Assembly: GCF_004571065.1 (NCBI RefSeq) | Contig: NZ_SPQN01000006.1 | Coordinates: forward strand, 1-64,000 | Direction: 5' to 3' | Origin: Geodermatophilus sp. DF01-2 | GTDB taxonomy: Bacteria > Actinomycetota > Actinomycetes > Mycobacteriales > Geodermatophilaceae | DNA length: 64,000 nt | In this document: one piece after another, positions 1 to 64,000 of the stretch | Numbering within the stretch: position 1 is the first letter of the stretch | Layout of the letters: every line of letters begins with the position of its first letter | Translations under genes and position numbers: made by a program | Notes under the pieces: generated by a model | What the model was told of the DNA's origin: nothing | Seen by the model: only the letters and a program-made list of their open reading frames with translations | The model's database searches: none

Positions 1-154
1 GCGCGACCCTTCAGGTCCAGGCCCCAGCGTCAGACTGAGCTACGGGATCGTGTCCCAGGCGGGAGACCGACGTCGGCGGGCGACCCGGCCACATTTTCAC
101 GCCTGCCAGGCGTCACCGATAGGGACAAGAAGACTGAGCTGATCGTCGCCGAGC
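1..154. other. Intergenic left edge, no gene seen
   Basis: I find no convincing gene between the window edge and the 3' end of the NADH dehydrogenase gene. A small stem (ACGCCT at 99-104, AGGCGT at 108-113) lies downstream of that gene and could help end its transcript, but it has no U-tract on the relevant strand. Confidence 0.4.
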
Positions 155-1579
155 TCAGGCGCTCTTGCGCTCGGTGACGTCCGTTGCCGGGGCCGCCTCC
201 TCCTTGGGCCCGCCGGTCTTGGAGACCGCGAACTCCGGGCCGAGCTTCTCCAGCGCGAGCCGCCCGTAGACCTGCTGCACGGTGGCCACCCGCTCGGCGC
301 GGCCGCGGCCGAGGAAGCTGACCAGCCAGTGCAGCACCGTGGTGACCCGGCTCTTGAACCCGACGATGTACATCAGGTGCACCACCAGCCAGAGCACCCA
401 GGCGGTGAAGCCCTCGAACTTCAGCTTCCCGATGTCGGCGACCGCGGAGAACCGGGAGATCGTCGCCATCGAGCCCTTGTCGCGGTAGCGGAACGGGCCC
501 TGCGGCGCCTTGCCCGCGGTCCGGCGCTCGATCGCCTCGGCGGCGTAGCGGCCGCCCTGGATGGCCACCTGGGCCACGCCCGGCAGCCGGTCCAGGCTGA
601 TCATGTCGCCGACCACGTGCACCTCGGGGTGACCGGGCAGCGTGAGGTCGGGCAGCACCGAGACGCGGCCGGCGCGGTCGACCTCGGCGCCGGACTGCTC
701 GCCCAGCAGCCGGCCCAGGGGGCTGGCCTGCACGCCGGCGGCCCAGATCTTGGTGGCCGCCTGGAGCCGGCGGATCTGCCCGTCGGCGTCCTTGACCTCC
801 AGGCCGTCGGCGTCGACGTCGGTCACCATCGCGCCCAGCTGCACCTCGACACCGATCTCGTTCAGCTGGCGGCGGGCGCGGTCGCCGAGCTTCTCGCCGA
901 ACGAGGGCAGAACCGCCGGTGCGGCGTCGAGCAGGACCACCCGGGCCTGGGTCGGGTCGATGGTGCGGAAGTCGCGGCGCAGCGTGCGGTGAGCCAGCTC
1001 GGCGATCTGCCCGGCCATCTCCACTCCCGTGGGGCCGGCGCCGACGACGACGAAGGTGAGCAGCCGGTCGATCTCGGCCGGGTCGGTGGCCAGCTCCGCC
1101 AGCTCGAACGCGCCGAAGATGCGGCCGCGCAGCTCCAGGGCGTCGTCGATGCTCTTCATGCCGGGCGCGAACTCGGCGAAGCGGTCGTTGCCGAAGTAGG
1201 ACTGCCCGGCGCCCGCGGCCACGATCAGCTCGTCGTAGGGGTGCACCGTGGTCCGGCCCAGGATGGTCGAGGTGACCGTACGGGCGGCCAGGTCGATGTC
1301 GGTGACCTCGCCGAGCACGACCCGGGTGTTCCGGTTGCGCCGCAGGACCTCGCGGGTGGGCGGGGCGATCTCCCCCTCGCTGAGGATGCCGGTGGCCACC
1401 TGGTACAGCAGCGGCTGGAACAGGTGCTGGCCGGTCTTGGCCACCAGCGTGACGTCGACGGGGGCGTGGCGCAGCGCCTGCGCGGCGAACAGGCCGCCGA
1501 AGCCGGAGCCGACGATGACGACCCTGGGCCGACCGGACGAGGAGATGCCGACGGGGTCGGTCACAGGTGATGTCGTCAT
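155..1579 (-). CDS. ndh: Type II NADH dehydrogenase (NAD(P)/FAD-dependent oxidoreductase)
   Basis: Single-subunit, non-proton-pumping NADH:quinone oxidoreductase that feeds electrons to menaquinone at the inner face of the membrane. The 474-residue protein has an FAD-binding GSGFGG motif near residue 24 and an NADH-binding VVVGAGPTGVEMAG motif near residues 170-185, the two-dinucleotide-domain layout of NDH-2. An FAD-contacting HVVGD segment lies in the last third. The C-terminal stretch around VVHLMYIVGFKSRV is hydrophobic and amphipathic, as expected for peripheral membrane attachment. Length matches the actinobacterial family. The ATG start is followed directly by a short linker and the FAD motif. 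It diverges from a hydrolase gene, so the 119-base gap at 1580-1698 must hold its promoter. A related carotenoid or sulfide:quinone-type enzyme is less likely. Confidence 0.88.
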   Translation of the reverse strand: MTTSPVTDPVGISSSGRPRVVIVGSGFGGLFAAQALRHAPVDVTLVAKTGQHLFQPLLYQVATGILSEGEIAPPTREVLRRNRNTRVVLGEVTDIDLAARTVTSTILGRTTVHPYDELIVAAGAGQSYFGNDRFAEFAPGMKSIDDALELRGRIFGAFELAELATDPAEIDRLLTFVVVGAGPTGVEMAGQIAELAHRTLRRDFRTIDPTQARVVLLDAAPAVLPSFGEKLGDRARRQLNEIGVEVQLGAMVTDVDADGLEVKDADGQIRRLQAATKIWAAGVQASPLGRLLGEQSGAEVDRAGRVSVLPDLTLPGHPEVHVVGDMISLDRLPGVAQVAIQGGRYAAEAIERRTAGKAPQGPFRYRDKGSMATISRFSAVADIGKLKFEGFTAWVLWLVVHLMYIVGFKSRVTTVLHWLVSFLGRGRAERVATVQQVYGRLALEKLGPEFAVSKTGGPKEEAAPATDVTERKSA

Positions 1580-1698
1580 GATGAATCAGTCTCCCACCTC
1601 GGTGTCTCGGGGCCGTGCACGCCCGGAGGCGATCCAGGCCACAGTCGAGTCCCCTACCCGCCGCCCGGCGCCTCACGCGGACCGGGTAGACCGGTCCG

Positions 1699-2376
1699 GT
1701 GCCTGATCCCGCGCGCCGGGTGGTCCTCGTCCCCGGCCTCGGGCTCGACGCCCGGTCGTCGGCGCGGCTCCGGGGCCAGGTGCCGGCGGACGTCGTCCCC
1801 CTGCCCGGGATGGGGGTGCGCGGCCCGGTGCCCGACCTCGAGGAGCTCGCCGCCCGGCTGTGCGCCGGGCTCGGCCCCGGCCCGGTGCTGATCGTCGGTC
1901 ACTCGCAGAGCTGCCAGGTCGCCGCCGCCGCGGCCGGCGACCCGCGGGTCGCCGGGCTGGTGCTGCTCGGGCCGACCACCGACCCCCGCCTGCGCTCGGT
2001 CGCGGCGCTGGTCCGGCGGTGGGTGCCGACGGCGGCGTGCGAGCGGTGGCCGCAGGCGCTGCTGGTGCTGCCGCAGTGGCTGCGCACCGGGCCGCGCGCC
2101 ATGCGGCAGCTGTGGCGCGCCACCTCGCCGGACCGGATCGACGTCCGGCTGCGCGGGGTCGGGGTGCCGGTGACCGTCGTCCGCGGCACCCGCGACCGGC
2201 TGTGCCCGCACGACTGGGCCGCCGCCGTGGCGGCTGCCGCACCCGACGGTCGGCTGGTCGAGCTGTCGGGGGCCGCGCACCTGACCCCGATGAGCCACCC
2301 GGCGGAGGTCGCCGCGGTGCTGCTGCGGCAGGCCGCAGGCGGCATCGGGTCGAAGCGGTGCCGACCGGGCGCCTGA
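1699..2376 (+). CDS. Alpha/beta fold hydrolase
   Basis: A 225-residue alpha/beta hydrolase with unknown substrate. The nucleophile elbow GHSQS lies near residue 73, an acid candidate in RGTRDRLCP near 166, and the catalytic His in SGAAHLTPM near 194, giving a plausible Ser-Asp-His triad. No signal peptide, so cytoplasmic. The start is a GTG; upstream there is only a weak purine-rich stretch, so the exact start is moderately certain. It stands alone, divergent from ndh and convergent with the small membrane protein gene. The C-terminal tail after the His is short and basic. Confidence 0.75.
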   Translation: MPDPARRVVLVPGLGLDARSSARLRGQVPADVVPLPGMGVRGPVPDLEELAARLCAGLGPGPVLIVGHSQSCQVAAAAAGDPRVAGLVLLGPTTDPRLRSVAALVRRWVPTAACERWPQALLVLPQWLRTGPRAMRQLWRATSPDRIDVRLRGVGVPVTVVRGTRDRLCPHDWAAAVAAAAPDGRLVELSGAAHLTPMSHPAEVAAVLLRQAAGGIGSKRCRPGA

Positions 2377-2513
2377 CCCCGGCGACGGGCAGGGTCGCCG
2401 GGGTCGGTCGGCGCCTCCGAGGCGCGGACCTCCGTGCGCGGGCCGGTCTCCGACCCGCCCGCGGCCGCCCTCGACGCGGCCGTCGCCGACGGGCACCGAG
2501 GGGACCGGGAGGT

Positions 2514-2540
2514 GGACGGCGGTCGGGGGGCCCGCCGTCC
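2514..2540. terminator. Hairpin between convergent genes
   Basis: A 9-bp perfect stem (GGACGGCGG at 2514-2522, CCGCCGTCC at 2532-2540) lies between the hydrolase and the convergent membrane-protein gene. It probably terminates transcription from one or both sides, although there is no U-run. Confidence 0.5.
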
Positions 2541-2551
2541 GCCGCCCGGGG

Positions 2552-2974
2552 TCAGCGGCCGGCCCGCCGGCGGCCGGCGAGCACGGCCAGCGCGGTGAGA
2601 ACGACGACCGCGGCGACCTCGACCCAGAAGGACTCCCACCACAGCGTGGCCGCGGTGGTCTCGACGAAGCCGAAGAGGCCCACCGTCGTCGACAGCACCA
2701 GCGCGGCCAGCGACCCGGCCGCGAACGCCGCGCCCAGCGCAGCCGCCCAGGGCACCAGCCGCGGCGGGGCGACCAGCAGCAGCAGGGCCCCGCCGACGCC
2801 GAGCGCGGTCTGCACGAGGAACGCCGGACCGATGACGTCGATGCCGCTGTAGCCCTGCTGCCACAGGTAGCCGTGGATGCCGGCGATGACGGCCAGCAGG
2901 ACGGCGCCGAGCAGCCGAAGGACGCCGACCACGGTGCCCGACCGCTGCCGCGGTGCCGCGGTGCCGGCGCTCAT
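2552..2974 (-). CDS. Small four-helix membrane protein
   Basis: A 140-residue integral membrane protein of unknown function with about four hydrophobic helices and an Arg-rich C-terminus. Helix 1 contains IHGYLWQQGY, helices 2 and 3 flank a PPRLVPW loop, and the fourth ends in AGRRRAGR. Its ATG overlaps the stop codon of the cupredoxin lipoprotein gene (ATGA at 2971-2974), so the two are translationally coupled and likely act together, perhaps in envelope copper or redox handling. The coupling supports this start over the longer open frame that runs upstream. Confidence 0.75.
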   Translation of the reverse strand: MSAGTAAPRQRSGTVVGVLRLLGAVLLAVIAGIHGYLWQQGYSGIDVIGPAFLVQTALGVGGALLLLVAPPRLVPWAAALGAAFAAGSLAALVLSTTVGLFGFVETTAATLWWESFWVEVAAVVVLTALAVLAGRRRAGR

Positions 2975-3453
2975 CCGGTCACCGTCACGGGGACCTCCAT
3001 GCCCATCGCGCGGTGGTTGCCGACGGAGCAGTAGAAGACGTAGTCGCCCTCCTCGAGGGTGACCGTCAGCGTCGCCGTCCCACCCGGCGCGATCGTCTCG
3101 GTCCGGGCGACGTCCGCGCCGTCCCGCTCGACCACCAGGTCGTGGGTGGCGCTGCCCTCGTTGACGACCTCGATCGTGTACTCGCCGGGGGAGAAGGAGT
3201 CCTCGGAGAGCTCGATGTACATCTCGCCCTCGGTGGCGGTGATCGTCTCGCTCTCGCTCTCGCCTTCCGCGGGCGAGCTCGACCCCGGCGAGGCCGGAGC
3301 CGCCGCCGACGTGCTCGTCTCGGCGGTGACGGCGGGTGCGGCGTCGGGGATGTCGGCGGCGTCGTCGTCCGCGGAGCACCCGGCGAGCAGGAGGGCGCCG
3401 AGCGCCAGTGCGACCGCCGTGGCGCGGCGGGTGGGACCAGAGGGGTGGGACAC
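2971..3453 (-). CDS. Cupredoxin-like lipoprotein
   Basis: A predicted exported, lipid-anchored blue-copper-type protein of 160 residues. The signal peptide ends in lipobox LLAGC, with Cys26 as the lipidation site. An Ala/Ser/Pro/Glu-rich linker (about 30-70) leads into a plastocyanin-like domain. Type 1 copper ligands are recognisable as His104 in THDLV, Cys142 and His147 in YCSVGNH, and a Met at 150 or 152, the usual H-C-H-M spacing. The GTG start was chosen because it directly precedes the signal peptide and has a GGAGG-type ribosome site. It is coupled to the downstream membrane protein. Likely a periplasmic electron carrier or copper-binding protein; the partner is unknown. A possible copper-type operator lies upstream at 3542-3560. 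Confidence 0.82.
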   Translation of the reverse strand: MSHPSGPTRRATAVALALGALLLAGCSADDDAADIPDAAPAVTAETSTSAAAPASPGSSSPAEGESESETITATEGEMYIELSEDSFSPGEYTIEVVNEGSATHDLVVERDGADVARTETIAPGGTATLTVTLEEGDYVFYCSVGNHRAMGMEVPVTVTG

Positions 3454-3534
3454 GCGGGAACCTCCTGGATGCGGGCGGCGGACCAGCCCGACGGCGGGAC
3501 CCCCATGGATGGCGATGCTGCAACTTCGAAGCAC

Positions 3535-3560
3535 CTGGGGGCACCCCCCAGTACGGGGTG
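3535..3560. promoter_or_regulatory. GC-rich inverted repeats, possible CsoR-like operator
   Basis: Two overlapping dyads lie about 90-107 bases upstream of the cupredoxin start: CTGGGGG/CCCCCAG (3535-3541, 3545-3551) and CACCCC/GGGGTG with a 7-base spacer (3542-3547, 3555-3560). C-run/G-run pseudo-palindromes of this kind are known for copper sensors of the CsoR family. No csoR gene is visible in the window, so the regulator assignment is inference; the first dyad could equally be a terminator for the upstream hydrolase gene. Confidence 0.35.
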
Positions 3561-3578
3561 TTCGTCGCCGGACCGCGC

Positions 3579-4505
3579 TCAGGATGGGGCGGGGTCTCCC
3601 ACGCGCCGGCACCAGGCCACGATGGTCGCGAGCACCTCCGGGTCGACCGGACGGCGCAGCTCGCCCCGGTAGTGCCGCAGCGAGGCCGCGCGCGGCTGCC
3701 GGCGCAACGTGTGCGTCAGGTCGGGTACGCGGTGGACCTCGACCGGTCCGGCGACGGCCGCGGCCAGGACGGCGAGGTCGTCGGGTGGCACCTGGAGGTC
3801 CTTGTCACCGGTGACGGCGAGGACCGGGACGGCCAGCCGGGCGAGGTCCACCCGCGGGTCGTGGACGAGGAACTCGCGGGTCCAGCGGGCGTTGACCCGG
3901 ACGCCACCCATCCGCGCGACGTCGGTCGTGGTCGCCGCGATCCTGCGGTGGTTGGCCGCGACCTTTCTCTCCAGGTCGGTGCGCAGCAGGCGGAGCAGCC
4001 CGCGGACCGGCGCCGGCAGCGTGGGCGCGATCTGCCGCGCCTGCCAGCGGAGCAGCTCCGCCCCGGGCGTCGCGCCCATCGCCAGCAGGACGACGCCGGC
4101 CACCGGGGCGCCCCGCCGGCCGGCCAGCGCCGCGGCCAGGAGAGCGCCCTCGCTGTGCCCGGCCAGCAGGACCCGGCCGGGGTCGACCTCGGGCCGGGCG
4201 GCCAGCGTCTCCCGCGCCCGGGCGAGGTCGTCGACGTTGTCGTGCAGGCCGGCGGCCCGCCAGTCGCCGGGACTGTCGCCGACGCCGCGCTTGTCGTAGC
4301 GCAGCGAGGCGAGCCCGTCCTCGGCCAGGGCGTGCGCCAGGGCGCGCGTGACGTCGAAGCGCATGCGGCGGTGGTTCGAATCGCGGTCGAGCGGGCCGGA
4401 CCCGGCGGCCAGGAGCACCGCGGGCACCGGCCCAGGACGGTCGGGGAGGGTCAGCGTGCCGGCGAGCGCCGGCTCGCCAGGCACCCGCAGGAGCAGTTCG
4501 CGCAC
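3579..4505 (-). CDS. Alpha/beta hydrolase of the dienelactone/S9-like type
   Basis: A 308-residue alpha/beta hydrolase. An oxyanion-region motif LLAAGSGPLDRD is near residue 32, followed by a YDKRGVGDS turn typical of the family, the nucleophile motif GHSEGA near 118, an Asp in VTGDKDLQVP near 220, and a His in PDLTHTLRR near 245. No signal peptide. It starts with GTG one base after the stop of the upstream PH-like gene, so the two are co-transcribed. Substrate unknown; esterase or acyl-peptide hydrolase activity is possible. Confidence 0.78.
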   Translation of the reverse strand: MRELLLRVPGEPALAGTLTLPDRPGPVPAVLLAAGSGPLDRDSNHRRMRFDVTRALAHALAEDGLASLRYDKRGVGDSPGDWRAAGLHDNVDDLARARETLAARPEVDPGRVLLAGHSEGALLAAALAGRRGAPVAGVVLLAMGATPGAELLRWQARQIAPTLPAPVRGLLRLLRTDLERKVAANHRRIAATTTDVARMGGVRVNARWTREFLVHDPRVDLARLAVPVLAVTGDKDLQVPPDDLAVLAAAVAGPVEVHRVPDLTHTLRRQPRAASLRHYRGELRRPVDPEVLATIVAWCRRVGDPAPS

Positions 4506-4506
4506 C

Positions 4507-4854
4507 TCAGCGTGCCGGGGCGAGGGCGCCGGCCACGCCGGCCGGGTCGTCGACCCCGAGCAGCAGGGTGTCGAAGCGCTGCCCGGTCAGGCGCACCCGC
4601 ACGGCCGGCCGGCCGCGCCGCACCGACACCAGCGTCTTCTCGCCCCGTCCGCGCCAGGTGCCGATCTTGCGCCGACCGGGCAGCGCGAGACCCGGAGCGC
4701 GCAGGCCGCGGGTGGCCGCCAGCCCGTCGGGGAGGACCTCCACCGACCGGACGGCCGACCGCGGCACCTCCAGGTCGCGCAGCAGGCCGAGGACCCGCTC
4801 GCCGCGGGAGAGGGAGACGGTCAGGGTCCGGGGTGTCGTGGTCACGGTCGCCAT
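4507..4854 (-). CDS. Hypothetical protein, PH-like small domain
   Basis: A 115-residue cytoplasmic protein with no family I can name firmly. It is built of short beta segments (TLTVSLSRGERVL, VRSVEVLPDG, KTLVSVRRGRPAVRVRL) ending in a helix, a pattern that recalls small bacterial PH-like domains. The ATG before ATVTTTPRT is preferred over an in-frame ATG 13 codons upstream because the longer version would run into the promoter shared with the divergent ArsR-like gene. It is followed without a gap by the hydrolase gene. Confidence 0.6.
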   Translation of the reverse strand: MATVTTTPRTLTVSLSRGERVLGLLRDLEVPRSAVRSVEVLPDGLAATRGLRAPGLALPGRRKIGTWRGRGEKTLVSVRRGRPAVRVRLTGQRFDTLLLGVDDPAGVAGALAPAR

Positions 4855-4907
4855 GGTTCGATCATTACCGAGACTGAGAACGATGTCAATCATGAGAATG
4901 GTGAGCC
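4855..4907. promoter_or_regulatory. Divergent promoter region of the ArsR-like gene
   Basis: This 53-base gap is distinctly AT-richer than its surroundings and separates two divergent genes, so it must hold both promoters. It contains two GAGAA repeats (in GAGAACGAT and ATCATGAGAA) that could be half-sites for the adjacent ArsR-like regulator. No perfect palindrome is present. Confidence 0.4.
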
Positions 4908-5438
4908 ATGGCGACGGCGGACCTGCTGCTGCACCCGGTGCGACTGCGGATCGTCCAGACCTTCCTGGGCGACCGCACGCTGACGACGGCCGACCTCCGC
5001 GCCGAGCTGCCCGACATCCCGTCGGCGACGCTGTACCGGCACGTCGGCGTGCTGGCCGAGGCCGGTGTCCTGGCCGTGGTGGGAGAGCGGAGGGTGCGCG
5101 GAGCTGCCGAGCGCAGCTACCGGCTGGTGACCGAGGCCGCCTCGGTCGGTGCCGCGGACGCCGCGGCCATGTCGGTCGACGAGCACCGGCGGGCGTTCGC
5201 CACGTTCGTCGCCGCGTTGCTGGCCGAGTTCGACCGGTACGCCGACACCGCCGGGAGCCCCACGCTCGACCCGGCCTCCGACGGGGTCGGCTACCGGCAG
5301 GTGGCCCTGTGGCTCAGCGACGAGGAGTTCACCGGGCTGGTGGCCGAGCTCCGCGCCGTCCTGACCGCACGCGCGGCGCTCGAGCCCGACGGCGTCCGCC
5401 GACGGCGGATCGTCAGCCAGGTGTTCCTGCCGGGATGA
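4908..5438 (+). CDS. ArsR-like winged-helix transcriptional regulator
   Basis: A 176-residue regulator. Residues 1-75 form a winged helix: LLLHPVRLRIVQTF begins the domain, SATLYRHVGVLAEAGVL is the recognition helix and following strand, and ERSYRL closes the wing. The C-terminal part is helical and probably binds a ligand or dimerises. No metal-binding Cys motif is visible, so it is unlikely to be a classic arsenic or zinc sensor. It diverges from the PH-like/hydrolase genes with a 53-base gap and is the obvious candidate for controlling them. Confidence 0.8.
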   Translation: MATADLLLHPVRLRIVQTFLGDRTLTTADLRAELPDIPSATLYRHVGVLAEAGVLAVVGERRVRGAAERSYRLVTEAASVGAADAAAMSVDEHRRAFATFVAALLAEFDRYADTAGSPTLDPASDGVGYRQVALWLSDEEFTGLVAELRAVLTARAALEPDGVRRRRIVSQVFLPG

Positions 5439-5471
5439 CGGCCGCGAACACGTGCCCGGCCACCAGCCGGG

Positions 5472-5972
5472 TCACCCGGCGCGGCGTGCCGCCCGCACCG
5501 CCGTCCGGTTGGCCCTGGCCAGGGTCTTGGCCGCCTTGCGGACCCGGCGCGGCTCCCGGTCGACGGTGCCGCGGGTGAGCAGCCCGACGCCGATGCCGAG
5601 CAGCCAGACGTCCTTGGCCACGGTCAGCCCCTCCTGGGTCGGGGCCAGGCTGCCCGGCTTCCGCATGCCCGGGGTGTTCAGGTACAGCCCGAGCAGCCCG
5701 CCGGAGAACGCCGTCAGCGCCGCGCCGGCGACCGCGGTGGGCACGAAGGGCGTCAGCAGCGCGGTGCCGACGGCAATCTCCCCGTAGGCCAGCGCCCTGG
5801 CGAACTGCTGCGGGTCGACGTCCTTCAGGAATGGGTAGGTGCCCGAGGCGAAGCCGTGCAGGCCGGCCGCGGTGCCCTCGTCCGCGCCGCGCTTGCCCAG
5901 GCCGCTGTTGAGGATGAACGCACCGGCCGAGATCCGGGGGCCGATCTCGGACAGGGTGATGGGCAGACGCAT
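5472..5972 (-). CDS. DoxX-like membrane protein
   Basis: A 166-residue membrane protein of the DoxX/DUF4267-like type. The N-terminus RISAGAFILNSGLGK is characteristic. It has about four hydrophobic helices (ALAYGEIAVGTALLTPF, AVAGAALTAFSGGLLGLYL and VAKDVWLLGIGVGLL among them) and a strongly basic C-terminal tail. Function unknown; relatives are linked to redox stress. The ATG was chosen because a GAGGAGC ribosome site precedes it; an in-frame extension upstream reads as unstructured sequence. It is convergent with the ArsR-like gene. Confidence 0.72.
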   Translation of the reverse strand: MRLPITLSEIGPRISAGAFILNSGLGKRGADEGTAAGLHGFASGTYPFLKDVDPQQFARALAYGEIAVGTALLTPFVPTAVAGAALTAFSGGLLGLYLNTPGMRKPGSLAPTQEGLTVAKDVWLLGIGVGLLTRGTVDREPRRVRKAAKTLARANRTAVRAARRAG

Positions 5973-6066
5973 GGTGCTCCTCGCTGACCGCCGACGGTGA
6001 GGGCCCGGACTGACCCTCGGCGGCAGTCCTGTGCCCACCACCCGGGGCGTCAACCCTCGTTGCCGG

Positions 6067-7671
6067 TCAGCGGCCCCCGCGGCGGGAGCGGCCGCTGAAC
6101 GACGCCGCCGAGTGCGTCCCGGCGCGGGCGGCGAGCTCGGCCCGCGTGCGCGCCGGACCGGATGCCCGGCCCTGGCCCCGCTCGGAGGCCGTCGTCCCCC
6201 GGCTGGACGCGGCAGCCGACGCGCTCCCGGAACGGCGGCGCCGCCCGCCGCCCTGGCCCTGCGGCTGGGGCTCGGGGGCGGGGGCCGGCTCGACGTACGG
6301 CGCGGTCGGGCCGGTCAGCGCGGTGATCTCCGCCGCGCCGGGCCGGACGGCGCTCACGGTCGGGGTGATGCCGGCCTGCCGGGCGAGGGTGCGCACCTCG
6401 CCGGCCTGGTCCGGGGTCGAGACGGTGACCACGGTGCCACCGGCGCCGGCCCGGGCGGTGCGCCCGGAGCGGTGCAGGTAGGCCTTGTGCTCGGCCGGCG
6501 GGTCGACGTGCACGACGAGCGCAACGTCGTCGACGTGGATGCCGCGGGCGGCGATGTCGGTGGCCACCAGCACCCGCGTGGTGCCGTTGCTGAACGCCTC
6601 GAGGTTGCGCTCGCGGGCGTTCTGGCTGAGGTTGCCGTGCAGGTCGACGGCGGGGACGCCGGCCGCGGTGAGCTGCTTGGCCAGTTTCTTGGCCTGGTGC
6701 TTGGTGCGGGTGAACAGCACGCTGCGGCCCAGTCCGGAGGCGAGCTCGCGGACGACGGTGGGCTTGTCGGCGACCTCGACCCGGAACACGTGGTGGGTCA
6801 TGGTCGACACCGGCGCGACGGCCGGGTCGACCGAGTGCGTGGTGGGGTTGCTCAGGTAGCGCTTCACCAGGACGTCGACCCCGTTGTCGAGGGTCGCCGA
6901 GAACAGCAGCCGCTGGCCGGTCCTGGGCGTCCGGTCCATCAGCCGCTTGACGCCGGGCAGGAAGCCGAGGTCGGCCATGTGGTCGGCCTCGTCCAGGACG
7001 GTGATCTCGACCGCGGACAGGTCGCAGTGGCCCTGGCCGATGAGGTCCTCGAGCCGGCCGGGACAGGCGATGAGCACGTCGATGCCGGCGGCGAGCGCCT
7101 GCACCTGCGGGTTCTGGCCGACGCCGCCGAAGACGGTGGTGGCCCGCATGCCGAGCGCCCGGGCGAGCGGGTCGACGACGGCGAGCACCTGGTTGGCCAG
7201 CTCGCGGGTCGGGACCAGGACCAGCGCCCGCGGACGCTTCGGCTGCCGGCGGCTGTCGGAGGCGGCCAGCCGGGCGGCCAGCGGGAGGCTGAAGGCCAGC
7301 GTCTTGCCCGAGCCGGTGCGCCCCCGGCCGAGGACGTCGCGCCCGGCGAGGGTGTCGGGCAGCGTCGCCACCTGGATGGGGAACGGGGCGGTGATGCCGC
7401 CGGCGGCGAGCACCTCGACCAGCGGCGCCGGCACGCCGAGGTCGGCGAAGGTGGTGTCGGTCGGTAGCTTCGCCGGGGTGGTGGGGTGGGCGGACGACAT
7501 GGCCGGTGCGCCGGCCGGGACGACGGGGGTCGGTGCCGGCTCCGGAGCCGTCGTGCGGGGCTGCTGATCGCTCTGCTGCCGGCCGGTCGCGGGGCGGGTG
7601 CCCCGGCCGCGGCCGCCGCGGCGTCGGCGGGTGCCCTCGCGGGCAGGGGTGGACGGGTCGTGCGGAGTCAT
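6067..7671 (-). CDS. DEAD-box ATP-dependent RNA helicase
   Basis: A 534-residue RNA helicase. The core carries the Q motif region (PFPIQVATLP), Walker A GRTGSGKT, PTRELANQ, DEAD in VLDEADHM, SAT in LFSATLD, ATDIAARGIH and HRSGRTARAG, all in order. Both termini are low-complexity and basic: an Arg/Gly-rich N-terminus (RRRRGGRGRG) and a C-terminal tail rich in Gly, Arg and Ser, typical of cold-shock or ribosome-assembly helicases that use tails to bind RNA. The ATG at MTPHDP was chosen; the frame stays open upstream through a dispersed repeat copy, which argues against a longer protein. Confidence 0.92.
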   Translation of the reverse strand: MTPHDPSTPAREGTRRRRGGRGRGTRPATGRQQSDQQPRTTAPEPAPTPVVPAGAPAMSSAHPTTPAKLPTDTTFADLGVPAPLVEVLAAGGITAPFPIQVATLPDTLAGRDVLGRGRTGSGKTLAFSLPLAARLAASDSRRQPKRPRALVLVPTRELANQVLAVVDPLARALGMRATTVFGGVGQNPQVQALAAGIDVLIACPGRLEDLIGQGHCDLSAVEITVLDEADHMADLGFLPGVKRLMDRTPRTGQRLLFSATLDNGVDVLVKRYLSNPTTHSVDPAVAPVSTMTHHVFRVEVADKPTVVRELASGLGRSVLFTRTKHQAKKLAKQLTAAGVPAVDLHGNLSQNARERNLEAFSNGTTRVLVATDIAARGIHVDDVALVVHVDPPAEHKAYLHRSGRTARAGAGGTVVTVSTPDQAGEVRTLARQAGITPTVSAVRPGAAEITALTGPTAPYVEPAPAPEPQPQGQGGGRRRRSGSASAAASSRGTTASERGQGRASGPARTRAELAARAGTHSAASFSGRSRRGGR

Positions 7672-8019
7672 GGTGTTCCTCGGGCTCGGTTCGCCGTCGG
7701 GCGTCCGGCCCCGTCCAGAGGCTCTCCGCCTGCGCTTGCGAGGCGTGAGGGGGACGGGGTCCTCTTCGGGACGTCGGACAGCCGGGCGCGCCGGGATGGC
7801 GCTGCCTGGGTGGGCGGGCCCGGCGTCACAGTCGAGTCCCACGCCCCGGATGGGCAGCAGGGCAACGCCGGTCTCTCCACTCAACCAGACGCGGGGCCCG
7901 GCTGTGCCGGGACACGGGGGAGTCCCCGGTCACACCACTCCCGGCGGTGAGGGCCTCGTGACCGGACGCCTGCGGGCGCCGGCCCTCCGGCCACTGTCCC
8001 GCCCTCCGCCCCGTCGGCC
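7672..8019. other. Long intergenic region upstream of the helicase
   Basis: About 350 bases without a credible gene. It holds the 5' leader and presumably the promoter of the helicase gene, and a copy of the dispersed inverted repeat at 7707-7764. The rest shows nothing I can name. A long leader is common for cold-inducible helicases, but I see no defined RNA structure. Confidence 0.5.
7707..7764 (-). repeat. Dispersed inverted-repeat element, copy 1
   Basis: Read on the minus strand it begins GAGGACCCCGTCC, has the loop CCTCGCAAGCG and ends GGACGGGGCC, matching the other copies in the window. This is the only copy in a 5' leader rather than just after a stop codon. Confidence 0.7.
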
Positions 8020-8399
8020 ATGCTGTCCGCCGTGACCAGCACCGCCGCGCCGACCTGCACGTCAGCATGGTCGTGTTCATCGTCCTCTACGGACTGGATC
8101 GGGTGGCCACGGTGCCACCGACGCTGGCGCTGTGCCGCGAGTTCTTCGACGCGCGGGCGCCGGTGGTCTTCGGCTGGGTCTTCGCCTCGCACCAGGTCGG
8201 CTCGGCGTTCGCGGCCTTCGGCGGCGACGTCATCCGCGACGTGACCGGCTCCTACGACCTGGCCTGGTTCCTCGCCGGGGCGCTGTGCATCGCGGCGCCG
8301 GCGATGTCGATCCTCATCCTGCGCCGTCCGCCGGCCGTGGTGGGGACGACGCTGCCGACCGACCGCGACGAGGCCGCGGCCGCACAGGCCCACGGCTGA
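8020..8399 (+). pseudogene. MFS transporter remnant with large internal deletion
   Basis: The last 110 or so residues of an MFS transporter are intact: DLHVSMVVFIVLYGLDRV begins just before 8067 and the final two helices (FGWVFASHQVGSAFAAFGG, WFLAGALCIAAPAMSILIL) run to the stop. The start region of what looks like the same gene survives at 8020-8048 (ATG or GTG, then TSTAA), but the two parts are in different frames and roughly 300 residues are missing. It cannot make a working transporter. Architecture matches the GMC scar at 10744-10954. Confidence 0.75.
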
Positions 8400-8460
8400 A
8401 GAAGGACCCCCCTGCCCCCCGCCACTCGCAGGCTCGCGGCGGGACCCCGCAGGGGGGCCG
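8400..8460. repeat. Dispersed inverted-repeat element, copy 2
   Basis: Starts directly after the stop of the MFS remnant with AAGGACCCCCCTGC and ends GCAGGGGGGCC. An inner CCCGCC/GGCGGG stem encloses CTCGCAGGCTCG. It lies between convergent genes and could serve as a bidirectional terminator. Confidence 0.75.
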
Positions 8461-8461
8461 C

Positions 8462-9640
8462 TCACGCGCGGGCTGCGGCGGCCGCGGCCCGTGCCAGGGG
8501 ACGGGTGAGCGCGGCCGAGGCCAGCAGTGAGCAGAGCGCCAGGAAGCCGATGGTCACGGCCGGTGACGAGAGGTCGGCGAGGGCCCCGGCCAGCACGGCA
8601 CCCAGCCCCTGGCAGGTCATGCGCGTCGACGACTCCGCGCCCAGCACCTGGCCGCGCAACGGCGCCGGACTGAGCGCCAGCAGCCACTCCAGTTGCGCCA
8701 GCGAGGCGGCGTAGCCGACGCACGCGACGGCGACGAGGAGGACGGCGACCGGCAGGCCGGGCTGCAGGACGAAAGGCGCGAAGGGCGCGGCCAGCAGGAA
8801 CCGCAGGGGCGTGCTCGCCCGCTGCCGTCCGGCCGCGGTGAGAAACCGCCCGACCACCAGGTCACCGGTCAGCATCCCCGCGGCGGCCGCGGCCAGCAGC
8901 CATCCCGCGGCGTCCCCGACGTAGGGGACGAACAGCGCCTCGCATCCCACGATCAACCCGTTGGGCAGGCACAGCGCCAGCAGCAGCACGCGGGTGTCGC
9001 GCCCGGCGAGGATCAGCCGGTTGCCCCGCGCGGTCTCCCGGATGCCCGGCCGCGCCGTCCGCCGCGGCGCGCGCTCCCGGACGCCGGAGCGCAGGACCGG
9101 CACCGCGACGGCCGACAGCAGCGCGGCGACCGCGAACACCTGGCCGGTGGTCAGCAGGCCCAGCAGCAGCCCGCCGGTGGCGAAGCCGACGATCTGGAAC
9201 GCCCCGACCGCCACGTTCATCGCCGAGCGGGCGAGGGGGAACCGCTCGGCCGGCACCACCTCGCTGAGCAGTCCCCAGCGCACGCCGCCGCCGACGGAGA
9301 GGACGTAGGCGCCGCCCAGGAGCAGCGCCAGCCGCCCCGCCGTGCCGAGCGGGAGGGCGGCCTGCAGCACGAGGACGGCGGTCGACAGGACCCCGACGGC
9401 GGTGAGGGCCCGGCGCGGCGGGCTGGCGTCGGCCGCGGACATCAGGGTCGTGGCGCCGAGGACCTGGATCACCGACGGGCCGAACATGGCCAGGGCACTG
9501 AGCAGCGCGGACCCCGTCCGCTCGTGCACCACGACCGCCAGCGCCAGGCTGGCCGTGGTGGAGGCGGCGACGGACAGCGCGCTGCTGGTCCACAGGGCCC
9601 GGAACTCGCGGTCGGTGAACAGCTGCCGGTAGGTCGTCAC
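8462..9640 (-). CDS. MFS transporter (DHA3/EntS-like exporter)
   Basis: A 392-residue major facilitator with about 12 hydrophobic segments and the N-terminal signature TDREFRALWTSSALSVAAS common to EntS-like exporters. The substrate is unknown; relatives export siderophores, macrolides or metabolites. The GTG at VTTYRQLF was chosen because the family normally begins a few residues before this motif; upstream residues in frame look non-coding. It diverges from a DUF5937-type regulator gene with a 57-base gap containing a palindrome, so that regulator probably controls it. Confidence 0.82.
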   Translation of the reverse strand: MTTYRQLFTDREFRALWTSSALSVAASTTASLALAVVVHERTGSALLSALAMFGPSVIQVLGATTLMSAADASPPRRALTAVGVLSTAVLVLQAALPLGTAGRLALLLGGAYVLSVGGGVRWGLLSEVVPAERFPLARSAMNVAVGAFQIVGFATGGLLLGLLTTGQVFAVAALLSAVAVPVLRSGVRERAPRRTARPGIRETARGNRLILAGRDTRVLLLALCLPNGLIVGCEALFVPYVGDAAGWLLAAAAAGMLTGDLVVGRFLTAAGRQRASTPLRFLLAAPFAPFVLQPGLPVAVLLVAVACVGYAASLAQLEWLLALSPAPLRGQVLGAESSTRMTCQGLGAVLAGALADLSSPAVTIGFLALCSLLASAALTRPLARAAAAAARA

Positions 9641-9677
9641 CTCGTCAGGCTCGGCCGCGCTGCCGGGCGCACCCACA

Positions 9678-9697
9678 CTTTCGGCTACGGTCGAAAG
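9678..9697. promoter_or_regulatory. Palindrome abutting the regulator start codon
   Basis: CTTTCG at 9678-9683 and CGAAAG at 9692-9697 form a 6-bp dyad with an 8-base spacer, ending one base before the GTG of the regulator gene and within the MFS divergent promoter region. It is a good candidate operator for autoregulation and control of the exporter. The regulator's true start may be the next in-frame GTG at 9713, which has a better-placed GGTGAG ribosome site. Confidence 0.5.
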
Positions 9698-10666
9698 GTG
9701 GGTGAGCTGATCGTGGACGCCGACGTGCTGGCGCGCACCCGCTTCGGCACCTCGCCGTGGGCGGAGACCCTCGCCGGCCTGTCGATCCTGCTGCACCCCC
9801 AGGTGCAGCCGTGGCACCGCGACTGGCGCACCGCCCACCTCCCGCAGCTACGCGCCCGGCTGGCCGACGACGAGGTCACCGCGGCGCTGGTGCGCGCGGC
9901 GTTCTCGCGGACGTGGATGGCGGACTTCCTCACCGTCCCGCCCCGCACGCCCGATCTCACCCTCGACGAGGAGCTGGAGCACCTCGAGTCCCTGCCCGAC
10001 GACCGGATCCGGGCCGACCTGGAATACGTCTCGGGCCCGCTGCCCGCCGTCCTCGGGGCGAGCGGGCTGGCGCACCGGGCCGCGGAGCTGCTGCGCTGGA
10101 CGTGGCGGACCGGCATCGCCCCGGAGTGGGAACGCCGGCGCAGGGTCCTGCGCGCGGACGTGGTGTCGCGCACCGCGCGGCTGAGCACCGAGGGCTGGTC
10201 CGGGGTGCTCGACGGCATCGGCCCCGGCGTCCGCTGGCTGGAGAACGGCCGCCTGCAGGTCAACCCGCAGCCGTACCCGCCGCGGGACATCCGCGGCCGG
10301 GACCTCATGCTCATCGCCGCGCACAGCCGGGGCAGCTCGGTCTCCTGGCACCTGCCCGACCGGTACGCGGTGGTCTACCCGGTCGTCGGGGTCTTCGCGA
10401 CCGCGCCCGCGCCGCTGCCCGAGCCGCTGGCCCGGCTGCTCGGCCGCTCCCGCGCCCGCGTCCTCACCCGGCTGCGGACGCCCGGCAGCACGAGCGCGCT
10501 CAGCGCCGAGCTCGGGGTCCCCGTGGGCAGCGTCGGCGGGCACCTGCGGGTGCTGCTCGACGCCGGGCTCGTCGAGCGGCGCCGCTCGGGACGCGAGGTC
10601 CTCTACTGGTGGAGCGACACGGGGCAGGAGCTGGTCGAGGCCGCGGCTGCTCAGGCCCCCGGCTGA
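9698..10666 (+). CDS. DUF5937-type helix-turn-helix regulator
   Basis: A 322-residue transcription factor. The N-terminal two thirds resemble the DUF5937 domain found before ArsR-like winged helices in actinobacteria (RTRFGTSPWAETLAGL near residue 14; WHRDWRTAHLPQLRARL). Residues about 245-315 are the winged helix: LGRSRARVLTRLRTPGST, SVGGHLRVLLDAGLVE as recognition region, and GREVLYWW as the wing. The large N-terminal domain probably senses a small molecule. It diverges from an MFS exporter, the usual drug-responsive pairing. GTG starts at 9698 and 9713 are both possible. Confidence 0.78.
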   Translation: MGELIVDADVLARTRFGTSPWAETLAGLSILLHPQVQPWHRDWRTAHLPQLRARLADDEVTAALVRAAFSRTWMADFLTVPPRTPDLTLDEELEHLESLPDDRIRADLEYVSGPLPAVLGASGLAHRAAELLRWTWRTGIAPEWERRRRVLRADVVSRTARLSTEGWSGVLDGIGPGVRWLENGRLQVNPQPYPPRDIRGRDLMLIAAHSRGSSVSWHLPDRYAVVYPVVGVFATAPAPLPEPLARLLGRSRARVLTRLRTPGSTSALSAELGVPVGSVGGHLRVLLDAGLVERRRSGREVLYWWSDTGQELVEAAAAQAPG

Positions 10667-10694
10667 TCACTGCCGGACCAGCAGGGAGGCCTGG

Positions 10695-10740
10695 GCACGC
10701 TCCGTCGCTGAGTGCAGGGGCACTCAGCGACGGAGCGTGC
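10695..10740. terminator. 21-bp perfect hairpin between convergent genes
   Basis: GCACGCTCCGTCG.. at 10695-10715 and its exact complement at 10720-10740 form a 21-bp perfect stem with an AGGG loop. It lies between the regulator stop (10666) and the GMC remnant stop (10744), the place for a bidirectional terminator. No U-tract on either side. Confidence 0.7.
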
Positions 10741-10743
10741 TGC

Positions 10744-10950
<207 letters not shown>

Positions 10951-10954
<4 letters not shown>

Positions 10955-12474
10955 CGGTGCCGCCCGTGCACCAACCCCATGATCCGAGCCAGCGCGTCCG
11001 CGGCCGCCGCCGGCCGGCCGAAGCTCATCAGGTTCACCGGCAGCGGCACCCGCTGGCGAGTGATGGCCTTGGCGCGCGTGAACTCGCGCAGCCCGTCCTC
11101 GCCGTGGATCCGGCCGAAGCCGCTCTCGCCCACGCCGCCGAAGGGCAGCGCCGGCACCGAGGCGAAGGTGAGCACCGAGTTCACCGAGGTCATGCCGCTC
11201 CGCATCCGGCGGGCGAGGTCCATCGCGCGGGCCTTCGACCGGGAGAACACCGCACCGGCCAGGCCGTGGGGGTTGGCGTTGGCGCGCTCGAGGGCCTCCT
11301 CGGCGTCGCGCACCTTCGTGATGGTCAGCGTCGGGCCGAAGGTCTCCTCGCACACGGCGGCGGAGGTCTCCGGGACGTCGAGCAGCACGGTCGGCGCGAC
11401 CATGCGCCCCTCCACCGTGCCGCCGGCCGCCACCCGGCCGCCCGCGGCGACCGCGTCGTCCAGGTGCCGGCGGACGACGTCGGTCTGCGACGCCATCGTC
11501 ATCGGGCCGTAGGCGGCCCCGTCGTCCGACCCCGGCCGCAACGCGCGCACCTTCTCGGTCACCTCGGCGACGAAGGCGTCGTACACCCGCTCGGTGGCGT
11601 AGACCCGCTCGATGCCGATGCAGGTCTGCCCGGCGTTGCTCATCGCGCCCCACACCGCGGCATCCGCGGCGGCGGCCACGTCGGCGTCGTCGTCGACGAT
11701 CATCGCGTCCTTGCCGCCGAGCTCCATGAGGACCGGCGTGAGGGTCTCGGCGCAGGCGGCCATGACCGTGCGGCCGGTCGACGCCGAGCCGGTGAAGGCG
11801 AGCTTGCCGACGCCGGCGCGGCACAGCGCCGCGCCGGTCTCGCCCAGGCCGGTGACGACGCAGAAGGCGTCGGCGGCGTCCGGGACGGCGGCCCGCCAGG
11901 CGTCGGCCAGCCACGTCCCGACGGCCGGGGTGTGCTCGGAGGGCTTGACGACGACGGCGTTGCCGGCGGCCAGCGCGTAGGCGATCGAGCCCATCGGGGT
12001 GAAGACCGGGTAGTTCCACGGGCCGATGACGCCGACCACGCCGAGCGGCTGGTACTCCAGCCAGGCCGCGTGATTGGCCGCCAGCAGGCCGGGGCTGACC
12101 CGCCGCGGGCCGAGCACCTTCCGTGCGTGCGCGCCGGCCCAGGCCAGGTGGTCGACGGCCAGGGTGATCTCGAGGATCGCGTCGGCGTGCGGCTTGCCGT
12201 TCTCCCGGTGCACCAGGTCGGCCAGCTCGTGCATCCGGCGGGCCAGGTAGCCGCGGTAGGCGGCCAGTCGCTGCCGGCGGCCGTCGAAGCCGAGGCCGGC
12301 CCAGGTGGTGGCGGCGGTGCGGGCCCGCTCGACCACGGCACGGACGGCGTCGGCGTCCTGCACGGGGAACACCCCGACGACCGCACCCGAGGCGGGGTCG
12401 GTCGACTCGAAGGTCTCGGCGGCGCCGTCCCGGAACTCGGCCGGGGCGCCGTCCATCTGCTCGGCGAGAGGCAT
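10951..12474 (-). CDS. Aldehyde dehydrogenase family protein
   Basis: A 507-residue NAD(P)-dependent aldehyde dehydrogenase. Visible motifs are IGPWNYP (cofactor fold), KPSEHTP, FTGSASTGR, catalytic Glu in MELGGKD and catalytic Cys in NAGQTCIG, plus the C-terminal PFGGVGESGFG. Sequence style is closest to the coniferyl-aldehyde or betaine-type branch; the substrate is unknown. The C-terminal extension FGRPAAAADALARIMGL is typical of ALDHs found next to GMC oxidoreductases. Its stop overlaps the start of the GMC remnant, so the enzyme has probably lost its alcohol-oxidising partner. Confidence 0.88.
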
Positions 12475-12524
12475 GGGAACGCAGGTTACTCGCCGGTAGG
12501 CGGACCCACCGGGGACGGTCGGGG

Positions 12525-13457
12525 TCAGCGCGCCGGCACCAGGTCCTCGCGCTCGAGCGCCTCACGGTCGGACTCCAGGACGTCGGCGGCGGCCACGACG
12601 ATGTTCGGATCCGGCCGCCCGACGACCGCCTCGTCCTTGCCGTCGTAGGGCATCGTGCAGAGGACGAAGCGCAGCGCCTCCAGCCGGGCGCGCTTCTTGT
12701 CGTTGCTCTTGATCACCGTCCACGGGGCGGAGTCGGTGTCGGTGGCGGCGAACACGGCCTCCTTGGCCGCGGTGTAGTCGTCCCACCGGTCCAGCGAGGC
12801 CAGGTCGGTGGGCGAGAGCTTCCACTGCCGCACCGGGTCGATCCGCCGGACGATGAAGCGGGTGCGCTGCTCGCGCCGGGAGACGGAGAACCAGAACTTC
12901 ACCAGCCGGATGCCGCTGTCGACCAGCATCCGCTCGAACTCCGGCGCCTGGCGCATGAACCGCTGGTACTGCTCGTCGGTGCAGTAGCCCATCACCTGCT
13001 CCACGCCGGCGCGGTTGTACCAGGACCGGTCGAACAGCACGATCTCCCCGGCGGCCGGCAGGTGCTGCACGTAGCGCTGGAAGTACCACTGGGTCTGCTC
13101 GCGCTCCGACGGCTTGTCCAGCGCGACCACCTTGGTGCCCCGCGGGTTGAGGTGCTCGGTGAAGCGCTTGATGGTCCCGCCCTTGCCGGCGGCGTCGCGG
13201 CCCTCGAAGAGGATCACGACCTGCTGCCCGGTGTCCTTGACCCATCTCTGCAGCTGCAGCAGCTGGATCTGCAGCCGGCGCTTCTCCCGCTCGTAGTCCT
13301 TGCGCGGCAGCCGCTCCTCGTACGGATAGCCCTCCCGCCAGGTCTCGATCCGTCGCCCGTCGGGTCCGAAGAGCTCGCCGTCGTCGTCCCAGTCCTCGTC
13401 GGACGCGTCGTCGGGGAGGGCCTGCAACCGGTACTTCGAGACGTCGATCTCGCTCAC
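12525..13457 (-). CDS. ppk2: Polyphosphate kinase 2
   Basis: A 310-residue PPK2-family enzyme that transfers phosphate between polyphosphate and nucleoside di- or monophosphates. Walker A FEGRDAAGKGGT is near residue 80, Walker B DRSWYNRAGVE near 145, and the lid region with RREQRTRF near 195. Length and motifs match single-domain class I PPK2. The GTG at SEIDVSKYRL was chosen; upstream frame is low-complexity Ala/Gly and lacks family sequence. It diverges from the sacsin-like gene. No dedicated regulator is visible. Confidence 0.92.
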   Translation of the reverse strand: MSEIDVSKYRLQALPDDASDEDWDDDGELFGPDGRRIETWREGYPYEERLPRKDYEREKRRLQIQLLQLQRWVKDTGQQVVILFEGRDAAGKGGTIKRFTEHLNPRGTKVVALDKPSEREQTQWYFQRYVQHLPAAGEIVLFDRSWYNRAGVEQVMGYCTDEQYQRFMRQAPEFERMLVDSGIRLVKFWFSVSRREQRTRFIVRRIDPVRQWKLSPTDLASLDRWDDYTAAKEAVFAATDTDSAPWTVIKSNDKKRARLEALRFVLCTMPYDGKDEAVVGRPDPNIVVAAADVLESDREALEREDLVPAR

Positions 13458-13515
13458 GGTCCCCCCGGTACCCGCGGCCGCGCCCGCTGCACGCGCCGCT
13501 GCGATGCTGACCGGC

Positions 13516-15693
13516 GTGTCCGACCCCTTCGACACCGCCGAGCTGCGGCGGCGGGTGCTCGCCGCCTGGGCCGACTCCCCGGCCCGGTTCCGGGAGGACG
13601 CCAATGCCGAGGAGGACCTCGTCCGCGGCGGCTACCGCGATCGGCTGCTGGTCGAGCTGGCGCAGAACGCGGCCGACGCCGCCGCCCGCGCGGAGGTGCC
13701 GGGACGGCTGCGGCTCGAGCTCGCCGACGACGGCGCCGGGGGAGAGGTGCTGCGGGCGGCCAACACCGGCGCCCCGCTGGACGCCGCCGGGGTGCAGGGC
13801 CTGGCCTCGCTGCGCGCCTCGGCCAAGCGCGACCAGCCGGGGTCGGTCGGCCGCTTCGGGGTGGGGTTCGCCGCCGTCCTCGCGGCGAGCGACGAGCCGG
13901 AGCTGCGCTCCACCACCGGCGGGGTGGTCTTCAGCGCCGACCGGACCCGCGCCACCGTGGCCGGCGTCCCGGCGCTGACCGACGAGGTGGCCCGTCGCGG
14001 CGGCGCGGTGCCGGTGCTGCGGCTGCCGTGGCCTGCCCTCGGGGTGCGCCGGGTCGGCACGGCCGAGGTGGTGGAGGCCGTCCGCGGTGTGGCCCGCCCG
14101 CCGGCGTGGTGGGCGCGGCTCTACGCGGCCCTCGACGGTGCCGAGCGCGAGGAGCTGGCCGGGCTGCCGGTGCCGCTGGCCGACGGCCGCACCGCGCACG
14201 GCCCGGCCGGGGTGCTGCTGCCCGACGAGGGGCTGCCGGTCTCGCGGCTGGGCCCGCTCGGGCTCCGGCTGGCTGATCCGGCGGCCGTCGCGCCGGCGCC
14301 CGCCCGGCGGCTGCTCGAACGGCTGGGCGCCCGGCCGGCGACCGCCGCGGCCGTGCTCGCCGACCCGGAGGTGCGGGCCGCGGTGGAGACCTCGGTCGAT
14401 GCGTTGGAGGACGGCTGGGACGCCGACCGCGATCCGGCCGCCTTCGCCGACGCCGTCCTGGCGCTCGTCGCGGCCGCCGGGCCCACCCCCGGGGAGCTGC
14501 CCTGGCTGGCCGAGCTGGCCCTGCCCGACGCCGACGGTGGCTGGGCGCCCGCCGGCGAGCTGGTGCTGCCCGGGTCGGCCTTCGCCGGCGTCCTGGTCGA
14601 GGGCGGCCTCGGCACGCTGGACGCCGCGGTGGCCGCCGACCCCGACGCCCTGCGGGCGGTCGGCGTGCTCGACGGCTTCGCGCTGGTCCGGGCCGAGGAC
14701 CCCGACGACCTCGACGTCGACGGTGCGGAGGACTGGGCCGACGCCGTCCTCGACCGGCTGCCCCCGGACGCGCCGGCGCCGTCCTGGCCGCCGCTGACCG
14801 CCGTCCGGGACCTCGACCTGGTCGCCGACTGGCCCGGCGCCCTCCCGCTGCTGGCCGCGCTGCCGGCGGAGGCCTGGGCCGACGTCGCCCTCGGCGGCGT
14901 CGCGGTGCCCGGCCATCTGCGCTGGTGGCTGGGCACCCACCCCGTGCTCGGCGGCCGGCGTCCCGACCGGCTGCGGCACCCGGACGCAACGGAGTTACAG
15001 GGACTGTACGAACCGGCGGACGTCGATGCCGCTCTGCTCGACCTGCTGCGCCCGCCGGCCACGGTCGACGACGTGCTGGCCGACGTGGACGGCGCCCTGG
15101 ACCTGCTCGACCGGCTCGGCGACCCCCGCCGCACGGTCGCCCCGGCCGTGCTGCGCACCGTCCACGCCCGGCTGGCCGCGGCACTGGACGGGGTGGACGC
15201 CGAGCCGCCGGACCGGGTGCGGGTGGCGCCGGACCGCGTGGTGCCCGCCGGAGAGGCCGTCGTCCTCGACGTGCCGTGGTTGCAGCCACTGGTCGATCGG
15301 CCGCTCGTGCCGGCCGGCGGGACCCCGGGGCCGGTGGCCGACCTGCTCGACCTGCCGCTGGCCGGCGAGGTGGTGCGGGCACGGGTCGAGAGCTGGCCGG
15401 CCCGGCGGATCCGCTGGGCCGACGTCCCGGGGGCGGGGCTGGCCGCGGCCCGGCTCGGCGTCGCGGAGCTGACCGGGGAGATCGCCGTCCACGAGCCGCT
15501 GCGGGCCGGTGGCCGGGCGGTGCCGTGGTGGCCGGGGGACGAGCTGGACCACGTCGACGGCACCCCGGCAGCGCTCGGGCGGGCGCTGGCCTGGCGGGCG
15601 GGGGCGTGGCCGCTGCGCCAGGCGCTGGCCGAGGCGTTCGCCGCCCCCGACCGGACCGCCGCGCTGGCCGCCGAGGACGCCGTCGGCCCGTAG
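13516..15693 (+). CDS. Sacsin-like GHKL ATPase-domain protein
   Basis: A 725-residue protein with an N-terminal Hsp90/sacsin-type ATP-binding domain: VELAQNAADAA near residue 50 is the N-box, ELADDGAGG near 72 the G1 box, and VGRFGVGFAA near 115 the glycine lid. The remaining 500 residues are rich in Leu, Ala and acidic residues with no recognisable catalytic domain. Related actinobacterial proteins are annotated as sacsin N-terminal ATPase-like and are uncharacterised; a chaperone-like role is inference. The GTG before SDPFDTAEL is preferred over an ATG four codons upstream because the family usually starts there. Neither has a strong ribosome site. Confidence 0.72.
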   Translation: MSDPFDTAELRRRVLAAWADSPARFREDANAEEDLVRGGYRDRLLVELAQNAADAAARAEVPGRLRLELADDGAGGEVLRAANTGAPLDAAGVQGLASLRASAKRDQPGSVGRFGVGFAAVLAASDEPELRSTTGGVVFSADRTRATVAGVPALTDEVARRGGAVPVLRLPWPALGVRRVGTAEVVEAVRGVARPPAWWARLYAALDGAEREELAGLPVPLADGRTAHGPAGVLLPDEGLPVSRLGPLGLRLADPAAVAPAPARRLLERLGARPATAAAVLADPEVRAAVETSVDALEDGWDADRDPAAFADAVLALVAAAGPTPGELPWLAELALPDADGGWAPAGELVLPGSAFAGVLVEGGLGTLDAAVAADPDALRAVGVLDGFALVRAEDPDDLDVDGAEDWADAVLDRLPPDAPAPSWPPLTAVRDLDLVADWPGALPLLAALPAEAWADVALGGVAVPGHLRWWLGTHPVLGGRRPDRLRHPDATELQGLYEPADVDAALLDLLRPPATVDDVLADVDGALDLLDRLGDPRRTVAPAVLRTVHARLAAALDGVDAEPPDRVRVAPDRVVPAGEAVVLDVPWLQPLVDRPLVPAGGTPGPVADLLDLPLAGEVVRARVESWPARRIRWADVPGAGLAAARLGVAELTGEIAVHEPLRAGGRAVPWWPGDELDHVDGTPAALGRALAWRAGAWPLRQALAEAFAAPDRTAALAAEDAVGP

Positions 15694-15823
15694 GTCGGCC
15701 CGTAGGCCGGCCATGCCTCCGTCCGGTAGCCGGTCCCCGGAGCGCTCACTGCCGGCGATGAACCGCCATCGCGCTCCCCGCATGGCCGTCGGCCGACGAC
15801 GGTCGCCGGCGTCGGCCGGATCC

Positions 15824-16114
15824 CTAGCCGGCGGAGCGACCGGCCTTGCGTTGCTGGTGGGCCTCCCAGCGGGCGCGGTCGCGGGCGCGCGCCTCCTTGG
15901 TCCGCTCCCGGTGCGCGGCGCGCCGGCGGGCCCGGGCGAGCTCGCGCTCCTCGAAGGACGAGTGCTGCTCCCAGTTGCTGGACAGCAGCGCGACCACCCA
16001 GAGGCAGAGGCCGCAGATGGCGACGAAGGCGGCGAGGACGGGGTCGAACAGCAGGAAGGCCGCGACCGACCCGGCCAGCCAGAGCCCGCCCCACACCGCC
16101 AGCCGCTTGGACAC
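15824..16114 (-). CDS. Small membrane protein with charged coiled tail
   Basis: A 96-residue protein of unknown function. Two transmembrane helices (LAVWGGLWLAGSVAAFLLF and FVAICGLCLWVVALL) are followed by a highly charged helical tail (FEERELARARRRAAHRERTK) likely to lie in the cytoplasm. Starts with GTG. It is convergent with the sacsin-like gene and diverges from the STAS gene. Confidence 0.6.
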   Translation of the reverse strand: MSKRLAVWGGLWLAGSVAAFLLFDPVLAAFVAICGLCLWVVALLSSNWEQHSSFEERELARARRRAAHRERTKEARARDRARWEAHQQRKAGRSAG

Positions 16115-16322
16115 GCCCTCCAGTATCCCCGCCCCCGTGCGGGGCGCCGAGCGGGTGCACCCGCTCCCTCCCAACAGGCCCTTGCTTCCGGGGACCGAGG
16201 TCCCTACGGTCGCGGACAGCGGTTCAACAGCCAGCCGCGGCACCAGATGCCGGACTCCGTGGTGTGCCACCGCTGCTCCCGTGGCCGTCCGTACGGGTTC
16301 GCTTCCAGCAGAGAGGCGCACC

Positions 16323-16685
16323 GTGACCGCTCTCCCCGAGACGCCTGCGGATCTCGTGTCGATCGACGTGACCGGGTCGGCCACCAGCGTTCTGGTCACC
16401 GTCGCCGGTGAGGTCGACTCCTCCACCGCCCCCTCGCTGCGGGCCGTCGTCGACTCGGCGCTCGCCGGCGGCGCCTCCTGCCTGACCGTCGACCTCGACG
16501 GCGTGACCTTCCTCGACTCGGCCGGGCTGTGCGTGCTGGCCGGTGCCCACCGCCGGGCGGCGGAGGACGGCGTCCGGCTGCGGGTCCGCGCCTCCACCCG
16601 GGCGGTCGTCCGGCCGCTGCAGATCACCGGGCTCTACGACCTGCTGGCCGTCGAGCGGGTCCGGTCCGGGGCCGGCGCCGCCTGA
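16323..16685 (+). CDS. STAS-domain anti-sigma factor antagonist
   Basis: A 120-residue single STAS domain of the SpoIIAA/RsbV type. The motif DLDGVTFLDSAGLCVL near residues 58-73 contains the Ser that partner-switching kinases phosphorylate. Family proteins bind the anti-sigma kinase when unphosphorylated and free the sigma factor. No kinase or sigma gene is adjacent; a SpoIIE-type phosphatase that could act on such a protein lies at 37643-39916. Starts with GTG. Confidence 0.88.
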   Translation: MTALPETPADLVSIDVTGSATSVLVTVAGEVDSSTAPSLRAVVDSALAGGASCLTVDLDGVTFLDSAGLCVLAGAHRRAAEDGVRLRVRASTRAVVRPLQITGLYDLLAVERVRSGAGAA

Positions 16686-16992
16686 CCCACCGGGGCGGCC
16701 ATCTCGCCCCGCGAGCACCCGCCCGACGGCGGCCGCTACGTGCTGCCCCACACTCGGCCGGTCCGTTCCATGTGGTGAACGAACATCGCGGGGGCGATTC
16801 GGACAGCACCGGCCCCGCGACGATCGTCGATAGATCACCTGCAGGTCACGATCGATGTCGCCTCTGGCAAACCCGGCACGTCGTCCCTTTACAGTGTCCG
16901 GCCATGTGCCAGAGATCACACCGTGACGCCGTGCGGCGAGGCGGTCCACAGACGCCGCCCGACCCGCCGGGAACAGACCTGGAGCGGGCCGC
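16686..16992. promoter_or_regulatory. Leader and promoter region of the liv operon
   Basis: About 300 bases without a gene. It contains a perfect palindrome ACCTGCAGGT at 16837-16846, flanked by CGATCG on both sides (16821-16826 and 16849-16854), and a possible -10 element TACAGT at 16890-16895 with a weak TGGCAA upstream. These are plausible operator and promoter elements for the transporter operon; the regulator is not encoded nearby. Confidence 0.4.
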
Positions 16993-17777
<785 letters not shown>

Positions 17778-17781
<4 letters not shown>

Positions 17782-18701
17782 GCGCGCACGCTGCCGAGGT
17801 GCCGCAGCTGCGCAGCGACGTCCCGCCCTTGGAGGTCCGCGACGTCACTGTCCGCTTCGGTGCCATCACGGCGCTGGACAGCGTCTCGTTCACCGTCGCG
17901 CCCGGCTCCGTCCACGCCATCATCGGCCCCAACGGCGCCGGCAAGTCGACGATGTTCAACGTCCTCTCCGGCGTCTACCAGGCCGCCGAGGGCGAGGTCC
18001 GGTTCGGCGACGTCCGACTCGACCAGATGCGGCCGTACAAGATCGCCGGGGTCGGGGTGGCCCGGGCCTTCCAGAACATCGCGCTGTCCGCGACGCAGAG
18101 CGTGGCCGAGAACCTCATGCTCGGCCGCCACCACCTGACCAAGGCCGGCTTCCTCGCCGCCGGGCTGCGGCTGCCCCGCGCCACCCGGGAGGGCCGGCGG
18201 CACGGGGAGCGGGTCGCCGAGATCGCGGAGTTCCTCGAGCTCGGCGACAAGCTGCACACGCCGGTCGGCGTGCTGTCCTACGGCGACCAGAAGCGGGTGG
18301 AGGTGGCCCGGGCCCTGTGCACCGAGCCGCGGCTGCTGCTGCTCGACGAGCCCGTGGCCGGGATGAACGCCGAGGAGACCACCCGCATGGCGGAGGCGAT
18401 CCGCGAGATCCGCTCGGCCCTCGGCATCTCGATCGTCCTCGTCGAGCACGACATGGGGATGGTCATGTCCCTCGCCGACCGGGTCACCGTCCTCGACTTC
18501 GGCCGCCGGATCGCCGACGGCACACCCGCCGAGGTGCAGGCCGACCCCGAGGTCATCCGCGCCTACCTCGGCTCCGGCGAGGACGACACCCCGTCCGAGG
18601 CCTATGCCGCCCACCAGGGGTCCCCGCGGGAGCCCACGCCGCGCTCCCGCTCCGGAGCCACCGCCACCCATCCCTCCGACACGCCCGGGACGCCCTCGTG
18701 A
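17778..18701 (+). CDS. livG: Branched-chain amino acid-type ABC transporter ATPase (LivG)
   Basis: A 307-residue ABC ATPase pairing with LivF. Walker A is GPNGAGKST, the signature LSYGDQKRVEVARAL (with the LivG-specific Y-G-D-Q variant) and Walker B LLLLDEPVAGMN. The C-terminal 40 residues form a Ser/Pro/Thr-rich extension beyond the usual LivG end. The start is the ATG overlapping the livF stop rather than the in-frame ATG three codons upstream. Its stop overlaps the GTG of livH. Confidence 0.92.
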
Positions 18702-19588
18702 CCCAGTTCCTCTCCCTGCTCGTCAACGGCATCTCGCTCGGCACCATCTACGCACTGATCGCCCTGGGCTTCGTGGTCATCTTCAAGGCCAGCGAGGTCG
18801 TCAACTTCGCCCACGGCTCGCTGCTGCTGCTGGGCGCGTACGTCATCGCCGTGACCTCGGACGCCCTGGGCTTCCTGGGTGCGGTACTGGTCGGGGTCGC
18901 GGTGACCGCGGTGGCTGCGGTGCTCGTCGAGCGCCTGGTCATCAACCGGCTCCGCGGCGCCCCGGTGATCAGCCTGGCGATCGTCACCATCGGCGTCGAC
19001 ATCATCATCCTGACCGAGCTCGTCCGGCGGCTCGGCTCCGACATCCTCAACGTGCCGCATCCGTGGGCGGGGGAGTCGATCCGGTTCGCCGGCGTCGGCA
19101 TCAGCCTCAACCGTGGCGTCGCCATGGTGGTCGCCGCCGTCCTCATCGGTCTGTTCTTCCTGGCCTTCAAGTACTCGAACTGGGGCGTGGCGATGCGCGC
19201 CTCGGCCGAGGACGGCGAGACCGCGGCGCTGATGGGGATCAAGCAGGGGCAGGTCTCCGCGCTGGCCTGGGTGGTCGCCGGCGTGCTCGCCGCGGTCGCG
19301 GCGCTGTTCCTCGTCGGCTCGCCCACACCCGGGGTCAGCCCGACCGTGTACGCCGTGGCGCTGGCCGCGTTCCCGGCGGCGATCCTCGGCGGGCTGGACT
19401 CCACGGGTGGGGCGCTGGTCGGCGGGCTGCTCATCGGGATCGCCGAGACGCTGGCCACCGGCTACCAGGACGAGATGCTCTTCCTCGGCCGCGGGTTCGG
19501 CACCGTCGTCCCCTACATCGTCATGCTCGTCATCCTGCTGGTGCGCCCCTCGGGGCTCTTCGGCACGAGGGAGCTGACCCGTGTCTGA
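18698..19588 (+). CDS. livH: Branched-chain amino acid-type ABC permease (LivH)
   Basis: A 296-residue permease with about eight hydrophobic helices. The N-terminus LVNGISLGTIYALIALGF and the VNFAHG motif are diagnostic of LivH. RASAEDGETAALMGI is the cytoplasmic coupling region that contacts the ATPases. GTG start overlaps the livG stop; the 3' end overlaps livM by eight bases. Confidence 0.92.
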   Translation: MTQFLSLLVNGISLGTIYALIALGFVVIFKASEVVNFAHGSLLLLGAYVIAVTSDALGFLGAVLVGVAVTAVAAVLVERLVINRLRGAPVISLAIVTIGVDIIILTELVRRLGSDILNVPHPWAGESIRFAGVGISLNRGVAMVVAAVLIGLFFLAFKYSNWGVAMRASAEDGETAALMGIKQGQVSALAWVVAGVLAAVAALFLVGSPTPGVSPTVYAVALAAFPAAILGGLDSTGGALVGGLLIGIAETLATGYQDEMLFLGRGFGTVVPYIVMLVILLVRPSGLFGTRELTRV

Positions 19589-20819
19589 ACTCACCGCCCC
19601 CGCGCGGCCGGGAGCCAGCCCGGCCCGGACCGACCGTCCCGCCGGCCCCCGGCGGAGCCCTCGCTCGCTGGTCAAGCCGCTCCTCGTGGCCGCCCTGCTG
19701 GTGTTCCTGCTCGTCTTCCCGCTCTACTTCGACGAGTTCTGGCTGCGCACCGGGTTCGCGGTGTTCGGTGCGATCGTCGGCGCCATCGGGCTGAACCTGC
19801 TGGTCGGCACCACCGGTCAGCTCTCTCTGGCGCACGCTTTCTTCCTGGCCGTGGGGGCCATCAGCTACGTCTACGTGTCCGGAGAGTCCGGCGGCCTGGG
19901 GGACTTCCAGGTGTCCGGACTGGGCCTGCCGCCCATCGTCGGCATGGTGGTGGGTGTGCTGCTCGCCGGCCTCGCCGGCCTGCTGTTCAGCCCGATCGCC
20001 GCGCGGCTGGGTGGCATCTACCTCGGCGTCGCCTCGCTCGGCCTGGTCTTCATCGGCCAGCACGTGCTCAACAGCTGGACGTCGGTGACCGGCGGCTTCA
20101 ACGGCCGGGCGGCACCGCCGTTCGAGCTGTTCGGCTTCAGCTTCGGCAGCACCGACCCCCAGCTCTTCGTCCTCGGCGTCCCCTTCCGCGAGGCCGAGCG
20201 GCTCTGGTACCTGGGGCTGGTCCTCGCCCTCGGTGCCTACGTCGTGGCCCGCAACATCCTGCGCAGCCGCCCGGGGCGGGCGCTGCAGACGCTGCGGGAC
20301 AGCGAGGTGGCGGCCTCGGTCATGGGGGTCAACGTCCAGGCCTACAAGGCGCGTGCGTTCCTGATCAGCTCGATGTACGCGGGGCTGTCGGGGGTGATGT
20401 ACGCCCTGTCGATCGGCAGCGTGGCGCCGGAGTCCTTCGGCCTGCTCGTCTCCATCCAGTACCTGGCGATGATCGTGATCGGCGGGCTGGGCTCGGTCGG
20501 CGGCGCGGCGCTCGGCGCACTGTTCGTCACCGCGCTGCCGCTGGTGTTCCAGCTCTACGCCGACGCGCTCCCGCTGGTGACCGGCGTCGGCGGCGGTGGC
20601 CTGGCCGCCGGCGAGGCGGCCCGCTACCTCTACGGACTGGCCATCATCCTCGTCATCCTCTTCGAGCCCGCCGGTCTGGCCGGGCTCGCCCACCGCTTCC
20701 GCCGGGGACGGGCACGGCCCGGCGGCAAGGTCACCCGTCCACCCATCGACCAGTCCAGCACCTCTGGACAGAGCACCAACCTGTCGGACCGACCAGCACA
20801 AGGGAGCAACCCGTCATGA
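19581..20819 (+). CDS. livM: Branched-chain amino acid-type ABC permease (LivM)
   Basis: A 412-residue permease, with about ten hydrophobic helices after a 30-residue Pro/Arg-rich N-terminus. The motif GLNLLVGTTGQLSLAHAFF marks LivM, and TLRDSEVAASVMGVNV is the coupling loop. A Ser/Thr/Gln-rich cytoplasmic tail of 30 residues follows the last helix. GTG start within the end of livH; its stop overlaps the livK start (ATGA at 20816-20819). Confidence 0.92.
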   Translation: MSELTAPARPGASPARTDRPAGPRRSPRSLVKPLLVAALLVFLLVFPLYFDEFWLRTGFAVFGAIVGAIGLNLLVGTTGQLSLAHAFFLAVGAISYVYVSGESGGLGDFQVSGLGLPPIVGMVVGVLLAGLAGLLFSPIAARLGGIYLGVASLGLVFIGQHVLNSWTSVTGGFNGRAAPPFELFGFSFGSTDPQLFVLGVPFREAERLWYLGLVLALGAYVVARNILRSRPGRALQTLRDSEVAASVMGVNVQAYKARAFLISSMYAGLSGVMYALSIGSVAPESFGLLVSIQYLAMIVIGGLGSVGGAALGALFVTALPLVFQLYADALPLVTGVGGGGLAAGEAARYLYGLAIILVILFEPAGLAGLAHRFRRGRARPGGKVTRPPIDQSSTSGQSTNLSDRPAQGSNPS

Positions 20820-22066
20820 CCCGTCGTAGAGCACTCCGCGCGGCCACAGCCGTGGCCGCGATCACAGTGGTGGCCACCGGCTGCAGCACCCGGGCCGAGG
20901 ACGCCGGGGGCGGTGGCGGCGGCGGAGCGGCGGCCGGCGACGTGGCCACCGACGTCGGGGTCGAGGGGGAGACCATCAACCTCGGCGTCCTCACCGACCT
21001 GACCGGCGTCTTCGCCGCGCTCGGCAACGACATCACCAACGGCAACCGGCTGTTCTGGCAGGACAACCAGGTCTGCGACACCTACGACGTCAACCTGAAC
21101 GTCCAGGACACCGGCTACGTGCCGCAGAACGGCGTGCAGCTCTACAGCGCGATGCAGGACAGCGTCCTGGCCATGCAGCAGACCATCGGGTCGCCGATCA
21201 ACACCGCGCTGGCTCCCGAGTACGAGGCCGACAACATCGTCAACTTCCCGTCCGCCTGGTCGGAGACGCTGACGCTCATCCCGGGCACCGGCGTGCTGGG
21301 CGCCACCTACGACGTGGAGATCGCCAACGGCTACGACTACCTCTTCGACCAGGGGTTGCTGGCCGAGGGCGACACCGTCGGGCACATCTACTTCGAGGGC
21401 GAGTACGGCGCGAACGGGTTGGAAGGCAGCCAGGCGGTCGCCGAGGCGCGCGGCCTGGAGCTCATCGAGGCGCAGATCACGCCGCAGGAGCAGGACATGA
21501 GCGCGATCGTCAGCCAGTTCGCCGCGGCCGGGGTCAACGCGATCGTGCTCACCGTGGCCCCGGGCCAGACCGCCTCGGTGGCCGTGGCCGCACAGGCCCA
21601 GGGCCTGGACGTGCCCATCCTCGGGAGCAACCCGGTCTTCGCGCCGGGCCTGCTGGAGGGCCCGGCGGCCGAGAAGCTCAAGGAGGACCTGTACGTCGCG
21701 GGGCCGATCGCGCCGTGGGACCAGTTCCCCGAGCTGCTCGAGCAGTACCAGGCCGAGTTCCCCGGCGCCACGCCCAGCCTCGGGGCGGTCTTCGGCTACG
21801 GGATGGGCGAGGTCATGAAGCAGGTGCTCGACACCGCCTGCGAGAACGGCGACCTCACCCGTGAGGGCGTGCTCGCGGCGTTCAACGAGCTCGAGAACGT
21901 CGACACCGGCGGGCTGATCGTGCCCATCGGTGGCTTCGAGGAGGGCCAGTCGCCCAGCCTCCAGAGCTACATCGCCCGACCCGCGGACGTGCCCGGTGGT
22001 CTGACCATCGCGGCCGAGCCCTTCGAGGGAGAGCTCGCCTCCGACCTCGCCTCCGAGGCCGACTGA
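20816..22066 (+). CDS. livK: Branched-chain amino acid-type substrate-binding lipoprotein (LivK)
   Basis: A 416-residue periplasmic binding protein. The signal peptide ends in VVATGC (lipidation Cys near residue 22), then a Gly-rich linker, then the type I periplasmic-binding fold beginning INLGVLTDLTGVFAALGND. YFEGEYGANGLEG and FGYGMGEVMKQ are further family segments. The long, divergent binding lobe does not allow a substrate to be read off. Last gene of the operon, followed by repeat copy 3 and a strong terminator. Confidence 0.9.
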   Translation: MTRRRALRAATAVAAITVVATGCSTRAEDAGGGGGGGAAAGDVATDVGVEGETINLGVLTDLTGVFAALGNDITNGNRLFWQDNQVCDTYDVNLNVQDTGYVPQNGVQLYSAMQDSVLAMQQTIGSPINTALAPEYEADNIVNFPSAWSETLTLIPGTGVLGATYDVEIANGYDYLFDQGLLAEGDTVGHIYFEGEYGANGLEGSQAVAEARGLELIEAQITPQEQDMSAIVSQFAAAGVNAIVLTVAPGQTASVAVAAQAQGLDVPILGSNPVFAPGLLEGPAAEKLKEDLYVAGPIAPWDQFPELLEQYQAEFPGATPSLGAVFGYGMGEVMKQVLDTACENGDLTREGVLAAFNELENVDTGGLIVPIGGFEEGQSPSLQSYIARPADVPGGLTIAAEPFEGELASDLASEAD

Positions 22067-22121
22067 GAGAGGACCTCCCTGCCCCCACCCCTCGCAAGCT
22101 CGGGGTGGGCCCCTGAAGGAG
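22067..22121 (+). repeat. Dispersed inverted-repeat element, copy 3
   Basis: Begins directly after the livK stop with GAGAGGACCTCCCTGC and has the loop CCTCGCAAGCTCGGGG with flanking CCCCACC/GGTGGG arms. Outer arms are degenerate compared with other copies. Confidence 0.65.
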
Positions 22122-22130
22122 CCGGATCGG

Positions 22131-22166
22131 CGGCGCCCCTCCCCTGCGGGAGGGGCGCCGTTGTCG
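22131..22166 (+). terminator. liv operon terminator
   Basis: A 13-bp perfect stem (CGGCGCCCCTCCC at 22131-22143, complement at 22148-22160) with a CTGC loop followed by TTGTCGT, a good Rho-independent-type terminator for a high-GC genome. Confidence 0.82.
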
Positions 22167-22222
22167 TGTCCTCCCGAGTGAGCCCCGGGGGGCCCGCGGT
22201 GCGGTCCGGTGGGACCGCAGTG

Positions 22223-23377
22223 TCACAACCGGCCGCGGCGGGCGACCGGAACCAACCGGACGGCGAGGAGCCCGACGAGCACCGCGGCGACCCCCAGGGG
22301 CACCGAGGGCGGCGCCGACCGGGCCGCCGTGGCCATGAGGAACGGGGCGGCGAAACCCAGGTAGGCGCAGGCCAGGAACGCCGACGTCAGCTCACCCCGC
22401 CGGGTGGGCGCGGCCAGCCGGCCGGTGACGGTCAACCCGGCCGCCAGGCACAGGCCGCCGCCGGAGCCGAGCAGCGGCGCCGCGACGAGCAGCCACGGCC
22501 ACGCGTCGGTGGCGACGAAGACCGCCGCCGCGGCGAAGCCGGCCGAGCCCAGGCCCGCGCCGGTGACCGCCGTCCACGGCCCCAGCCGGCGCTGCAACCC
22601 GGCCACCAGCGTTCCCGCGCCGAGCGTGATCCCGGCGAGCACGCCGGTGACCGCGACCCCGCCGGCCGGCAGCTCACCCAGGAGCGGCACGGCCGAGATC
22701 ACCGAGGACGGGAAGGCGTAGACGCAGACCGCGACCGGGGCGAGCACGGTCGCGGCCAGGACCAGGTTCCCCGGCGGCAGCAGTGGGGCCGCCGGGCTGT
22801 CGGTGGCGCGCCGCCCGCCGGGGTGCAGGACGACCGTCTCCGGCAGGCGCACCGCCAGGACCAGCCCGGCCGCCACCAGCACCGTGTGGAGGAGGTAGGG
22901 CAGGACCGTCGGCGCCGGCGCGAACTGCCCGAGCAGTCCACTGGTCAGCGGCCCGAGGGAGAAGCCCGCCGTCATGGCGAACGCCGCCCGCCGTCCGCCC
23001 GCACCTTCTCCGGAGGCCGCGGACAGCTCGCCGACCCAGGCGCTCGCGACGCTGAACACGATCCCGCTGACCACTCCCTGCAGGAACCGGGCCGCGAACA
23101 GCAGCGCCAGCGAGCCCCCCGCCGCCGCGAAGGCCAGCGACGCCAGCCCGGCGAGGGCCACCCCGGGGATCGCGACGCGGCGGCGGCCCAGCCGGTCCGA
23201 CAGCGGACCGGCGAGGAAGAGCGCGGGCACGAGGCCGGCGGCGTAGCAGCCGAACAGCGCGGTCAGCACCTCCGGCGACAGGTCGAGCCGCTCCTGGTAG
23301 ACGAGCAGGAGGGGGATCGGGACGTTCGTGCCGGCCGCGACCGCGAACAACGTGAACACCGCTCGCTTCCAGGCCAC
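22223..23377 (-). CDS. MFS transporter
   Basis: A 384-residue major facilitator with about 12 helices. The loop 2-3 motif GPLSDRLGRRRVAIPG is conserved. VYQERLDLSPEVLTALFGCYAAGL and FSVASAWVGELS are typical of drug or sugar efflux MFS proteins. Substrate unknown. ATG start; it diverges from the thiolase gene with a 122-base gap. Confidence 0.85.
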   Translation of the reverse strand: MAWKRAVFTLFAVAAGTNVPIPLLLVYQERLDLSPEVLTALFGCYAAGLVPALFLAGPLSDRLGRRRVAIPGVALAGLASLAFAAAGGSLALLFAARFLQGVVSGIVFSVASAWVGELSAASGEGAGGRRAAFAMTAGFSLGPLTSGLLGQFAPAPTVLPYLLHTVLVAAGLVLAVRLPETVVLHPGGRRATDSPAAPLLPPGNLVLAATVLAPVAVCVYAFPSSVISAVPLLGELPAGGVAVTGVLAGITLGAGTLVAGLQRRLGPWTAVTGAGLGSAGFAAAAVFVATDAWPWLLVAAPLLGSGGGLCLAAGLTVTGRLAAPTRRGELTSAFLACAYLGFAAPFLMATAARSAPPSVPLGVAAVLVGLLAVRLVPVARRGRL

Positions 23378-23499
23378 CGGGGCACCCTACGGACGGTCCG
23401 GCACTCCCCGCCCGGAACGTGCGGAGGGGGCGCTGCGGCGGGGCTGCGCGGTCAGGGGCAGACTCTCGGGTGTCGACGTGGACTGACGAGGAGGACCCC

Positions 23500-24711
23500 G
23501 TGCGCAATGCGGTCATCTGCGAGCCCTTGCGGACCCCGGTGGGCGGCTTCGGCGGCTCGCTCCGCGACGTCCCGGTGCAGGAGCTCGCCGCGACGGTCGT
23601 CCGCGCCGTCATGGAGCGCACCGGGCTGCCGCCCGAGTCGGTGGACGACGTGCTGCTCGGCCACTGCTACCCGACGATGGACGCCCCGGCGCTCGGCCGC
23701 GTCGCCGCCCTCGACGCCGGCCTGCCGGTGACCGCCTCCGGCCTGCAGGTCGACCGGCGCTGCGGCTCGGGGCTGCAGGCGGTGGTCTACGCGGCGATGC
23801 AGGTGCAGTCCGGCGCCTCGGACGTCGTCCTGGCCGGCGGCGCGGAGTCGATGAGCAACGCGCCCTTCTACTCGACCGCGATGCGGTGGGGCGTCAAGGC
23901 CGGTCCGGGCGTGCTGCTCCAGGACGGCCTGGCCCGCGGCCGGGTGACCGCCGGCGGCCAGAACCACCCGGTGTCCGGCGGCATGCTGGAGACCGCGGAG
24001 AACCTGCGGCGGGAGTACAGGGTGTCCCGCGAGGAGCAGGACGAGTACGCCGTCCGCAGCCACCAGCGCGCCGCCGCCGCCACCGAGGAGGGCCGGTTCG
24101 CCGACGAGGTCGTGCCGGTGACCGTGAAGGGCCGGAAGGGCGACACCGTCGTCGACCGCGACGAGCACATCCGCCCCGACTCGACCGTGGAGACCCTGGC
24201 GAAGCTGCGGCCGATCCTCGGCAGGGACGACCCGGAGGCCACCGTCACCGCCGGCAACGCCAGCGGGCAGAACGACGGCGCCGCGGTCTGCGTGGTGACC
24301 TCGCCGGAGAAGGCCGACGAGCTGGGCCTGCGGCCGCTGGCGCGGCTGGTGTCCTGGGGGGTCGGCGGCGTCCCGCCCAAGACGATGGGCATCGGCCCGG
24401 TGCCGGCCACGGCCAAGGCGCTCGACCTGGCCGGGGTGGCGCTGAAGGACGTCGACCTCATCGAGCTCAACGAGGCGTTCGCCAGCCAGGTGCTCGCGGT
24501 GACCCGCGAGTGGGGCTTCACGCCCGGCGACTTCGACCGGATGAACGTCAACGGCTCCGGCATCTCCCTCGGCCACCCCGTGGGCGCCACGGGCGGTCGC
24601 ATCCTGGCCACGCTCACCCGCGAGATGGTGCGCCGGGACGCGCGGTACGGCCTGGAGACGATGTGCATCGGCGGCGGTCAGGGTCTGGCCGCCCTGTTCG
24701 AGCGGGTCTGA
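23500..24711 (+). CDS. Acetyl-CoA acyltransferase (thiolase), intact paralog
   Basis: A 403-residue thiolase that cleaves 3-ketoacyl-CoA or condenses acyl-CoAs. Catalytic Cys88 lies in RRCGSGLQA, the His in SLGHPVGATGGR, and the second Cys in MCIGGGQG; the acid/His motif NEAFASQ is also present. The GTG start follows a GACGAGGAGG ribosome site. Followed by an SDR gene and a repeat copy, suggesting a beta-oxidation pair. A close paralog at 58396-59595 lacks four residues beside the active-site His, so this copy is the better candidate for a standard thiolase. Confidence 0.9.
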   Translation: MRNAVICEPLRTPVGGFGGSLRDVPVQELAATVVRAVMERTGLPPESVDDVLLGHCYPTMDAPALGRVAALDAGLPVTASGLQVDRRCGSGLQAVVYAAMQVQSGASDVVLAGGAESMSNAPFYSTAMRWGVKAGPGVLLQDGLARGRVTAGGQNHPVSGGMLETAENLRREYRVSREEQDEYAVRSHQRAAAATEEGRFADEVVPVTVKGRKGDTVVDRDEHIRPDSTVETLAKLRPILGRDDPEATVTAGNASGQNDGAAVCVVTSPEKADELGLRPLARLVSWGVGGVPPKTMGIGPVPATAKALDLAGVALKDVDLIELNEAFASQVLAVTREWGFTPGDFDRMNVNGSGISLGHPVGATGGRILATLTREMVRRDARYGLETMCIGGGQGLAALFERV

Positions 24712-24718
24712 AACTCAG

Positions 24719-24805
24719 ACCCCCTGCCCCCACCGTAGAAGGACCCCGTCCTCCTCACCCCTCGCACGCTCGGGGTGAGCCTCGGGACGGGGCACCGCAG
24801 GGGAC
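24719..24805 (+). repeat. Dispersed inverted-repeat element, copy 4 (nested)
   Basis: A complete inner element (AAGGACCCCGTCC, loop CCTCGCACGCTCG, GGGACGGGGC) lies inside the two halves of another (ACCCCCTGC before, GCAGGGGACC after). It sits just after the thiolase stop and ends shortly before the ribosome site of the SDR gene. Confidence 0.75.
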
Positions 24806-24838
24806 CAACCCTTCCACTTCGAGTACAGGAGCTCCCAC

Positions 24839-25606
24839 ATGTCCGGCCCCACCGACCAGCAGCGTGTCGCGATCGTCACCGGCGCGGCCCGCGGTATCGG
24901 CGCCGCCACCGCCCGGCGGCTGGCCGAGGACGGCTTCGCCGTGGCGGTCGTCGACCTCGACGAGGACGACGCCCGCGGCACCGTGCAGGCCATCGAGGGC
25001 GCCGGCGGCCGGGGCCTGGCCGTCGGCGCCGACGTCGGTGACGCCGATCAGGTGCAGGCCGCCGTCGACCGCGTCGTCGCCGAGCTGGGCCCGCCGGTGG
25101 TGCTCGTCAACAACGCCGGCGTCACCCGTGACAACCTGCTGTTCAAGATGACCGACGCCGACTGGGACATGGTCATGCACGTGCACCTGCGCGGCTCGTT
25201 CCTCATGGCCCGCGCGGTGCAGGAGCACATGGTCGAGGCCGGCTGGGGCCGGGTGGTCAACCTGTCGAGCACCTCGGCGCTGGGCAACCGCGGCCAGGCG
25301 AACTACGCCACCGCCAAGGCCGGGCTGCAGGGCTTCACCAAGACCCTCGCCGTCGAGCTGGGCAAGTTCGGCGTGACCGCCAACGCGATCGCCCCGGGCT
25401 TCATCGCCACCGACATGACGAAGGCGACCGCCGCCCGGATCGGCGAGGAGTGGGAGTCCTACGTGGCCAAGCGGGCCGCGGCGATCCCGGTGCAGCGGGC
25501 CGGCCGGCCGGAGGACATCGCCCACACGGTGTCCTTCCTCGTCAGCGAGGGCGCCGGCTTCGTCTCCGGACAGGTCGTCTACGTCGCCGGCGGCCCCCGC
25601 AACTGA
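24839..25606 (+). CDS. SDR family 3-oxoacyl-ACP/CoA reductase (FabG-like)
   Basis: A 255-residue short-chain dehydrogenase. NADP(H)-binding TGAARGIG is near residue 15, [11 protein letters not shown] near 97, catalytic Ser in VNLSSTSALG and Tyr/Lys in NYATAKAG. A fuller than usual C-terminus ends VVYVAGGPRN, like FabG4-type enzymes. Reduces 3-ketoacyl or oxidises 3-hydroxyacyl thioesters. ATG with AGGAG ribosome site. Lies after the thiolase; the repeat between them may separate the transcripts. Confidence 0.88.
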   Translation: MSGPTDQQRVAIVTGAARGIGAATARRLAEDGFAVAVVDLDEDDARGTVQAIEGAGGRGLAVGADVGDADQVQAAVDRVVAELGPPVVLVNNAGVTRDNLLFKMTDADWDMVMHVHLRGSFLMARAVQEHMVEAGWGRVVNLSSTSALGNRGQANYATAKAGLQGFTKTLAVELGKFGVTANAIAPGFIATDMTKATAARIGEEWESYVAKRAAAIPVQRAGRPEDIAHTVSFLVSEGAGFVSGQVVYVAGGPRN

Positions 25607-25722
25607 GGAAGGACCCCCTCCCCGCGCCCTTCGTGAAAGGACCCCGTCCTGGGCCCCTTCGCAGGCTCGGGGACGCCCTGGACGGGGCCCCGAGCGGCGA
25701 GGGTCGGGCCCTGGAGGGGGCC
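25607..25722 (+). repeat. Dispersed inverted-repeat element, copy 5 (nested)
   Basis: Begins right after the SDR stop with GGAAGGACCCCCTCC; an inner element AAAGGACCCCGTCC .. TTCGCAGGCTCGGGG .. GGACGGGGCC follows, then the outer half CCCTGGAGGGGGCC. Convergent genes flank it. Confidence 0.75.
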
Positions 25723-25744
25723 GCTCGCCGAACCCTTCGCCCGC

Positions 25745-27097
25745 TCAGGTCTGCAGCGGCTCCCAACGGCCGGCCAGTGCCCGCTCGACGGCCTCGGCCA
25801 GCCGCCGCACGTCCTGCTCGGTGCGCCCGGCGGGGAGCTCCTCGAGGGACTGGGCGGTCAGCGCCGCGCAGTGCTTCAGCACGGCCTGCCGCTGCCGCTC
25901 CGTGCGCGCCTGCCAGCCGGCCTCGGCGAGCACGGCGAACAGCCGCTCGACGATGGTGGTGTCCTGCCGGCCGTAGCTGCGGATCTGGGTGACCGAGAGG
26001 TCCAGCAGCGCGGCGTGGTCCCACGACGGCAGGAGCAGCCGGTGGACGCCGTCGTCGGCGGCCACCCGCCGGTGCCAGGTCTCCCGGCTGCTCAGCCGCC
26101 CCATGAGCGCCGAGATGTGCGAGAGGGCGTGGACGGCGGTCGTCGGGTCGTTGATGCCCGGGGAGAGCGCGCGGGCGGCGATGTCGACCAGTTTGCGCAG
26201 CCCGTAGCTGGGGTCGGCCGCCGGCGACCGCTCGAAGGAGAGCGCCACGTGCCGCTGCAGCGCGGCCTCCAGATCCCCGACGGGCGGTTCGACGGTCCCG
26301 CCGTCGCTCCACACCCAGGCCAGCGGCGTGCCCTCGACCACCGACTCGCCCGGACGGCGGTCCAGGCGCAGCACCGCCCCGCACCCGGACAGCGCCTCCA
26401 GCAGCGGACCCTCGTCGGTCCGCACCAGGAAGCCACTGGCGCGGGCACACAGCGGCCGGGCGTGCGCGGGCACGGCCGACAGCGGCCCGTCGGGCTGCTC
26501 GTCGGCCTGCAGCTGGGTCGCCAGCCGCTCGATGGTGTCGGTGGACTCGGCATGGACCTGACGCATCATCGTCTCGACGCGCAGCTGCCGGGTCTGGTGG
26601 GCGAGGAACGTCACCAGCGCCGCGACCGAGGCGAGGGCGAACAGGAACCCGACGGTCACCGACAGGCGGGGGACGAACGCCGACTCGCCCGACTCGTCCG
26701 CCGACCGCACGCTGCGCAGCACCACCAGCGCGTACACGAACGTGGCCAGCAGCACGCCGAGGCAGACCTGCACGACGCGGTCGCGGACGAAGGTCTGCAG
26801 CAGCCGGGGGCTGTACTGGCTGCTGGCCAGCTGCAGCGTCACGATCGTGAGCGAGAACAGCAGCGTGGTGACCGAGATGATCGACCCGGCGATCGTCGAG
26901 AGGATGCCGCGGGCGGCCGACGGCCCGCCCTCGAACACCAGGGCCAGCGGCTCCTCCCCGGTGTTGAGGATCTCGTCGAAGATCGGCAGCACGAGCCCCA
27001 GGGCGAACGCGAGCACGATGAGCGCGGTCGGCAGCGGCCAGAGCGCGCCCGTGAAGGAATCGCGGAGCCTCGACCAGGCACCGCCCCGCGGTGTCAC
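25745..27097 (-). CDS. DUF2254 membrane protein
   Basis: A 450-residue actinobacterial membrane protein of unknown function. Four transmembrane helices fill residues 15-165 (PTALIVLAFALGLVLPIF first). The family signature SSQYSPRLLQTFVRDR is followed by a large soluble region including ARALSPGINDPTTAVHAL, a very conserved DUF2254 block. GTG start overlaps the stop of the second DUF1206 gene (GTGA at 27094-27097), so all three genes form one transcription unit. Confidence 0.85.
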   Translation of the reverse strand: MTPRGGAWSRLRDSFTGALWPLPTALIVLAFALGLVLPIFDEILNTGEEPLALVFEGGPSAARGILSTIAGSIISVTTLLFSLTIVTLQLASSQYSPRLLQTFVRDRVVQVCLGVLLATFVYALVVLRSVRSADESGESAFVPRLSVTVGFLFALASVAALVTFLAHQTRQLRVETMMRQVHAESTDTIERLATQLQADEQPDGPLSAVPAHARPLCARASGFLVRTDEGPLLEALSGCGAVLRLDRRPGESVVEGTPLAWVWSDGGTVEPPVGDLEAALQRHVALSFERSPAADPSYGLRKLVDIAARALSPGINDPTTAVHALSHISALMGRLSSRETWHRRVAADDGVHRLLLPSWDHAALLDLSVTQIRSYGRQDTTIVERLFAVLAEAGWQARTERQRQAVLKHCAALTAQSLEELPAGRTEQDVRRLAEAVERALAGRWEPLQT

Positions 27098-27960
27098 GAC
27101 GACGGGTCCCGGTCGGGGTAGCGGGCGCGGGCCAGCGCGTACACGCCGAACGCGGCGAACCCGGCGGCTACCGCGCCCAGCAGCCAGGGCCCCGCGCTGA
27201 CCGAGGCGATCGCGGTCAGCGCGCCGTCCAGGCCGGTGGCGGTGGAGACGTCGGCGGTCGTGGCCGCCCGCCACAGCAGCACCCCGACCAGGCCGAACGC
27301 TATGCCCTTGGCCATGTACCCGACGCGCCCCAGGGCCTCGATCAGCGGCTCCCAGCGGTCGGGAGCCGCGGGCAGGTCGATGTCCTTCATGAAGCCTCCG
27401 GTCAATCCGCGGACCAAGGTGTAGACACCTACGGCGACCACGCCGACCGCCACGGTGAGGACCAGCGCGGCCCCGCCGGGGATGCCCAGCGTCTCGCCGG
27501 TGAGCTCGCGCAACCGCTCGTCGGCCTCGTACTCCAGACCGAAGGCGAACAGCAGTCCGGTGAACCCGAGAACGGCGTAGACGGCGGCCTTGGCCAGGCA
27601 CCTCGCGCAGACGAACGCCGTCCGCCAGCGGTGCTGCGGGTCGAGGAGCCCGTGCCACCACAGCAGCACCTCGCCGGCCTGCCACAGCGCCAGGGAGAAC
27701 AGGCCTACGCCGATCAGCCAGAGCAGCGCCGTCCCGCCGGGGGTGGCGGCGACCGTCTGCAGGGCGCCCGTCTGGTCGGCGTCGGTGTGGGTGCTGCCCA
27801 GGGCCAGCTGCACCGCCAGCCAGCCGATGAGCAGGTGCAGGACGCCGTAGGCGACCAGGCCCACGCGGGCGACCGCCTCGAGCACCGGGTGGTCGGTGAC
27901 CTCGCGGGCGTGCTCGACCAACCGGTGGACGCGGTCGAGCAGCGGGCGGGCGGTCGGCAC
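27094..27960 (-). CDS. DUF1206 membrane protein, second tandem copy
   Basis: A 288-residue membrane protein built from three DUF1206 repeats of two helices each. Each unit starts with a variant of ARVGLVAYGVLHLLIGWLA: residues about 33, then the middle unit CLAKAAVYAVLGFTGLLF, then LGRVGYMAKGIAFGLVGVLL. Function unknown. A GTG start was chosen; it lacks a strong ribosome site and lies 23 bases after the upstream paralog's stop. Sits between its paralog and DUF2254 in one operon. Confidence 0.82.
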   Translation of the reverse strand: MPTARPLLDRVHRLVEHAREVTDHPVLEAVARVGLVAYGVLHLLIGWLAVQLALGSTHTDADQTGALQTVAATPGGTALLWLIGVGLFSLALWQAGEVLLWWHGLLDPQHRWRTAFVCARCLAKAAVYAVLGFTGLLFAFGLEYEADERLRELTGETLGIPGGAALVLTVAVGVVAVGVYTLVRGLTGGFMKDIDLPAAPDRWEPLIEALGRVGYMAKGIAFGLVGVLLWRAATTADVSTATGLDGALTAIASVSAGPWLLGAVAAGFAAFGVYALARARYPDRDPSS

Positions 27961-27983
27961 CGGACGATCGTGCGGGACGGAGC

Positions 27984-28835
27984 TCAGGTCCGCTCGGGGT
28001 AGCGGGCCCGGACCAGGCAGAAGGCGCCGAACGCGGCGATGCCGATGGCGACGACGGTGAGCAGCACCTGGCCGAAGGGCACGGCCAGGAGACTGCGCAG
28101 GGCGCCGTCCAGGCCGCTGGCCGCGGCCGGGTCGACGGTGACCGCCGCCCACACCAGCAGCACCCCCACCAGGCCGAACGCGACCCCCTTGGCTGGGTAG
28201 CCGGCCTGCCCGAGGCGGGTGACCAGGCGGGTGGCCTCCGGCGGGGCCTCGCGGAGGTCGATCTCCTCGAGGAACCGCTTGGCGACGCCCTTGTGCACCA
28301 GGTACACGCCGATGCCGACGATGGCCAGACCGATCAACCCCACCAGCCACCGCCCGGCGGGCCAGCCGAAGATGCCGGCGGCGGCCTGCTGCTGCTGGCC
28401 ACCGGACTGCCCCCCGCCGGTGGCGTACCGGACCGCCAGCGCCGCGAGCACCGCGTAGACGACGGCCTTGGCCACCGACTTGACGACCGTGACGACCGCC
28501 TTCTTCCGCGCGTCCCCGGACGCGGACAGGCCGCTGCGCCAGCGCAGCACCTCGGCCGCCTGCCACACGGCCAGCGCGACCATCCCGGCCGCGACCACCC
28601 ACAGGAGCACCGCTCCGAACGGCTGCTGGGCCAGGGTGGCGAGCGCGCCGCCCTGGTCGGCCTGCGGCGCACTGCCGCCGACGCCCCAGGCCAGCTGGAC
28701 GGCCAGCCAGGTGATCAGCAGGTGCACCACGCCGTAGGCCACCAGGCCGACCCGGGCCAGGTGCTCCAGGGTGTCGCTGTCACCCGCCCGGCCCGCGGCT
28801 CCCGCGGCCTGACCGATCGTCCCGCGCCCGCCCAT
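27984..28835 (-). CDS. DUF1206 membrane protein, first tandem copy
   Basis: A 283-residue paralog of the following gene with the same three-unit layout (LARVGLVAYGVVHLLITWLA, VAKAVVYAVLAALAV, LGQAGYPAKGVAFGLVGVLL). The C-terminal ends of both paralogs are near-identical in pattern (ARYPER/ARYPDR), consistent with tandem duplication. A Gln/Gly-rich loop (GGGQSGGQQQQ) lies between units two and three. ATG preceded by GGAGGAGCG. First gene of the operon. Confidence 0.85.
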   Translation of the reverse strand: MGGRGTIGQAAGAAGRAGDSDTLEHLARVGLVAYGVVHLLITWLAVQLAWGVGGSAPQADQGGALATLAQQPFGAVLLWVVAAGMVALAVWQAAEVLRWRSGLSASGDARKKAVVTVVKSVAKAVVYAVLAALAVRYATGGGQSGGQQQQAAAGIFGWPAGRWLVGLIGLAIVGIGVYLVHKGVAKRFLEEIDLREAPPEATRLVTRLGQAGYPAKGVAFGLVGVLLVWAAVTVDPAAASGLDGALRSLLAVPFGQVLLTVVAIGIAAFGAFCLVRARYPERT

Positions 28836-29223
28836 GGCTCGCTCCTCCCACGTCCGCACGGCACCGTGCGACTGGTCAGCGTGGCACAGCGCGGGTCCGG
28901 CCGACAGGCGACGGAGCGCCGGTCAGCCGCTGAGGCGGAGTCGCTCGAGCGCGGAAACCGTCACCGAGCGACTCCGCTCGGGCGTGGAGGCAACCACAGC
29001 AGCCCCGGGCCACCGAGCGCAGCGCCGTGTTGTGCGCGGCCGGATGCGCCATCCGTGACGACGTCCCCTCCACGTGCTCCGCCTCGGTCGTCACGCCGCT
29101 CCCCGCTCCGCCGGCCGCTGTGCCACGGCGGCGCGGGCGGCGTGACACGGCTCTCGCCGGACCGCCGTGGCCGGGCCGCGCCGGGCCGCGGTCGCCGTCC
29201 GCCGGTGGGGGACACTGACAGCC
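28836..29223. other. Divergent intergenic region with hairpin
   Basis: About 390 bases between divergent genes. It holds a 13-bp perfect inverted repeat (GCGGAGTCGCTCG at 28935-28947, complement at 28965-28977, 17-base loop). Because both neighbours point away from it, it is not an ordinary terminator and may be regulatory or the relic of a lost gene. I see no credible coding sequence. Confidence 0.45.
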
Positions 29224-29847
29224 GTGGCGAGTGGTGCAGCGGCGGCGGCGGTGGAGCGGACGAGCCCGGAGCAGGCCCGCCGGGCCTGGCCCCGGTGGCT
29301 GGCCGGCGGCGTCGCGCTGCTGGTCGTCGCCGTGGTCGCGGTGTTCTGGGAGGCCGGCGGCGCCCGGCTGCTGCTCGGCGTGGCCGGTGTGCTGACCGCG
29401 GGGCGCGGCGCGGTGCTGGCCGCCTCCGGTCGCGGCCGGGTCGCGGGTGTCGCGGCGCTCGTCGTCGGTGCGGTCGCGGTCGCGGTCGCGCTGGGGCCCG
29501 CGGGCGCCGCGAGCCGGGTGCTGCTGGTGGCCGTGCCGGCCGGGCTGCTCGTCGGGGCGCTGGCGCTCCTCGGCCGCGGCGGGGCGGTGCGCCGCAGCGG
29601 CCAGGCCGCACTGGTCTGGTGGACGCTGGTCACCGGCCTGCTGGCCACGACCGGCCTGGTCGCCGGCTGGGACCGCGCCGCCGACGGCGCCACGGTCGTC
29701 GGAGCCCTCGGCCTCGGCCTGCTCGGTGTCGTCCTGCTCGTCGGATCCGCCAGCCTGCGCGCCATCGCCACCCGGCCCGCCCCGGCCCGCCCGGCGGCCT
29801 GTGCCGGCTGTGCGTGCGGCGCCGGCGGCTGCGGCGTGCCGCGCTGA
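29224..29847 (+). CDS. Membrane protein with Cys-rich C-terminal tail
   Basis: A 207-residue protein with about six hydrophobic helices and no recognised family. The helices are nearly pure Ala/Val/Leu/Gly (WLAGGVALLVVAVVAVFW, GVAALVVGAVAVAVALG). The tail after the last helix is CAGCACGAGGCGVPR, with Cys in a C-x2-C-x-C-x4-C arrangement that could bind metal or form disulfides. GTG start chosen just before the first charged segment. It precedes the macro-SIR2 gene by 65 bases on the same strand. Confidence 0.6.
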   Translation: MASGAAAAAVERTSPEQARRAWPRWLAGGVALLVVAVVAVFWEAGGARLLLGVAGVLTAGRGAVLAASGRGRVAGVAALVVGAVAVAVALGPAGAASRVLLVAVPAGLLVGALALLGRGGAVRRSGQAALVWWTLVTGLLATTGLVAGWDRAADGATVVGALGLGLLGVVLLVGSASLRAIATRPAPARPAACAGCACGAGGCGVPR

Positions 29848-29911
29848 GCCCCGGCCGCCGCGGATAGCGGCCGATCCCGTACCGGTTCGCCGCCGACCGG
29901 ACGGGGCACCC

Positions 29912-29931
29912 CGTGTCCGTGAGCGGACACG
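29912..29931 (+). promoter_or_regulatory. Perfect 8-bp inverted repeat over the SIR2 gene start
   Basis: CGTGTCCG and CGGACACG (29912-29919, 29924-29931) with a 4-base loop span the start codon of the macro-SIR2 gene. In RNA this would hide the start in a hairpin; in DNA it could be an operator. Alternative GTG codons at 29919 and 29931 also fall in it. Confidence 0.5.
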
Positions 29932-31550
29932 TGTTCGTCGTCGGGGCCGACCTCCGGCGGCTGGTCTGCGACGACGTCCTGGTGCCCACCGACCGGTCCC
30001 TGCGCGTCACCCCCGGATGGCGCCGGCTGCTGCCGGACGACCTCGTGGCCAGCGAGGACTCCCACGGCCTCTGCCTGGACCTGGTCTGGCGCGACAGCGA
30101 GCGGGTGCTCGAGGTGTCCGGCGGGCGGGCGGACGGCCGGGCGCAGCAGCGGCTGTGGCTGGTCGACACCGTCGACGACGGGGAGGGCGACCCCGACGAC
30201 GCGCTGCGCTGGATCGTCGACGGGGCGCGCGAGGCGCTCGCCGCCGTCGCGCGGCAGGAGGTTTCCGCGCCCGTGCACGGGCGGGCCCGCCGGCTGGTCG
30301 CGCTGCCGGCCCTCGGCACCGGCTGGGGCGGGGCCGCCGGGCTGCGCGGGACGCTGCTGCAGCAGCTGCTGCCCGTGCTGCGCGAGTGCGCGGCCGCGCA
30401 CGGCCTCGACGTCGCGCTCGTGCTGCGCGGGCCGAGCGACCTGGCCGCGGCGCAGCGGGTGCGCCGGGCCGAGCCGGACAGCTGGGACCTGCCCGGGCAC
30501 CTGCGGGAGCTCGCCGAGGATCTCGGCGAGCGGGCCCGCCGCGGGCAGCTGGCCGCGTTCGTCGGCGCCGGGGTGAGCGCCGCCGCCGGGCTGCCCACCT
30601 GGGAGCAGTTGCTCGACGAGCTGGCCGAGCGGGCCGGACTGGACGAGGCGCTGCGCACGGGGCTGTCCCGGCTGCCGGCCCAGGACGCCGCCGCCCTGCT
30701 GGCCCGCGAGCTCGGCCGCGAGGAGGTGGAGGGCTTCGTCGGGGAGCGGTTCGGGCCGGGGCAGTACGCGCTGGCGCACGCGCTGATCGCCGACCTGCCG
30801 GTGCAGGAGTTCGTCACCACCAACTACGACCCGCTGGTCGAGCTCGTCGCCGCCGACATCGGCCGCGACCTGTCGGTGCTCCCGTTCGACGACGCGGAGC
30901 CGGGCCGGCCGTGGCTGCTCAAGCTGCACGGGGACGCCGCCCATCCGGCGAGCGTCGTGCTGACCCGCGAGGAGTACCTGCAGCTCGGCGACTCCCGCGC
31001 GGCGCTGGCCGGGGTGCTGCACTCCCTGCTGCTCACCCGGCACGTCCTCTTCGTCGGCACCTCGCTGCAGGACGACGACCTGATCCGCATCGCCCACCAG
31101 GTGCGCAGCGCGATCCAGGCCCCGGGCGCGGCGTCGCGCCGGCGCAGCGGCACCGTCCTGGCGCTGCGGGAGGACCCGGCCCGCGCCCGGCTCTGGGAGC
31201 AGGACGTGCAGACGGTGGCGATGGCTCCGGCCGACACCCCGCCGGCCGAGGCGGCCCGCCTGCTGGAGGTGCTGCTCGACCTCATCGGGTGCCTGTCCAC
31301 CCCGCCGACCGGCTACCTGCTCGACCCGGCCTACTCCGGGATGCTCGACGAGGAGGAGCGGGCGCTGGCCGGGGCGCTGCAGCAGGTGGAGCGCGCCGTG
31401 CCCGGAGGGGCGACGGCGTCGGCGACCGGCGAGGTGGCCGCGCTGCTGCGCCGGCTGGGCTCGCAGGGTCGCGCGACGCGCGAGCGGACGCCGGCGGACC
31501 AGGCCAGCACGCCGAACGACGACCGCCTGCAGCAGCAACGCCCCGGGTGA
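29913..31550 (+). CDS. Macro-like domain fused to SIR2-like domain
   Basis: A 545-residue protein. Residues 205-435 form a SIR2-like domain of the SIR2_2 type: GAGVSAAAGLPTW near 218, VTTNYD near 301-306 with the conserved Asn, KLHGD with the probable catalytic His339, and VGTSLQDDD. Such domains are NAD+ hydrolases in anti-phage systems or protein deacylases. Residues 1-185 resemble a macro (ADP-ribose-binding) fold: GADLRRLVCDDVLVPTD at the N-terminus and LPALGTGWGG near 131, the usual glycine-rich loop. No zinc-finger cysteines as in classic sirtuins. The combination suggests NAD+/ADP-ribose sensing and consumption, possibly in immunity or stress; that function is inference. Followed directly by a dispersed repeat. 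Confidence 0.72.
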   Translation: MSVSGHVFVVGADLRRLVCDDVLVPTDRSLRVTPGWRRLLPDDLVASEDSHGLCLDLVWRDSERVLEVSGGRADGRAQQRLWLVDTVDDGEGDPDDALRWIVDGAREALAAVARQEVSAPVHGRARRLVALPALGTGWGGAAGLRGTLLQQLLPVLRECAAAHGLDVALVLRGPSDLAAAQRVRRAEPDSWDLPGHLRELAEDLGERARRGQLAAFVGAGVSAAAGLPTWEQLLDELAERAGLDEALRTGLSRLPAQDAAALLARELGREEVEGFVGERFGPGQYALAHALIADLPVQEFVTTNYDPLVELVAADIGRDLSVLPFDDAEPGRPWLLKLHGDAAHPASVVLTREEYLQLGDSRAALAGVLHSLLLTRHVLFVGTSLQDDDLIRIAHQVRSAIQAPGAASRRRSGTVLALREDPARARLWEQDVQTVAMAPADTPPAEAARLLEVLLDLIGCLSTPPTGYLLDPAYSGMLDEEERALAGALQQVERAVPGGATASATGEVAALLRRLGSQGRATRERTPADQASTPNDDRLQQQRPG

Positions 31551-31697
31551 GAGAGGACTACCCTTCCCCCCACGCCCGGCCCCCTCCAGGGGCACCGCCG
31601 CGAGCGTGCGAGCGGTGGGAGGAGGGGGTCCTTCTGCTGGAAGGCGGCCGTTCCAGTACGTCACCAGGCCCGCGGCGGGACCCTGCAGAGGGGCCGC
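31551..31697 (-). repeat. Dispersed inverted-repeat element, copy 6
   Basis: Read on the minus strand the segment at about 31573-31634 gives AAGGACCCCCTCCTCCC, loop CGCTCGCACGCTCG, and TGGAGGGGGCC. Further degenerate halves lie on both sides. It starts right after the stop of the macro-SIR2 gene and fills most of the gap before the P450. Confidence 0.65.
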
Positions 31698-31752
31698 CGT
31701 CTCACGTGAGCCGGTGGTGTGCGGAGCTGGTGGCCTGGGCACCGGTCCCCTC

Positions 31753-32988
31753 GTGCGTCGACCCCGTCTCGAGAACAGTGCCCTCCTCCTCGCCAGGGGC
31801 TACGGCTGGCTCCCCGACGCCCGGCGGGCGCGCGGCCGGCGCACCGTCGCCGTCCGGCTCGGGGGCATGCCGGCGCTGGGGATCGAGGGTCCCGACGCCG
31901 CCCGCTTCCTCTACGACGAGGACCACGTGCGCCGCTCGCACGCCATCCCCGAGCCGGTGCGGGGGACCCTGTTCGGCAAGGGCGCGGTGCACACCCTCGA
32001 CGGGCAGCAGCACCGGGTGCGCAAGGCGATGTTCGTGTCCCTGCTCATGGACGACGCCCGGATCACGGCGCTGGTCGAGCGGGCCACCGCCGCCTGGGAC
32101 GCCGCGGTGCCGGGCTGGGCCGGCCGGGAGCGGATCGTCCTGTTCGACGAGGCGGCCGAGGTCATCACCCGCGCGATCTGCGACTGGGCCGGCGTCCCGG
32201 TGACCGACGACGAGGTGCCCTCGCTCGCCCGCGACCTGACCGCGATGGTCGACGGCTTCGCCACCGCCGGGCCGCGGCACTGGCGCGCCCGGCGGGCCCG
32301 CGGCCGCCGTGAGGCGTGGCTGGCGCGGCTGGTGGAGGACGTGCGCAGCGGTGCCACCACGGTGTCCGGGAGCTCGGTGGTCGACGCGGTCGCGCGGCAC
32401 CGCGACGCCGACGGGGAGCGGCTCGACCCGCGCACCGCCGCGGTGGAGGTGATCAACGTCATCCGGCCGACCGCGGCGATCAGCTGGTTCCTCGCCTTCT
32501 CCGGGCACGCGCTCGTCCGGTGGCCGCGGTACTGCGAGCGGCTGGCCGCCGGCGTCCCCGGGTTCGCCGAGGCCTGGGCGCACGAGGTGTGCCGCTTCTA
32601 CCCCTTCGCGCCGTTCATCGGTGGCCGGGCGCCGCGCGCGGTGGAGTGGGACGGCGAACGGGTGCCGGCCGGCGCGATGGTGCTCCTCGACCTCTACGGC
32701 CAGAACCACGACCCCGACCTGTGGGGCGACCCCTACAGCTTCCGGCCGGAGCGCTTCCTCGACCGCGAGATCGGCGCCTTCGAGCTGGTGCCGCAGGGCG
32801 CGGGCGACCCGCGCACCAACCACCGCTGTCCGGGCGAGCAGATCGTCGTCGCCGTCCTGGCGGCGCTCTCCATCCGGCTGGCCCGCCTGCAGGCCGACGT
32901 CCCGGAGCAGGACCTGTCGATCTCGCTGCGGCGCATCCCGGCCAAACCCGTCAGCGGCGTGGTGCTGCGGGTGCGCGGCACCGACTGA
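31753..32988 (+). CDS. CYP152-type cytochrome P450 peroxygenase
   Basis: A 411-residue P450 that most resembles the CYP152 fatty-acid peroxygenases (P450-BSbeta, SPalpha, OleT). The I-helix carries IRPT at 237-240, placing Arg and Pro where CYP152 enzymes have them instead of the Thr/acid pair needed for O2 activation. The heme loop is QGAGDPRTNHRCPGE with Cys359, also CYP152-like. Such enzymes use H2O2 to alpha/beta-hydroxylate or decarboxylate fatty acids and need no reductase, in line with none being adjacent. The GTG at RRPRLENSALLL fits the family N-terminus. Substrate inferred from family only. Confidence 0.85.
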   Translation: MRRPRLENSALLLARGYGWLPDARRARGRRTVAVRLGGMPALGIEGPDAARFLYDEDHVRRSHAIPEPVRGTLFGKGAVHTLDGQQHRVRKAMFVSLLMDDARITALVERATAAWDAAVPGWAGRERIVLFDEAAEVITRAICDWAGVPVTDDEVPSLARDLTAMVDGFATAGPRHWRARRARGRREAWLARLVEDVRSGATTVSGSSVVDAVARHRDADGERLDPRTAAVEVINVIRPTAAISWFLAFSGHALVRWPRYCERLAAGVPGFAEAWAHEVCRFYPFAPFIGGRAPRAVEWDGERVPAGAMVLLDLYGQNHDPDLWGDPYSFRPERFLDREIGAFELVPQGAGDPRTNHRCPGEQIVVAVLAALSIRLARLQADVPEQDLSISLRRIPAKPVSGVVLRVRGTD

Positions 32989-33082
32989 ACCGGGCCGGTC
33001 GCGCTCCGTCGTGGGCGCGCCGGGGACGACGGCGGTCGTCGGTACCGCGTGGTGTCATCGCAGCCCGGGGATGGGGGGATGC

Positions 33083-33286
33083 ATGGGCAGGTGGCTCGTG
33101 CCGCTGATGGGTGTCGTCGGTCTGCTGACGCTGGTCGTCGGCGTGGTCTGGGCCGAGTTCGACCGGGGTTCGATGGGCGGCGTCGGCGTCGTGGGTTACG
33201 GCGCTCTCCTGCTGGTCGTGGCCGCCGCGGCCGCCGTGGCCGTCGAGGCGCAGGGCCGCCGCCGCCCCACCTCGCCGCGCCGCTGA
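33083..33286 (+). CDS. Small two-helix membrane protein
   Basis: A 67-residue hydrophobic protein: WLVPLMGVVGLLTLVVGVVW and VVGYGALLLVVAAAAAVAV are helices, the tail is basic (GRRRPTSPRR). No family recognised. The second of two in-frame ATGs has the better GGGGGGA ribosome site; the first at 33071 is possible. It lies 94 bases after the P450 and ends at a repeat copy. Confidence 0.5.
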   Translation: MGRWLVPLMGVVGLLTLVVGVVWAEFDRGSMGGVGVVGYGALLLVVAAAAAVAVEAQGRRRPTSPRR

Positions 33287-33386
33287 GGAAGGACCCTCCT
33301 GCAGGCAGAAGGACCCCGTCCTCCTCACCTCTCGCAGGCTCGGGGCGAGCCTCGGGACGGGGCCGGAGGAGGTAGGGGGTCCTTCC
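33287..33386. repeat. Dispersed inverted-repeat element, copy 7 (nested)
   Basis: The clearest nested copy: outer arms GGAAGGACCCTCC (33287 onward) and TAGGGGGTCCTTCC (to 33386) enclose a full inner element AAGGACCCCGTCC .. CTCTCGCAGGCTCGGGG .. GGGACGGGGCC. It fills the entire gap between the small membrane gene stop and the helD stop. Confidence 0.8.
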
Positions 33387-35696
33387 TCAGGACAGGCGGG
33401 CGAGCTCCGCGGGCAGCGCGCCGGGGGAGAGGACGCCGAGCCGCTGGGTGGCCCGGGTGAGCGCGACGTAGAGGTCGTTGTGCCCGCGCACCCCCTCGTC
33501 GAGGACCCGCCGCGGATCGACGACGAGCACCGCGTCGAACTCCAGCCCCTTGGCCTCGGCCGGGGCGAGGACCACCGGGCCCAGGGAGGAGTCGGCGTCG
33601 GGGCCGGACGAGACGCCGCCCAGCTGCGAGGAGACCGCGGCCGCGAGCTCGGCGACCCGGCTGGCCGGCGCGACCACGGCGGTGGTGCCCTCCTCCACCG
33701 CCCACTCCGCGGTGACCTCGGCGACCCGGTCGGCCAGCCGGGCCTCGCCGGTCACCTCCGCCCACGGCGCGGCGGTGCCCGGCCGGACCGAGCGGGGCGC
33801 GCCGGCCCCGGTGCCGCCCGCGGCGAGGACGTCGGCGGCGACGGCCATGATCTCGGCCGGCGTCCGGTAGTTGACGGTGAGCTCCTCGAGCCGCCACGCG
33901 TCGCCGACGTGCGGGCGCAGCGTCTCGTCCCAGGCGGCGGCACCGGCCAGGGTGCCGGTCTGCGCGAGGTCGCCGACCGCGGTCATCGACCGGGTGGGGC
34001 AGCGGCGCACCAGCAGCCGCCAGGCCATGGGGGAGAGCTCCTGGGCCTCGTCGACGACGACGTGGCCGAAGGTCCAGGTGCGGTCGGCGGCGGCCCGCTC
34101 GGCGGTGCTGCGGGTGTCGACCGCCCGCTGCCGGTCGGCCAGCTCCTCGGCGCTGATCAGGTCGCCCGCGCTCAGGACCTCGGCCTCCAGGTGCTCGTCC
34201 TCGAGGTCGATGGAGCGCGAGCCGTGCAGCACGTCGAGGGTCTCCTGGGCCTCGGCCAGCCGCCGGCGGCGGTCCCGCTCGGCGCGGGCCCGCTGCGCGC
34301 TGTCGTCGAAGCCGAGCAGCTCCTCGGCCTCCTCCAGCAGCGGGACGTCGGCCGGCGTCCACTGCTCCGAGGACATGGCCGACCCCCGCGGACGGTGCAG
34401 CAGCGCGCGGTCGGCGTCGTCCCACCCGGGGGTGGCGGCGGCGATCCGGGCGGGGTCGGCGAACAGGTCGGTGAGCAGCCGCTCGGGGGTCAGCACCGGC
34501 CACAGGTCGTCGACCAGCAGCCGGACGGCGGGCTCCTCGGCGACCTCGCGGCGCAGCGCGGCGACGTCCTCCCGGTCGAGGAGGTCGGCCGCGTCGATGC
34601 CGGTGCCGATGCGTTCGGCGTAGCGCCGGGTCAGCAGGTCGACGACGCGGCGGGCGAACACCGGTCGGGCCAGGTTGTGCAGCCGCTCGGCCCTGCGCGC
34701 GGCGGCCTGCGCGCGCCGCACGTCGACCGGCCGCAGCCGCAGGGCGAAGCCGTCGACGGTCACCTCGCGTGGCGCGTCGGGCACGACCTGCCGGCCGGCG
34801 ACGGCGCGCTCGAGCACCTCGACCATCTCCAGCCGGCCCTTGACCCCGGCGGCCTCCGGCGACTCGACCCCGCGGGCGTCGAGGCCCGGCCGCAGCTGGC
34901 CCAGGCCGGCCAGCAGCACGCCGGTCTCGCCGAGCGAGGGCAGCACGTCGGCGATGTAGCGCAGGAACGTCGGGGTGGGGCCGACGACGAGCAGGCCGCG
35001 GCGGGCCAGCCGCTCGCGGTGGGTGTAGAGCAGGTAGGCCGCGCGGTGCAGCGCGACGGCCGTCTTGCCGGTGCCCGGCCCGCCCTGGACGACGAGGACG
35101 CCGCGGTCGTCGGCGCGGATGATGCGGTCCTGCTCGGCCTGGATGGTGCGGACGATGTCGGTCATCCGGCCGGTGCGGGCGGTGTCGAGGGCGGCCATGA
35201 GCGCGGCCTCGCCGGTGAGGCCGGACCCGGCGACCCCGTCGGTCAGCACCTCGTCGTCCAGCCGGACGACGGTGCGCCCACGGGTGCGGATGTGCCGGCG
35301 GCGCGCCACGCCCAGCGGGTGCACCGGGGTGGCGGTGTAGAAGGGACGCGCGGCCGGCGCGCGCCAGTCGACCAGGGCGGGGTCGCCACCGGCGTCGTCG
35401 GCGGCCAGCCCGATCCGGCCGATGTAGAGCGGGCCGTCGCCGGTGCGGTCGATGCGGCCGACGCAGAGGCCCGCCTCGGCGGCGTCCAGGGCGGTGACCC
35501 GCTCGGTCTGGAACCGAACCGTGGCGTCGCGCTCCTGCAGGGCTTGCGGGTCGACGGCGGGCCACGCGATGGCCTGCCGCAACCGCTGCTCGGCCAGGTC
35601 GCGGGCGGCGTCGAGCCGGCCGTAGAGCTCCTTGACGTACTGCTGCTCGGCGTCGATCTCGGGGTGGGGTACGGCATCGTGCTGCGTCGTCGACAC
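33387..35696 (-). CDS. HelD/HelR-like RNA polymerase-associated ATPase
   Basis: A 769-residue superfamily I helicase-like ATPase. The N-terminal 190 residues begin with a coiled EQQYVKELYGRLDAARDLAEQ segment typical of HelD, then Walker A QGGPGTGKTAVALHR near 205, DEAQELSPMAWRLL (motif II) near 555, GDLAQTGT (motif III), VNYRTPAEIM and the C-terminal ALTRATQRLGVL (motif VI). HelD proteins pull stalled or drug-bound RNA polymerase off DNA; actinobacterial HelR versions confer rifamycin tolerance. GTG start with a GGAGGAAGAG ribosome site. An unusual nested inverted repeat lies about 140 bases upstream. Confidence 0.88.
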   Translation of the reverse strand: MSTTQHDAVPHPEIDAEQQYVKELYGRLDAARDLAEQRLRQAIAWPAVDPQALQERDATVRFQTERVTALDAAEAGLCVGRIDRTGDGPLYIGRIGLAADDAGGDPALVDWRAPAARPFYTATPVHPLGVARRRHIRTRGRTVVRLDDEVLTDGVAGSGLTGEAALMAALDTARTGRMTDIVRTIQAEQDRIIRADDRGVLVVQGGPGTGKTAVALHRAAYLLYTHRERLARRGLLVVGPTPTFLRYIADVLPSLGETGVLLAGLGQLRPGLDARGVESPEAAGVKGRLEMVEVLERAVAGRQVVPDAPREVTVDGFALRLRPVDVRRAQAAARRAERLHNLARPVFARRVVDLLTRRYAERIGTGIDAADLLDREDVAALRREVAEEPAVRLLVDDLWPVLTPERLLTDLFADPARIAAATPGWDDADRALLHRPRGSAMSSEQWTPADVPLLEEAEELLGFDDSAQRARAERDRRRRLAEAQETLDVLHGSRSIDLEDEHLEAEVLSAGDLISAEELADRQRAVDTRSTAERAAADRTWTFGHVVVDEAQELSPMAWRLLVRRCPTRSMTAVGDLAQTGTLAGAAAWDETLRPHVGDAWRLEELTVNYRTPAEIMAVAADVLAAGGTGAGAPRSVRPGTAAPWAEVTGEARLADRVAEVTAEWAVEEGTTAVVAPASRVAELAAAVSSQLGGVSSGPDADSSLGPVVLAPAEAKGLEFDAVLVVDPRRVLDEGVRGHNDLYVALTRATQRLGVLSPGALPAELARLS

Positions 35697-35831
35697 TGCG
35701 CGGTCTCTTCCTCCGGCACTCGTCCTGGGGAAACGGACGAACGCCCATGGTGCCCGCGCATTCCCGGGGCCGGTCAGCCGTCCGGCCCGTCGCGGACTCA
35801 GCCGGTGGAGCCGGGTTCGTGAGCGCCGGGG

Positions 35832-35879
35832 TTGTGCACTTATCGTGGTCTCAGGGCCGAGACCACGAGGAGCGCACAA
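35832..35879. promoter_or_regulatory. 48-bp nested inverted repeat upstream of helD
   Basis: TCGTGGTCTC at 35843-35852 and its exact complement at 35859-35868 share a centre with outer arms TTGTGC (35832-35837) and GCACAA (35874-35879), five bases away on each side. The precise double symmetry points to a large operator or a cruciform/attenuator. It lies between the helD start (35696) and the SRPBCC stop (35947), both on the minus strand, so it could also end the SRPBCC transcript. Confidence 0.6.
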
Positions 35880-35946
35880 TCACCCCCGCAGTGACCATTC
35901 ACGGCAGCCATTGGCCAGGGGAGTATCGCGGGCATCGTCGCCGGGG

Positions 35947-36426
35947 TCAGGAAAGGGCGCCGTCCCGCTCGAGCAGCCGGGCGTAGCGGTCGAGAGCGAA
36001 CGGCCACCCCTGCTCGGCCATCATCCGGCGGTAGTCACCGGCACCCTCGCCGTGCCGGCGGAACGCGCGGTGCTCGACCGCTACCCGGGTGCGTCCGTCC
36101 TCGACCCGCTCGAAGCGGACCTCGACCTCGCTGGCGCGGCCGGGGTCGGGCACCGGCTCGCGGCGCGGGCTGATCTGCCAGGTGAACAGCGCCCGGCGCG
36201 GACGGTCCACCTCGCGCAGGGTTCCCCAGTCGATCCGGAAGCCGTCCGGGCCGTACTCCGACGCCCGCCCACCGGGGCGCGCGTCGAGCGCCACGGACTC
36301 CAGCACGTCCTGGGACCAGCTGAACTCCCGTGGCCACCACTCGGCGAAGCGGTCGAAGAAGACGGCGAGGGCCTGCTCCGGCGAGCCCGGCACGGTGACC
36401 GTCGTCGTGGTCGCGTCCTCGGCCAT
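35947..36426 (-). CDS. SRPBCC (AHSA1-like) domain protein
   Basis: A 159-residue START/Bet-v1-like protein of the AHSA1 group. Motifs are TVPGSPEQALAVFFDRFAEWWP at the N-terminus, GGRASEYGPDG in the middle, VRFERVEDGRTRVAVEHRAF, and the C-terminal helix MMAEQGWPFALDRYARLLE. Likely binds a hydrophobic ligand in a cavity; precise role unknown. The ATG is followed by AEDATTTTV. No strong upstream ribosome site, moderately certain start. Confidence 0.8.
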   Translation of the reverse strand: MAEDATTTTVTVPGSPEQALAVFFDRFAEWWPREFSWSQDVLESVALDARPGGRASEYGPDGFRIDWGTLREVDRPRRALFTWQISPRREPVPDPGRASEVEVRFERVEDGRTRVAVEHRAFRRHGEGAGDYRRMMAEQGWPFALDRYARLLERDGALS

Positions 36427-36839
36427 GTGGCACAACCCTACGGACCCTCCTGGAGGGATGGTCGGCGCCCAGGCGCCCAGGCGCCCAGGCACCCAGGCGC
36501 CCAGGCGGTCAGCTCGGCTAGCAGTCGCAGCTCCCGCCGCGCCAGCTGGTGCAGCCGCGCTGCGAGGCGACCGCGCGCGACCCGGGGCCGGCAGGCGGCG
36601 TGAGGGGGACGGAGGGATCGCGTAGGCGGGACGGCGGCGCAGGGCCGTGGCGGCGGGCATGGAGCACCTCGCTGCAGGTCGGATCGGTCCGGGATGCCGG
36701 GGAGCGTAGGGACGGCGGCGTCCCGGGCGACAGGGCTCTCGGTCCCTGTCCGGCCGGGACGGCGGCTGCCCGCGGCCGGTGCGGCGACCCCGCGTGGCGA
36801 GGGGGGACAGAAGGGTGCCCGGGCCGTTACGTTCGCCCG
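36427..36839. other. Divergent intergenic region with 8-bp tandem repeats
   Basis: About 410 bases between divergent genes. It holds six units of the 8-base repeat GGCGCCCA (36464-36511) and a CCCTCC-T-GGAGGG palindrome at 36445-36457 just upstream of the SRPBCC gene. The rest has open frames on several strands but none with family sequence. I see no further element. Confidence 0.5.
36464..36511. repeat. Tandem 8-bp repeat, six units
   Basis: GGCGCCCA repeated six times (units four and six have one and three mismatches). The unit length is not a multiple of three and no gene spans it, so slippage would alter promoter spacing rather than a protein. Confidence 0.85.
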
Positions 36840-37634
36840 GTGAGCGTGATCGCCCGGAACCGGGTCCGCGTGCGCGGGGTCGCCGACGGGCGGCCGATGG
36901 TCTTCGCCCACGGCTTCGGGTGCGCCCAGGAGATGTGGCGCCTCGTCGCCCCGGCGTTCGCCGTCGACCACCGCGTCGTCCTCTTCGACCACGTCGGCTC
37001 GGGCCGGTCGGACCTGTCGGCCTACGACCCGGGAAAGTACGGCTCGCTGGACGGCTACGCCGCCGACGTCGTCGAGATCTGCCGGGAGCTGGCGCTCGAC
37101 GACGTCGTCTTCGTCGGGCACTCGGTGAGCGCGATGATCGGCGTCCTGGCCGCGGCGCGGGCGCCGGGGCTGTTCGGCGCGCTGGTGATGGTCGGGCCCA
37201 GCCCCCGCTACGTCGACGACGACGGCTACACCGGCGGTTTCTCGCGGGAGGACGTCGCCGCGCTGCTGGAGTCGCTCGACAGCAACCACGTGGGCTGGTC
37301 GGCGGCGATGGCTCCGGTGGTCATGGGCAGCCCCGACCGGCCGGAGCTGACCGCCGAGCTGACCGACAGCTTCTGCCGCACCGACCCGGACGTCGCCCGG
37401 CAGTTCGCCCGCGTCACGTTCCTCTCGGACAACCGCGCCGACCTGCCGGGCGTGCGGGTGCCCACGCTGGTCCTGCAGTGCCGCGCCGACGCGATCGCCC
37501 CCGAGGTGGTGGGCCGCTACGTGCACGCGCAGGTGGCCGGCAGCGTCTTCACCCTGTTGACGGCGACCGGGCACTGCCCGCACCTGTCGGCACCCGAGGA
37601 GACGACCGCCGCGATCCGGGACTTCCTCGGGTAG
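36840..37634 (+). CDS. rsbQ: RsbQ-like alpha/beta hydrolase
   Basis: A 264-residue alpha/beta hydrolase closely resembling RsbQ of Bacillus, which activates the RsbP phosphatase under energy stress. Motifs are FAHGFGCAQEMWR (oxyanion loop), DHVGSGRSD, the nucleophile GHSVSAMIG with Ser near 96, and the His in TGHCPHLSAPE. GHSVSxMIG is characteristic of RsbQ/KAI2-type hydrolases. The next gene, eight bases downstream, encodes a PAS-SpoIIE phosphatase, the expected partner. GTG start. Confidence 0.85.
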   Translation: MSVIARNRVRVRGVADGRPMVFAHGFGCAQEMWRLVAPAFAVDHRVVLFDHVGSGRSDLSAYDPGKYGSLDGYAADVVEICRELALDDVVFVGHSVSAMIGVLAAARAPGLFGALVMVGPSPRYVDDDGYTGGFSREDVAALLESLDSNHVGWSAAMAPVVMGSPDRPELTAELTDSFCRTDPDVARQFARVTFLSDNRADLPGVRVPTLVLQCRADAIAPEVVGRYVHAQVAGSVFTLLTATGHCPHLSAPEETTAAIRDFLG

Positions 37635-37642
37635 GAGCGGCG

Positions 37643-39916
37643 ATGGGGGAGCAGCGGCGACCGGATCGGCGGGAGGGTCCCGCGGGCCTGCGCCGGCTCC
37701 TCGAGGAGGACCCGGCCGACCTGTACGAGAACGCCCCGTGCGGCTACTTCTCCGCGCTGCCCGACGGGCAGGTGGTCAAGGCCAACCGCACCTTCTGCGA
37801 GTGGACCGGCCGGCCGCTCGGCGAGCTGCTCGGCGTGCGGTTCCAGGAGCTGCTCAGCATCGGCGGGCGGGTGTTCTACGAGACCCACCTGGCGCCGCTG
37901 CTGCGGATGCAGGGGATGGTGCGGGAGGCCGCGCTCGACGTCGTCCGGGCCGACGGGTCGCTGCTGCCGTGCCTGCTCAACGCGGTCGAGGTGCGCGACG
38001 CCGACGGGGCGCCGCTGCTGGTGCGGGCGACGGCGTTCGAGGCGACGTCCCGGCGCCGCTACGAGCGCGCGCTGCTGGCCGCGCAGCGCGCGGCCGCGGA
38101 GTCCGAGGTCCGGGCGAGGACGCTGCAGGAGGTGGTGTCGGAGGTGTCGGCGGCGACCTCGGCGCGCGACGTGGCCGAGGTGATCGTCCGCCGGAGCCGG
38201 GAGGCCGTCCGCGCCAGCGGTGCGGCGTTGTGGCTGGCGACCGAGCGGCGGGGGACGGCGCGGCCGGAGCCGTCGGTGCCGCCGATCCAGCTGGTCGCCG
38301 CGGACGGGATCCCGTCGGACCTGCTGGAGGCGATGGAGTCGGCGGCCCTCGGCGGCGCGGAGCTGGTGCGCGACGGCGGAGTGCACGTCGTGCCGCTGGG
38401 GGCCGGGCTCCGGGCGGTGTGGCCCGGCCTGGCCGCCGCGATGGCGGACACCGGGCAGGAGGCGCTGGTCGTCGTCCCGGTGGACGCCGACAGCCGGCAC
38501 CTGGGCGCGCTGGTCCTGCTGCTCGGGGTGGTGGGGGACAGCGGTCTGATCGACCTCACCCCGCCCGGGGAGCGCGGCACGCTCGCCCGGGCCGACGCCG
38601 ACCTGCTGGCGACCGTCGGGCGACAGGCCGGCCAGGCACTGGAGCGGGTGCGTCTCCACGAGGAGACCGTGCGGCACGCGGAGCGCTCGGCGTTCCTGCT
38701 CGACGCGGCACGGCTGATGGCCTCGGCCGGCGACGTCGGGCAGACCGCCGAGCGGCTGGCCGAGCTGGCGGTGCCGCGGCTGGGCGACGTCTGCGTCGTC
38801 GACCTGACCGGCGAGCACGGCACCAGCCGGCACGCTGCCCGGCACGGCGACCCGGCGCGCCAACCGCTGCTCGACGAGCTGGGCGACCGGAACCTCTCGC
38901 ACCTGGCTGCCTCCCACCCGGCGGTGCAGGCGGTGGAGCTCGGCCGGACGGTGTGGATCCGCCAGGTGACCGACGACTGGCTGGCCGAGATCACCGCCGA
39001 TGCGCGGCACCTGGAGGTCGGCCGCGCCCTCGAGCTGGTCGACATGGTGTGCGTGCCGCTCGTGGCCGACGGGCGCATCCTCGGCGTCCTCACCCTCGGC
39101 AGCGACCGTCGGCGCGGGCCGCTCACCGCGGCCGACGTCGAGGTCGCCGAGCAGCTGGCGCTGCAGCTGTCGCAGGTGGTGGAGAAGGGACAGCGCCTGG
39201 AGCTGGAGACGCGGACGTCGCACACGTTGCAGGCCAACCTGCTACCGCCGGCCCCGCCACCGGTGGCCGGGCTGGCCGCCGCCGTCCGGTACCTGCCGGC
39301 CAGTCGCGGTGCCGACGTCGGCGGCGACTTCTACGACGTCGTCCCGCTGCCGGGCGACCAGGTGGCGCTCGCGGTGGGGGACGTCGTCGGCCACGACGTC
39401 ACGGCCGCGGCGGTGATGGGCCAGCTGCGCAGCGTCTACCGGGCGCTGCTGGCCGACCGGCCACCGCCCAGCGCGGTCATCGACCGGCTGCAGGCGGGGT
39501 GGTCGCTGCTGAGCCTGCAGCGCATGGCGACCGCGCTGTTCGCCACGCTCGACCCGGGCAGCGGCCGGCTGCGGGTCGCCTCCGCCGGGCACCTGGCGCC
39601 GCTGCTGGTGACGCGCGGCGGAGCGGAGCTGCTCGACGTGCGGCCCAGCCGCATGCTCGGCGCGCCGCCGGCGCCCGGCCCGGCGGTGGAGTGGGCGGGG
39701 GTGCTGTCCCGGGGCGCCACGCTGGTGCTCTACACCGACGGGCTGGTCGAGAGCAGGGACGCCGACCTCGACCGGGGCCTGACCGCCCTCCTGGACGTCG
39801 CGGCGCGGTCCGGGACGGCCGACCCCGACGAGCTGTGCGACCGGCTGCTGGCCGAGCTGGCCGGCGGCGTGCGCGCCGACGACGTCGCACTGCTGGCGAT
39901 CACCCGCCGGCCCTAG
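37643..39916 (+). CDS. PAS-GAF-GAF-SpoIIE serine phosphatase (RsbP-like)
   Basis: A 757-residue signalling phosphatase. PAS domain at about 22-130 (YENAPCGYFSALPDGQVVKANRTFCEW), a coiled linker near 135-165, two GAF domains at about 165-340 and 350-525, and a SpoIIE/PP2C domain from 535 to the end with GADVGGDFYDVV, GDVVGHDVT, VLYTDGLVE and DDVALLAI, the metal-binding Asp motifs. Bacillus RsbP has only a PAS sensor; two GAF domains are extra. It likely dephosphorylates STAS antagonists to activate a general-stress sigma factor, with the upstream RsbQ-like protein supplying a ligand. ATG with a GGAGCGG ribosome site. Confidence 0.9.
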   Translation: MGEQRRPDRREGPAGLRRLLEEDPADLYENAPCGYFSALPDGQVVKANRTFCEWTGRPLGELLGVRFQELLSIGGRVFYETHLAPLLRMQGMVREAALDVVRADGSLLPCLLNAVEVRDADGAPLLVRATAFEATSRRRYERALLAAQRAAAESEVRARTLQEVVSEVSAATSARDVAEVIVRRSREAVRASGAALWLATERRGTARPEPSVPPIQLVAADGIPSDLLEAMESAALGGAELVRDGGVHVVPLGAGLRAVWPGLAAAMADTGQEALVVVPVDADSRHLGALVLLLGVVGDSGLIDLTPPGERGTLARADADLLATVGRQAGQALERVRLHEETVRHAERSAFLLDAARLMASAGDVGQTAERLAELAVPRLGDVCVVDLTGEHGTSRHAARHGDPARQPLLDELGDRNLSHLAASHPAVQAVELGRTVWIRQVTDDWLAEITADARHLEVGRALELVDMVCVPLVADGRILGVLTLGSDRRRGPLTAADVEVAEQLALQLSQVVEKGQRLELETRTSHTLQANLLPPAPPPVAGLAAAVRYLPASRGADVGGDFYDVVPLPGDQVALAVGDVVGHDVTAAAVMGQLRSVYRALLADRPPPSAVIDRLQAGWSLLSLQRMATALFATLDPGSGRLRVASAGHLAPLLVTRGGAELLDVRPSRMLGAPPAPGPAVEWAGVLSRGATLVLYTDGLVESRDADLDRGLTALLDVAARSGTADPDELCDRLLAELAGGVRADDVALLAITRRP

Positions 39917-39975
39917 CGCAGGCGCCCCCCGCGCGCGACCATCGGCGCAGGGCACGTGCGGCGCGGGAGGCGGCC

Positions 39976-40302
39976 ATGGAGCGTCCACCCAACCCGGTGA
40001 CGGACGCCATCGACGGCGCCACCGGTGACATCACGATGTCCGGCGATGCGATGCGCTGGTCGCCGGAGCTGGCCGAGGCGCAGCCGCGGACGACGTCGTC
40101 CTCCTTCCCGGGCGTGGACGTCGCCGCCGGGTTCGGCTCGCTGCTCGGGCTGGACGGCGCCGGGGTACGGCGCCTGGTGTCCGGCGCGGTGACCTCGCTG
40201 ACGACGGCGGCCGGGGACGTCGTCGCCGAGCTGCGCCAGCTCACCCGGAGCCCCGATCCCGACGAGGGGACCGACGTCGACCCCGACCCCGCCCCGCGTT
40301 GA
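39976..40302 (+). CDS. Hypothetical small acidic protein
   Basis: A 108-residue acidic protein with no family I recognise. Begins MERPPNPVTDAIDGATGDI, has a helical region (VRRLVSGAVTSLTTAAGDVVAELRQL) and ends in an Asp/Pro-rich tail (DPDEGTDVDPDPAPR). A clear GGGAGGCGG ribosome site supports the ATG. It follows the phosphatase by 59 bases and may be co-transcribed. Its stop codon lies in the left arm of a long hairpin. Confidence 0.65.
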   Translation: MERPPNPVTDAIDGATGDITMSGDAMRWSPELAEAQPRTTSSSFPGVDVAAGFGSLLGLDGAGVRRLVSGAVTSLTTAAGDVVAELRQLTRSPDPDEGTDVDPDPAPR

Positions 40303-40366
40303 TCATGGGCTCGTTGCCGGCGACACGCGGCGACACGTCGTGCGGACGGGCAACGAGCCCATGATC
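40301..40366. terminator. 18-bp perfect hairpin after the small acidic gene
   Basis: GATCATGGGCTCGTTGCC at 40301-40318 and its exact complement at 40349-40366 form a long stem around a 30-base loop that contains two CGACACG repeats. Likely ends the rsbQ/phosphatase transcript; overlaps the stop codon of the upstream gene. Confidence 0.7.
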
Positions 40367-40452
40367 ACGGCTCCCCTCGGGTGCGCCGGTTCCGGCGGCG
40401 CCCTGTAGAACCGACACAGGACCTCGGCCACCGACGTGGGGAGTCGTACCGC

Positions 40453-41619
40453 ATGAGCAGCTCGTTGACCCTGGCGCCCGCGCCGCCGTCCGAGGCCGCC
40501 GAGGAGGTCCGCACGCAGGTGCGGGAGTTCCTCGCCGCCGAGCAGGCCGCGGGCACGTTCAGCACGCACGTCGACACGTGGTTGTCCGGCGTGGACCCGG
40601 CGTTCTCCCGGAAGCTCGGGGAGCGCGGCTGGCTGGGGATGACCTGGCCGAAGGAGTACGGCGGGCACGAGCGCTCCGCGATGGAGCGCTACGCGGTGAC
40701 CGAGGAGCTGCTGGCCGCCGGGGCGCCGGTGGCGGCGCACTGGATCGCCGACCGGCAGTCCGGGCCGAACCTGCTGCGCTACGGCACCGAGGTGCAGCGC
40801 CAGGAGATCCTGCCGCGGATCGCCGCGGGGGAGTGCTACTTCGTCATCGGCATGAGCGAGCCGGACTCCGGCTCCGACCTGGCCTCGATCCGCACCCGCG
40901 CGGCCCGCAACGGCGACGGGGACTGGGTGGTCAACGGCGCGAAGATCTGGACGTCGAACGCCCACCACTCGCACTACGGCATCGTGCTGGTGCGCACCGG
41001 CCCGCCCGGTGAGGGGCCGCGCGGCAAGCACCAGGGGCTGACCCAGCTGCTGGTCGACCTGTCGCTGCCGGGGATCAGCATCAACCCGATCCGCATCCTC
41101 GACGGCGGGCACCACTTCAACGAGGTGGTGTTCGAGGACGTCGTCGTCCCCGGCGACATGCTCCTGGGCGAGGAGGGCGCCGGCTGGCACCAGGTGACCG
41201 CGGAGCTGGCCTTCGAGCGGTCCGGGCCGGAGCGGTTCCTGTCGACCTACCCGCTGCTGGCCGAGTTCGGCCGCCGGGCCGCCGACTCCGGCGACGCCGC
41301 GCAGCTGGCCACCCTCGGCCGGCTCTCGGCGCGGCTGCTGGCGCTCCGGCAGCTGTCGCTGCGGATCGCGGCGGCACTGGACCGCGGCGAGCTGCCCGAC
41401 ATCCCGGCCGCGCTGGTCAAGGACGTCGGGACGACGTTCGAGGGGGACGTCGTGGACGAGATCCGGCGGGTCGTCGAGGTGACGCCGTCGCTCGACTCGC
41501 CCGACCCGCTGGACCGGGCGCTGGCCGAGGCGCAGCTGCACGCGCCGGGCTACACGCTGCGGGGTGGGACCAACGAGATCCTGCGCGGGATCGTGGCACG
41601 AGGGCTGGGGTTGCGCTGA
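40453..41619 (+). CDS. Acyl-CoA dehydrogenase, large subunit of a likely heteromer
   Basis: A 388-residue FAD acyl-CoA dehydrogenase. MTWPKEYGGHERS near 57, YFVIGMSEPDSGSDLAS (FAD contact), VVNGAKIWTSNA, and the C-terminal TLRGGTNEILRGIVARGLGL are family signatures. It is coupled to a shorter paralog through a TGATG overlap (41617-41621), like FadE pairs of mycobacterial steroid side-chain degradation that form alpha2beta2 enzymes. Substrate unknown. Confidence 0.88.
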   Translation: MSSSLTLAPAPPSEAAEEVRTQVREFLAAEQAAGTFSTHVDTWLSGVDPAFSRKLGERGWLGMTWPKEYGGHERSAMERYAVTEELLAAGAPVAAHWIADRQSGPNLLRYGTEVQRQEILPRIAAGECYFVIGMSEPDSGSDLASIRTRAARNGDGDWVVNGAKIWTSNAHHSHYGIVLVRTGPPGEGPRGKHQGLTQLLVDLSLPGISINPIRILDGGHHFNEVVFEDVVVPGDMLLGEEGAGWHQVTAELAFERSGPERFLSTYPLLAEFGRRAADSGDAAQLATLGRLSARLLALRQLSLRIAAALDRGELPDIPAALVKDVGTTFEGDVVDEIRRVVEVTPSLDSPDPLDRALAEAQLHAPGYTLRGGTNEILRGIVARGLGLR

Positions 41620-42692
41620 TGGCATCGGATCAGGACCTGGTGGTCGAGACCGTCCGGGACATCCTCGCAGGCCACGAGCCGTTCGCGCTCACCGCGGAGA
41701 GGCCGTGGGACGCCGGGCTGTGGGCCGACCTCGCCGAGGCCGGGCTGACCGGTGTCGGGCTGCCCGAGGAGGCGGGCGGCTCGGGGGGCGAGCTCGCCGA
41801 CGCGATCGCGATCGCGCGCACCCTCGCCGCGGGTGCGGCCGCCGTGCCGGTGGCCGAGCAGCTGCTGGTCGCGGGGCCGGCGCTGCTCGCGGCCGGGCTG
41901 GACCTCCCCTCGCCGGAGGAACCGCTGACGATCGCGGTGGAGGGGGCGGTCACCGCCGAGCCGGTGGACGACGGCGACGGGCCGGGGCGGTGGACGCTCA
42001 CCGGCACCGCGACCGACGTCGCCTGGGCCGGAGTCGCGCGGCACGTCGCCGTCCTGACCGCCGCGCCGGAGGGCATCGAGGGCGCCGTCCTGGCGCTGGT
42101 CGACACCGAGGGGCTGGCCACCAGCGACGCGCGCAACCTCGCCGGGGAGCCGCGCGGCTCGCTGGTGCTCGGTGGCGCACCCGCGGCCGGGGCGCTGCTG
42201 ACCCCGGCGCGGGCCGGGGAGGTGCGGGCGCGGTACGCGCTGGCCCGCGCGGTGCAGCTGGCCGCGGCCCTGGAGCGGGTGCTGGCGTGGACGGTGCAGT
42301 ACGCCGGCGAGCGGCAGCAGTTCGGCCGGCCGCTGGGGAAGTTCCAGGCGATCCAGATGGAGCTGGCCGAGATGGCCGGCGAGGTGACCGCGGTGACCGC
42401 GCTGGTCGACGCCGCCGTCCAGACCCTGGGCCGCGGAGAGGACGTCGTCCTCGCCGCGGCGGCGGCCAAGGTGCGCGCGGGGGCGGCGGTCGAGGTCGTG
42501 GCCCGGCTGGCGCACCAGGTGCACGGCGCGATCGGGTTCACCCAGGAGCACAAGCTGCACCACCTGACCCGGCGCTGCTGGTCCTGGCGGGACGAGGCCG
42601 GGTCGGAGCTGACCTGGTCGAGGGTGCTCGGCGTCGGGCTGCTCACCGAGGGCGGCGACGGCCTCTGGCCGGCTCTGACCCGGGTGGTCTGA
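41619..42692 (+). CDS. Acyl-CoA dehydrogenase, small subunit of a likely heteromer
   Basis: A 357-residue divergent acyl-CoA dehydrogenase. The N-terminus (DAGLWADLAEAGLTGVGLPEEAGG) and the C-terminal half (YAGERQQFGRPLGKFQAIQ, LAHQVHGAIGFTQEHKLHHL) are recognisable, but the middle beta domain is short and the usual FAD-contact MTEPxxGSD motif is absent. This matches the FAD-poor or structural partner in heteromeric enzymes. ATG shares a base with the upstream stop. Followed by a dispersed repeat. Confidence 0.85.
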   Translation: MASDQDLVVETVRDILAGHEPFALTAERPWDAGLWADLAEAGLTGVGLPEEAGGSGGELADAIAIARTLAAGAAAVPVAEQLLVAGPALLAAGLDLPSPEEPLTIAVEGAVTAEPVDDGDGPGRWTLTGTATDVAWAGVARHVAVLTAAPEGIEGAVLALVDTEGLATSDARNLAGEPRGSLVLGGAPAAGALLTPARAGEVRARYALARAVQLAAALERVLAWTVQYAGERQQFGRPLGKFQAIQMELAEMAGEVTAVTALVDAAVQTLGRGEDVVLAAAAAKVRAGAAVEVVARLAHQVHGAIGFTQEHKLHHLTRRCWSWRDEAGSELTWSRVLGVGLLTEGGDGLWPALTRVV

Positions 42693-42799
42693 GGCAGGAC
42701 CTCACCCGCCCTCCACCGTGGAGGGACCCGTCCTCACCACCTCTCGCAGGCCCGAGGCGGGGCCCGGGACGGGGCCGCGGTGGGACCTGCAAGGGGGCC
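42693..42799 (+). repeat. Dispersed inverted-repeat element, copy 8 (nested)
   Basis: Starts directly after the stop of the small dehydrogenase subunit. An inner element (GAGGGACCCGTCC, loop CTCTCGCAGGCCCG, GGGACGGGGCC) lies between outer halves GGCAGGACCTCACCC and GGTGGGACCTGC. The remaining 140 bases up to the convergent crotonase gene show nothing recognisable. Confidence 0.75.
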
Positions 42800-42942
42800 G
42801 GCGGGGCCGGGCGGTGCGGACCGGCCGGCCCCACGACGGGTCCGGGGTCGGACTCCGAGCTCGGTCAGGGAGGCCGCTGCGGGGCTCGTCCGCATCATCG
42901 CCGTCAGCACGCAGCACCCATGGGACTCGGGCCCCGCCGCGC

Positions 42943-43746
42943 TCAGGTGCGGTTGGTGCTGGGGAAGACCGGGCGACGGCGTCCGAGGAAGGCCGCCCGG
43001 CCCTCCTCGAAGTCCGGTCCCGCGAGCAGCTCCACCTGCACCTGCTCCTCGGCGGCGAGGACGGCCTCCAGGGACTGGTCGTCCTGGGCGAGAATCCGTT
43101 TGAGGCCGGCGGTCGCCGCCGGCGACGCCGCCGCGAGTTCCTGCGCCATGGCCAGCGCCTGTTCGACCGCGCTGCCGTCCTCGACGACAGCGTCGACGAG
43201 GCCGATCCGATGGGCTTCTTGCGCCGACACGGTCCGCGCGGTGAGCATCAGCTCGCGGGCGCGGCCGGCGCCCACCCGCCGGGGGAGCGTGTAGAACAGC
43301 CCGGTGTCGGCGACCAGCCCGATCTTCGCGAACGAGGCGACGAAGCGGGCCGAGGAGCCGGCGACGACGAGGTCGCTGGCGCAGGCCAGCGACAGGCCGA
43401 GGCCGAAGGCGCCGCCTTCCACCGCGCTGACGATCGGTGTCGCGGTGGTCACCATGTGCCGGGCGATCTCGTTGACCAGCTGGAGGCGCCGGTGCGCCAC
43501 CTCGGGGTCCGGGGACATCGACCGGATGTCGCCACCGGCCGAGAACACCGCGCCGGCCCCGGTGAGGACGACGGCGCGGCAGCCCGGGTCGTCGGCTGCG
43601 CGGCGCAGCTGCTCGAGGAAGGCGATCCGGTCGTCGAGATCGAGGGCGTTGCGGCGCTCGGGGCGGTTGAGCCGCAGCAGTCGGACGGTGCGGTGCTCCT
43701 CGACGAGCACGGCGGGGGCCTCGGACGAGGCCGCCCCGGCGGTCAC
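42943..43746 (-). CDS. Enoyl-CoA hydratase/isomerase family protein (PaaG-like)
   Basis: A 267-residue crotonase-fold enzyme. FSAGGDIRSM (first oxyanion loop) is near residue 68 and VEGGAFGLGLSLACASDLV near 105. The two catalytic Glu of true hydratases are not found; instead FAKIGLVADTGLFYTLPR places a single Asp as in PaaG-type isomerases. So it may isomerise double bonds or open rings rather than hydrate. GTG start overlaps the stop of the acyl-CoA dehydrogenase gene (43743-43746), so it is the third gene of a CoA-transferase operon. Confidence 0.85.
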   Translation of the reverse strand: MTAGAASSEAPAVLVEEHRTVRLLRLNRPERRNALDLDDRIAFLEQLRRAADDPGCRAVVLTGAGAVFSAGGDIRSMSPDPEVAHRRLQLVNEIARHMVTTATPIVSAVEGGAFGLGLSLACASDLVVAGSSARFVASFAKIGLVADTGLFYTLPRRVGAGRARELMLTARTVSAQEAHRIGLVDAVVEDGSAVEQALAMAQELAAASPAATAGLKRILAQDDQSLEAVLAAEEQVQVELLAGPDFEEGRAAFLGRRRPVFPSTNRT

Positions 43747-44891
43747 TTCGCGGCCCCCCGGAGGAGTTGCCTGGCGATGATGACCCGCTGCACCTCGCTG
43801 GTGCCCTCGTAGAGGCGGAACAGCCGGGCGTCGCGGTAGAAGCGCTCCACCGGGACCGAGCGCATGTAGCCGAGGCCGCCGTGCACCTGCACCGCGCGGT
43901 CGGCAACCCGGTCCACCATCTCGGTGCAGAAGAGCTTGCAGCTCGACGGCGCCAGCCGCTGGTCCGTGCCGTCGTCGTAGGTGCGCGCCGCCTCCATGAC
44001 CATGGCGCGCCCCGCGTAGGTCTCGGTCTGCGAGTCGGCCAGCATCGCCTGCACCAGCTGGAACTCCGCGATCGGCCGCCCACCCTGCTTGGTCGTGGCG
44101 GCGTACGTGACGCTCTCGTCGACCAGCCGCTGGGCCAGCCCGACGCACAGCGCGGCGATGTGGAGCCGCCCTTTGGCCAGCGAGCGCATCGCCGCACCGA
44201 ACCCCGCGCCTTCGACCCCGCCGACGAGGTCCTCGGCCGATACCCGGACGTCGTCGAAGAAGACCTCTGCGGTGACCGCGCCGCGCTGGCCCATCTTGGC
44301 ATCCTTCGGCCCGATCGTGACGCCGTCGGCCCGGGCGTCGACCGCGAGGACCGAGATCCCTTGGGTGCCCTGCGTGGCCTCGCCGGTGCGCGCGAAGACC
44401 ATGAACAGGTCCGCGTCGGGTGCGTTGGTGATGAACCGCTTCTGACCGTTGACCACGTAGTGGTCGCCGTCGCGGACCGCCCGGGTGCGCAGACCGCTCG
44501 GGTCGGACCCGGCCTCAGGCTCGGTGAGGGCGAACGACGCCACGAGCTCCCCGGCCGCGAGCCGGGGGAGGTAGCGCTGCTTCTGCTCCTCGGTGCCGAA
44601 GTTGACCAGCACCTGGCCGGCGATCCCGTTGTTGGTGCCGAACATGGAGCGGAAGGACGGGGTGGTCCAGCCCAGCTCCATGGCCAGCCGGACCTCCTCC
44701 TGCATGGACAGGCCCATGCCGCCGTGCTCCTCGGGGATCGCGTAGCCGAACAGCCCCATGTCCGCGGCCTGCTTGCGGAGCCGGTCGGGGATCCTGTCGG
44801 TCTCCTCGATCTCGTCCTCGGCGGGCACCACCTCGCGGCGGACGAAGGTGCGGACGGCGCCGAGGACGGCCTCGAAGTCTTCGTTGTCCAT
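43743..44891 (-). CDS. Acyl-CoA dehydrogenase
   Basis: A 382-residue acyl-CoA dehydrogenase with full family motifs: GYAIPEEHGGMGLS, FALTEPEAGSDPSG, VVNGQKRFITNAP, the QLVQAMLADSQTETYAGRA helix, and VHGGLGYMRSVPVERFYRD with RLYEGTSEVQRVIIAR at the C-terminus. Standard homotetrameric type. ATG with an AGGAGACC ribosome site 38 bases after the CoA-transferase gene. Works with the family III CoA-transferase and crotonase on an unidentified acid. Confidence 0.9.
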   Translation of the reverse strand: MDNEDFEAVLGAVRTFVRREVVPAEDEIEETDRIPDRLRKQAADMGLFGYAIPEEHGGMGLSMQEEVRLAMELGWTTPSFRSMFGTNNGIAGQVLVNFGTEEQKQRYLPRLAAGELVASFALTEPEAGSDPSGLRTRAVRDGDHYVVNGQKRFITNAPDADLFMVFARTGEATQGTQGISVLAVDARADGVTIGPKDAKMGQRGAVTAEVFFDDVRVSAEDLVGGVEGAGFGAAMRSLAKGRLHIAALCVGLAQRLVDESVTYAATTKQGGRPIAEFQLVQAMLADSQTETYAGRAMVMEAARTYDDGTDQRLAPSSCKLFCTEMVDRVADRAVQVHGGLGYMRSVPVERFYRDARLFRLYEGTSEVQRVIIARQLLRGAAK

Positions 44892-44929
44892 GGTCGGTCT
44901 CCTGGGTCGAGAAGTCGGTCGGAGGCGGA

Positions 44930-46177
44930 TCAGGCAGAGGGTGCGGGCCGGGCGTCGAGAGGCTCGGCCGGTACCGGGCGGCCGGCCGCGCCGGTGGCGC
45001 AGAGGTGCTCGATGTCGGCGGCGGTGTAGCCGAGCTCGGACAGCACCCCGTGCGTGTGCTCACCGAGGTCCGGGATGCCGCCCATGGCCAGCTCCACGTC
45101 GGAGAAGGTCATCGGCGGCAGGATGGCGCGGACCGGGCCGGCGGGAGTGCCCACCTCGCGCCACCGGTCGCGGGCGCGCAGCTGGGGGTGCTCGATCAGC
45201 CCCTGCATGTCGTTGAGCTGCGCCGCGGGCACCCCCGCCTCGGCCAGGCGCGCGTCGAGGTCGGCCGTCGACCACCTCCGGGTCTCGTTCGCAACCGCCT
45301 CGTCGCACTCGCCGCGGTTGGCCACCCGCAGGACGTTGGTGCGCAGCCGGGGGTGCTCGGCCAGGTCGGGTCGGTCGAACACGTCGACGACGAGCCGCTG
45401 CCACCCCCGGTCGTTCTGCACTCCGATGAGGATCTGCCCGTCCCGGGTGGGATAGGCGTCGTAGGGCGCGATCGAGGCGTGGCTCAGGCCCATGCGCGGG
45501 AGCTGCCGCCCGGCGTACATCTGCATGTACATCGGGTGGCCGAGCCACTCGGCGGTGGCGTCGAACATCGACACGTCGACCGTGGCGCCCTCACCGGTCC
45601 GCTCCCGGCGGAACAGCGCGGCCAGCACGGAGTTGGTGGCGTAGAGGCCGGCGGCGATGTCGGCGCTGGGCACGCCGGTCTTGGTGGCGGCGTCCGGGGT
45701 GCCGGTGATCGAGACCAGGCCCGACTCCGCCTGGATCAGCATGTCGTAGGCCTTGCGGTCGCGCCGGGGGCCGTCGGTCCCGTAGCCGGAGATGTTCACG
45801 ACCACGAGGCGGGGATGTGCGGCCCGCAGGGTCTCGGCGTCGAACCCGAGGCGGGCGGCCGCCCCGGGTGCGGAGTTCTGCAGGAAGACGTCGGCGCGGG
45901 CGACGAGCGCCCGGGCCACCGCCAGGCCCTCGTCGGTCTTGAGGTCGAGGGCGACGGACTCCTTGCCCCGGTTCAGCCAGACGAAGTGCGAGGCGAGCCC
46001 GTGGACGGCGCCGTCGTAGTTGCGGGCGAAGTCGCCCTCGCCCACACGTTCGATCTTGATGACGCGGGCGCCGAGGTCGCCCAGGTGGCGGGTGGCCAGC
46101 GGAGCGGCCACGGCCTGCTCGAGCGCCACCACGGTGACCCCGGCCAAGGGGAGGGGCGGCGGTGGAACGGCGGTCAT
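44930..46177 (-). CDS. Family III (CaiB/BaiF) CoA-transferase
   Basis: A 415-residue CoA-transferase that activates a carboxylic acid by CoA exchange. The N-terminus GVTVVALEQAVAAPLATRHLGDLGARVIKIE is the classic start, with FVWLNRGKESVALDLK after it. KAYDMLIQAESGLVSITG holds the probable catalytic Asp, and PSADIAAGLYATNSVLAALF follows. First gene of the operon with acyl-CoA dehydrogenase and crotonase; divergent from a LysR regulator. ATG before TAVPPPPL. Confidence 0.88.
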   Translation of the reverse strand: MTAVPPPPLPLAGVTVVALEQAVAAPLATRHLGDLGARVIKIERVGEGDFARNYDGAVHGLASHFVWLNRGKESVALDLKTDEGLAVARALVARADVFLQNSAPGAAARLGFDAETLRAAHPRLVVVNISGYGTDGPRRDRKAYDMLIQAESGLVSITGTPDAATKTGVPSADIAAGLYATNSVLAALFRRERTGEGATVDVSMFDATAEWLGHPMYMQMYAGRQLPRMGLSHASIAPYDAYPTRDGQILIGVQNDRGWQRLVVDVFDRPDLAEHPRLRTNVLRVANRGECDEAVANETRRWSTADLDARLAEAGVPAAQLNDMQGLIEHPQLRARDRWREVGTPAGPVRAILPPMTFSDVELAMGGIPDLGEHTHGVLSELGYTAADIEHLCATGAAGRPVPAEPLDARPAPSA

Positions 46178-46197
46178 GGCCTCAACATGGCGGACCG

Positions 46198-46214
46198 ATT
46201 GCGCGAAGTCCAAT
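46198..46214. promoter_or_regulatory. LysR-type binding site
   Basis: ATTG-N9-CAAT, containing the T-N11-A core of LysR boxes, in the 82-base gap between the divergent CoA-transferase and LysR genes. A second AATCG lies just beyond. Consistent with the LysR protein controlling the catabolic operon. Confidence 0.55.
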
Positions 46215-46259
46215 ACCCAATCGCCGGCCGACTGATGCTCCGTCAGTTCATGATGCGGT

Positions 46260-47162
46260 ATGGATCTGCACCAGTTGGAGGCGTTTCTCGCCGTCGCCGA
46301 GGAGCTGCACTTCGGCCGCGCCGCCGAGCGGCTGCACATGGCCCAGCCGCCGTTGAGTCGGATGATCAAGCAACTGGAACGCGACCTGGGTGCCGTGCTC
46401 TTCGAGCGCACCACGCGCAGTGTCCGGCTGACCTCCGCGGGGGAGGCGCTGATCAAGCCGGCCCAGGAGGTCCTCGAGGGCTGCCGGCTGGTGCGCTCGG
46501 CGGTCCGGGGAGCGGGCCAGGGCGAGACCGGCCGGGTCCGGCTGGGCTTCGCGGGGCCGTCGTCCTACCTGCTGGTGGGCCAGCTCGCCCGCCTGGTACG
46601 GCAGCGTCAGCCCGGCATCGAGCTCAACCTGCAGAGCGTCACCTACGCCTACGAGGCGCTGCGGCTGGTGATCGAGGGATCGATGGACCTGGCCCTGGTG
46701 CGCTTCGCGGTGGAGCCCCCCGGCATCGCCTCCCGCGTCGTGGCCGAGGAGCACTACGTCCTCGTCGTTCCCGAGGGGCACCGGCTGGCCGGCCGGAGCG
46801 AGGTCAGCATGGCCGATTGCCGCGACGAGGCGTTCGTGGCACTGCCGGCCGATCCCGGCTCGAGCGTCCGCGACGCGTTCGTCCGGGCCTGCTACGAGGT
46901 CGGGTTCGCGCCCAACATCGTGCAGGTGGCGCCGGACTCGTGGACGGTGATGGCCCTGGTCGCCGCCGGGGTCGGCGTCACGTGGAGCATCGACACCGCA
47001 CTGGCCAACATGCGCACCGACGGCATCGTGGTCGTGCCGCTGGCGGAAGGGCGGGAGCCCTCGTATGCCCGCCTGGCGTGGCGGGCCAAGGACGACAACC
47101 CCGCGCTCCGGGAGGTCCTGCGGGCGTCGGAGGACGCGCTGCCCTCCCCGGCCGTGGACTAG
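46260..47162 (+). CDS. LysR family transcriptional regulator
   Basis: A 300-residue LysR regulator. The winged helix MDLHQLEAFLAVAEELHFGRAAERLHMAQPPLSRMIK.. occupies residues 1-60 and the effector-binding domain starts near 90 (GRVRLGFAGPSSYLLVGQL). The typical LTSAGEALI hinge is present. It diverges from the CoA-transferase operon and is its probable regulator. Its stop shares the palindrome CTAG with the stop of the convergent thioesterase gene. Confidence 0.92.
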   Translation: MDLHQLEAFLAVAEELHFGRAAERLHMAQPPLSRMIKQLERDLGAVLFERTTRSVRLTSAGEALIKPAQEVLEGCRLVRSAVRGAGQGETGRVRLGFAGPSSYLLVGQLARLVRQRQPGIELNLQSVTYAYEALRLVIEGSMDLALVRFAVEPPGIASRVVAEEHYVLVVPEGHRLAGRSEVSMADCRDEAFVALPADPGSSVRDAFVRACYEVGFAPNIVQVAPDSWTVMALVAAGVGVTWSIDTALANMRTDGIVVVPLAEGREPSYARLAWRAKDDNPALREVLRASEDALPSPAVD

Positions 47163-48055
47163 GCCAGCCGGACGAGCCCGAGCTGGCTGGCCGAGACGAC
47201 GTGGCGGCCCTCCCGGTCGAAGATCTCTCCCGTACCGAGGGTCCGACCGTGGGCCACCGCCTGGATCCGGCTGTCGAACTGGTGCCAGGCCGAGAAGTCG
47301 GGATGCCGGTGCCAGGTCAGCGTGTGCGTGAGGCTGAGGATGCGACTGCCGGGAGCGTGCCGGCGTGATCCGAGGGCGCGGAAGGCCCCCTCGAGGATGC
47401 TCATGTCGGTCACGTAGGCGACGACGGCGGCTCGGACCACCTCGTCGTCGGGCAGTTCCCCGGTCGTTCGCAACCACGCGGTCTGGTGGTCCTGCGGCGG
47501 CTCCACCACCTCGAGGTACGGCGGGACCGCAGCGTGCCGGAACGACACCGGGCGCTCCGTCCGCCACCACGCCGGCACCCGCTCGTCGTCCCCGAAGCGG
47601 TCGGCGAGCTCGGGCAGCTCCTCGGGTGGCGGGGCCGGGAGCGGCCGTGCCGGATGGTGCACCGGGAGGTCCTCCCGCGTCGTTCCCCACCGGGAGAGGG
47701 CGGTGAACCGCTCGGTCCCGTCCTGGGCCAGGAGGGTCGAGCGCCGGGTCGACATGGAGGCCGAGTCGGTGAGGCGCTCGACCCGCCAGTGCAGCGGCTC
47801 GTTCGTGGGGACGCCGGCGAGGAAGTCGGCCTGGAGGCTCAGTGCGCGGTGACCACCGGGCACGGTGCGTCCGGCCGCGGCGACGGCCTGGGCGAGCTGG
47901 AGTCCGCCGAAGACCCGGTCGGCGGGGTGCCGCTGCGGCCGGCCGAGGAAGTGATCGGCATCCGGGGCGCCCGGCTGGCGCTGCAGTGCGAGCAGATCGA
48001 GGAGCTGATCCAGGGTCACGGCGGCAGGGCGCGTCTGGCGAACGGGTGCGGACAC
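47159..48055 (-). CDS. tesB: Acyl-CoA thioesterase II (TesB-like)
   Basis: A 298-residue double-hotdog thioesterase that hydrolyses acyl-CoA to free acid and CoA. The N-terminal hotdog has RVFGGLQLAQAVAAAGRTV; the C-terminal one holds the catalytic Asp, Thr and Gln in TDMSILEGAF, LTHTLTWHR and VSASQLGLV, matching the triad of E. coli TesB. GTG start with an AAGGAG ribosome site. Convergent with the LysR gene. Confidence 0.9.
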   Translation of the reverse strand: MSAPVRQTRPAAVTLDQLLDLLALQRQPGAPDADHFLGRPQRHPADRVFGGLQLAQAVAAAGRTVPGGHRALSLQADFLAGVPTNEPLHWRVERLTDSASMSTRRSTLLAQDGTERFTALSRWGTTREDLPVHHPARPLPAPPPEELPELADRFGDDERVPAWWRTERPVSFRHAAVPPYLEVVEPPQDHQTAWLRTTGELPDDEVVRAAVVAYVTDMSILEGAFRALGSRRHAPGSRILSLTHTLTWHRHPDFSAWHQFDSRIQAVAHGRTLGTGEIFDREGRHVVSASQLGLVRLA

Positions 48056-48505
48056 GGGAGCTCCTTCGGCGGCCGGGTGCCGCAGATCCTAGTGATTGAT
48101 TCGGGACCGCTGTGCTTCGTGAATCGATTGATGCTGCTCGCTCAATAACCGTGCGTGCAGAAAGTATTGGACGTCGACCGTCGGCGCTGGGCACAGTGAT
48201 GACGACCACACCCGGGCGGCACGGGTCCACAGCGTTGCGCCGCACGCCGGACGCGAAGCGACGAGGAGCCCATGTCGCTGCCTTCGCCAGCCCCCCTGGC
48301 GGTCCACATCGCCCTGGCCACCCCGCCGGCCCCGGGCCGCCTTCCGGCACGGTCACGCGGAGGGCGACCCCTGTGCGGTTCTCCGGCCGGTCGCCGGTTC
48401 GGCGCCGGCCGCCATTCCTGGGCCGGCCGCCGCCCGCGAACCGGCACCTGCCCGGCCCACCCCCGACAGCCCCGACTCCGACGTCCCGACTGCATCTGGA
48501 GAACG
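48056..48505. promoter_or_regulatory. Long divergent regulatory region tesB/tctC
   Basis: About 450 bases. The tesB-proximal part is AT-richer and holds two GATTGAT repeats (48094-48100, 48126-48132), 32 bases apart, and a further CTCAAT, resembling clustered regulator half-sites. The tctC-proximal part contains an ATG at 48272 with a good GAGGAGCCC ribosome site that is in frame with tctC but encodes featureless Pro/Arg-rich sequence. No separate gene is convincing. Confidence 0.45.
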
Positions 48506-49480
48506 ATGAGATCCCTGCGTGCCCTCGCCGCCCTGCTCGTCGGCGTCTGCCTCGTCCTGGCCGGCTGCGGCCAGGACGAGGCAGACTCCGCCGCCGCCGG
48601 GGAGTACCCCTCGGAGCAGATCCGGCTCCTGGTGCCCTACACCGCCGGCGGCCCCACCGACATCGCCGCGCGGGCGCTCGCGGCCTACATGGAGGAGGAG
48701 CTCGGCACGTCGTTCATCGTGGAGAACCTGCCCGGCGCCTCCGGCGCCACCGCCTACCAGGAGCTCATCGCCTCGGAGGCCGACGGTCACACGCTCTCCA
48801 TGACGGCGTTGCCCACCGCGGTGCTCAACTACCTGATCAACGACGTCGGCTACACCCGCGAGGACTTCGCCCCGATCGGGGTCGCCACCCAGATCCCCTC
48901 GGCGATCCTCGTGCCCGGCGACAGCCCGTACCAGGACCTCGAGTCGCTGTTCGAGGCAGCCCGCGCCAATCCCGGCTCCGTCACGGTGGCCACCCCGGGA
49001 GCCACCAACACCCACGCCGCCGAGACCATGCGGATCACCGAGCTCTACGACGTGCCGCTGACCGTGGTCCCGTTCGAGGGCGGGTCCGAGGTCAAGACCG
49101 CACTGCTGGGCGGCAACGTGACGGCGGGCTTCACCAACGTGTCGCAGGACATGCTGCCGGCGCTCGAGTCGGGTGAGATCCGGGCCCTCGCCGTCGGCAC
49201 CGAGGAACGGCTGGACTACGTCGACGCCCCCACCTTCACGGAGCTGGGGTACCCGGAGCTCACCCAGAGCACCACGACGTTCGGCCTGATCGCGCCGGCC
49301 GGCACCCCCGAGGAGGCGATCCAGGAGCTCGAGGACGCCCTGCGCAGCGCGTCGGAGGACCCCGAGGTGGTGGAGGCGCTGGACCCGAACTACGTGCCGG
49401 AGGAGTTCATCGGCAGCGAGGGCCTCGAGGAGCTGTTCATCGACGTGGAGGAGACCTTCGGCGATGTCCTGGGGGGCTGA
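48506..49480 (+). CDS. Tripartite tricarboxylate transporter substrate-binding protein (TctC/Bug family)
   Basis: A 324-residue lipoprotein. Signal peptide ends LVLAGC (Cys near residue 21). The Bug fold follows: IRLLVPYTAGGPTDIAARALA at the N-terminus, VENLPGASGATAYQELIAS, ATPGATNTHAAETMRI, and the C-terminal GLIAPAGTPEEAIQ. Such proteins bind citrate-like or aromatic carboxylates and deliver them to TctAB membrane proteins, but no tctA or tctB is in the window, so it may use remote permeases or sense substrate. ATG with GGAGAACG ribosome site just before the signal peptide. Confidence 0.88.
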   Translation: MRSLRALAALLVGVCLVLAGCGQDEADSAAAGEYPSEQIRLLVPYTAGGPTDIAARALAAYMEEELGTSFIVENLPGASGATAYQELIASEADGHTLSMTALPTAVLNYLINDVGYTREDFAPIGVATQIPSAILVPGDSPYQDLESLFEAARANPGSVTVATPGATNTHAAETMRITELYDVPLTVVPFEGGSEVKTALLGGNVTAGFTNVSQDMLPALESGEIRALAVGTEERLDYVDAPTFTELGYPELTQSTTTFGLIAPAGTPEEAIQELEDALRSASEDPEVVEALDPNYVPEEFIGSEGLEELFIDVEETFGDVLGG

Positions 49481-49630
49481 GACGGCCCCGGCCGGCACAG
49501 CCGGCGGCGAGCGCGCCACGGGCGTTCGCCGGCACGGTGCAGCCCGGCGTACCCGCAGGGATCCGGACCGGTCGGCCGGTTCCCGGGTCGGCGCCCTGGT
49601 CGGCGCCGGGCCCGGGGGCGGGGGGCCGGC

Positions 49631-50557
49631 GTGGTGAAGCCGGTCAAGACCCGCGGCCTGGCCGATGCGATCGCGGAGTACGTCGAGGACGGGATGACCG
49701 TCGCCCTGGAGGGCTTCGGGCACCTCATCCCGTTCGCGGCGGGGCACGAGATCATCCGGCAGGGCCGTCGGGACCTGACGCTCTGCCGGATGACGCCGGA
49801 CCTCATCGCCGACCAGATGATCGCGGCGGGCACGGTGCGCAAGCTGGTGGCGAGCTTCTTCGCCAGCGGGTCCGCCGGCTCCCTGCACGAGGTGCGGCGG
49901 CGGATCGAGCGGCACGACCCCGAGCCGCTCGAGGTGGAGGAGTACAGCCACTACGGGATGTTCTGCCGCTACCAGGCGGCCGCCTCCGGGCTGCCGTTCT
50001 TCCCGCTGCGCTCGTACGCAGGCAGCGACCTGCCCGAGCTCAACCCGCAGATCCGGAAGGTCGAGGACCCCTACGGCGGCGCCCCGGTGCACGTGGTGCC
50101 GGCCCTGGCCCCCGACGTCACCGTGGTGCACGCCCAGCGGGCCGACCGCTACGGCAACGTCCAGATGTGGGGGATCGTGGGCGCGCAGCAGGAGGTTGTG
50201 TACGCCGCCCGACGGGCGATCGTCACGGTCGAGGAGATCGTCGACGAGGAGGTCGTGCGCTCCGATCCCAACCGGACGGTCATCCCGGCGCACGCGGTGG
50301 ACGCGGTCGTGCACTGCCCGGGCGGGGCGCACCCGTCCTACGTCCAGGGCTGCTACGACCGGGACAACGCCTTCTACCGGGACTGGACGCCGATCAGCAA
50401 GGAGCCCGCGCGGCTGCACGCCTGGCTGGCCGAGTGGGTGTACGGCGTGCCGGACCGGGCGGCCTACCTGGCCAAGCTCGGGGACCACTGGCCGGCCGCC
50501 GTCGCGGTCGGGGAGCGGCTCTCCCAGCCGGTCGACTACGGACGGAGGCTGGCGTGA
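49631..50557 (+). CDS. CoA-transferase subunit A (IpdA/glutaconate type)
   Basis: A 308-residue alpha subunit of a family I CoA-transferase or IpdAB-like hydrolase. It shows VEDGMTVALEGFGHLIPFAAGHEI near residue 20, LTLCRMTPDLIADQM, LPFFPLRSYAGSDLPE, RADRYGNVQMWG near 174 and CPGGAHPSYVQGCY near 235; the last resembles IpdA. Two GTG codons in a row start the gene. Its stop overlaps the subunit B start (GTGA). Preceded by a 150-base gap after tctC with nothing recognisable. Confidence 0.85.
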   Translation: MVKPVKTRGLADAIAEYVEDGMTVALEGFGHLIPFAAGHEIIRQGRRDLTLCRMTPDLIADQMIAAGTVRKLVASFFASGSAGSLHEVRRRIERHDPEPLEVEEYSHYGMFCRYQAAASGLPFFPLRSYAGSDLPELNPQIRKVEDPYGGAPVHVVPALAPDVTVVHAQRADRYGNVQMWGIVGAQQEVVYAARRAIVTVEEIVDEEVVRSDPNRTVIPAHAVDAVVHCPGGAHPSYVQGCYDRDNAFYRDWTPISKEPARLHAWLAEWVYGVPDRAAYLAKLGDHWPAAVAVGERLSQPVDYGRRLA

Positions 50558-51354
50558 CCGTCATCCCCACCAGCGAGCCCGACGACAGCGTCGCGGTGTC
50601 GAGCACGGAGTTCCTGGCGGCGGTCGCGGCCCGTGAGCTGGCCGGCAAGGGACGGGTCTTCGCCGGCGTGGGGCTGCCCACGCTGGCGGTGGACCTGGCC
50701 AAGCGCACGGTCAACCCGTTCCTCGAACTGGTCTACGAGTCCGGCGTCTGCGGAGCGCATCCGGAGGGGATGGCCGAGGGCATCGCCGACTCGGTGCTCG
50801 TGTCGGGCGCCGACGCCGTGGTGAGCATGCAGGCGCTGTTCGGCTACGTGCTGCAGCGCGGCAACGTCGACGTCGGCTTCCTGGGCGCCGCCCAGGTCGA
50901 CCGGCACGGCAGCCTCAACACCAGCGTGATCGGCGACTGGCACAAGCCCAAGGTGCGGCTGCCCGGCTCCGGCGGGGCGGCGGACATCATGCCGAACGCG
51001 GGGGAGTGCATCGTGGTGCTCCGCCGGCACGACCCCGGCGCACTCCCGGCGCAGCTGGACTTCTGCACCTCCCCGAGCCCGGTGCGTGCCCGGGCGTCCG
51101 ACCCGCGCGCGGTGCCCCCGGGCCACGGGGTGGCCACGGTGATCACGCCGCTGGGCGTGCTCCGACGGCCGGACAAGTTCGGCGAGCTGGAGCTCGCGCA
51201 GGTGCATCCGGGGGTCTCGGTGCAGCAGGTCCGCGAGAACACCGGCTGGGACCTGGCGGTCGCCCACGAGGTCACGGAGACGCCCCGACCCACCCGTGAG
51301 GACGTGCGGCTGCTGCGGGAGGAGATCGACACCGTCCGCCTCTACCTGCGGTGA
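50554..51354 (+). CDS. CoA-transferase subunit B (IpdB/glutaconate type)
   Basis: A 266-residue beta subunit partnering the previous gene. VFAGVGLPTLAVDLAKRTVNP near 35, LVYESGVCGAHPEG near 62 (the Glu may be catalytic), VDVGFLGAAQVDRHGSLNTS near 110, GSGGAADIMPNAGECIV near 145 and VVTP-like VITPLGVLRRPD near 195. GTG start overlaps the upstream stop. Together they probably activate a dicarboxylic or ring-derived acid taken up by TctC or the downstream MFS protein. Confidence 0.85.
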   Translation: MTVIPTSEPDDSVAVSSTEFLAAVAARELAGKGRVFAGVGLPTLAVDLAKRTVNPFLELVYESGVCGAHPEGMAEGIADSVLVSGADAVVSMQALFGYVLQRGNVDVGFLGAAQVDRHGSLNTSVIGDWHKPKVRLPGSGGAADIMPNAGECIVVLRRHDPGALPAQLDFCTSPSPVRARASDPRAVPPGHGVATVITPLGVLRRPDKFGELELAQVHPGVSVQQVRENTGWDLAVAHEVTETPRPTREDVRLLREEIDTVRLYLR

Positions 51355-51379
51355 GCGCCGGCCCGCGCCGGACGTCGAG

Positions 51380-52735
51380 GTGACGGCACCGGGCCGGCTG
51401 CCCTACGTCGTCCTGCTGAGCTGCACGACGCTCGGCACGCTGTCGAGCACGATCATCACCGCGCCGATCAACGCGATCGCCGCGGACCTGGACGCGTCGG
51501 CGCGGGAGATCGTCTTCGCGGTGAGCTCCTTCACGCTGGCGATGGTGCTCTTCGCCCCGCTGGCCGGCTGGCTCGGCGAACGGTTCGGCGCCCGGCACTT
51601 CCTGGCCGCCTCCCTGGTGCTGATGGCGCTCGCCGGTATCGGGGCGGCGTTGAGCCCCGACCTCTGGGTGCTCGTGCTGATGCGGGCTCTCCAGGGGGTG
51701 GCCTGCTCCGCCGTCCCGGCCGCGGTGCAGCAGACCCTCGGGGCCTTCTGGAGCCATCGGCGGGCCCGGGTGATGGCCGCCTGGGCGTCGGCCATCGGTG
51801 TGGGGCAGGCGCTCGGCCCGCCGTTGGGCGGTCTCGTCGCCGACCTGGCGGGCTGGCGGGCGGTCTTCGTGACCCACGCCGTGCTCAGCGGTTCGCTCGC
51901 GGTGCTGCTGACCCTGTTCGTGCCGGCCGTCCATCGCGGCCGGCCGCCGATGCACGTCGCGGGGATGCTGACGCTCGTCCTCGGGGTCGGCGGCCTGGTC
52001 GGCGGGCTGACCTGGGCCGGCCAGGGCGGCGCCGCCCTCGCCGCCGCGGCGGTGTCCGTCGCCGGCGCGGGCGCTCTCGCGGTGCACGCGCAGGTCGCCC
52101 GGCGCAATCCCCGGGCCCTGGTGGACCCGCGGCTGCTGGTGGAGAAGCGCTATCTGCGCAGCACCGCCTCGGCCGGGACCGTCATGGCGTGCCTCGGGGT
52201 GATGATCGTGGCCACGCCGCTCTACCTCGGCCGGCAGTTCGGCATGAGCCCGAGCCAGATCGGGCTGGTCACGCTGGCGCTCGCGGCGGCGATGGCGCTG
52301 TCGGCGCCGTTGTCGTCTCGCCTGGGTGACCGGATCACGCCGCGCCGGGTCCTGCACGTCGGCCTGGCCGGGCTGGCCGTCGGGCCGCTGGCGACGGCCG
52401 TGGTCCTGGCCGCGCCGACGCGGTCGGTGGCCGTCGGGGGAGCGGTGCTCCTCCTCGCGCTCACCGGGTGCGCGATCGGGGCGGTGCAGGCGGTGTCCGG
52501 CTTCGGCGTGATGCGGTCGCAGGCGGCCGCGCACGGCACCGCGCTCGGCATCCACAACATGATGCGGTTCGCCGGGCTCGCGGTCGGCTACGCCTGGGTG
52601 TCCCTGAGCTACCCGACCGGCCAGCTCGCCCTGGTGTACGGCGGGCCGACCCTGCTGGCGGGCAGCACGCTGGCCCTGGTCCTGATCGGCCCGCCCGCGG
52701 CGCCGCTGCCCGGCGACGAGATCGCGCTGGCGTGA
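51380..52735 (+). CDS. MFS transporter (DHA2-like)
   Basis: A 451-residue major facilitator, with 12 to 14 helices. APINAIAADLDASAREIVFAVSSFTL and GWLGERFGARHFL (loop 2-3 motif) are typical of EmrB/QacA relatives. Follows the CoA-transferase pair by 25 bases, so probably co-transcribed; in that setting it may import the pathway substrate. GTG start. Convergent with the GntR gene. Confidence 0.82.
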   Translation: MTAPGRLPYVVLLSCTTLGTLSSTIITAPINAIAADLDASAREIVFAVSSFTLAMVLFAPLAGWLGERFGARHFLAASLVLMALAGIGAALSPDLWVLVLMRALQGVACSAVPAAVQQTLGAFWSHRRARVMAAWASAIGVGQALGPPLGGLVADLAGWRAVFVTHAVLSGSLAVLLTLFVPAVHRGRPPMHVAGMLTLVLGVGGLVGGLTWAGQGGAALAAAAVSVAGAGALAVHAQVARRNPRALVDPRLLVEKRYLRSTASAGTVMACLGVMIVATPLYLGRQFGMSPSQIGLVTLALAAAMALSAPLSSRLGDRITPRRVLHVGLAGLAVGPLATAVVLAAPTRSVAVGGAVLLLALTGCAIGAVQAVSGFGVMRSQAAAHGTALGIHNMMRFAGLAVGYAWVSLSYPTGQLALVYGGPTLLAGSTLALVLIGPPAAPLPGDEIALA

Positions 52736-52764
52736 GGAGCGGCCGGTCGCGGACGCGCCCGTGG

Positions 52765-53430
52765 TCAGTCGCCGTCGCCGGCGGCGGCCACGCCCGGGAG
52801 GCCGGCGTGCGCGATGAGCAGTTCCCCGGCGTGCGCGATGTGCTTCTCCATCGCCAGCCGGACGGCGTCGGGATCGGCCAGCCGCAGCCCGTCGAGGATC
52901 GCGGCGTGATCGTGCAGCGACGCGTCCGGCCATCCGCCGACCCGGTGGTAGAAGCGCTGCGGGACGTACCTGGTGGCGGTGCGCAGCAGCCAGGTGAGTT
53001 TCGGCGCTGCGGCGGCCAGGTTCAGCACGCGGTGGAACGCGTGGTTGCACCGTTCGACCTCGTCCAGGTCGTCGCGAGCGAGGGCCTCGACGAGCTCGGC
53101 CTGCAGCGTGCCCAGCCGGTCCAGCTGCTCGGCACCCATCCGGCGGGTGGCGCGAGCGGCGAGCTCGCCGGCGATCTGCGCCTGGACCCAGAAGAGGTCG
53201 CGGACGTCCTCCTCGCTGAGTTCGGCCACCACGAAACCGCGCCGGGGAGCGAGTTCCACGAAACCCTCGCCGCGCAAGGCGAGCAGGCCCTCGCGGACGG
53301 GCGTGGCCGACATGTCGAGCTCCTCGGCCAGCCGCTCGACGCGGAGGAACTCGCCCGCCTTGAGCTGGCCGGTGAGGACGAGCTCACGGACGTACGCGGC
53401 CGCCTCGTCGCTCAGCTGGGGCCGGGCCAT
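52765..53430 (-). CDS. GntR family regulator with FCD domain
   Basis: A 221-residue regulator. Residues 5-70 are the GntR winged helix (YVRELVLTGQLKAGEFLRVERLAEELDMSATPVREGLLAL), residues 80-205 an FCD effector domain with ligand/metal residues in RCNHAFHRVL and SLHDHAAILDGL. FCD regulators usually sense organic acids. It diverges from the CoA-transferase/CitE operon across a 129-base gap with an AT-rich palindrome. ATG with a GAGGAGGTG ribosome site. Confidence 0.9.
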   Translation of the reverse strand: MARPQLSDEAAAYVRELVLTGQLKAGEFLRVERLAEELDMSATPVREGLLALRGEGFVELAPRRGFVVAELSEEDVRDLFWVQAQIAGELAARATRRMGAEQLDRLGTLQAELVEALARDDLDEVERCNHAFHRVLNLAAAAPKLTWLLRTATRYVPQRFYHRVGGWPDASLHDHAAILDGLRLADPDAVRLAMEKHIAHAGELLIAHAGLPGVAAAGDGD

Positions 53431-53515
53431 GGCACCTCCTCGGGGACGTCCGCGCCGCAGGGCGGCCGGGCGCGGGGGTGTGTGCGCCCGCAGACGATAG
53501 TGGGCCCCGGTCTCT

Positions 53516-53526
53516 ACATAATATGT
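53516..53526. promoter_or_regulatory. AT-rich palindrome, probable GntR operator
   Basis: ACATA-A-TATGT, an 11-base odd palindrome in a short AT-rich island (CTACATAATATGTTATTTG) that stands out sharply from the GC-rich surroundings. It sits about 35 bases upstream of the CoA-transferase start and in the GntR promoter region. Confidence 0.6.
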
Positions 53527-53559
53527 TATTTGGGTCGTCGTCGCCCGATGTGAGGAGCC

Positions 53560-54828
53560 ATGGTGACCGAGAGCGTTCCCGCCGGGAGCCCCGCGCCCGG
53601 GGACGGCGCGGCCAGGCCGCTGCACGGTCTGCGCGTGGTCGAGCTGTCCAGCTACGTCGCGACGCCGCTGAGCGGGATGACGCTGGCCCAGCTCGGGGCC
53701 GAGGTGATCCGGGTCGAGCCGCTGGGCGGTGGGGCCGACCGCGGGCGGTGGCCGCTGTCGCGGGCGGGCGTCAGCCTGTACTGGACCGGGCTCAACCGCG
53801 GCAAGCGCGCGGTGGAGGTGGACCTGCTGCGGCCCGAGGGGCGCCGGCTGGTCGCCGACCTCGTCGTCGACGGTGGCGGCATCCTCGTCAGCAACACCGA
53901 ACGCTGGTCCGACCTCGGGTTCGAGGCCCTCCGGGAGCGCCGGCCCGATGTCGTCCACGTGCAGCTGACCGGCCTCCGCGACGGCGGGGCCGCGGTCGAC
54001 TACACCGTGCAGGCCGGCACCGGCTTTCCCCTGATCACCGGCCCGGACGGGCTCGCGTCACCGGTGAACCACGTGCTCCCGGCCTGGGACGTGGCCGCCG
54101 GCCTCTACCTGGCCACCGGCCTGCTGGCCGCTGAGCGGCACCGCACGGCCACCGGTACCGGTGTGCAGGTCCGGGTCGCCCTCGAGGACGTCGCGCTCTC
54201 CCTGGCCGGCATCCTCGGGTACCTCGGCGACGCGCAGCTGGGCGGGCCTCGGGCCCGGGACGACAACTACGTGTACGGGACCTTCGGCCGCGACTTCGTC
54301 AGCAGCGACGGCGTCCGGTTCATGCTCGTGGCGCTCACCGCGCGGCAGTGGTCGGACCTGCTCGAGATGACCGGACTGCGCCGGGTCGTCGCCGAGCTCG
54401 GCGCCGCCCTGGGGGCGGACTTCGACACCGAGGACGACCGCTACCGCCACCGCACGGTGCTGGCCAGCCTGCTCGCCGAGTGGTGCGGGCGGCGCTCGTG
54501 GGACGAGATCAGCACCGCGCTCGCCCGGACCCGCATCCTCTGGTCGCCCTACCGCAGCTTCACCGACCTGGCGGCGGACGACGCCCGGCTGCTGCGCGGC
54601 AACCCCCTCTTCCAGCCCGTCGAGGAGGAAGGCGTGGGCAGCTACCTCGCCCCCGGCTCACCCATCGTCGTCGACGGCGCGCCGTCGACGCCGCTACCGG
54701 CCCCGGAGGTCGGGGAGCACACGCTGGAGGTGTTCGGCCAGGACCTCGGCCTGCCCGCCGGCGAACTGCACCGGCTCGCCGAGCACGGCGTGCTGCGGAT
54801 GCCGGCCCGGAAGGGGATGCCGGTGTGA
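53560..54828 (+). CDS. Family III CoA-transferase, mesaconyl-CoA isomerase-like (Mct)
   Basis: A 422-residue CaiB-fold protein that most resembles 2-methylfumaryl-CoA (mesaconyl-CoA C1-C4) isomerase of the 3-hydroxypropionate bicycle. RVVELSSYVATPLSGMTLA at the N-terminus, YWTGLNRGKRAVEVDL, ILVSNTERWSDLGFEAL, VDYTVQAGTGFPLITGPDG, and HVLPAWDVAAGLYLATGLL with the probable catalytic Asp. Enzymes of this group move CoA within one molecule. ATG start. First gene of an operon of seven; the next gene overlaps as GTGA. Confidence 0.82.
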   Translation: MVTESVPAGSPAPGDGAARPLHGLRVVELSSYVATPLSGMTLAQLGAEVIRVEPLGGGADRGRWPLSRAGVSLYWTGLNRGKRAVEVDLLRPEGRRLVADLVVDGGGILVSNTERWSDLGFEALRERRPDVVHVQLTGLRDGGAAVDYTVQAGTGFPLITGPDGLASPVNHVLPAWDVAAGLYLATGLLAAERHRTATGTGVQVRVALEDVALSLAGILGYLGDAQLGGPRARDDNYVYGTFGRDFVSSDGVRFMLVALTARQWSDLLEMTGLRRVVAELGAALGADFDTEDDRYRHRTVLASLLAEWCGRRSWDEISTALARTRILWSPYRSFTDLAADDARLLRGNPLFQPVEEEGVGSYLAPGSPIVVDGAPSTPLPAPEVGEHTLEVFGQDLGLPAGELHRLAEHGVLRMPARKGMPV

Positions 54829-55595
54829 GCGCCCACGGCACGGTGCCCGGGCTGGCCCGGACGGCGGTCACCTGGCTGGGCGTCCCCGGGGACCGGCCCG
54901 ACCGCTTCCCCGAGGCTGCCGCGGCCGGAGCCGACGTCGTCGTGCTGGACCCCGAGGACGCCGTCGCCCCGCACGGCAAGGGCACCGCTCGCGCCGAGGT
55001 CGCGGCCTGGCAGGGGGACGCGCCCCGGCCGTGCGCGGTCCGGGTGGACGCCGACAGCCCCTCCCCGGACGCCGACCTCGCCGCGCTCGCGGCGACCGGG
55101 CCGGTGCTGGTGCTGCCGGAGTCGGAGGACCCGGGAGCCGTCGCGGCGGTCGTCGACCGCCTGCCCGCGGGCTCCTGCGTCGTCCCCGGCGTGGTCCGGC
55201 TGGCCTTCGGCAGCTCGGACCTGGCCGCGGAGCTGGGCGTGGACCCCGAGCACGGCCCGGCGATGGCGAGCGCCCGCGGCGCCCTCGTGCTCGCCTCCGC
55301 GGCCGCCGGACTGCCCGGCCCGGTGGACGGCGTGACCGGCGCGGTCGGTGACGCCCAGCGCCTGGCGGCCGACGTCGCCCGGGCGCGTGCGCTCGACGTC
55401 GCCGGAAAGCTCTGCATCCACCCGGTGCAGGTCGGCCCGCTGGCGTCGGCGGAGGAGCTGGCCTGGGCCGAGCGGGTGCTCGCCGGCGCGGGGAGCAACG
55501 GAGTGGCCGTCGTGGACAGGCGCACGGTCGACAAGCCGGTCGTGGAGCGGGCCCGGCGCCTGCTCGCGGTCGGCCGGACGGAAGGAACAGCATGA
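54825..55595 (+). CDS. HpcH/HpaI aldolase/citrate lyase family protein (CitE-like)
   Basis: A 256-residue CitE-like lyase (malyl-CoA/citramalyl-CoA lyase family) with a TIM-barrel fold. WLGVPGDRPDRFPEAAAAGADVVVLDPEDAV at the N-terminus holds the metal-binding Glu/Asp, VLPESED is the second acidic metal ligand, and GKLCIHPVQVGPL is the conserved C-terminal block. It would split a 3-hydroxy-branched acyl-CoA such as citramalyl-CoA to acetyl-CoA and pyruvate. Shorter than stand-alone malyl-CoA lyases. GTG overlaps the upstream stop. Confidence 0.85.
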   Translation: MSAHGTVPGLARTAVTWLGVPGDRPDRFPEAAAAGADVVVLDPEDAVAPHGKGTARAEVAAWQGDAPRPCAVRVDADSPSPDADLAALAATGPVLVLPESEDPGAVAAVVDRLPAGSCVVPGVVRLAFGSSDLAAELGVDPEHGPAMASARGALVLASAAAGLPGPVDGVTGAVGDAQRLAADVARARALDVAGKLCIHPVQVGPLASAEELAWAERVLAGAGSNGVAVVDRRTVDKPVVERARRLLAVGRTEGTA

Positions 55596-56755
55596 GCAAC
55601 CTGACACCCGACGAGCAGGACATGGTCCGCCTGGTCGCGGAGTTCGTCGACCAGCGGGTCAGGCCCCGCGTGCGGGAGTTCGAGTCGGCCGACACCTATC
55701 CCGAGGACTTCATCGAGGAGATGAAGAAGCTCGGCTTCTTCGGCCTCCTCGTGCCGGCCGAGCACGGCGGGGTCGACGTCAGCGCCGCCTGCTTCGCCCG
55801 GGTGACCGAGGAGTTGGCACGCGGCTGGATGAGCCTGGCGGGCGCCATCGGTGGCCACTCCGTCATCAGCTACCTGCTCTGCACGTACGGCACCGAGGAG
55901 CAGCAGCAGAAGTACCTGCCGGCGATGGCCGACGGCCGCATCCGCGCGACCATGGCGCTGACCGAGCCCTCCGGTGGCAGCGACCTGCAGAACATGCGCA
56001 CCCACGCCGTCCGGGACGGCGACGACCTGGTCATCACCGGGTCCAAGACCTGGATCTCCAACGCCCAGCACTCCGGGCTCATCGGGCTGCTCTGCAAGAC
56101 CGACCGCACGGCTCAGCCCGCCCACAACGGGATGAGCGTGGTGCTGGTCGAGCCCGGCGCGGGCCTGGAGATCTCCAACAAGATCCCCAAGCTGGGGTAC
56201 CGCGGGGTGGAGGCGTGCGAGCTCTCCTTCGACCAGATGCGGGTGCCGGCCTCGGCCGTCCTCGGCGGTGTGCCCGACCAGGGCTGGCGGCACATGATGC
56301 GTGGCCTCGAGGTCGGCCGGATCCAGGTCGCGGCACGTGCGGTCGGCGTGGCCCAGGCGGCGTTCGAGGCGGCCCTGAGCTACGCCCAGGACCGGGAGTC
56401 GTTCGGCAAGCCCATCTGGAAGCACCAGTCGGTCGGCAACCTGCTCGCGGACATGGCGACGAAGACGCGTGCGGCGCGGCTGATGACGCTCGACGCCGCC
56501 GAGCAGCTGGACAGCGGGAAGCGCGCCGACCTCGAGGCGGGCATGGCCAAGCTCTTCGCCTCCGAGGTGGCCATGCAGGTGGCCCTCGACGCCATGCGGG
56601 TGCACGGCGGGTACGGCTTCTCCCGCGAGTACGACGTCGAGCGCTACTTCCGCGACGCCCCGCTCATGATCCTCGGCGAGGGGACCAACGAGGTCCAGCG
56701 CAACGTCATCGCCGCCCAGCTCGTCGCCCGTGACCGCAACCGTGAAGGAGTCTGA
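55592..56755 (+). CDS. Acyl-CoA dehydrogenase
   Basis: A 387-residue acyl-CoA dehydrogenase with complete motifs: MALTEPSGGSDLQN (FAD contact), VITGSKTWISNAQ, QDRESFGKPIWKHQSV, VHGGYGFSREYDVERYFRD, and GEGTNEVQRNVIAAQL. In the context of the Mct- and CitE-like genes, a branched dicarboxyl-CoA such as methylsuccinyl-CoA is a conceivable substrate (inference). ATG overlaps the CitE stop (ATGA). Confidence 0.9.
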   Translation: MSNLTPDEQDMVRLVAEFVDQRVRPRVREFESADTYPEDFIEEMKKLGFFGLLVPAEHGGVDVSAACFARVTEELARGWMSLAGAIGGHSVISYLLCTYGTEEQQQKYLPAMADGRIRATMALTEPSGGSDLQNMRTHAVRDGDDLVITGSKTWISNAQHSGLIGLLCKTDRTAQPAHNGMSVVLVEPGAGLEISNKIPKLGYRGVEACELSFDQMRVPASAVLGGVPDQGWRHMMRGLEVGRIQVAARAVGVAQAAFEAALSYAQDRESFGKPIWKHQSVGNLLADMATKTRAARLMTLDAAEQLDSGKRADLEAGMAKLFASEVAMQVALDAMRVHGGYGFSREYDVERYFRDAPLMILGEGTNEVQRNVIAAQLVARDRNREGV

Positions 56756-56758
56756 CCC

Positions 56759-57496
56759 GTGAACCTGCTCGACCAGCGCACCGCCGTCATCACCGGAGGC
56801 GCCCAGGGCATCGGCTACGCCATCGCCGAGACCTTCGTGGCCCACGGCGCCCGGGTGGTCATCGGTGACCTCGACGGGGACGCAGCAGGGCTCGCGGCCA
56901 AGCGGCTCGGCGAGGACCGGGCCTTGGGCGTCGCCTGCGACGTGGTGAGCGGGGACGACGTGCAGCGCCTGCTCACCGCCGCGGTCGACGCCTTCGGCTC
57001 CGTCGACGTCCTGGTCAACAACGCCGGCGTCACCCGCGACGCCACCATGCGCACCATGACCGAGGAGCAGTTCGACCAGGTCATCGCCGTCCACCTCAAG
57101 GGCTGCTGGCACGGCACGCGCCTGGCCTCGGCGCTCATGCGCGAGCAGAAGTCCGGCGCGATCGTCAACATCTCGTCGCTGTCGGGCAAGGTCGGCATGG
57201 TCGGCCAGACGAACTACTCGGCCGCCAAGGCCGGGATCGTCGGCCTGACCAAGGCCGCGGCCAAGGAGATGGCCCACCACGGGGTGCGGGTCAACGCCAT
57301 CCAGCCCGGGCTCATCCGGTCGGCCATGACCGAGGCGATGCCGCAGAAGGCCTGGGACCAGAAGATGGCCGAGATCCCGATGGGCCGCGCCGGCGAGGTC
57401 GCCGAGGTGGCCTCGGTGGCGCTCTTCTACGCCTCCGACCTCTCCTCCTACATGACCGGCACGGTGGCCGAGGTCACCGGTGGCCGCTTCATGTGA
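56759..57496 (+). CDS. SDR family 3-hydroxyacyl-CoA dehydrogenase/reductase (FabG-like)
   Basis: A 245-residue SDR. NAD(P)-binding [10 protein letters not shown] at residue 12, [14 protein letters not shown] near 85, catalytic Ser in [11 protein letters not shown] and YSAAKAG with Tyr/Lys. The C-terminus ends [11 protein letters not shown], as in FabG-like enzymes. GTG start three bases after the upstream stop. Likely reversibly oxidises a hydroxyacyl-CoA made in this operon. Confidence 0.9.
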
Positions 57497-57503
57497 GCAG
57501 CCG

Positions 57504-58403
57504 GTGACCCCGACGGTGGACTGGGAGCCGCACACGCTGGCCAGCACGGAAGTCGTGGAGGCCGGCCCGGTGCGGGCCCTGGGCGCGCTGCTGGACGGCG
57601 CGACGCCCGTCCCCGCGGTCGGCGCTCCGCTGCCCGCGCTGTGGCACTGGGTGGCCCTTCCGCAGTGGGCGGCGTCCGCGACGCTGGACCGCGACAGGCA
57701 CCCCTTCCGCGGCACGTTCCTGCCCCCCGTCGACCTGCCGCGCCGCATGTTCGCCGGCGGTGAGGTGACCGTGCACCGGCCGCTGACGGTGGGGGAGGAG
57801 GTGCGGCGGGAGTCGCGGGTCGGCTCCGTCCAGGAGAAGAACGGGCGCAGCGGCCGGCTGGTGGTCGTCGTCGTCGAGACCCGCTTCTCCGGTCTGGACG
57901 GAGACCTCCGGGTGGCGGAACGGCAGGACCTGGTGTTCCGGGAGGCGTCGGCCCCGGCCGGCGACCCCCCGGCGCCCGAGCCGGCCGCGGCCCTGGCCCC
58001 GGTCGGCCCGCCGCTGCGCCGGGACGGCGAGGAGGAGTGGTCCCTGGCGACCGATCCCACCCTGCTCATGCGGTTCAGCGCGGCGACCGCCAACGCGCAC
58101 CGCATCCACTACGACTGGCCCTACGCGACCCGGGTCGAGGGCTACCCCGGCCTGGTCGTGCACGGGCCGCTGATGACGTTGCTGCTCGTCGAGACCCTCC
58201 GCGAGGCCGGAGCGCTGCCCGACCGCGTCCTGCTCCGGCACCGCAACCAGGCACCGTTGTTCTGCGGCCAGCCCGCCACCGTGCGGCACCGGGCCGAGGG
58301 GCACGGCGTCGCCGCGACGCTCGAACGCGGCACGAGCGACGCGCCGACCACCTGCACCAGCCTCACCGCACACTTCCTGGAGAAAGCCGTTCCCCATGCG
58401 TGA
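57504..58403 (+). CDS. MaoC/FAS1-type dehydratase, mesaconyl-C4-CoA hydratase-like
   Basis: A 299-residue double-hotdog hydratase of the HTD2/FAS1-dehydratase type. The N-terminal hotdog includes WHWVALPQWAASATLDRDRHPFRGTFLPP, and the C-terminal one LLMRFSAATANAHRIHYDWPYATRVEGYPGLVVHGPL.. with the hydratase motif Asn-His-x4-Asp and the GLVVHGPL loop. This layout is that of mesaconyl-C4-CoA and itaconyl-CoA hydratases. Combined with Mct- and CitE-like genes it completes mesaconyl-CoA to citramalyl-CoA to acetyl-CoA plus pyruvate. GTG start; overlaps the thiolase start. Confidence 0.82.
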   Translation: MTPTVDWEPHTLASTEVVEAGPVRALGALLDGATPVPAVGAPLPALWHWVALPQWAASATLDRDRHPFRGTFLPPVDLPRRMFAGGEVTVHRPLTVGEEVRRESRVGSVQEKNGRSGRLVVVVVETRFSGLDGDLRVAERQDLVFREASAPAGDPPAPEPAAALAPVGPPLRRDGEEEWSLATDPTLLMRFSAATANAHRIHYDWPYATRVEGYPGLVVHGPLMTLLLVETLREAGALPDRVLLRHRNQAPLFCGQPATVRHRAEGHGVAATLERGTSDAPTTCTSLTAHFLEKAVPHA

Positions 58404-59595
58404 AGCAGTCATCTGCCAGCCGGTCCGCACCCCGATCGGCCGGTACGGCGGCATGTTCACGTCCCTCACCGCCGTGGACCTGGGCGTCACCGCGCTCACG
58501 GGCCTGCTCGAGCGCACGGGGATCGACCCCGAGGAGATCGACGACGTCATCCTCGGCCACTGCAACGGCAACAGCGAGGCGCCGGCCATCGGCCGGGTGG
58601 TCGCTCTCGACTCCGGCCTGCCGGTGACCGTTCCCGGCCAGCACCTCGACCGGCGCTGCGGCTCCGGGCTGCAGGCGGTGGTCAACGCGGCGATGCAGGT
58701 GCAGACCGGTGCGCACGACCTCGTCGTGGCCGGCGGCACGGAGAGCATGAGCAACGCCGCGTACTACTCCACCGACATGCGCTGGGGCGGTGCGCGCAGC
58801 GGCGTGCAGATCCACGACAGTCTCGTGCGGGCCCGCTCGACGGCCGGCGGCCGGTTCCACCCGGTGCCCGGCGGCATGCTCGAGACCGCGGAGAACCTGC
58901 GCCGCGAGTACTCGATCAGCCGCGAGGAACAGGACCGGCTCGCGGTCAGCTCCCACCAGCGCGCCATCGCCGCGCAGGAGTCCGGCATCTTCGACGAGGA
59001 GATCGTCCCCGTCACGGTGAAGAGCCGGAAGGGCGAGGAGGTCGTCGCGCGCGACGAGCACCCCCGGCCGGAGACGTCGATGGAGTCGCTGGCGAAGCTG
59101 CGGCCGATCCTCGGTTCGTCCGACCCGGAGGCGACGGTCACCGCCGGCAACGCCAGCGGGCAGAACGACGCCGCCGCGATGTGCATCGTGACGACGCCGC
59201 ATCGGGCCGAGCAGCTGGGCCTGCGGCCGCTGGTCCGGCTGGTCAGCTGGGCGGTGGCCGGCGTGCCCCCGCGCACGATGGGCATCGGGCCGGTGCCGGC
59301 CTCGCAGGCGGCCCTGGACCGGGCGGGCCTCGGCCTGGCCGACATGGACGTGATCGAGCTCAACGAGGCCTTCGCCGCCCAGGCGCTCGCGGTGATGCGG
59401 GAGTGGAAGTTCACCGACGAGGACCACGAGCGCACCAACGTCCACGGCTCGGGCATCTCGCTGGGACACCCCGGCGTACGGATGCTCTCCGCGCTCGCCC
59501 GGGAGCTGCACCGCAGGCAGGCGCGCTACGCCCTGGAGACGATGTGCATCGGCGGCGGCCAGGGGATGGCCGCCGTCTTCGAACGCGTCGCCTGA
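58396..59595 (+). CDS. Acetyl-CoA acyltransferase (thiolase), variant active-site loop
   Basis: A 399-residue thiolase closely similar to the one at 23500-24711. Catalytic Cys88 (RRCGSGLQA), NEAFAAQ, His358 in SLGHP and Cys384 in MCIGGGQG are all present. However, the segment after GHP reads GVRMLSAL where the paralog has VGATGGRILATL, so four residues that cap the active site are missing with the frame kept. It may be impaired or have altered specificity. ATG start overlaps the hydratase stop by eight bases. Confidence 0.85.
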   Translation: MREAVICQPVRTPIGRYGGMFTSLTAVDLGVTALTGLLERTGIDPEEIDDVILGHCNGNSEAPAIGRVVALDSGLPVTVPGQHLDRRCGSGLQAVVNAAMQVQTGAHDLVVAGGTESMSNAAYYSTDMRWGGARSGVQIHDSLVRARSTAGGRFHPVPGGMLETAENLRREYSISREEQDRLAVSSHQRAIAAQESGIFDEEIVPVTVKSRKGEEVVARDEHPRPETSMESLAKLRPILGSSDPEATVTAGNASGQNDAAAMCIVTTPHRAEQLGLRPLVRLVSWAVAGVPPRTMGIGPVPASQAALDRAGLGLADMDVIELNEAFAAQALAVMREWKFTDEDHERTNVHGSGISLGHPGVRMLSALARELHRRQARYALETMCIGGGQGMAAVFERVA

Positions 59596-59690
59596 CCCGC
59601 GCCCGTCTCCCGCCCCTTCCGTGCCCGGCCGAAGCCGCAGGCCGCACCCAGCCGGCTCGCACGTCGGCCCCCGTTCGACAGGAGTTCCCC

Positions 59691-60744
59691 GTGCGCATCG
59701 GCATGCCCATCTCCTACAGCGACGGCTTCGCCCGCACCGCCGCCGTCATCCCCGAGTACGAGAGCGCGGGCCTCGACGTCGTCTACGTGGCCGAGGCCTA
59801 CTCCTTCGACGCGGTCAGCCAGCTCGGCTACCTCGCCGCACGGACGACGACGGTCGAGCTCGTCTCCGGCATCCTCAACATCTACTCGCGGACGCCGTCG
59901 CTGCTGGCGATGACCGCCGCCGGCCTCGACCACGTCTCCGGGGGCCGCTTCACCCTGGGCATCGGCGCCTCGGGCCCGCAGGTGGTCGAAGGCTTCCACG
60001 GCGTGCCCTACACGGCTCCGCTGGCGCGGACCCGGGAGGTCGTGGAGATCTGCCGCGCGGTGTGGCGGCGCGAACGGCTCGACCACCACGGGACGCACGT
60101 CGACGTTCCGCTCACGCCCGAACGCGTCGGCAGCGGGCTGGGCAAGCCGCTGAAGCTGATCAACGAGCCGGTCCGGCCACGGATCCCGATGCTGCTGGCC
60201 GCCATCGGGCCGAAGAACGTGGCGCTCGCCGCGGAGCTGTTCGAGGCCTGGGAGCCGGTGTTCTTCCTGCCGGAGGCCAGCGCGGAGGCGTTCGGGCCGG
60301 CGCTGGCGGAGGGCGCGGCCCGGCGCGACCCGGAGCTCGGGCCGCTCCAGATCGTCGCCGACACGCGGCTGCTGATCACCGACGACCCCGCCGCCGAAGC
60401 CGCCGCGCTCGAGCAGGTACGGGCCAACCTGGCGCTCTACGTCGGGGGGCATGGGCGCCCGCGGGAAGAACTTCTACAACGACCTGGCCGTGCGCTACGG
60501 GTTCGCCGGGCAGGCGGCCACGGTGCAGGACCTCTACCTGGGCGGCCGCAAGGAGGAGGCAGCGGCGGCCCTGCCGGAGGAGCTGGTGCGCGGCATCTCC
60601 CTCGTCGGGCCCCGCGGCCACGTCGCCGAGCGGGTCGCCGCCTTCCGCGAGGCCGGGGTCACCACGCTCAACGCCACGCCGCTGGCCGCCGACCACGCCG
60701 ACCGGCTCCGGTCGATCGAGATCCTCAAGGAGCTGGCCTCCTGA
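59691..60744 (+). pseudogene. LLM-class F420-dependent oxidoreductase, frameshifted
   Basis: A luciferase-like flavin/F420 enzyme of about 350 residues read in two frames. The first 251 or so residues (VRIGMPISYSDGFARTAAVI at the start, GGRFTLGIGASGPQVVEGFHG in the middle) lead to ALYVGG at a run of six G (60444-60449). Family members continue GMGARGKNFYNDL, and exactly that sequence follows in the +1 frame to the stop at 60744. Removing one G restores the whole protein. It may be a real frameshift, a sequencing error or slippage. GTG start with an ACAGGAGTT ribosome site. Last gene of the operon. Confidence 0.78.
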
Positions 60745-60799
60745 CCCGCACCGGTTCCGCTGCGGCGGTCCCATAGGCGGCACCTATCGGTCGGTCGGA

Positions 60800-61456
60800 T
60801 CAGCGCCCCGTCTTTGACCCAGCCCGGATCTCGGGCACCGTGTCGCGCACCTCGACACCGGAGAGCTCCCGCTCGGCGATGGCGCGGTGCAGCAACGTGG
60901 CTCCGACACCGGCCATGACCAGCCCCCAGACGGCTTGCCGGTGGGCCGAGCGGACGACGACGTTGGCGGCGGCGCATTCGACGGCCTCGTCGATCGCGGA
61001 ACGGTTCGACGGGACAGGGGAGTGCAGGACCAGGGGCAGCTCCGCCACCGCCGCCAAGAAAACCGGGTCGGGCAGCTGCTCGGCCAGGGCGGGCGGGAGC
61101 ACCAGGGCGATCCGCTGGGTTCCGAACGTGCGCGATTCGAGGGACTCACTGCGCACCGGCAGCTCGGTGAAGCCGATCTCGGCGCGGCCCTGGCGCACAG
61201 CGTTCTCGACGTCGACGGGGCCGCCGGGGTCGGAAACGTGGACCTGGATGCCCGGATGGCGCCGTCGCAGCCGGCTGACCAGCTGCGGAAGCGGATCCAC
61301 CGCCAGGGTGGGCAGTGCGGCGAGCAGGAAACGGGCGGCCTGGAGCCCGCGGACGGCTTCCACCCGGGCACGGGCACGGGCGGTGGTCTGCAACACCCGG
61401 CGGGCCGGCACCTCGAACGCGATCCCGGCCGGGGTGAGCACCATCTGCCGGCCCAC
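60800..61456 (-). pseudogene. LysR regulator remnant lacking its DNA-binding domain
   Basis: The effector domain and hinge of a LysR regulator are intact: VGRQMVLTPAG, then FLLAALPTLAVDPLPQLV, VHVSDPGGPVDVENAVRQGRAEIGF and a natural stop. The 55 or so N-terminal winged-helix residues are missing; the frame instead continues upstream into a DUF222 protein fragment (junction near 61456). Cannot bind DNA as a normal LysR. Convergent with the LLM gene. Confidence 0.78.
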
Positions 61457-61898
61457 CCGGGCGGTGACCGGCGGCCGGGAGGTATCCCACGGCCGTAGGG
61501 TGAGGTTGCGGACCACCTCGGTGCGGATGACGCCGATCGGCCGGGTGTCACCGCCGGCGCAGGCGTGCGCGTCCGGCGTGGACAGGTCGGTGACCAGCGC
61601 GCTCCCGCCGTCGCCGGTGTCCTGCACCCGGACGTCGGCCTGCTGTTCCCCTTTGTGGCGGCGGCGGCGTTCCACGGCGCCGGACGTCGATGTGGCCCTC
61701 GTAGAGCTCGCCCCACACGTCGGGCAGCCGCTCGACGAGGACCAACGATTCCTGGGCCAGCAGGGCGGCCTCTGCCTCCGTGCAGCTGCGGATCAGGGCC
61801 AGTTCCGGCACGGAGCCCTCGGAGACGTCGGCCAGCTCTTCCGGGCGCACCCGGATCGGCACACCGGTGACCGGTGGCGGGGACCGCGTTCCGAGCAC
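61457..61898 (-). pseudogene. DUF222 (13E12-type) protein remnant
   Basis: Pieces of a DUF222/HNH-type protein. 61690-61898 reads GTRSPPPVTGVPIRVRPEEL .. ESLVLVERLPDVWGELYEGHIDV, an N-terminal DUF222 segment. After a frame change, 61457-61680 reads AVERRRRHKGEQQADVRV and RPIGVIRTEV..LRPWDTSRPPVTA, a later DUF222 segment. The section between and the HNH nuclease end are gone, and the 3' end is fused in frame to a LysR remnant. At least two deletions are needed. Confidence 0.68.
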
Positions 61899-61972
61899 GA
61901 AACCATCCTGACCTGCGGCTACGACAGTTCCGGGCGCCCGGCGGTGGCCGTCGTCCACCTGCGGCGGGCAGC

Positions 61973-62722
61973 ATGCCGGGGGTGAGCACCCAGAGCGACC
62001 GACACGGACACACCCACCGCCTCGACCTCGCCGACGCCACCGTGCGGGAGTGGGACGCCACCGTCGTGGCGGCCGATCCCGAGCAGGGCATCGTGCTGGA
62101 CCGCAGCGCCTTCTACCCGGGCGGTGGCGGGCAGCCGCCGGACGAGGGCGTGCTGCTGTGGGGCGGCGTCCGCACCCGGATCGCCGGCACCCGCAAGGGC
62201 GACGAGCTCTACCTGGTCCCGGTCGAGGGCGACCCGCTGCCGCCGCCGGGCACCGCCGTCCGCGGCGCCCTGGACGACGAGCGGCGCACCCGGCTCATGC
62301 GCACGCACTCCGGGCTGCACGTGCTCACCGGCGTGGTGTTCCGCGACTTCGGCGCGCTGGTCACCGGCGGCAACATGGAGCCGCTGACCGCGCGGATGGA
62401 CTTCGACCTGGCCGAGGTGCCGCCGGACTTTAAGGAGCGGGTCGCCGAGGCGGTCAACGCCGAGATCGCCGCCGACCGCCGCATCGAGGTGAAGACGCTG
62501 CCGAGAGGCGAGGCGTTCGCCATCCCCGACATCATCCGGACGGCGACCAACCTGCTGCCGCCCGACATCGAGGTGGTGCGCATCGTCGACATCGTCGGCC
62601 TCGACACCCAGGCGGACGGCGGCACGCACGTCGCCTCGACGTCGATGGTGGGGCGGATCGAGGTGACCAAGATGGAGAACAAGGGCCGCGGCTTCCGCCG
62701 GCTGCGCATCCGGATCGTCTGA
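61973..62722 (+). CDS. Alanyl-tRNA editing protein (AlaX-like)
   Basis: A 249-residue free-standing editing-domain protein related to the AlaRS C-half, which deacylates mischarged Ser/Gly-tRNA(Ala). YPGGGGQPPDEG near residue 48 and the zinc motif HSGLH (His-x3-His) near 112 are present; the second zinc pair, normally Cys-x3-His in CGGTH, reads DGGTH here, so one Cys is replaced by Asp. The C-terminal GRIEVTKMENKGRGFRRLRI matches the family. An ATG at 61973 and a GTG at 61982 are both possible starts. Confidence 0.82.
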   Translation: MPGVSTQSDRHGHTHRLDLADATVREWDATVVAADPEQGIVLDRSAFYPGGGGQPPDEGVLLWGGVRTRIAGTRKGDELYLVPVEGDPLPPPGTAVRGALDDERRTRLMRTHSGLHVLTGVVFRDFGALVTGGNMEPLTARMDFDLAEVPPDFKERVAEAVNAEIAADRRIEVKTLPRGEAFAIPDIIRTATNLLPPDIEVVRIVDIVGLDTQADGGTHVASTSMVGRIEVTKMENKGRGFRRLRIRIV

Positions 62723-62905
62723 ACCCGGCCGGCGACCACCACACGGAAGACCTCGTCCGGCCGCCCGTCAGCACGGCCGGCCGCCCGGTGCCGCCGACCC
62801 CACGAGGAGGCAGGAGTCCCGCCCGCCCCTGGTCACCCTTCTGGAACACGAGAGTTCCGGAGGATGCGTACGGTGCCCCTGCACTCGCAGAACGGGGGAC
62901 CAGCC

Positions 62906-63652
62906 ATGACACCGACCGACCCAGACGCTCCGAGGACGGCACAGTCCCCACAGACGATCCAGCTGCCGGTCCAGTCGATCGTCGAGCAGCGCCCCGAGCG
63001 TCGTCGCCGATGGCTGCGGTGGGCGGTCCCGCTGCTGGCCTTCCTGTTGGGAGCCTGCGTCGGCGGCGCCGACGACATGACCGACCCCACGACGACACCG
63101 CAGTACATGACCCTGCGGAGCGAGCTCGACACTGCGCAGGACGAGGTCGCGGGGGCCCGGGCGCAGATCGAGCAGATCATGGCGGAGGCCGAGGCCCGGG
63201 TCCAGCAGCAGATGGCCGGCGTCGAGGCGCGCAGCGCGGAGCTCGACCAGCGCGAGCAGGCCCTGATCTCTCGCGAGAACACTCCGCGCAACGCCGAGGC
63301 TGCTGGATCGTCGCTCGGAAGCACCGACACCGCATCGGCTTCCACCGACCGCGACTGCTCGGACTTCACCACCCAGGCCGAGGCCCAGGCGGCCTTCGAC
63401 GCCGTCCCTGGCGATCCCGAGCGACTGGACGCCGACAACGACGGCATCGCTTGCGAGGACTCGGTGAGCAGTTCGGGCTCGGCCGCGTCCGGGTCGGCGG
63501 CGGTACGCCCGCCGGATGCGCAGGCTCCGGCGAGTACGTACTACGACAACTGCTCCGCGGCACGTGCCGCCGACGCGGCCCCGGTCCGGGTCGGCGACCC
63601 CGGCTACGGCAGGCACCTGGACCGGGACGGCGACGGGGTCGGCTGCGAGTAG
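62906..63652 (+). CDS. Membrane-anchored protein with two Excalibur calcium-binding domains
   Basis: A 248-residue envelope protein. A cytoplasmic Pro/Gln-rich N-terminus leads to one membrane segment (WLRWAVPLLAFLLGACVGG near 46-64), then a coiled coil (LRSELDTAQDEVAGARAQIEQIMAEAEARVQQQ), and two Excalibur domains at about 150-190 (DRDCSDFTTQAEAQAAFD .. LDADNDGIACE) and 210-248 (NCSAARAADAAPV .. LDRDGDGVGCE). Excalibur modules carry the D-x-D-x-D-G-x2-C-E calcium loop and paired Cys. A possible lipobox LLGAC exists but lies far from the N-terminus. ATG with GGGGGA ribosome site. Confidence 0.82.
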   Translation: MTPTDPDAPRTAQSPQTIQLPVQSIVEQRPERRRRWLRWAVPLLAFLLGACVGGADDMTDPTTTPQYMTLRSELDTAQDEVAGARAQIEQIMAEAEARVQQQMAGVEARSAELDQREQALISRENTPRNAEAAGSSLGSTDTASASTDRDCSDFTTQAEAQAAFDAVPGDPERLDADNDGIACEDSVSSSGSAASGSAAVRPPDAQAPASTYYDNCSAARAADAAPVRVGDPGYGRHLDRDGDGVGCE

Positions 63653-63710
63653 CCGGCCCGGGAGGTGCCTTCCGCGCGCGAAAAGCACCTCAGCAGCCGT
63701 CGGGCCGTCC

Positions 63711-64000
63711 TCAGCGGTGCGGGATGCCGCCGGGGCCGTGGTCGGCAGGGACCTGCTCGTCCTCGGGTGGCGGGCCGGGCGGCGTCCCGTCGCCGAACGG
63801 CGACCCGCCGAGCTCCTCGCGCCCGTGCGGGGTCAGCCAGACCGACGTGTCCGGTCCGGCCGGGACGACCTGCGTCGGGTTGATGTCGGTGTGGACGACG
63901 TAGTAGTGCTCCTTGATCTGCGGGAAGTCGATCGTGTCGCCGAACCCCGGGGTCTGGAACAGGTCGCGCGTGTAGGCCCACAGCACCGGCATCTCGGTCA
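63711..64000 (-). CDS. Xi-class glutathione S-transferase-like protein, partial
   Basis: The C-terminal 97 or so residues of a GST-family protein (glutathionyl-hydroquinone reductase type) that continues past the right edge. PVLWAYTRDLFQTPGFGDT, IKEHYYVVHTDINPTQVVPAGP are conserved Xi-class blocks. Actinobacteria usually lack glutathione, so the thiol cofactor may be mycothiol or another. The tail after TPHGREELGG is Pro/Gly/Asp-rich and variable. The start lies outside the window. Confidence 0.85.
   Translation of the reverse strand, partial: TEMPVLWAYTRDLFQTPGFGDTIDFPQIKEHYYVVHTDINPTQVVPAGPDTSVWLTPHGREELGGSPFGDGTPPGPPPEDEQVPADHGPGGIPHR

Follow-up and report, generated by a model that had tools for sequence, protein, structure and literature searches.

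A macro domain fused in front of a SIR2 domain at a fixed chromosomal slot in Geodermatophilaceae, a candidate ADP-ribose-gated NADase

ThsA and DSR2 both hydrolyse NAD+ through their SIR2 domains. In Thoeris, ThsA couples its SIR2 domain to a SLOG domain (SIR2–SLOG), which serves as a nucleotide sensor, and the gene for the TIR protein ThsB adjoins. DSR1 and DSR2 are proteins of ~1000–1250 aa with a large C-terminal sensor, and the KomC chain of KomBC is a 264-residue SIR2. A macro domain takes the sensing position in TM-macro ThsA, whose effector is a transmembrane segment; according to the excerpted text of PMC11204291, this macro domain binds ADPR and, on the substrates named there (OAADPr and alpha-NAD+), showed no deacetylase or glycohydrolase activity. 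Sirtuins and macro domains are also known as two-gene SirTM–macro systems, in which an ADP-ribosylating sirtuin and a macro protein are encoded separately and work together (PMC9503650, as excerpted). The same source, in its section 3.8, predicts that ARG-centric loci counter viral ADP-ribosylation; it sought these loci as lacking coupled sirtuins or ARTs and names Macro and NADAR as occasional companions (PMC9503650).

The protein considered here has its macro and SIR2 domains in one chain. The initial annotation knew of no described system with this order, and we found no description of a macro–SIR2 fusion in the open-licence full texts searched; an earlier account elsewhere is possible. We file the protein as an addition to the nucleotide-sensing SIR2 effectors, a kind already known.

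The macro–SIR2 gene lies at 29913–31550 on the forward strand of a 64,000-nucleotide stretch of Geodermatophilus sp. DF01-2 (hereafter the window), where the reading frame runs uninterrupted for 545 aa from a GTG at 29913 to the stop codon at 31548–31550, which is included in the coordinates. An in-frame GTG at 29919 (543 aa) is the likelier start, because 13 of 15 other copies of the core Geodermatophilaceae group have M-x-GHVF as their N-terminus, as judged from starts picked by a custom ORF-calling script, which misplaced some of them. The sequence motifs first quoted in support of the fusion are all present, with GADLRRLVCDDVLVPTD at residues 11–27, LPALGTGWGG at 131–140, GAGVS at 218–222, TNYD at 303–306 and KLHGD at 337–341, the His of the last being H339. 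The joining of an N-terminal macro-like domain and a SIR2 domain in one polypeptide is real: of the 26 Geodermatophilus genomes sampled, 25 (its own included) have a full-length orthologue, the other 24 copies being 74–85% identical, which rules out both chance and a fault of assembly. Alignments of 23 and 76 rows also contain the fusion, and an assembly or ORF artefact is ruled out. The window genome, whose nearest named relatives include Geodermatophilus poikilotrophus, chilensis and pulveris, holds a single match to the protein.

The SIR2_2 domain spans residues 199–465 (30507–31307, forward strand). Pfam identifies SIR2_2 (PF13289) at residues 299–430 (E = 2.8e-28), the only sirtuin family of Pfam matched by the window protein, and the PADLOC profile for ThsA matches residues 199–402 (E = 6.3e-30), being aligned over its positions 8–213 of 478 only, i.e. 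over the SIR2 part. The closest solved proteins to this half by sequence are ThsA, KomC and DSR2, and a Foldseek search with the full-length AlphaFold2 model (pLDDT 86.4, pTM 0.90) returned BcThsA (E = 3.0e-15), KomC (TM-score 0.81 by target length) and DSR2. Among 76 aligned homologues, G218-A219-G220, N304 of TTNYD in the SIR2 active site (30822–30824, forward strand) and D306 are invariant, and the catalytic-type H339 of KLHGD (30927–30929, forward strand) is present in 75; this alignment leaves out three of the 66 rows of the named collection that are shorter than 470 aa (L104, L144 and L118) and the fragments L135 and L138. As judged from sequence and model, the SIR2 half has a SIR2_2, or defence-type SIR2, fold with the GAG motif and the active-site Asn and His, and is a predicted NADase, so that its original assignment to the phage-defence type holds by Pfam, PADLOC, PDB sequence and Foldseek matches alike. 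The one homologue without the His, L077 (9602–11155, directly beside an ARG gene), reads KINGD, with Asn replacing the catalytic residue, and may thus have lost or changed its activity.

ThsA is the best match of the SIR2 part in both sequence and fold, and the two proteins also share the pairing of a NADase-type SIR2 domain with a nucleotide-sensing domain, for which the macro domain is the candidate here. They differ in that this candidate sensor is N-terminal, reversing the order. No SLOG/STALD domain is found C-terminal to SIR2, where the ThsA profile stops at residue 402 and helices and a disordered tail follow. KomC shares the SIR2 fold, but macro–SIR2 adds the fused macro domain. The protein is not a member of the DSR1/DSR2 group, being far shorter and scoring 13.4 bits against the NCBIfam Dsr2 profile, which has a cut-off of 1400.

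The N-terminal macro domain covers residues 5–186 (29925–30470, forward strand). Neither the window protein nor any of 16 family members scanned has a macro match in Pfam, and a single-sequence PDB search with the N-terminal half gave no credible match. A profile built from 16 members found macroH2A1.1 in the PDB (E = 3.3e-7) together with the Thermus protein TTHA0132, a macro domain by fold (E = 0.011); a second profile of 23 rows again found macroH2A1.1 (E = 1.2e-6), with TTHA0132 at only E = 0.4. When residues 1–190 were modelled alone by AlphaFold2 (pLDDT 88.5, pTM 0.86), Foldseek placed macro domains on top, macroH2A being the best (E = 4.4e-6). VIA-align gave the O. iheyensis macrodomain as the best match (Z 16.7, rmsd 2.8, 167 aligned, model residues 3–190), followed by E. 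coli YmdB (Z 16.2), PARP9 macro 2 (16.1) and macroH2A (15.2). Membership in the macro-domain superfamily is confirmed by both whole-domain fold and profile homology, and the macro-like fold proposed from motifs in the initial annotation proved correct. Weak matches of residues 24–62 (E = 0.1–0.3) had pointed to kinship with CRISPR C2c1; they were gone in both profile searches and this candidate was rejected.

The fold alone cannot tell a reader from an eraser, because the nearest macro folds include hydrolases such as YmdB. We take DAIVNAAN to be the classical macro segment and the second Asn of NAAN to be the catalytic residue of MacroD-type hydrolases. The segment aligned to it reads D-x-V-L-V-P-T-D in the macro–SIR2 family, and this motif and the macroH2A alignment together place that second Asn at D27 (29991–29993, forward strand). 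Position 27 is Asp in 59, Gly in 13 and Ser in 4 of the 76 homologues, and the catalytic Asn is absent in all 76; no glycine-rich catalytic loop is visible after the NAAN-like segment in the family sequences. Other positions are strongly constrained: D20 is kept in 75 of 76 homologues, and G135, G139 and D166 in all. Because D20 is retained and position 27 is never Asn, the sequence argues that the domain is more likely a reader (binding) than an eraser (hydrolysis). A macro domain acting as the ADPR sensor of an effector has a precedent in TM-macro ThsA (PMC11204291, as excerpted). We propose the same sensor role here, with SIR2 rather than a transmembrane segment as the effector part.

The last ~80 residues of the full-length model consist of a few helices and a disordered tail. 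The motif DDRxQxQRPG (31518–31547, forward strand) stands at the very end of this divergent, predicted-disordered stretch (pLDDT ~30) and is kept in 40 of 47 core copies, with one NDR for DDR and one RAG for RPG among the 40; five of the seven copies in which it is missing are from Modestobacter. The tail codons vary synonymously, and their dN/dS of 0.17 is the lowest among the regions compared. From this pattern, a docking or targeting peptide is possible.

The gene occupies one chromosomal position in the family. On its left is a hydrophobic, by eye membrane-like protein (29251–29847, forward strand) without a Pfam match, and on its right a cytochrome P450 (31753–32988, forward strand; PF00067), both syntenic. 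Among 112 Geodermatophilaceae genomes, 67 match macro–SIR2 at E ≤ 1e-30 (63 with a core copy and four, of genus g4, with a distant copy only), 99 match the left-border gene (E ≤ 1e-5) and 79 match the P450 (E ≤ 1e-100). Both borders are on one contig in 73 genomes; macro–SIR2 is present in 56 of these, always between the two and on their strand. The slot (29848–31752 in the window) is without the gene in 17 genomes though both borders are kept. The spacing between the borders is then 46–113 bp in seven genomes, including the sole sampled Geodermatophilus without the gene (G018), 388–397 bp in four and 758–3084 bp in six, and these last six slots may hold other genes; in G261, other genes occupy the empty slot. 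These counts rest on 87 typed genomes of the 99 with a left-border match; the 12 left out, eight of genus g4 with no P450 match and four with fragments at contig ends (G329, G337, G356 and G357), would not enlarge the 73. They also exclude six core copies without a usable border and G335, whose borders are on different contigs. Two core copies, G169 and G265, are split by a frame change (L118 is probably the G265 copy), and G285 and six further core rows have one stop inside the aligned stretch.

Because the gene is in the slot in all 56 occupied genomes and the slot is empty with both borders kept in 17, macro–SIR2 forms a unit of its own at one address, passed on mostly with the chromosome and sometimes cleanly missing. 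An obligate operon partner in the slot was considered and ruled out: the membrane-like protein and the P450 remain when macro–SIR2 is absent, which upholds the earlier description of a stand-alone gene. At the end of the left-border protein is a conserved Cys/Gly-rich tail (CACGAGGCG-like), present at empty slots too. Further to the left, at 27094–28835, two DUF1206 genes lie side by side, apparently through tandem duplication, and are followed by a same-strand DUF2254 gene. In Modestobacter, an unclassified gene with no Pfam match lies directly upstream of macro–SIR2 (L106, 9321–10004; L117, 9257–9988), overlapping the macro–SIR2 start in L106, and is a possible lineage-specific partner.

Around the window copy, a scan of 10 genes turned up no clear defence neighbour. 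Nine of these had no PADLOC match at E ≤ 1e-5, and the tenth, a helicase at 33387–35696, gave weak UvrD-type matches only (best E = 9.8e-9). No ARG, NrtR/WYL or ARPP-1 gene was found among six window neighbours scanned with Pfam, and no TIR gene either among these six or, by PADLOC, among the 10, which sets the locus apart from Thoeris. Nor was an obligate signal-maker found: of the 26 genus genomes, 15 encode TIR_2 proteins (the window genome has one, on another contig) and five encode ARPP-1.

The dN/dS of macro–SIR2 is 0.32 (12 sequences) against 0.18–0.42 for eight neighbours (at most 12 genomes per gene), and another set of 15 sequences gives 0.38, with 0.24 for the SIR2 part and 0.42 for the macro part. 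Near-fixation together with neighbour-like dN/dS is unlike a fast-turning defence gene. Fourteen core-slot copies form one clade with support 100/100 in a tree of 40 hand-chosen rows, one of which (L079) bears the ADPr-locus label with no more than an HD_4 gene found in it. Mobile elements were searched for the full fusion. No record among 72,556 from plasmids covers 80% of the protein (36 partial matches, of which the 15 listed all fall within the SIR2 part) and none does among 50,697 from phages (one partial match). The sole viral-contig locus matches over 14 residues only, and BFVD holds no viral protein of macro–SIR2 architecture among the 50 matches listed.

A different picture emerges from distant relatives, of which 31 loci were compared (31–43% identity in the best segment; L085–L087, L135 and L138 left out). 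An ARG, NrtR-NUDIX or ARPP-1 gene lies within the fetched flanks in 11 of these 31 loci versus none of 48 named core-slot loci; ARG is present in 10 of the 11, NrtR-NUDIX in 10 and ARPP-1 in 8. The 11 loci represent ~10 genomes and fewer independent events, because one Klenkia locus appears twice, as L073 and as L151, and L074–L076 are close relatives, and a Fisher test of 11/31 against 0/48 overstates independence because the 48 core loci are one slot and hence one control. In a Pfam scan, ten representative neighbours included an ARG that carries a dual-specificity phosphatase domain, NrtR, ARPP-1, HD_4, a calcineurin-like phosphatase, a VWA below threshold and a NERD-UvrD protein, and a second set of ten included TY-Chap2 (L080) and a WYL-helicase protein (L153), five having no family. 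These loci resemble ARG-centric loci in their ARG, NrtR or ARPP-1 genes and, each in single loci scanned, in ARG-phosphatase, TY-Chap2, HD_4, calcineurin-like, weak VWA and WYL companions. The window locus, with none of the signature genes among its six scanned neighbours, and the core-slot loci do not share this likeness.

Defence genes were also found near some distant relatives. PADLOC identified DpdE (1053.7 bits) and a DruE-like protein in L083, HmaA (1086 bits) in L074, ZacB and ZacC in L141, HEC-05 in L153 and PDC-S37 in L143. The nine neighbours scanned, taken from five loci, were picked for a helicase- or DUF262-like look and give no measure of enrichment. By Pfam, L142 holds a type I methylase and L143 an AAA-REase protein. 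Several distant loci, among them L136, L137, L149, L152 and L154, have by eye metabolic or transport neighbours. Within Geodermatophilus, a second macro–SIR2 (~40% identical) occurs in G002, G004 and G010, all among the five ARPP-1 genomes, and ARPP-1 is by coordinates ≤5 kb from it in each. One Geodermatophilus paralogue (L080, 12910–14593) lies in a locus with TY-Chap2 and ARPP-1 and, by sequence reading, near QueD- and QueC-like genes (7-deazaguanine synthesis). Distant relatives probably serve in defence or anti-ADP-ribosylation loci, but the weight of this context is reduced because the evidence rests partly on hand-picked neighbours. The initial annotation looked to the neighbours of homologues for a link to immunity and held that a housekeeping context would count against one. 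Defence or ADP-ribose-processing genes do stand near some distant relatives, part of whose loci do not have a housekeeping context. The window clade does show a housekeeping context, with a single slot, ordinary selection and, in the scan of 10 neighbours, none that is clearly a defence gene.

We tentatively favour, at a little under even confidence, the reading that macro–SIR2 is an ADP-ribose-gated NADase with an order reversed relative to ThsA, domesticated in Geodermatophilaceae. The macro domain would bind ADP-ribose or a related ADP-ribosyl signal, and binding would release or oligomerise the SIR2 domain, which would then destroy NAD+. The protein would work much as ThsA does, with a nucleotide sensor and a SIR2 NADase, the sensor being swapped for a macro domain placed in front. 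At ARG-type loci, ADP-ribosylated macromolecules or their breakdown might be the source of the ligand. It is also possible that ADPR produced by the NADase itself feeds back positively, in which case a brake would be needed. The Geodermatophilaceae lineage would have settled in a fixed slot, where it is now kept mostly vertically, and its copy is probably a stress- or infection-triggered NAD-depletion switch. What computation establishes is the two folds, the conserved SIR2 residues, the absence of the hydrolase Asn, the slot and, for part of the relatives, the gene context; ligand binding, NADase activity, gating and any role against phage are inferred.

For the window copy, the serious rival is a domesticated housekeeping enzyme that tunes NAD+ or ADP-ribose levels, for instance following desiccation or radiation damage, and has lost its defence role. 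We consider this somewhat unlikely, although much of the genomic evidence accommodates it: a single slot in 56 of 56 resolvable genomes and presence in 25 of 26 genomes of the genus, dN/dS like that of its neighbours, one clade with 100/100 support and no clear defence neighbour among the 10 scanned. Yet the gene is absent from 17 genomes that keep both borders, one of them a Geodermatophilus, which together with the frame-split copies G169 and G265 suggests that it is dispensable, and its SIR2 domain belongs to the NADase effector type.

Two other alternatives concern the division of labour between the domains. The SIR2 domain might ADP-ribosylate a target or the protein itself and the macro domain remove or read the mark, a writer and an eraser in one chain comparable to the SirTM–macro operons. 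Sirtuin–macro two-gene systems are indeed known (PMC9503650, as excerpted), ARG and ARPP-1 genes at the relatives' loci point to ADP-ribosylated macromolecules, and YmdB-type hydrolases are among the nearest macro folds. The arrangement is nevertheless improbable, because none of the 76 homologues has the hydrolase Asn and the SIR2 domain belongs to the NADase type: SIR2_2 (PF13289) is the sole Pfam sirtuin family matched, and NADases are the nearest solved folds. Both points, like the single chain, distinguish the protein from the SirTM–macro systems, with their separate genes and ADP-ribosylating sirtuin. The macro fold might instead be a ligand-free scaffold on which SIR2 filaments or oligomers form, as the helical assemblies in the BcThsA and KomC structure entries would permit and as the lack of a visible glycine-rich catalytic loop after the NAAN-like segment might suggest. 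This we regard as quite improbable; the retention of D20 in 75 of 76 homologues and of G135, G139 and D166 in all 76 suggests a constrained pocket.

A broader form of the gated-NADase reading, which we consider unlikely but worth stating, concerns the family as a whole. Macro–SIR2 would be a macro-gated NADase that reads ADP-ribosylation and forms an abortive arm of ARG-centric loci, sensing ADP-ribose or the ADP-ribosylated products of invader ADP-ribosyltransferases and burning the NAD+ that those enzymes need; in Geodermatophilaceae it would have become a domesticated, nearly fixed one-gene switch with a new, conserved C-terminal docking tail. If these proposals are true, a macro-type sensor would join the SIR2 NADase effectors, the reading of ADP-ribose and the destruction of NAD+ would be physically linked in one chain, and a sirtuin would be tied to ARG-centric loci, which had been singled out as being without one. 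The occupied and empty slots of Geodermatophilaceae would then provide natural pairs in which to ask how a defence-type NADase nears fixation without killing its host.
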